Shown: in pieces, positions 1 to 21,810 of the stretch
Layout of the letters: each line of letters opens with the position of its first letter
Numbering within the stretch: the stretch's first letter is position 1
NCBI GenBank assembly: GCA_024220525.1
Contig: JAMYWO010000437.1
Location: 4,874 to 26,683, forward strand
Length of the DNA stretch: 21,810 nt
Reading direction: 5' to 3'
Source: Cochliopodium minus
Taxonomy: Eukaryota; Discosea; Himatismenida; Cochliopodiidae
The notes under the pieces: generated by a model
What the model was told of the DNA's origin: nothing
Database searches by the model: none
Seen by the model: the letters and a program-made list of their open reading frames with translations, nothing else
Translations under genes and position numbers: made by a program

Positions 1-224
1 TAAAAAATAATTAATGTTCATTAATAAAAAAATTAAAAATAAATAATATTTATTAATAAAAAATAAGAATAATTTTAAAAAAATTAAAAATTGAAAATAA
101 AAAGTTGAAAATAAATTGAAAATAAATTAAAATTAATTAAAAATAAATAAATAAAAAAAATAATTTAATATAACTTTTTTCAATAATTAAAATTAATTTT
201 TATTGATTATTGATTATTTTTTTT
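1..224. other. AT-rich non-coding flank
   Basis: This stretch consists of short A and T runs with no open frame of protein-like composition. It lies downstream of ankyrin gene A and probably includes its 3' untranslated region. I see no RNA gene or repeat unit worth naming. Confidence 0.6.
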
Positions 225-3035
225 TTACTTTATGAAAGTAACGAAAGAAAATTTGCAAGATTTTTCGAAAGCTTCTAAATAGTTATTGGCCCCATTTTCA
301 ATCAAATAAACAGAAGATTCCATGAAATTTCTTTCGCTTTTTAAATATAATTTAAAAAATAAAAAAAAATAAAAAATAAAAAAATTTCAAGTTTTTTTAG
401 TACCAAGTTAAAAGTAAACACTCATTCAAATTAGTAGCTCCTTTTTCAACCAAGAATTTAAGTAGTTTGGGTCTTTCAACATGTGTCTTTGCAACTTTTT
501 GTTTTATTATTAATTTTTAATTTTTATTATTTTAATTTTTATTATTTCAATTTTTATTTTAATTTTATTATTTTAATTTTTATGATTTTAATTTTTTAAT
601 TTTTAATTTTTTTATTTAAATCATTTTTTATTTATACCTTCAAAAAGAGATTGGTTGAAATTGTCTCCACCAACAGAAATGAGATATTTGAGAAGATTGA
701 TGTAATCATTCTCAGTAATAGAAGCAGGGAATTTAGAATATGGGTAATTTTGAGGTTGCTTATAAGCAACTGCTTGAACCATTCCTTTAAAAAAATTTAG
801 AACAAATTAGGGTAATGTATTTTTTAAATTTTTATTTTTATTTTTTATTTAAATTTTAAATTTTTTATTTTTATTTTTTAAATTTTTTTTTTATTTCAAA
901 TTTTTTATTTTTTTTATTTTTTATTTTTTATTTTTTATTTTTCCTTACCTTTATTAAAATTTCGAGCACCATAACTCACCATGAGTTTCACAAAATCAAG
1001 ATTTCCAGCGTAACAAGAAGTCTCTAATCCCATTTCTTCAGGTAATCCCATGTTTAAAAAATTTTTTACAATTTCCTTGTTTTTGCTTTGACAGGCGAGC
1101 CTGAAAAGATTATCCCATTCCCAATTTTTGAACTCTCTGAGTCCTCTGTATGGATATTTTATATTTGAAATATAAGCCTTTATTTAAAAAAATATTTTTT
1201 ATAAAAAAAAAATCAAAAAAATTTAAAAAATATTCAAAAAAAAAAAATCAAAAAATTTTACTTTCAAAAAAAAAGTGTAAAAAAAAAAATGCAATAAATT
1301 TAAAAAAATTTTTAAATAAAAACATATTTTTTTAAAAAATTTCTAAATAAAAATTTAAAAAATAAGTAGAAAAAGAAAATTACATCAATAATGTTATTTT
1401 TCCTTTGAGAGCACGCTTCTATAAAAATGTCTCCTTGCCAATCATCATCTTGGTAATAAATGCTGTAGGCGTCATGAGCTCTCAACCCCAACTTGACTAT
1501 TTCCTCATTTCCTGATTTGAGACCTCCTGTCAACAACTGTAGGCAGCAATCAAAATTACATTTTTCTTTTTCTCGTTCCCCCCTTCTTCTAAACACTAAT
1601 AAAAAATTATTAAAATAAAAAAATTATTAAAATAAAAAAAAAATTTATAATGAAACTTTAATCTATATTTTTATTATTAATAAAAAAAAAAATTAAAATT
1701 AAAACAAATTTATTTAAAAATTTATGAAAAAAATATTAATTTTTACAAATAAGGTTCCTCAATATTCCAAATGCTCCCATGTTCGCTAATGTACCTACTG
1801 TGGTATTCAGTGCTTTTTTTTAAAAATTAATTTTTTGATATAAATTTTTTTTTTTGAAATAAAAGTAATTGTTTTTTTTTGCCAGAATCCTTTTTGATTA
1901 CTGAGTAGAAAAAAAAAATTCAAAATTTGAAAAAATAAAAAAAAAAATTTTTTTTTTTTACAAAATGAAGGAACGATGAAAGAAGGAATTCCCTTAAACT
2001 TTGGAATAGACTCAATGAGTTTGAAATATTTTCTTGACTCGCATACAGCTTTAGCAACTCCCCAATCGAAAGAAGGAGGATCGATCTTTGAAGCAAATGT
2101 CAAAGCATATTTGAAGAAGTCAAACTTTTTGTATCTCACTGATCTAAGCATCACTTCGTTTATGCCTACTCTTTCTTCTATTCCTTTCATTATTTCTTCT
2201 TCTACTATTCCCCCACATTCATATGCAAATTGAAAGATGGAGAATACGTTCTTTTTGTCAATTTTTAGTTTCTCCAAATCTACTTTTTTGGCTCCTTTTT
2301 CGATCATCATGTTTACTATCTCTTCATTTCTCGATTCAATCCCTCCTGTACAATAATTAAAAAAAACAAAAAAAAAAAAAAAGATAAATTAAATTGAAGA
2401 GATATTTTAAAAAAGGGTCATAATGATAATTGATTCTGGATTATAGTTATTGAAAAGGTGATGAGATCTTCAATTTTTTAATGAAAGAATATAATAAATT
2501 ATAATAAACACTAAACTACTCACAAAATTCCCAAATATATTAATTTTCTTTTACCATTCAATCCCAAATCAAAATTATTTGCTCCTTTCTCGATGAAATA
2601 ATTGATCAAATCCTTATTTTCATACATGCATGAAAAATATAGAGCTTCATTCAAATCTATGCGGTATTTCTCATTAGATAATAAGTAATCGATAATCTTC
2701 CTATTTCCTGATTGAATAGCTTTTTCGAATGCCAATGAATTATCATTATTTAATTTTGAAATCAAAACTTCAAATAAAACTTTATTTCCTTGTTTGGATG
2801 TATGAAGAAGAGCTTCTTCGAATTTTTTTGCTCCCATTGTTATCATTTCTTCTGCTATTCTTCTATCACCACAAATACATGCTGCGTACAATCCCAAATT
2901 GTAATTGTATTTATTTTCCTTTATTATCCTGATCATTGATTCCTTGTTTCTTTTTTTACATAATTGGACTAATTCATTTAAAATCTCTTTTTCCTTATCA
3001 ACATCAAATGTCTTCTTTCTCATTTTTTTTTTCAT
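225..3035 (-). CDS. Ankyrin-repeat-type protein A, 8 exons, 573 aa
   Basis: Exons on the minus strand, 5' to 3': 3035-2555, 2345-1962, 1812-1747, 1595-1384, 1177-949, 784-638, 494-404, 336-225. They join in phase with GT...AG borders to 1722 nt, ending in TAA at 225-227. The start is the ATG at 3035 (MKKKMRKKTFDVDKEKE). The protein is a run of divergent ankyrin-like helix pairs, for example NYFIEKGANNFDLGLN (about residues 146-160), MMIEKGAKK, FLVEKGATNLNEC and YLIENGANNYLEAFEKSC near the C-terminus. No signal peptide, membrane segment or catalytic motif is visible. This style, with GANN or GAKK after the second helix and AL.. at the next repeat, is common in large ankyrin families of protists and giant viruses; the specific role is unknown. 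The stop could instead be read as a GTAAAA donor (AAG TAA), but no further exon is visible below 225. Confidence is high for the exon chain and low for function. Confidence 0.85.
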
Positions 3036-4214
3036 ATAAAATTTTTATTTTAAATGTATTTAGATAAATCATAAGTGAAAATGAAATTTTATTTTTAATT
3101 TAAGAAGCAACATCATTGATTGTTTCCACTTTTCTATTATTGTATTGGTTACAAGTTTGAATGCAACAAATTATTTAGGATGTGATAAACAGATGGAATT
3201 TCATTTATAAATTATCTATTCAGAACAAAAAAAGAATGTCTTCTAAAAGATGTTTTAAATCAACCTTTTTTTTAAAACAAGATAAGAAAAAAAAAATAAA
3301 ATGAGGGAAAATGTTTATTCTCTTGATTTGTCAAAAAGATCTCTAACCCAAGGAATCAAAAGGAAATGAACACTCAATATCCATAAATAAAGAGGCTAGA
3401 ATGAGAATAAATAATTCCTCAATTAATTTTAGATTCCATTAATTAATTTAATAAACTATATTGAGATTAAACCAATCAAATTTATCCTTGTAAAAAACAG
3501 TATTTGGGAAAGGACTCAAAGTTATTGAACTTTAATTCGAGAAAAAAGTTTTAAAAATTTTCATTTCAAGATGTTTGTGTGGAGAAATAGAAGGAGTTGT
3601 GACAAAAAATGAAAACTACCTTAAAATATTAACTCATAACTTAATTTTTCTGAAAACATTGATAAAGTTTGTTACATCTTTAAAAAGTTTCAAGATTATC
3701 AACCAAATATTTATTTGCAAGATTAGCGCATTTTTAATTTTTAAAAAAAAATGGATAAAAATAATTTTTTCTGAAAGAAACTCAATTTGGAATTTATAAA
3801 TTTTTTGGTGACCATTAATATACTTGATTATTGTTTCAAACATTCAGAATTAATGAAATATAAGACCATTTATCTCACAATAGGCAATATTTTTTCAGAT
3901 TGCAGGAAAAAGGATCTATTTTAAAATCATTTTGATATAGGTTAAAAAGACTCAAAAATAGAAAAGAGAATAATATTTGAACAATTTGATATATAAATTT
4001 TATTATATTTTTTAACTATTGGCAATATTTAGTCAATCAAATAATAACTCATTAACCTAATTTAGGAATGAATTGTACGCATTCTGAAAAGAAATGATAA
4101 AAGGTGAATTTAATTAATTTTTAATTTCACAATGATTAGGGAGCAAAAAAATAAAAGAAAATATAAAAAAAAAACGATATTAGCTTCGACATATTTAAAA
4201 TATAAGGAAAGCAA
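3036..4214. other. Divergent intergenic region between ankyrin gene A and the RasGAP-like gene
   Basis: About 1.2 kb separates the two divergent start codons, so both promoters must lie here. The stretch is less homopolymeric than the introns. It holds two overlapping short open frames (3575-3799 plus, 3634-3843 minus) without splice partners or a recognisable family, which I do not call as genes. No tRNA or rRNA signature was found by eye. The bases just before the RasGAP ATG (tataaggaaagcaa) are A-rich. Confidence 0.55.
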
Positions 4215-6809
4215 ATGAATAAACTAATGGAGAAGAAAGGGATGAATATATCATCAAATTCATTGGATGTGAAGGAGAAGAAACAAAAGAATGATACCAA
4301 AAATAATAAGGGATTGCTTGAGAAACAAGGAGATTCTCTCGTAATGGTTTATGATGCGAGGATTTTGCTCAAAAAACTCATCCAATTGAGAGATTACATG
4401 AATACAAAGGAGATAGAAGACAAAGATAAGAGAGGCAAAGGAAATTTGTCTGTCACTGATATCCAATCAATTCTCCAACAATCAACTGATAATGATGAAT
4501 ATGATTTGATAACAGGTATTGTTTTATTTTGATTGAATGAAATTCTCATCTTTTTTTTTTTTGAAATTGAAAGAGATTCACAATTTGAAAAAGGAATTGC
4601 AAGTTGAAGTGAGACAGAATCATACTATAGAAAGAGATCTGATAAGTATGGATAAAAAAATTGGTCTGATGATTAAAAATAGAGGACAAATGAAGGTGAA
4701 TTTAATTTTTTTTTTGGGAGATTTTAAATTTAATTAATTTTGGCTTTTTTTTAATTTAATTTTTAAACTTATTTTCTTCTAATTTTTTTTTGAAAGATTC
4801 AAGGTAAAATAAGTAAGAATAAAAAAACCAAGAAAATTGAATTGGAGGGAAAACAAATACCCAATTTCAGCCATGTTCCAAAAAAGATTGAACTCTATCA
4901 AGATTTGTTCTATCTCTTACAAACAGAAACAAGATATCTCGCCAATGTTATGCATCTTGCAAAAGAGAAAGATTTCGCAGATTTGACAGACACAGTCATC
5001 CTTACTCTTTTTGGGGACTCTTTTTCGCCTCGTGAAGAGTTTTTATGCCTCAAACTTTTTCAAAATGCATTGCACATTGATTTGCAGAAGATCAAAAAAG
5101 TAACTCACTTCATCACTGGAGAATCAGTTGTCCCCAAAATGTGCATTACCTATTGCAAAAGAAAACAAGGGGTTGAATATCTCAAACACATCATTGAGCC
5201 TGTTTTGAGAGAGATTTTTCAAAAGAAAAAGTGGGATCTCGAGATCAATCCTGTCATCATCTATCAAAACTTAATAGCTGAAGAGGAGATAAGAACTGGT
5301 AAAACATCTAAACTTGTCAAGATTGTATCTGAGGAAGAAGCTTTGCAATTCAAAATTGTTCAGGAAAAATTAAACGAGAATCTCGAAGAGTTGAAATCTG
5401 CGTGCAAAGCTTTTCTTGATGTGATTCTCTATTCCATCAAGGATCTTCCTTATGGTCTTCGTTGGATCTGCAAAAATATGAAAGATTTCTGCATGAACAA
5501 GTTTCCTCAAGAAGTTGAAGAGATCTGGAGGATGGTTGGCTATTTTGTTTACTACAGATTCTTGAATATCGCGATTGTATCTCCCAATACCTTCAAATTA
5601 ATCGATCCCAAAGATATGAATGTGAATATGGCGAGGGGATTAATCCAAGTATCCAATGTCCTCCAGAATCTTTTCAATCTTGTAGAGTATGATGGAAAAG
5701 AGAAGCCATACATGCAAAGGATGAATGCATTCATACAAGAGAACATGCTTTCTGTGAAAAAATATCTCAAACAAGTATGTGATGTAGAACAACCTGAAGA
5801 GATGCTTCAAGTGAGTCAATACAACGATCTGATCCAAAGAGAAAGACCATCCATCTTGATCGGAACATTCGAGATCTGCAACATCCATCGTCTTTTGGTC
5901 GAACATCTCTCCCGAGTTGCTCCTGATCACAATGATCCCATCAGAGTCATCTTAAACGATCTCGGCGAGATTCCTCAAAAACCTAGGGAGAACAGTGACG
6001 TCCAGTTAAACTTGACCAACAGATTCAACATCAATATCGATGAGGAGACAGATATAAGCAAATTGTATAACATCACCAAGGAGCTCATCTTGCCCATTTT
6101 GAAATCCATCCCCATAGAATCTACTCATCGCAAAATAAATCTCATGTATATCCTTGAGAAGGGCATCAAATTTTCAGGCGAAACAAAAAACCAGCAACTT
6201 TCTTCACAGATCAACATTGTACTCCAAAACATCGAAAGATTGGAGAAGGAGAAGATCATTTCACATCAGGATCAATACGAAAGTTTTCTTCGTGATGTCT
6301 CCATAGATGTTTTGAATCGCAAGATCATTCGTGAGAATCAAAAGAAAGAAATAGTACGTCTTTCCAACACTTTAGAAGATCTCCGCGCTCACCAAGTCTA
6401 CCTCAAAGATCAAAAAAAGGACTATCAATCTTATTTCGAAGGAACCAAAAAGTCCGTCTACATTTCTTCAAAGTCAAAGAAAAAAAAGCAAAATAAGAAA
6501 AAACAAGTGATTACTTACAAGTTTGGTTACAAAGAACTCCTCAAACGTGGTGTTATAGTTAAATCTAGAGTACCTAAAGTGAGCCAAAACAATTGTACTT
6601 TTGTCATTTCGAGTCCTGAGCATGGCGTTTTTGATATCACCGCCAAGATCTCTGGTGTTCCTGTTGCTGAGTTGAACCTCGAGTTGGATGAGCTTTTGGA
6701 GAAGAGATACAACAACATTGAGACTTATGAAATTGATCAGTGCACTTTGGGTGTTAACATGACCATCTGGTTGATCAATCAACATTTTCTTATGGGAAAA
6801 AAGAAATGA
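4215..6809 (+). CDS. IQGAP-related RasGAP-domain protein (RasGAP plus RasGAP_C), 3 exons, 811 aa
   Basis: Exons 4215-4515, 4574-4695 and 4797-6809 join in phase to 2436 nt and end in TGA. The N-terminal third is charged and probably coiled-coil (EIHNLKKELQVEVRQNH). The RasGAP fold spans roughly residues 188-470, with FITGESVVPKM, LPYGLRWICKNMKDFC and YYRFLNIAIVSPNTF (from about 393), closely following human IQGAP1. The RasGAP C-terminal domain covers about 711-811, from GYKELLKRGVIV to LGVNMTIWLINQHF. There is no calponin-homology domain, WW or obvious IQ motif. Length and layout match the short dictyostelid proteins DGAP1 and GapA, which bind Rac and cortexillin and help organise the cell cortex and cytokinesis. 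As in IQGAPs, Thr (about residue 248, in ITGE) stands where true RasGAPs have the arginine finger, so GTPase activation is unlikely. A scaffold role under Rac-like GTPases is inferred. Confidence 0.95.
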
Positions 6810-7179
6810 TAATTACCTTCTATTTTTGTAAATATTCTTAGTTTATTTGATTAAAAATTTTTTTTGAAAGAAAATAATCATCTTATGAAATATATATTTT
6901 TTTGAGAGAAAATCTTGTAAAATCATTTCAACAAAAAGAAAAGTTAAACAAAGTGGTTTAATCAATTAATCATTTAATTTTGTATATTTGTTTATTTTTA
7001 ATCATTTTTTTATTCATTTATTTTTTCAGAGAAGAAATGTTTGACAAGAAAATCTGAAAAGTAAAATGGAATGGAAAATTAATTTGAGAAATTTTAAAGA
7101 ATATAGAATCAAATTAAAATAAAAAAATGGAAGATCTTCCCAACTTCTTCATTGACAAATGAAATTATGAAATAAAAAA
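6810..7179. other. Intergenic spacer between the RasGAP-like and ABC transporter genes
   Basis: About 370 bp lie between the RasGAP stop and the transporter ATG, both genes on the plus strand. The stretch is AT-rich without long homopolymer tracts. It must hold the 3' end of one transcript and the promoter of the next. I see no further gene or RNA in it. Confidence 0.5.
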
Positions 7180-10100
7180 ATGAAAAAGAATAAAGATAAC
7201 AAACAACTGATAGATTTCAGCGAGTTTAATCAATCTATTATCAATAAAGATCAAGATTCATTTTCGATGGAAAATATCACCTTATCAATGTCAAATGAAA
7301 AGATAGACAACAATAAAATAGATTCACAAAATGATGATGAACCACTTTATGATGTATTGGATAATAATGTGATTGAAGATGATGCAAATCAAAAGAAACC
7401 CTGTCCAATCATCAAAGCAAATATCTTTTCAAAACTATTTTATTTTTGGATCTCTGATCTTTTGAAAGTGGGATATCAAAGACCAATAAAACAAACAGAT
7501 CTGTAAAAATTCATTTGAAAAGAAAGTTTTTTTTAACGAATATTTAGAAAAATATATTTTAATTCTAATCTTAAATTATCAAATTGTTGATTTCATCATC
7601 ATTACAAAATATATTCAAATATAAAACATAGAACATCCAAATTTTTCTTTCACTGAAAATAAAAAATTTTAAAAAAAGAAAATTATAAAAAAAGAAAACA
7701 TCAAACTTTATAAACTTACTTAAACTCAATTAATTTTGATCCTTGAAGATATTCACTTGGTCCAGATCTAAATGTTTATACTTTGGGAGACAACATGGAA
7801 AAATCATTCAAAGAAGAAAGCCAAAAAGGGAAAGAAGTGAAAAGGCTGATAGTATCTTTTTCAAAGTTGATATGGAAGAACTACTTTTTGGCTGCTTTTC
7901 CTTTGCTGTATTCAATCGTTGTCAACATGATCATTCCCATCATCACTTCACAACTCATTGTAATTTTGACGAGCCAAAACGAACCTGCGTGGAATGGATT
8001 CAGATTAGTGCTTTTGTATTTGAGTATTGTCATCACTTCTTCAGTTTCTCGTAATTTTTTATTAATAATACTATTATTATTTTTTCTAAATTATTTTTTC
8101 TAAATTTCCTTTTGGGAAACAGAACAATATGTAAGAATTTTTTTATTAACAAAAATTTATTAATTTTTTATCTCTCACACCAACTCAATTTTAAAAAAGC
8201 ATTATATGATGATCCAAACAAACATCCTCAAAGTTAATACAATGTTAACTACCATGGTTTACAGAAAAACATTAAAAATTAGTGGTGTTGATCAAGGTAA
8301 AAAATTATTTTTATTTGATTTTATTTAATTATTAATAATTTTATTATTAATTATTTTAATTTTAATTTTTAATGATTTTAATTTTTATTTTATTTTTTAT
8401 TTTTAATATTTTTTTATTTTATAAAAAAAAGGTTCTGCGAATACACTCCTTAATATTGATCCAAATAGGGTTGCTAATGTTTTGTGGACACTTCACAACA
8501 TTTGGTCTCTCCCTTTGGAAATTTCTCTCATTACAGTCTTGTTATACAAGTTTCTTGGAGTCAGTTGTTTTGTACCCCTAGCTATTGCAACATTAGTTTC
8601 TCCAAGTATAAATAAATTTTTTTGAATAAACAATCCACTTAATTTAAAATTATTTTTTATAATTATTTAAACTATTTTTTTTTTTTAATAAGTTCATTTA
8701 TTTATGATGGAGATTATTAATTTATTTATGACTTTGAAATTTTTAAAAATTTAAATAATTCAAAAAATTTATTTACTTTATTTAAAAACTTACAAAGTTA
8801 TTTAATTTTTTATGATTCACATTTTTTAATATTCATATTTTTGTTTATTTATTTGTTAAATTTATTATTTATGTTTAAGCAAATTTAAAGTTTTTTAATT
8901 CCATCATATTTTTTTTTTAATTATTTCTTTAGTCATTTTTATTTTATTTATTAGAATCACTTTTAATTTTTAATATTTTATTAAATTTTTTCATTTTTTT
9001 TTAGTAAATTACTTCACAATAAAAGGACTCAACAAGACAACTGATAAGATTATGGAGTATGAAGATGAAAGAGTGAAATCTCTCACTGAAATTCTACAAG
9101 GAATAATGATCATCAAGCTCTTCTCTTGGGAAGGAAAGGCAACTGAATCTGTCAATGAAGTGAGACTGAAAGAGACCAACCAAATCAAGTCTTTCAACTA
9201 CAAAATTGCTGCTCTCATGTTCATGATTTTATCGTTGACTTCCATCATGTCTGTTATCACTTTCTCTGTTTATTCTCTTCTTGGAAATAAATTGGAAGTA
9301 AAATATATTTTTTAATTTATTTTATTTTCAATTAATTAATTTTTTTTTTTTCAAACAGGCTAAAGTTATCTTTCCTTCAATAAGTAAAAATTAATTTTTC
9401 TTTTTCTTTTATTTTATAATTTCAATTTTTTATTAATTATTTTTTAGTTTTTTATTATTTTTTTTTTTTGTATTTTATTTTTTAATTTTATAATTTAACA
9501 ATTTTGTTACAATTTTTAATTGTTTTATAAAATTTTACAGTTCTTTTCAATTCTTTGATGTGGCCAGTTCTTCAAGTACCAAACATTTTGTCAAGATTGA
9601 GTGAAAGTAAAACAAATTTTTCGAAATAAAATTCCTTTTAAAAAATATTAAATTTTTTTAATATTCAATAAAGGTTGGATCAGTTTGAAAAGATTGAACA
9701 AATTTTTGATCACAGAAGAACCAATTCCTTTGGACAGAGAATGTAATCATTATTTTTTTAATTTTCATTTTAAATTTTTTTTTTTTACTTTTTTAAAAAT
9801 ATAAAAATAGGCAGAGGACAAAAACCAGGAATCAAAATTGACAATGGTTTTTTCAAATGGATTCGAAGCACCAAAACTGAAGAAGAAAAAACTGGGAAAG
9901 AGGGGGAAAAGGAGGAGGAAAAAGAAAACAAAGTGGAAATAGATTATTCTTTTCTTCTTGAAAACATAAACTTTGAAGCAAAACAAGGTCAACTTGTTGG
10001 TATCATTGGTAAATAAAAATATTTTAATTAATTTTATTTAATAATTTTAATAAACAATTTTACTTTAATAAACATTTTTTTCGATTTTAAAAAATTTTTT

Positions 10101-10399
10101 TTCGATTTAAAATTTTGTATTTTTTTTTTGAAAAATAAATTTTTATTTTTTAAATAAAAAAAAGGGAGAATAGGATCAGGAAAAACAAGTTTATTGCACT
10201 CTATTTTAGGAGAAATGGAAAAAGTTTCAGGTGAAATTGAAGTGAAAGGATCATTGGGATATGTAATCTTCTTCTCAATAAAATATTTAAAATATCTTAA
10301 TTAATTTAATCATATAATTTTTTATGATAAAAGGTTTCACAACAAGCATGGATAAGAAATGTTTCATTGAGAGAAAATATCTTATTTGGAAGAAAATTT
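7180..10399 (+). CDS. ABCC/MRP-type ABC transporter, 5' part only (573 codons in 12 exons)
   Basis: Exons 7180-7502, 7749-8050, 8123-8130, 8200-8296, 8432-8605, 9005-9297, 9359-9383, 9541-9606, 9674-9742, 9811-10008, 10165-10262 and 10334-10399 join in phase. After a hydrophilic N-terminus with no TMD0, the ABCC landmarks appear in order: IFSKLFYFWISDLL, then the first membrane domain (YRKTLKIS, LHNIWSLPLEISL, ILQGIMIIKLFSWE, SWISLKRLNKFL). The first nucleotide-binding domain follows, with Walker A GRIGSGKTSLL (K525) and Q-loop GYVSQQAWIRN. The coding sequence stops at LRENILFGRKF, at a GTAAAA donor 13 bp before the N at 10413. The signature motif, Walker B, second membrane domain and second nucleotide-binding domain (usually another 700 or more residues) are missing. 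Such proteins export conjugated or anionic compounds across the plasma or vacuolar membrane. A lysine/glutamate-rich insertion precedes Walker A (about 474-495). The loss is most likely an assembly fault. Confidence 0.93.
8123..8130 (+). other. 8-nt microexon of the ABC transporter gene
   Basis: The eight bases AACAATAT lie between an acceptor (gaaacag) and a canonical donor (GTAAGAA). With the single C left by exon 2 they encode Gln-Gln-Tyr, giving SVSQQYHYMM. This is where ABCC proteins carry a conserved aromatic segment before the helix leading to YRKxLxxS. Leaving it out would lose the frame. Confidence 0.75.
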
Positions 10400-10412
10400 G
10401 TAAAATTTTTTT

Positions 10413-10413
10413 N
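10413..10413. other. Ambiguous base (N) at a probable assembly gap or misjoin
   Basis: This is the only non-ACGT base in the window. It sits where the plus-strand transporter and the minus-strand RasGEF both lose their 3' halves, and directly beside a low-complexity heptamer array. It probably stands for an unresolved gap rather than one unknown base. Confidence 0.75.
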
Positions 10414-10750
10414 AAAAAATAAAAAATAAAAAATAAAAAATAAAAAATAAAAAATAAAAAATAAAAAATAAGAAATAAAAAATAAAAAATGGAAAATTAA
10501 AAATTAAAAATAAAAAATAAAAAATGGAAAATTAAAAATCAAAAATTTCGAACATAAAATTGAATAAAAAATTAAATAATAAATTATAAAAAATAAAAAA
10601 TTAAATAAAAATAAAATCAAAAATAAAAAATAAAAAATAAAAATAAAAAATGAAAAATGAAAAATGAAAAATGAAAAATGAAAAATGTAAAATGAAAAAT
10701 GAAAAATGAAAAATGAAAAATAAAAAATGAAAAATGAAATAATATTTTTT
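10414..10750. repeat. Period-7 A-rich tandem array (AAAAAAT and AAAAATG units)
   Basis: The stretch begins with about eight near-perfect AAAAAAT units (10414-10470) and continues through degenerate AAAATTA-like text. It ends with about a dozen AAAAATG units (about 10640-10740). The 7-bp period holds for both unit types. It lies in what would be the next intron of the RasGEF gene, beside the N. Similar TTTTTTA units occur in introns elsewhere and at the right end of the window, so this looks like a general microsatellite of this genome. Confidence 0.85.
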
Positions 10751-10785
10751 TAAAATAAATCAAAATAAAATAAATTAGATTTTAC

Positions 10786-13700
10786 CGGACATTTCACCAA
10801 AGACAGAGCCTTCAGACAAATTAGCAACAACCATGGGATTTTCGCGATCACCTCGTTCAACACGAGCTTTACCTTCTTTGATTTTGTAAAGGTTTTCGTT
10901 GGTTTTACTTTCAAAAATGATCACTTTCTCTTTTGGAAAGTTTATTTCCGCAGCCCCCGCTGTGATTAGTCTCCAGTCTTTTTCGCTAAGTTCTTTTGCA
11001 ACTTCTGACACTGCTTTCTTTTTCATCATTGTTTTTGCTGCACTCGCAAGTGAACCTCTTAAAAAAACAAAAAATTTAAAAAAATTAAAAATTAAAAATA
11101 AAATAAAATAAAATTAAAAATTAAATTTTAAAAAAAATTGTAATTCAAAAAATAAAGAATAACATTTCAAAAAAAAAAAAAATAAAAAATAAAAAATAAA
11201 ATTTGAAAATAAATAAATAAAATCAAATTAAATTTAAATAAATTAAATTTTTTTTTTGTAGCATTACCTGGTTGGTTCTTTCAACTCTTCACCTTTCTTC
11301 AAAGACTCTTCTTTCAACTTTGAAATCCTGTAGATTTCGTGATCTTCCCAAATTTCAACAGATTTTAAAACTCTTTGAATGGTGCTGGAAGGGGAGATGC
11401 TTTCGTAGAGGAGGCTGCTGCCTGAACGGATTGTTTTGATAGAAGTGGCGAGTAGTTTCGCTTTCGTCACGTTTATCACCGTTCTTTCTTGATCCAAGTA
11501 TGTCTCATTTCCATCATCTATGAATGTCAAGTCTGTCAGATGAATACCTAATTTTGAAAAATAAAAATAAAAATGAAATTTAGAAAAGAAAGATATTTTA
11601 AAACAAATCAAATTTAAAAAAAATAATGTCAAAAATAATCATTTATTTTATCTTCCAAAAGTAATCAAAAATTAAAAATTTTAAAAAAATTAAAAAATAT
11701 GAAATTAAAAAAAACAATGATAAAAAAATTATCATTAATCTTTAAAATGTAAAAAAAAATTATTTCAATTAATCAAATAAATTATTAATGAAATTAAATT
11801 AAACAAAAAAATTGTTTATTAAAAAAAAAAACACAAAATATGAAAAATTTTGATTACTGAAAAAAAAAAAGATTTTTAAATATGAAAAATTAAATTAAAA
11901 AAAATATTACCTAAATAAGGTAACCAAGGAGACTTGTTTTTAGCAATTTCTTCTCGGTAGTTTTTAAAATTAGGCATGGGGCTCATGAGTTTGGAAAGAG
12001 ATTCGAATCTCTCTTTGTTTTCTTTGGAAACACAGGCCCAACTTCTTTTCAAACGAGAAATGGCAGAGTTGTGTAATGCTGAAAGAATTTCCATCACTCC
12101 TCCAAAGTTTCTAAGTTCTGCGCAACGAACACAAATTTCTATGAACCTAAAAAAAAAAAATTGAAAAAATTAATCTAAAATAAATTGAAAAAAAATTAAT
12201 AAACATGAAAAAAAAATGGAAATTATGAAAATTATAAAGAAATATTATATAAAAAAATAAATTATATTTAAAAAATAAAGTTAAATATAAAGTAAAAATG
12301 TATTTAAGATAAAATATTGTTTAATTAATAAAGATATTAAAAAATATTAAATAAATATTCAAAATTTAAATCAAAAACTAGATTTTAAAATAAAATAAAA
12401 CCCAAAATACTAAAGAAATTAAAAACACTAAAGACAAACGAAATTAAAAATTGGAAAAAAAAAAAAATATAAAAAAAAAAAAAAAAAAATAAAAAAAAAA
12501 ATTAATTTACTTTGAAATAATGATTCCTCTTCTTTCTGGATCCTCACCCTTTATGATCTCAGTAGCAGCCCACTGACTCATCTTGTTGAACCAATTAATG
12601 ACACCCATAGCAGCAGGACAACTCTCAGGCTTCTTGGTCCAGCTCTGTTTCAAAAACTCCCAGGGTTTGACTTTCGAGTAATTTTCGTGTTCAATGAGCG
12701 TCATTTGTTCAGCGATGGCGGAAGTAGAAAATTCCACAATGAGAGGAAAAGAAGTGATTGTTTTGAAAGTGGATTTTTTATCGATATCGACGACGTTGCT
12801 CTTTTTTCTTTCAAAGGAATACATCTGGGCGATATCTTCCATGAATTCTTTGAGGGCACCTTTTTCTCCCCAGCAGCCTCGTGAGTTGTAGTCGGTGATG
12901 AGGAGGAACATGTCGTTTTTGAAGAAGTCGTCGGTGAGGAGGAACCATCTTTCGACGATGTAGGCTACTCTCACGTGGATGTTTCTTTCGTTCTTCTCGA
13001 AATCTTCTCTTTGACATTTTTCTACTGTAACCAATTCTCCTGGTCCTGAAAATAGAAATTAACAATAAAACATTCAAAATGATCGAAATATATTTCATAA
13101 AAGATTGAAAGGAAATAATTAAAATAAAAAATTGAAAGTGGATTTCAGTGTATCAATAGGATTAATTAATAATTTTTAAACTGTTGAATTGTTTTGGATT
13201 TTTATACATTAAATTTGATTTAACATTAAATTTAATTTATTTTAAAATAATTATCCTCACCTCTGTATCTTTGCAACAATAACTGAAGAAATTGAGGAGC
13301 AGTTGTAAAACTTTGTATTGTCAACAAAACAGTATCTATCAAATCTGTGTCGGGATGAATATCTGTCATTTTTTCTATGAGTTTGTAAATGTTGGCACCT
13401 GAAAGGATCTTTTTATCTTTGTCTTCAAAGTGGATGTTGTCTTCTGTATCTTCTAAACCAAAATAATATGGTAATTTCTCAAAATCATCTTCGTTATTAT
13501 CAAAATCATTCTCTAAATCTTCCACTGTAGATACCTTATTATTTAAAAAGAATTATTAATTAATTTTTAAAATATTGTTTGATTATATTTTTATAAATAT
13601 CATTTTCATGAAATTCCATTTCGGAATCTATTCTATTTCACAAGATATTTATCGAAGAAATATTCTAGAAAGCTTCGAATAAAAATAAAATAAAAATCAA

Positions 13701-14388
13701 TTAAATTTCAGATTTAACCTGCTTGATTTTGATTTTTCTTGGTTTTGTTTCAGATGCATAAGATAATCCAAGCAATAATTCCCCTTCCACAACATCTTCG
13801 GTTGTTCTTTTTTGCAAAGTGAATCCTTCATTACAATCATCCTCTAATAAAGGTTGCAAAGGGATATCCAATTTTCCCATGAATTGAGATTTCCCCATCG
13901 ATTTCTTTGTGATCTCCAATGCCATCAACAATGGGAAGGATTCTTCGCATCTGATGTCCAATACGAACGATTCATTCCATTCTGGATTCAATACATTCTT
14001 TATTACCTTTGTCTTCAAATTATGTATCACCTCATTCTTTTTGATGTCCTTTATTTGTAATGTCGCATAGAAATTACCTAAATCAAATATATTTTTGTAA
14101 TTTTGAAGAGGAGAATTTAAAATGATGAGTGTTTTATAAATAAATTAAATTTTGAAGTAATTTGTTAGATTCATTCAGAATGTTGACATACTAAATTCAA
14201 ATTGGGATTGAAATATATTTTTATTTTTGTCGATTACCTTTCTTTCCTTTATCTGCCAACAGTCCCGTTGTTCCAAATACTAAAAATAAAAATTTAAATT
14301 AATATCCCTGGAATAGTTTCTATGTTTTCAAATAATCTAAATTTATTTTACCATTAATGATCAATTGTCCCTTTTCGAACTTTTCCAT
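10786..14388 (-). CDS. RasGEF with C2, REM, CDC25 and cyclic-nucleotide-binding domains, 3' end missing (678 codons)
   Basis: Exons on the minus strand: 14388-14352, 14279-14238, 14077-13719, 13534-13261, 13045-12511, 12146-11911, 11547-11268 and 11057-10786, all in phase. Residues about 7-135 form a C2 domain (VLNPEWNESFVLDI). Residues about 188-290 are the RasGEF N-terminal (REM) domain (ILSGANIYKLIEKM, TIQSFTTAPQFLQLLLQRY). Residues about 325-560 are the CDC25 catalytic domain (IAEQMTLIEHENYSKVKP, INWFNKMSQWAATEI, WLPYLGIHLTDLTFID). From about 600 a cyclic-nucleotide-binding fold starts and breaks off after VFGEMSG at a GTAAAA donor. The protein should load GTP onto a Ras-family GTPase, with membrane and cyclic-nucleotide inputs. 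REM-CDC25-cNB order resembles Dictyostelium GbpD; the N-terminal C2 is extra. The C2 lacks the usual aspartates at LEITKKSMGKSQFMG, so calcium binding is doubtful. One junction uses an unusual GTTAAA donor (13718). An in-frame stop just past 10786 is intron sequence. Confidence 0.93.
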
Positions 14389-14918
14389 ATTTTTTTATTT
14401 TTTAAATATTTTTTATTTGATCAGTTCAAGATTGGATTTTTTATTTTTTATAAATAAATTGTTAAAAGCAAGGTTGATTTGTTTTATTGTAGACAATTTT
14501 TTCGAGAACTTGAATCAGCATTTCAAATTGAAACCTATTTTGTAAAAAAAATGAATAGTTACACTTAAATTGTTAAAACTTTGTTTAAAATGTCCAAATT
14601 CTTAACATGATTTTAAAATTAAATCAATTTATTGTGAAATCTCAAAATTATCTCATGATTTTATTATAATTTCTTTTTATTTTAATATCCTTTCAAATTA
14701 ATTTCCTTAAATCTTTAAAAGTAAATTAATTTTGATGGCAATAGTTTCATTAAAAAAATATTTTTTAGAGGGTTTCCGAAATTATCAAGTTATATTGTGG
14801 ATGACTTAGTTTGTTGAATTTTGAGAAATTTATTCATAAATATTTGTTTGAATCAATAAAAATAATTTAAATCTTTGATTATTTTTTTTTATTTATCCTC
14901 AATAAATAAAAAAAAATA
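14389..14918. other. Divergent intergenic region between the RasGEF and RlaP-ligase genes
   Basis: About 530 bp separate the two start codons, so the promoters of both genes lie here. It is AT-rich with moderate T and A runs. The open frame at 14357-14545 has no family resemblance or splice context and is rejected. No RNA gene is visible. Confidence 0.5.
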
Positions 14919-17900
14919 ATGAAAAAAGAATTTCGAATACAGGAAATAAAGAAAATAATAGAATATGAAGAGTAATTCAATTTAAACAATCACTTCTTTC
15001 ATTTATATCACCCATTTTATTTTAGAAAACAAATAAAATGCATATATCTATGGGGATCGAGATTTCATGGATGCGAAAGAGAAGATTCAGATTATGATCT
15101 CATAATAATTGTGGATGAATGCCCATATTTCAATGAAATAAAAGTTATAAATAAAGATAATAATGATCTAACCATAATACACAAGGTAATTAAGTATTTT
15201 CCAATACACATGTGATAAAAATAACGAAAATATAAAATTTTTTTTTTGAAATAAAGGAATATTTTGAACAACTTTGGGAAGAACATTTGATATGGATAAT
15301 ACTTCTATATTTTTATCCAAAAAGGGCAATATTATTGGAGAAAGAAAATCTTTTTGAGGATAAGTTGTAAGATAAGAAAATTAACTTTTAAATTTTAATT
15401 TTAAAATTTTTTTTTAAAACTTCTCTTCACTTCTCTCTTAGAATAAACTATCCTTTTTTGAGGAAAAAGTTGTTGCAAATCACAAACCATTGCTATTCAA
15501 AAGCAAAGAGACTTTATTTCAAAGGAGATATTTTAAAATGTAAAAAAAATCTTTTGCACGGATTAAGGTTGAAAATTTTTTTCAATAAATAATACTTTTA
15601 TTTTTATCTGAAACATTCTATTATTTTATTTTATTGTTATTTTTAAAATTATTTTTTGATTAAGGATTTTATTTTTTATTTTTTATATTACAGTTCTTTA
15701 TTCTTTATATTTTCTCTATTTATTTTCAATTATAATATATTAAATATTTTTGAAGATACAAGTTGATAGTAAAACAAATGTTTGATAATGACAAAATAGA
15801 AGACTGGACAGTGGGAAACGAAATGTTCAAAGAAACTCTCCAAAAAGACTACCAAAATTGGGAAGAACTCGAAAAACAATTCAAAAAGAAATACCACGAC
15901 TACGAAGAAAACATTTTGTTCAAAGATTCTTTCAATTTGGACGGAGAATTGGTACTTAAATCTTCTCAGAATCCAAATTGTCTCAAAACTCTTTTGTACA
16001 TTGAAAAATATGGAATTGAAAAGTCAAAAAAAAAAAAAAATTTTATTTTATTTTTAGATTATTTATTTTTTTATTTTTTATTTTTTATTTTTATTTTTAT
16101 TTAATTTTTATTTTATTTTATTTATTTTATTTTGAAAAAATAATTATTTTTTAATATATTTATTTTTTATTTTTTATTTTTTATTTTATTTTTACTTTTA
16201 TTTAATTTATTTTTTTGAAAAAATTAATTTTTTATTTATTTTTATTTTTATTTTTATTTAATTTATTTTATTTTGAAAAATATTTGTTTTTTATTTATTT
16301 TTCTTTTGATTAAATTTTTTTTATTTTTATTTATTCAGGTTAGTAAGAAATTATGGTTTATATTATCACAAAGCAGGAGATTCTGTGTTGTTGCATAGAC
16401 AAAGTACTTCACCAGATAAATGTAAAAAAATAATTATTTTTCGTTTAAATTTTTTATTTATTTCATTTATTTTGTTTAAAATTTTATTTTTTTATTTTTT
16501 TTTTTGTAAAATTTTTTTGTAAAATTTTTTTTTATTTTTTATTTTTAAAGGTGAAATAGTAAGAGAATGCCAACATTTGGTGATAAACAAGGGAAAGGTT
16601 GTTTGTAAAGGTGTTGATAATATTCTTCCATTTGAAGAGTCCTTTCAATACAATTACATCACTCCCAAACTTGAAGGTCTTTCTGTTATATTGTATCACG
16701 ACAAAGGTTAAAAATAAATTGATTAAAATAAAAAATAAAATGAAAAAAATAAAAATAAATAAATAAAATAAATAAAATAAATAAATGAATAAAAATAAAT
16801 AAATAAAATAAAAACAAATAAATAAATATAAATATAATAAATTAAAAAAAAATAAAAAAAATAAAAACAAATAATTAAATAAATAAATGAATAAATAAAT
16901 AAATAAATAAATAAAAACAAAAAAAATATTTAAGTAAAAAAAATGTTTAAATAAAAATAATAATTATTAAAAGATGAATGGAAAGTATGCACTTCTAAAA
17001 CATTGGACGGAAGCGAGAGTATAAACGAATATAAAATTTTTCACAACAAAACAAACAATCAAACAAAGAAATTCTCTGTCTCAAATTTGTTTTGGGACAT
17101 TTTCAAAGAAAAAAAGATGATATTACCTAACAACACAGAAAAATACAATGAACGATGCTTTCTATTTAAATTGTTCAGCACAAAATTAAATGATGAAGAA
17201 AAAAAATTTGATGAAAAAAATTTCCAAGAAAATTTTCATTTCAAAAAAAATTTTAAAAAAAATTTTTTTCATTTTTTTTACGATGATCTCATTTTTCTCC
17301 ATTCTACCAACCTCAATTCTTTTAATGGAATGGATAGGAGCCAGCAGGAAGTTTTTTGTGTGGAGCATGATTGGAAAATGTTGCCCCTTTTCACTAACTT
17401 TAAGGATACAAATCAAATCATAGATTTTTCAAACAAGATGCCTCTCAATAATACTTTTGAAAATGTAAAAAACTTTTTTCTTTATTTTATTTTTATATTT
17501 ATTTTTTTTATTTTTATCTTTATTTTTTTTTTAATTTTTAATTTTTAATTTTTAATTTTAATTTTTTATTTTGGAAGATACAATGTGTTTCCGGTTTCGT
17601 TTTAGAAAATGAGAAGGGAGAAAAAAGAAAAATAGATGGAATCTCGTTCAAATCAATAATAAATTTGAGACCAAGGAAATTCGAAGAAGAAAAAGTAATT
17701 AACAAGGTAAATAAATAAATTTTTATTAATTTTATTTTTATTAATTTTTTTGTGAAAAAAAGAAATACTTTTGGGATTTAATTAGATATAACCACGAAGA
17801 CCAATCTTTCGTTTTTAAACTAGAAAAAGATCTTCAAATTGTTTATTACGAAATAAAAACTTTGTATGACGACTTAAACGAAAAAATAATGCAGACTTTT

Positions 17901-18168
17901 CTTCTCCTTAAAGAAAGTAGCCAAGACAAAAAATCTTTCTCCAAAAATTCAAAGAAATATTCTTTTTGGATTATTTTACATACAATATTTAATGGTTTAA
18001 AAAAATTTTTTTTTTTATTTTTTTTTAAATTAAATTTTTTAAAAAGGAGTATCTTTGGTTGATTGCTGGAAAAATATTACAACCAACAGCCTGAAAAAGT
18101 TGTTTGATGCAATGAAAAAAGATGTGGAAGTGGATCAAAAGATAAAAAATAATTTATTTAATTTTTAA
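14919..18168 (+). CDS. RlaP-like pol-beta nucleotidyltransferase fused to T4 Rnl1-like RNA ligase, 11 exons, 642 aa
   Basis: Exons 14919-14971, 15026-15185, 15257-15366, 15442-15567, 15756-16022, 16339-16421, 16551-16706, 16974-17464, 17578-17706, 17763-17994 and 18047-18168 join in phase to 1929 nt. Residues 1 to about 240 are a pol-beta-type nucleotidyltransferase: YLWGSRFHG (G28-S29), EDSDYDLIIIVDE (D40, D42), probable third acid D65 in NNDLTII, then helical KKNLLHGLRYKLIVKQMF. This pattern fits the RlaP family (RNA repair pathway DNA polymerase beta family). Residues about 240-525 resemble T4 RNA ligase 1: VRECQHLVI, motif I ITPKLEGLSVILY (K306 the predicted adenylated lysine), VCTSKTLDG, RCFLFKLFST, VSGFVLENEKGEKRKIDG. 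Residues 526-642 form a helical C-terminus. The combination suggests adding nucleotides to, and sealing or sensing, broken RNA ends; this is inferred. Several ligase residues essential in T4 are changed (see findings). A Phe/Lys/Asn-rich insertion of about 30 residues (17196-17280) interrupts the ligase. An exon-like stretch after the stop is unexplained. Confidence 0.85.
16724..16920. repeat. AAAT/AAATA simple repeat in an intron
   Basis: The seventh intron of the RlaP-ligase gene (16707-16973) is largely made of 4-5 bp A-rich units such as aaataaataaat. It produces long but meaningless Phe/Tyr/Leu/Ile-rich open frames on the minus strand. It holds no gene. Confidence 0.8.
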
Positions 18169-18497
18169 ATTTTCTATTAAAATTGTTTTTTTATTTTAAA
18201 AAATATTTTTGGATTATTAACTTTAAAATGACATTTGGAATGTTTTTGATTTTGTTTTTAGCACCAAACAATCGAATACTAGCAAAAAAGGAAAACACAG
18301 AAGATCTGAAGAAGGGAGGAAAATACTTGTGTCTTCTCACTGACCAAGTAGTATTGTCAGAAAAAAATTCATCTTTCTCTAATTGTTCAATTAAATTTTT
18401 GCACTGAATTGCTCTATCTTTATTGTCATTACAAACAGATTTATACTTTTTTAGAAAAAAAAATATTAAAAAAAAAATTAATGGGGAAAGTTGTTTT
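18169..18497. other. Convergent intergenic region with an unexplained exon-like segment
   Basis: This lies between the stop of the RlaP-ligase gene and the stop of ankyrin gene B. From 18262 to 18407 the composition becomes exon-like, and it is preceded by a strong acceptor (gattttgtttttag). An open frame there runs to TGA at 18405-18407 and includes KKENTEDLKKGGKYLCLL. No GT donor in the last ligase exon matches its phase. It may be 3' untranslated sequence or an alternative last exon. Confidence 0.5.
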
Positions 18498-20677
18498 TTA
18501 TAAAAATATGTTTACCCAATTTTTATTTTCGTAAAACAAAAGGGACAGAGACAACAATTCAGGAAAATCATATTTCAAAGCTTTGTGAGCACAACGATCA
18601 TGTTTATTATCATCAAAGCCAAAAGCAAAAAACAAGAAAAGAGAGTCCAAATTGTTCCTCACTTTATTTTTTTGACACAAATAATGAGCGGCACACTTGT
18701 AAGGAAAAGGATAACCGTTCTTTCTTTCACAATATTGATCTTTTATATTGAGATCCGCTTTTGTGTTGATTAACAACATGAGAACTGAAATATTTATGTT
18801 ATTGTTGGAGATGGTGAGGTTGTGTAGGCAGGTTTGACGACTTTTTTTACCGCTGTATGAGTCTTGGATGTTGAGATCTATTTTGTGTTCGAGAATAACC
18901 TTTAGTATCTCTATGCTTGGATCCTTTTTGTGGAGAAATTGATGCAAAACAGTTTCACTAAAAAAAAATAAAATAATAATAAAATATTATTAAAATAATA
19001 TTCAAAATAAAAATTAAAATCAAAATTAAATTAAAATCAAAGTACTATTTTTTTTACTTTTTGTTATTTATTGTTGTAATGTCATTTTTGAGATTGATGA
19101 TGTACTTTAAAATTTCGGGAGTGGCATTGCTATTCAAAGCGTACATTTTGGCTAAATTGCTCTTTTCAATAGTAACAACTTTAGGATCAGCCTGGTTTTC
19201 TATCATAAACTTTATTCTATAATAAAAAATAAATAAAAAATAAATAAAAATTTAAATAAGAAAAAAATTAAAGATTTTAAAAAATAATAAAAATCTTAAA
19301 ATAAATTCAAAAATATTTAAAAAAATAAAAATGAATAAAAAATAAATTTTTTTTTTACATTTCAAATTTAAAGTTGGGATTAGAAATGTAATGATGAAGG
19401 TAAGTGTAATTGTCTGCAGTGATGTACTTTAAATCCACGCCGCGATTTAAAAAAAAAGAGAAGAGATCCTTGTCAAAATTAAAAGTACTCAACAAATAAT
19501 GCAAACAAGTTTTCCCAAATTCGTCTTTGAGGTTTAAATCACAGTTGTTTTCGGAGAATAATTTAAGAAATTCAATTTCAAATTTCTCGTTTGAACAAAG
19601 TAAATGAACATACCCTCTTTTTTTGTGGTTTATGTCGCTTGTTAAATCCTTGTAGTTTGGTTTGAGTTCAACTAATCTTTTTACCAATTTTTCTGTAAGA
19701 GGCATTTGGAGGATGTGGCCTGCTATTGTGTATCCCCAATCCTTGTCCTGATAGTTTACATCTATCTTTTATTTTTACAATAAAAAAAAACAAATTTAAT
19801 TATAAATAATTTTATCTTTTATTTAATTGTATATAATTAATCAAAATCAAAAAATAATTTAAAAATAATTTTTTTTTAAAAAATAATTTAACAAAATTTA
19901 AAATAATAATAAAAAAATAATTTTTACAAATTTAACAATATTTATAAAATAAAAAAAATAATTTTTAATAATTTACGTTTTGATTTAGGAAAAGTTCAAG
20001 AACTTCATCTGAAACAATTTTATTTTTGAAAAATGACATCAAAATTTGATCAAGACAATTTTTGTTGCTATTTCTTTCTAAAAAAAGTTTAATGATCAAG
20101 GGACTTATTTTTTGTTTGCAGTTTGAGGCAAATTTCTGGAAAGGAAGTTCTCCATTGTTGTTGGAAATGTTGATATCTAAATCTTTTTCTTTCAGAACTT
20201 CTTCGATAACAGTCAAATCTGGGTAGTTTAACTAAAAACGAAAAAAATGTAAATTAATCATTTTATTTTATTAAATTCGAAATTTCAGATTATATTTTTT
20301 TTTTTTCTTAAATTCAAAAACAATTTCTTATTTTTAAAATTCTTTACCATCAACATGAATGATGTATTCCCTTGTTTATCTTGCACGTTTATATCTGCCT
20401 TGTATTCCAACATGGCCATTATAACATCCAGATCATGAGTTCTTTTGCCAGATAGAATATGGAAAGGAGATTTGCCATCATTATCAAGGGCATTCACATT
20501 TATTTTTTTACTTAGTAGTCCTTTTATAATGTCTAAATTGGGTTTTTCTGTTATACCACACATATGATGAAGATAATTCTTATTCGCAATATCTTTCCAT
20601 TCTATATTGATGGAATTTTCTATCTGTAAATATATCCCTCTATCATTCCTTTTCAATTTAAGGAGATTTGCATTCAT
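18498..20677 (-). CDS. Ankyrin-repeat protein B, 5 exons, 536 aa
   Basis: Exons on the minus strand: 20677-20348, 20231-19977, 19765-19359, 19216-19058 and 18957-18498. They join in phase to 1611 nt with TAA at 18498. The start is ATG at 20677 (MNANLLKLKRNDRG). Ankyrin repeats are clear and closer to the consensus than in gene A: INVNALDNDGKSPFHIL and ADINVQDKQGNTSFMLM (about residues 70-110), CDLNLKDEFGKTCLHYLL, IDLNIQDSYSGK, ADLNIKDQYCERKNGYP. The splice joins restore repeats exactly, for example FLNQN plus IDVNYQDKDWGYT, and TTINNKN plus ETVLHQFL. No kinase, F-box, membrane segment or other partner domain is visible. Such proteins usually act as protein-binding scaffolds; the partner is unknown. 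It is convergent with the RlaP-ligase gene (330 bp between stops) and in tandem with gene C, whose stop is 130 bp upstream of this start. Confidence 0.87.
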
Positions 20678-20807
20678 TAAAATTTAGATTCAATTTTATT
20701 TTTATATATATTTTTTGTATTAAATTTCTATTTTTCTTTGAAAATAATAATATTTAATAAATAATTAAAAAAAGTATTTGAGAAAATAAAAAGTTTTTGA
20801 GAAATTC
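20678..20807. other. Short spacer between tandem ankyrin genes C and B
   Basis: Only 130 bp separate the stop of gene C from the ATG of gene B on the same strand, so the terminator of one and the promoter of the other are compressed here. A run tatatatattttttg-like on the plus strand is the only notable text. Confidence 0.4.
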
Positions 20808-21589
20808 TTAAAAGATGAGTTTCAAAATAAGATTGAGAAGAGGTTTTGGCATTGCAAGCTTCCTCCTCACAAAACTCAAGATAAAAAAATTCTTCTTAAT
20901 ATAGTCAGGAAAGTGAGGGAAATACAACTTGTAATCAAACTCTCCACTCATCTTACTCTCTATTATATCATGAAAAAAAGGATCTCTTATTTCTTTGAGC
21001 CTTTCAAGAGGTTTCTTTTCATCTGTAGCAAGAGAAGTGAAATCGGCTCCAAAGATGAGAAACAAGACGTAGATACCTTTTATCTCATTGACTATTTCAT
21101 CATAACTATTTTTGGATAAATTTTCAACTATCTCGACCAATTCCACAATTGGTGTTTTATTTCCTTTTTTTGATTAAAAAATTATTAATTGAAAATAATT
21201 TTCATTTTATTTTATTATTAAAAATTTCAATTTTCAAAAATATTTCATGAAAAAAATATTAATTGTTATTATTTTAAATTTTTTATTTTCAAGAAAAATT
21301 AATTGAAAATAATTTTTATTTTTATTATTATTTAAAATTGCCAAAAAATTATCGTTTTAAATCTAATTAATTTCAAATTTTTTTTTTTTACCCTTTGTAA
21401 AATTGATGTCACATATTCCCAACAAGCAAAAGTACTGGAGAACGGAAGTGGGAAATTTGATGTGGTAATCACCCGATTTGATTTTTTCAACGATTACACT
21501 GAAAACATTTTCTATTTTGGCTCCTCTCTTCAATAATGTATCTATCATTTCCATGTTTTCATATCCATTTTTAATTGCACTTTCTAATG
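20808..21589 (-). CDS. Ankyrin-type protein C, last two exons only (5' part outside window)
   Basis: Two minus-strand exons, 21589-21392 and 21163-20808, join in phase and end in TAA at 20808. The first begins in mid-codon after an acceptor (tatctaaag) and reads ALESAIKNGYENMEMIDTL and then LLKRGAKIENV, typical of the second helix and loop of an ankyrin repeat. The splice gives DINFTKGNKTPIVELVEIVE, again a normal repeat start. The C-terminal 80 or so residues (YVLFLIFGADFTSL, DPFFHDIIESKMSGEFDY, YIKKNFFILSFVRRKL) look like a capping or small helical domain and are not recognised as any named family. At least one earlier exon must lie to the right, past the repeat-filled intron that runs to the end of the window. 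It may be a tandem relative of genes A and B. Confidence 0.78.
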
Positions 21590-21810
21590 CTTTAGATAAA
21601 AATGAATTTTAATTTAATTTAATCAATTTATTTTTTATTTTTTATTTTTTATTTTTCATTTAATTTTTATATTTTTATATTTTTATTTTATGTTTTACTT
21701 TATTTTTATTTTTTATTATTTTATCATTTATTTTTTTTCATTATTTTTTATTTTTTATTTTTTATTTTTTATTTTTTATTTTTTATTTTTTATTTTTTAT
21801 TTTTTATTTT
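21590..21810. repeat. Intron of gene C ending in a TTTTTTA period-7 array
   Basis: Beyond the acceptor of gene C the sequence is T-rich filler without coding content. From about 21741 to 21810 it becomes about ten near-perfect TTTTTTA units and the window ends inside them. This is the complement of the AAAAAAT units beside the N at 10413. It contains no G and does not resemble known telomere repeats. Confidence 0.8.

Follow-up and report, generated by a model that had tools for sequence, protein, structure and literature searches.

The window, a 21,810-nucleotide stretch of the Cochliopodium minus genome, contains a plus-strand gene whose eleven exons join in phase into one open frame of 641 amino acids plus a stop codon. 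The earlier note had described the exons and their phase correctly; the length it gave, 642 amino acids, included the stop. The encoded protein has two parts, a nucleotidyltransferase (NTase) half and a half related to T4 RNA ligase 1 (Rnl1), laid out as follows.

14919..18168, plus strand: whole gene, 11 exons, 641 aa; exon set recovered again by spliced self-alignment
14919-14971, 15026-15185, 15257-15363 and 15442-15567, plus strand: exons 1-4, NTase half
15756-16022, plus strand: exon 5 (aa 149-237), end of the NTase half plus start of the ligase half
16339-16421, 16551-16706, 16974-17464, 17578-17706, 17763-17994 and 18047-18168 (including the stop), plus strand: exons 6-11, ligase half

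All ten introns are bounded by GT-AG, measure 52-316 bases and are far poorer in GC than the coding sequence (7.8% vs 28%; A+T 92.2% vs 71.9%). Across 19 sampled gene regions of the genome, A+T averages 73.8%. For comparison, Anaeramoeba ignava has introns of a similar composition (91.86% A+T) in a genome of 80.65% A+T (PMC11550330). At the base composition of the gene, 641 consecutive stop-free codons would arise by chance with a probability of about 1e-27 to 1e-30, a rough bound that is overstated because openness was itself a criterion in picking the exons. The gene lies on contig C426 of a genome set of 44.65 Mb in 598 contigs. Its left neighbours, on the minus strand, are exons with C2, RasGEF and cyclic-nucleotide-binding domains, and ankyrin-repeat frames lie to its right, also on the minus strand. 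When the window protein served as the query of a spliced alignment, further loci of the genome proved to encode a protein of the same two-part build.

The two halves meet inside exon 5, which carries the last ~57 NTase residues and also the opening segment of the ligase half (LKTLLYIEKYGIEK); this segment can be aligned with the N-terminus of C45b, a stand-alone ligase of the same genome. Since the end of the NTase half and the beginning of the ligase half both lie within this exon, the fusion does not depend on any intron call. Two separate genes split near 16022-16339 are ruled out, as the junction falls inside exon 5 and not in the intron at 16023-16338. At six of 11 fused loci in this genome (window, C33, C45f, C2n, C549 and C1n), the junction, taken from 15 residues before to 20 residues after, is contained in a single modelled exon, and at C321 a raw open frame of 518 aa runs across it; at C251, C26, C50 and C159 a modelled exon ends near the junction, and the fusion there relies on intron calls. 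At the level of sequence, then, the union of NTase and ligase in one gene is confirmed, in agreement with the earlier proposal of a single gene that joins an RlaP-like NTase to an Rnl1-like module in an intron-rich eukaryote.

The NTase half carries the following features.

14919..15924, plus strand: NTase half, aa 1 to ~205, from PF18765, phrog_388 and full-length alignment with phage NTases
15054..15059, plus strand: NTase G28-S29, present in 14/14 own-genome and 9/9 phage members
15090..15098, plus strand: NTase metal ligands D40-x-D42, present in 14/14 own-genome and 9/9 phage members
15165..15167, plus strand: D65, third-carboxylate position, from the alignment of own-genome and phage members

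A Pfam scan assigns this half to Polbeta (PF18765; 33 bits vs a cut-off of 26.9), and the G-S and D-x-D signature that had been read from the letters is indeed there and conserved in every member aligned. The helical region reported as KNLLHGLR is present as well, the window sequence reading KKNLLHGLR. Residues 17-244 match the phage family phrog_388 (E 5.8e-5), which matched all five NTase sequences scanned; this profile also picks up the PF10127 loci of the genome itself and thus spans RlaP. The window NTase retains 14 of the 22 columns invariant in nine phage NTases. The third carboxylate is more variable: it is acidic in 7/14 own-genome members, asparagine in 5/14, glutamine in 1/14 and a gap in 1/14, and among phage members it is asparagine in 8/9 and serine in 1/9. 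Asparagine at this position makes catalysis by those members uncertain; the window protein has D65.

The full-length relatives of this half are NTases of large phages (phrog_388, including Bacillus phage G gp109 and XacN1 ORF208), which align with it end to end at 24-32% identity and share G-S, D-x-D and a K...H..R...Q helical region. They are stand-alone proteins (201-236 aa in four genomes opened), whereas the window NTase is fused and eukaryotic. As a query, the window NTase matched two of 50,697 phage records; a viral NTase (L063, whose frame has no clear start) matched 30 of the 50,697, each with at least 80% of the query covered and Bacillus phage G gp109 among them, and two of 72,556 plasmids. 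Scanning viral contigs with an NTase alignment gave five loci and with a second alignment seven, two of them new, and a scan of genome contigs gave two short NTase genes of 105 and 110 aa. The NTase stands alone in the seven viral contigs opened, in the four opened of the 30 phage genomes matching L063, in XacN1 and in LR756502. Import of a ready-made phage fusion is unsupported, the NTase being stand-alone in every viral or phage record opened. A PF09511 ligase is encoded in 7/13 NTase-bearing phage records (3/7, 0/2 and 4/4, the last four hand-picked from 30), a purely genomic co-presence stated without a base rate for large phages and counted partly on viral contigs that may be fragments; in phage PJN02 an annotated RNA ligase lies two genes downstream of the NTase.

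How close this half stands to RlaP depends on the yardstick. Like RlaP (PF10127), it has a palm with G-S and D-x-D followed by a helical K...H..R region, and it aligns with an RlaP of its own genome (C414); the match between a profile of 23 NTases and one built from four own-genome RlaP fragments covered 135 columns, across palm and helical core, at E 3.1e-7 (hhalign, one-to-one), against E 0.47 for an NTase-versus-Rnl1 profile control. Unlike RlaP, it falls under the Pfam cut-off: PF10127 (gathering cut-off 23 bits) gave no match to the window protein at E≤1, two of four paralogues scored 13.6 and 15.0 bits with none reported for the other two, and the XacN1 relative scored 13.9 bits. Judged by sequence, the NTase half resembles RlaP and groups with the NTases of phages, and by score it is not Pfam RlaP; the RlaP-like label of the earlier note holds as a resemblance, and membership of the Pfam family is not confirmed. 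MntA, aminoglycoside NTases and HalB were rejected as its class, as their matches cover the active-site stretch only. According to a passage of PMC7824862, RlaP is predicted to put back the nucleotides that cleaved RNAs have lost, acting beside RNA ligases.

The second half was placed by profile comparison with phage Rnl1, and its motif positions by alignment.

15982..18165, plus strand: Rnl1-like putative pseudo-ligase half, from ~aa 225, by hhalign against phage Rnl1
16571..16573, plus strand: glutamine at the position of T4 Rnl1 R54
16667..16678, plus strand: motif I, K-L-E-G (K99 kept, D101→E, G102 kept)
17168..17170, plus strand: motif III, E159→K
17590..17592, plus strand: motif IV, E227→S
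17629..17637, plus strand: motif V, K240 kept, K242→D

Homology extends over nearly the whole length of Rnl1. Against nine phage Rnl1 sequences (T4 Rnl1, RM378, LR756508, SYP, phiPMW, HM1, D69 and two from NTase-bearing records), the window half alone gave a match of 322 columns that include the C-terminal region, at E 5.9e-7 compared with E≥0.16 for 20 shuffles; the eleven fused halves together gave one of 355 columns at E 6.5e-31. Sequence searches of Pfam and the PDB gave nothing for this half. PF09511 has no match to the window protein at E≤1 and the window locus is absent from the genome's 11 PF09511 places, a null result that is partly uninformative because an intact ligase of this genome also goes without an hmmscan match, its exon scoring 32 bits in the genome scan; neither of the Pfam families named for the two halves in the earlier note is thus reported for the protein at that threshold.

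Homology to the T4 Rnl1/RM378 family is accompanied by loss of its most conserved residues. Of the 18 columns invariant in the nine phage Rnl1 sequences the window keeps five, compared with 13-17 in eight stand-alone ligases of the same genome, and motifs III, IV and V are altered. KLEG does sit at the motif I lysine, K99, as the earlier note had it, but its description of a ligase half that follows T4 RNA ligase 1 motif by motif does not survive the changes at R54, D101, E159, E227 and K242. The equivalent motif residues matter in T4 Rnl1. For a viral RLIG1 superposed on T4 Rnl1, part of PMC11494293 suggests that the motif I aspartate, the motif III and IV glutamates and the motif V lysine take part in Mg2+ binding, and the same source gives lowered activity for mutations at motifs Ia, III, IIIa and V.

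The window gene does not stand alone and is one of at least 11 such fusions in this genome (C426, the window, with C321, C33, C251, C45, C2, C26, C549, C50, C159 and C1). Three further NTase loci were seen without a ligase half (C3, C120, which lies near a contig end, and C169), and C214n was left out of the NTase loci (score 38). Loci were searched exon by exon and up to a cap with the window protein, C251, the C321 NTase half and phrog_388 as queries, which makes these counts lower bounds; the profile behind the computed paralogue models combined three intact ligases and five fused copies with NTase-only sequences. The genome also has PF09511 matches at 10 loci, from which the stand-alone ligases C214 (short model) and C1 (largely masked) were left out, and all eight modelled stand-alone ligases have KxDG and E159.

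Against this background the fused copies are consistently defective at the ligase site. A set of seven core residues (K99, D101, G102, E159, E227, K240 and K242) is complete in 9/9 phage Rnl1 sequences, in 7/8 stand-alone ligases and in 0/11 fused copies; the eighth stand-alone ligase, C223, lacks E227 only through a splice-model artefact, its open frame reading PEGFVV. Among the 11 fused copies, K99 occurs in four (the call for C251, whose motif I exon has a broken frame or an assembly error, being unreliable), E159 in one, E227 in two and KxDG in none. Some keep the lysine without the aspartate (KLEG in the window, KLGG in C321, KVNG in C50), and others have xxDG without the lysine (MIDG in C26, HLDG in C159, DYDG in C1n). 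C50 keeps K99, E227, K240 and K242, and its R54 may be one residue off in the alignment (ECRNG). KxNG, the form of its motif I, is found in some tRNA ligases. Individual calls shift with the alignment (E159 in C33, K240 and K242 in C321), and no alignment yields a complete fused copy. The 18 invariant Rnl1 columns are likewise kept to varying degrees, from one (C2n, with 10 gaps) to eight (C50) and 10 (C159), with 5-6 in the first five copies modelled. The ligase half thus appears, from these sequences, to have decayed unevenly across the family.

Decay of the site does not seem to have taken the fold with it. In 10 fused copies (C2n, whose half is incomplete, being left out), conserved hydrophobic positions are kept in 287/321 cells vs 28/79 for catalytic identities, a contrast that is overstated because a residue class is set against identity; the fold seems kept and the site lost. 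No close paralogue pair suited to a selection test was found among the family members. In the ligase tree, five of the 11 fused halves group with the genome's own stand-alone ligases C8, C45b and C118 (94/92), on long branches flagged by the program. The NTase trees are weak and do not resolve the fused NTase halves; in a 23-row tree, the NTase-only locus C3 groups with the viral L063 (95/78) inside the phage clade (95/95), and C3 may represent a separate transfer.

We consider it probable, with reservations, that the protein combines a template-independent RNA-end NTase with a catalytically dead ligase half of the T4 Rnl1 type, and that sealing, if it occurs, would be left to separate ligases, the alternative outcome being tagging. 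Still in possession of its core and of a C-terminal region of the Rnl1 type, the pseudo-ligase half would grip a cleaved RNA and present its 3' end to the N-terminal NTase, which would add one or a few nucleotides; the RNA would then be sealed in trans by one of the intact Rnl1-type ligases of the genome or would stay tagged. Rnl1 itself provides a precedent for a cleaved-RNA substrate in the tRNA anticodon arm. The 10 PF09511 loci mean that candidate enzymes for sealing in trans exist. That one active site has been preserved and the other lost favours a functional NTase carried by a scaffold of ligase origin. As a counterpoint to reading the ligase as dead, the window copy retains K99 and K240. 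Rewired ligase motifs have been proposed for the deviant RNA ligase 2 of a different protist, Diplonema (PMC4599027): like the window half it is related to RNA ligases, comes from a protist and has an ATP pocket of unusual make-up, but it belongs to the Rnl2 family, is predicted to be an RNA ligase and is given no NTase partner in the abstract.

The likeliest order of events, we infer, is that a phage-type NTase joined the lineage's own Rnl1-type ligase, that the family then spread and that the ligase half decayed afterwards. A broader version of this history, which we put forward tentatively as one possibility, is a lineage-expanded family in which a phage-derived NTase was captured by an Rnl1-type ligase and sealing was lost, giving RNA-end taggers or damage sensors whose paralogues could be tuned to different cleaved RNAs.

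Other readings account for parts of these data. The earlier note had envisaged one polypeptide that adds nucleotides and then itself seals the RNA, and the KLEG lysine, K240 and the long alignment with Rnl1 would all fit; the five substituted ligase residues of the window and the absence of a complete core set from it and the ten other copies make such an enzyme highly improbable. At the other extreme, the fusions might be turning into pseudogenes with neither half functional, an idea in line with ligase residues missing in differing combinations and with the broken frame or assembly error in C251, but at odds with 641 open codons across 11 exons and with NTase residues retained in 14/14 members, and we regard it as quite improbable.

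Two further readings keep the NTase active and change what it does. Polbeta NTases include known sensors, and the pseudo-ligase could bind cleaved RNA ends and switch on the NTase to make a signal nucleotide or tag foreign RNA in immunity or stress, with paralogue diversity reflecting conflict with phages, viruses or bacteria. Such a sensor would suit the number of fused copies (11 or more, scattered through the genome and strongly diverged), the phage kinship of the NTase and weak matches of PADLOC candidate-defence NTase models (PDC-S09) to 8/8 NTases, confined to the active-site stretch; the nearest relatives found, however, are large-phage proteins related to repair NTases, and a Pfam scan of the 641-aa protein found no domain of a known signalling pathway, so that we think this role unlikely. 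Alternatively, the NTase might modify proteins or small molecules by MntA-like adenylylation, the ligase remnant serving as a protein-binding module. MntA antitoxins do give the best solved-structure profile matches (5yep, E 1.4e-6), and the NCBIfam MntA model reaches 30 bits vs a cut-off of 60, but these matches span only about the first 60 residues of the protein, over the active-site stretch, whereas the full-length relatives are phage NTases and, more distantly, RlaP; we judge this reading improbable. The preferred interpretation remains an RNA-end NTase carried on a ligase-derived, probably non-sealing scaffold.

The literature searched on RlaP, RNA repair and eukaryotic RNA ligases yielded no description of an NTase-Rnl1 fusion, and no description of a pseudo- or inactive RNA ligase was found in the literature searched. 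The founding RlaP paper of Burroughs and Aravind (2016) is said to describe the spread of such repair systems to microbial eukaryotes and may already mention a fusion. Pseudo-enzymes, in which the fold is kept and the chemistry lost, are to our knowledge well known for kinases and hardly described for RNA ligases. With at least 11 fusions beside intact stand-alone ligases, this one genome offers a natural experiment in which recognition of broken RNA has been separated from sealing, and the family would allow the function predicted for RlaP-like NTases, the replacement of lost nucleotides, to be tested within a single polypeptide. More generally, this gene family hints at an unrecognised way to mark or repair broken RNA.

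A profile search of this single eukaryotic genome found Rnl1-type (PF09511) ligase matches at ten loci. KxDG and E159, core residues of motifs I and III in T4 numbering, are present in all eight modelled ligases (C214, with a short model, and C1, largely masked, are not counted), which form about three groups in the tree. No ligase half was noticed at the RlaP (PF10127) genes on C314, C253, C414 and C4; open frames at C414 and C4 suggest a tandem pair of RlaP-like domains. Among the fused paralogues, one has a motif I exon whose broken frame reflects either decay or an assembly error.

Contigs C2, C531, C400, C14, C214, C8, C1, C45, C223 and C118 (L032-L041): Rnl1-type ligase loci
Contigs C314 (L028), C253 (L029), C414 (L030) and C4 (L031): RlaP genes
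Contig C251 (L026), about 4150-4660, reverse strand: broken-frame motif I exon, fused paralogue
Contig C3 (L025), about 2536-3313, reverse strand: stand-alone NTase with introns
Phage vB_BsuS_PJN02 (L074), 2938-6022: stand-alone NTase, same family as the window NTase half

Elsewhere in the window, the RasGAP frame is the longest of those listed, the minus-strand C2/RasGEF exons possibly constitute a single gene, and ankyrin-repeat frames, located at either side of the window, gave matches in all three cases tested.

4794-6809, plus: RasGAP and RasGAP_C, 671 codons
10775-14144, minus: exons encoding C2, RasGEF and cyclic-nucleotide-binding domains
2520-3041, 18498-18983 and 20285-20680, minus: ankyrin repeats

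In phage vB_BsuS_PJN02, an annotated RNA ligase is the second gene downstream of the stand-alone NTase. The intron-containing NTase on C3 clusters in the tree with L063, a phage NTase from a viral contig, and this grouping raises the possibility of a more recent transfer from phage to eukaryote.
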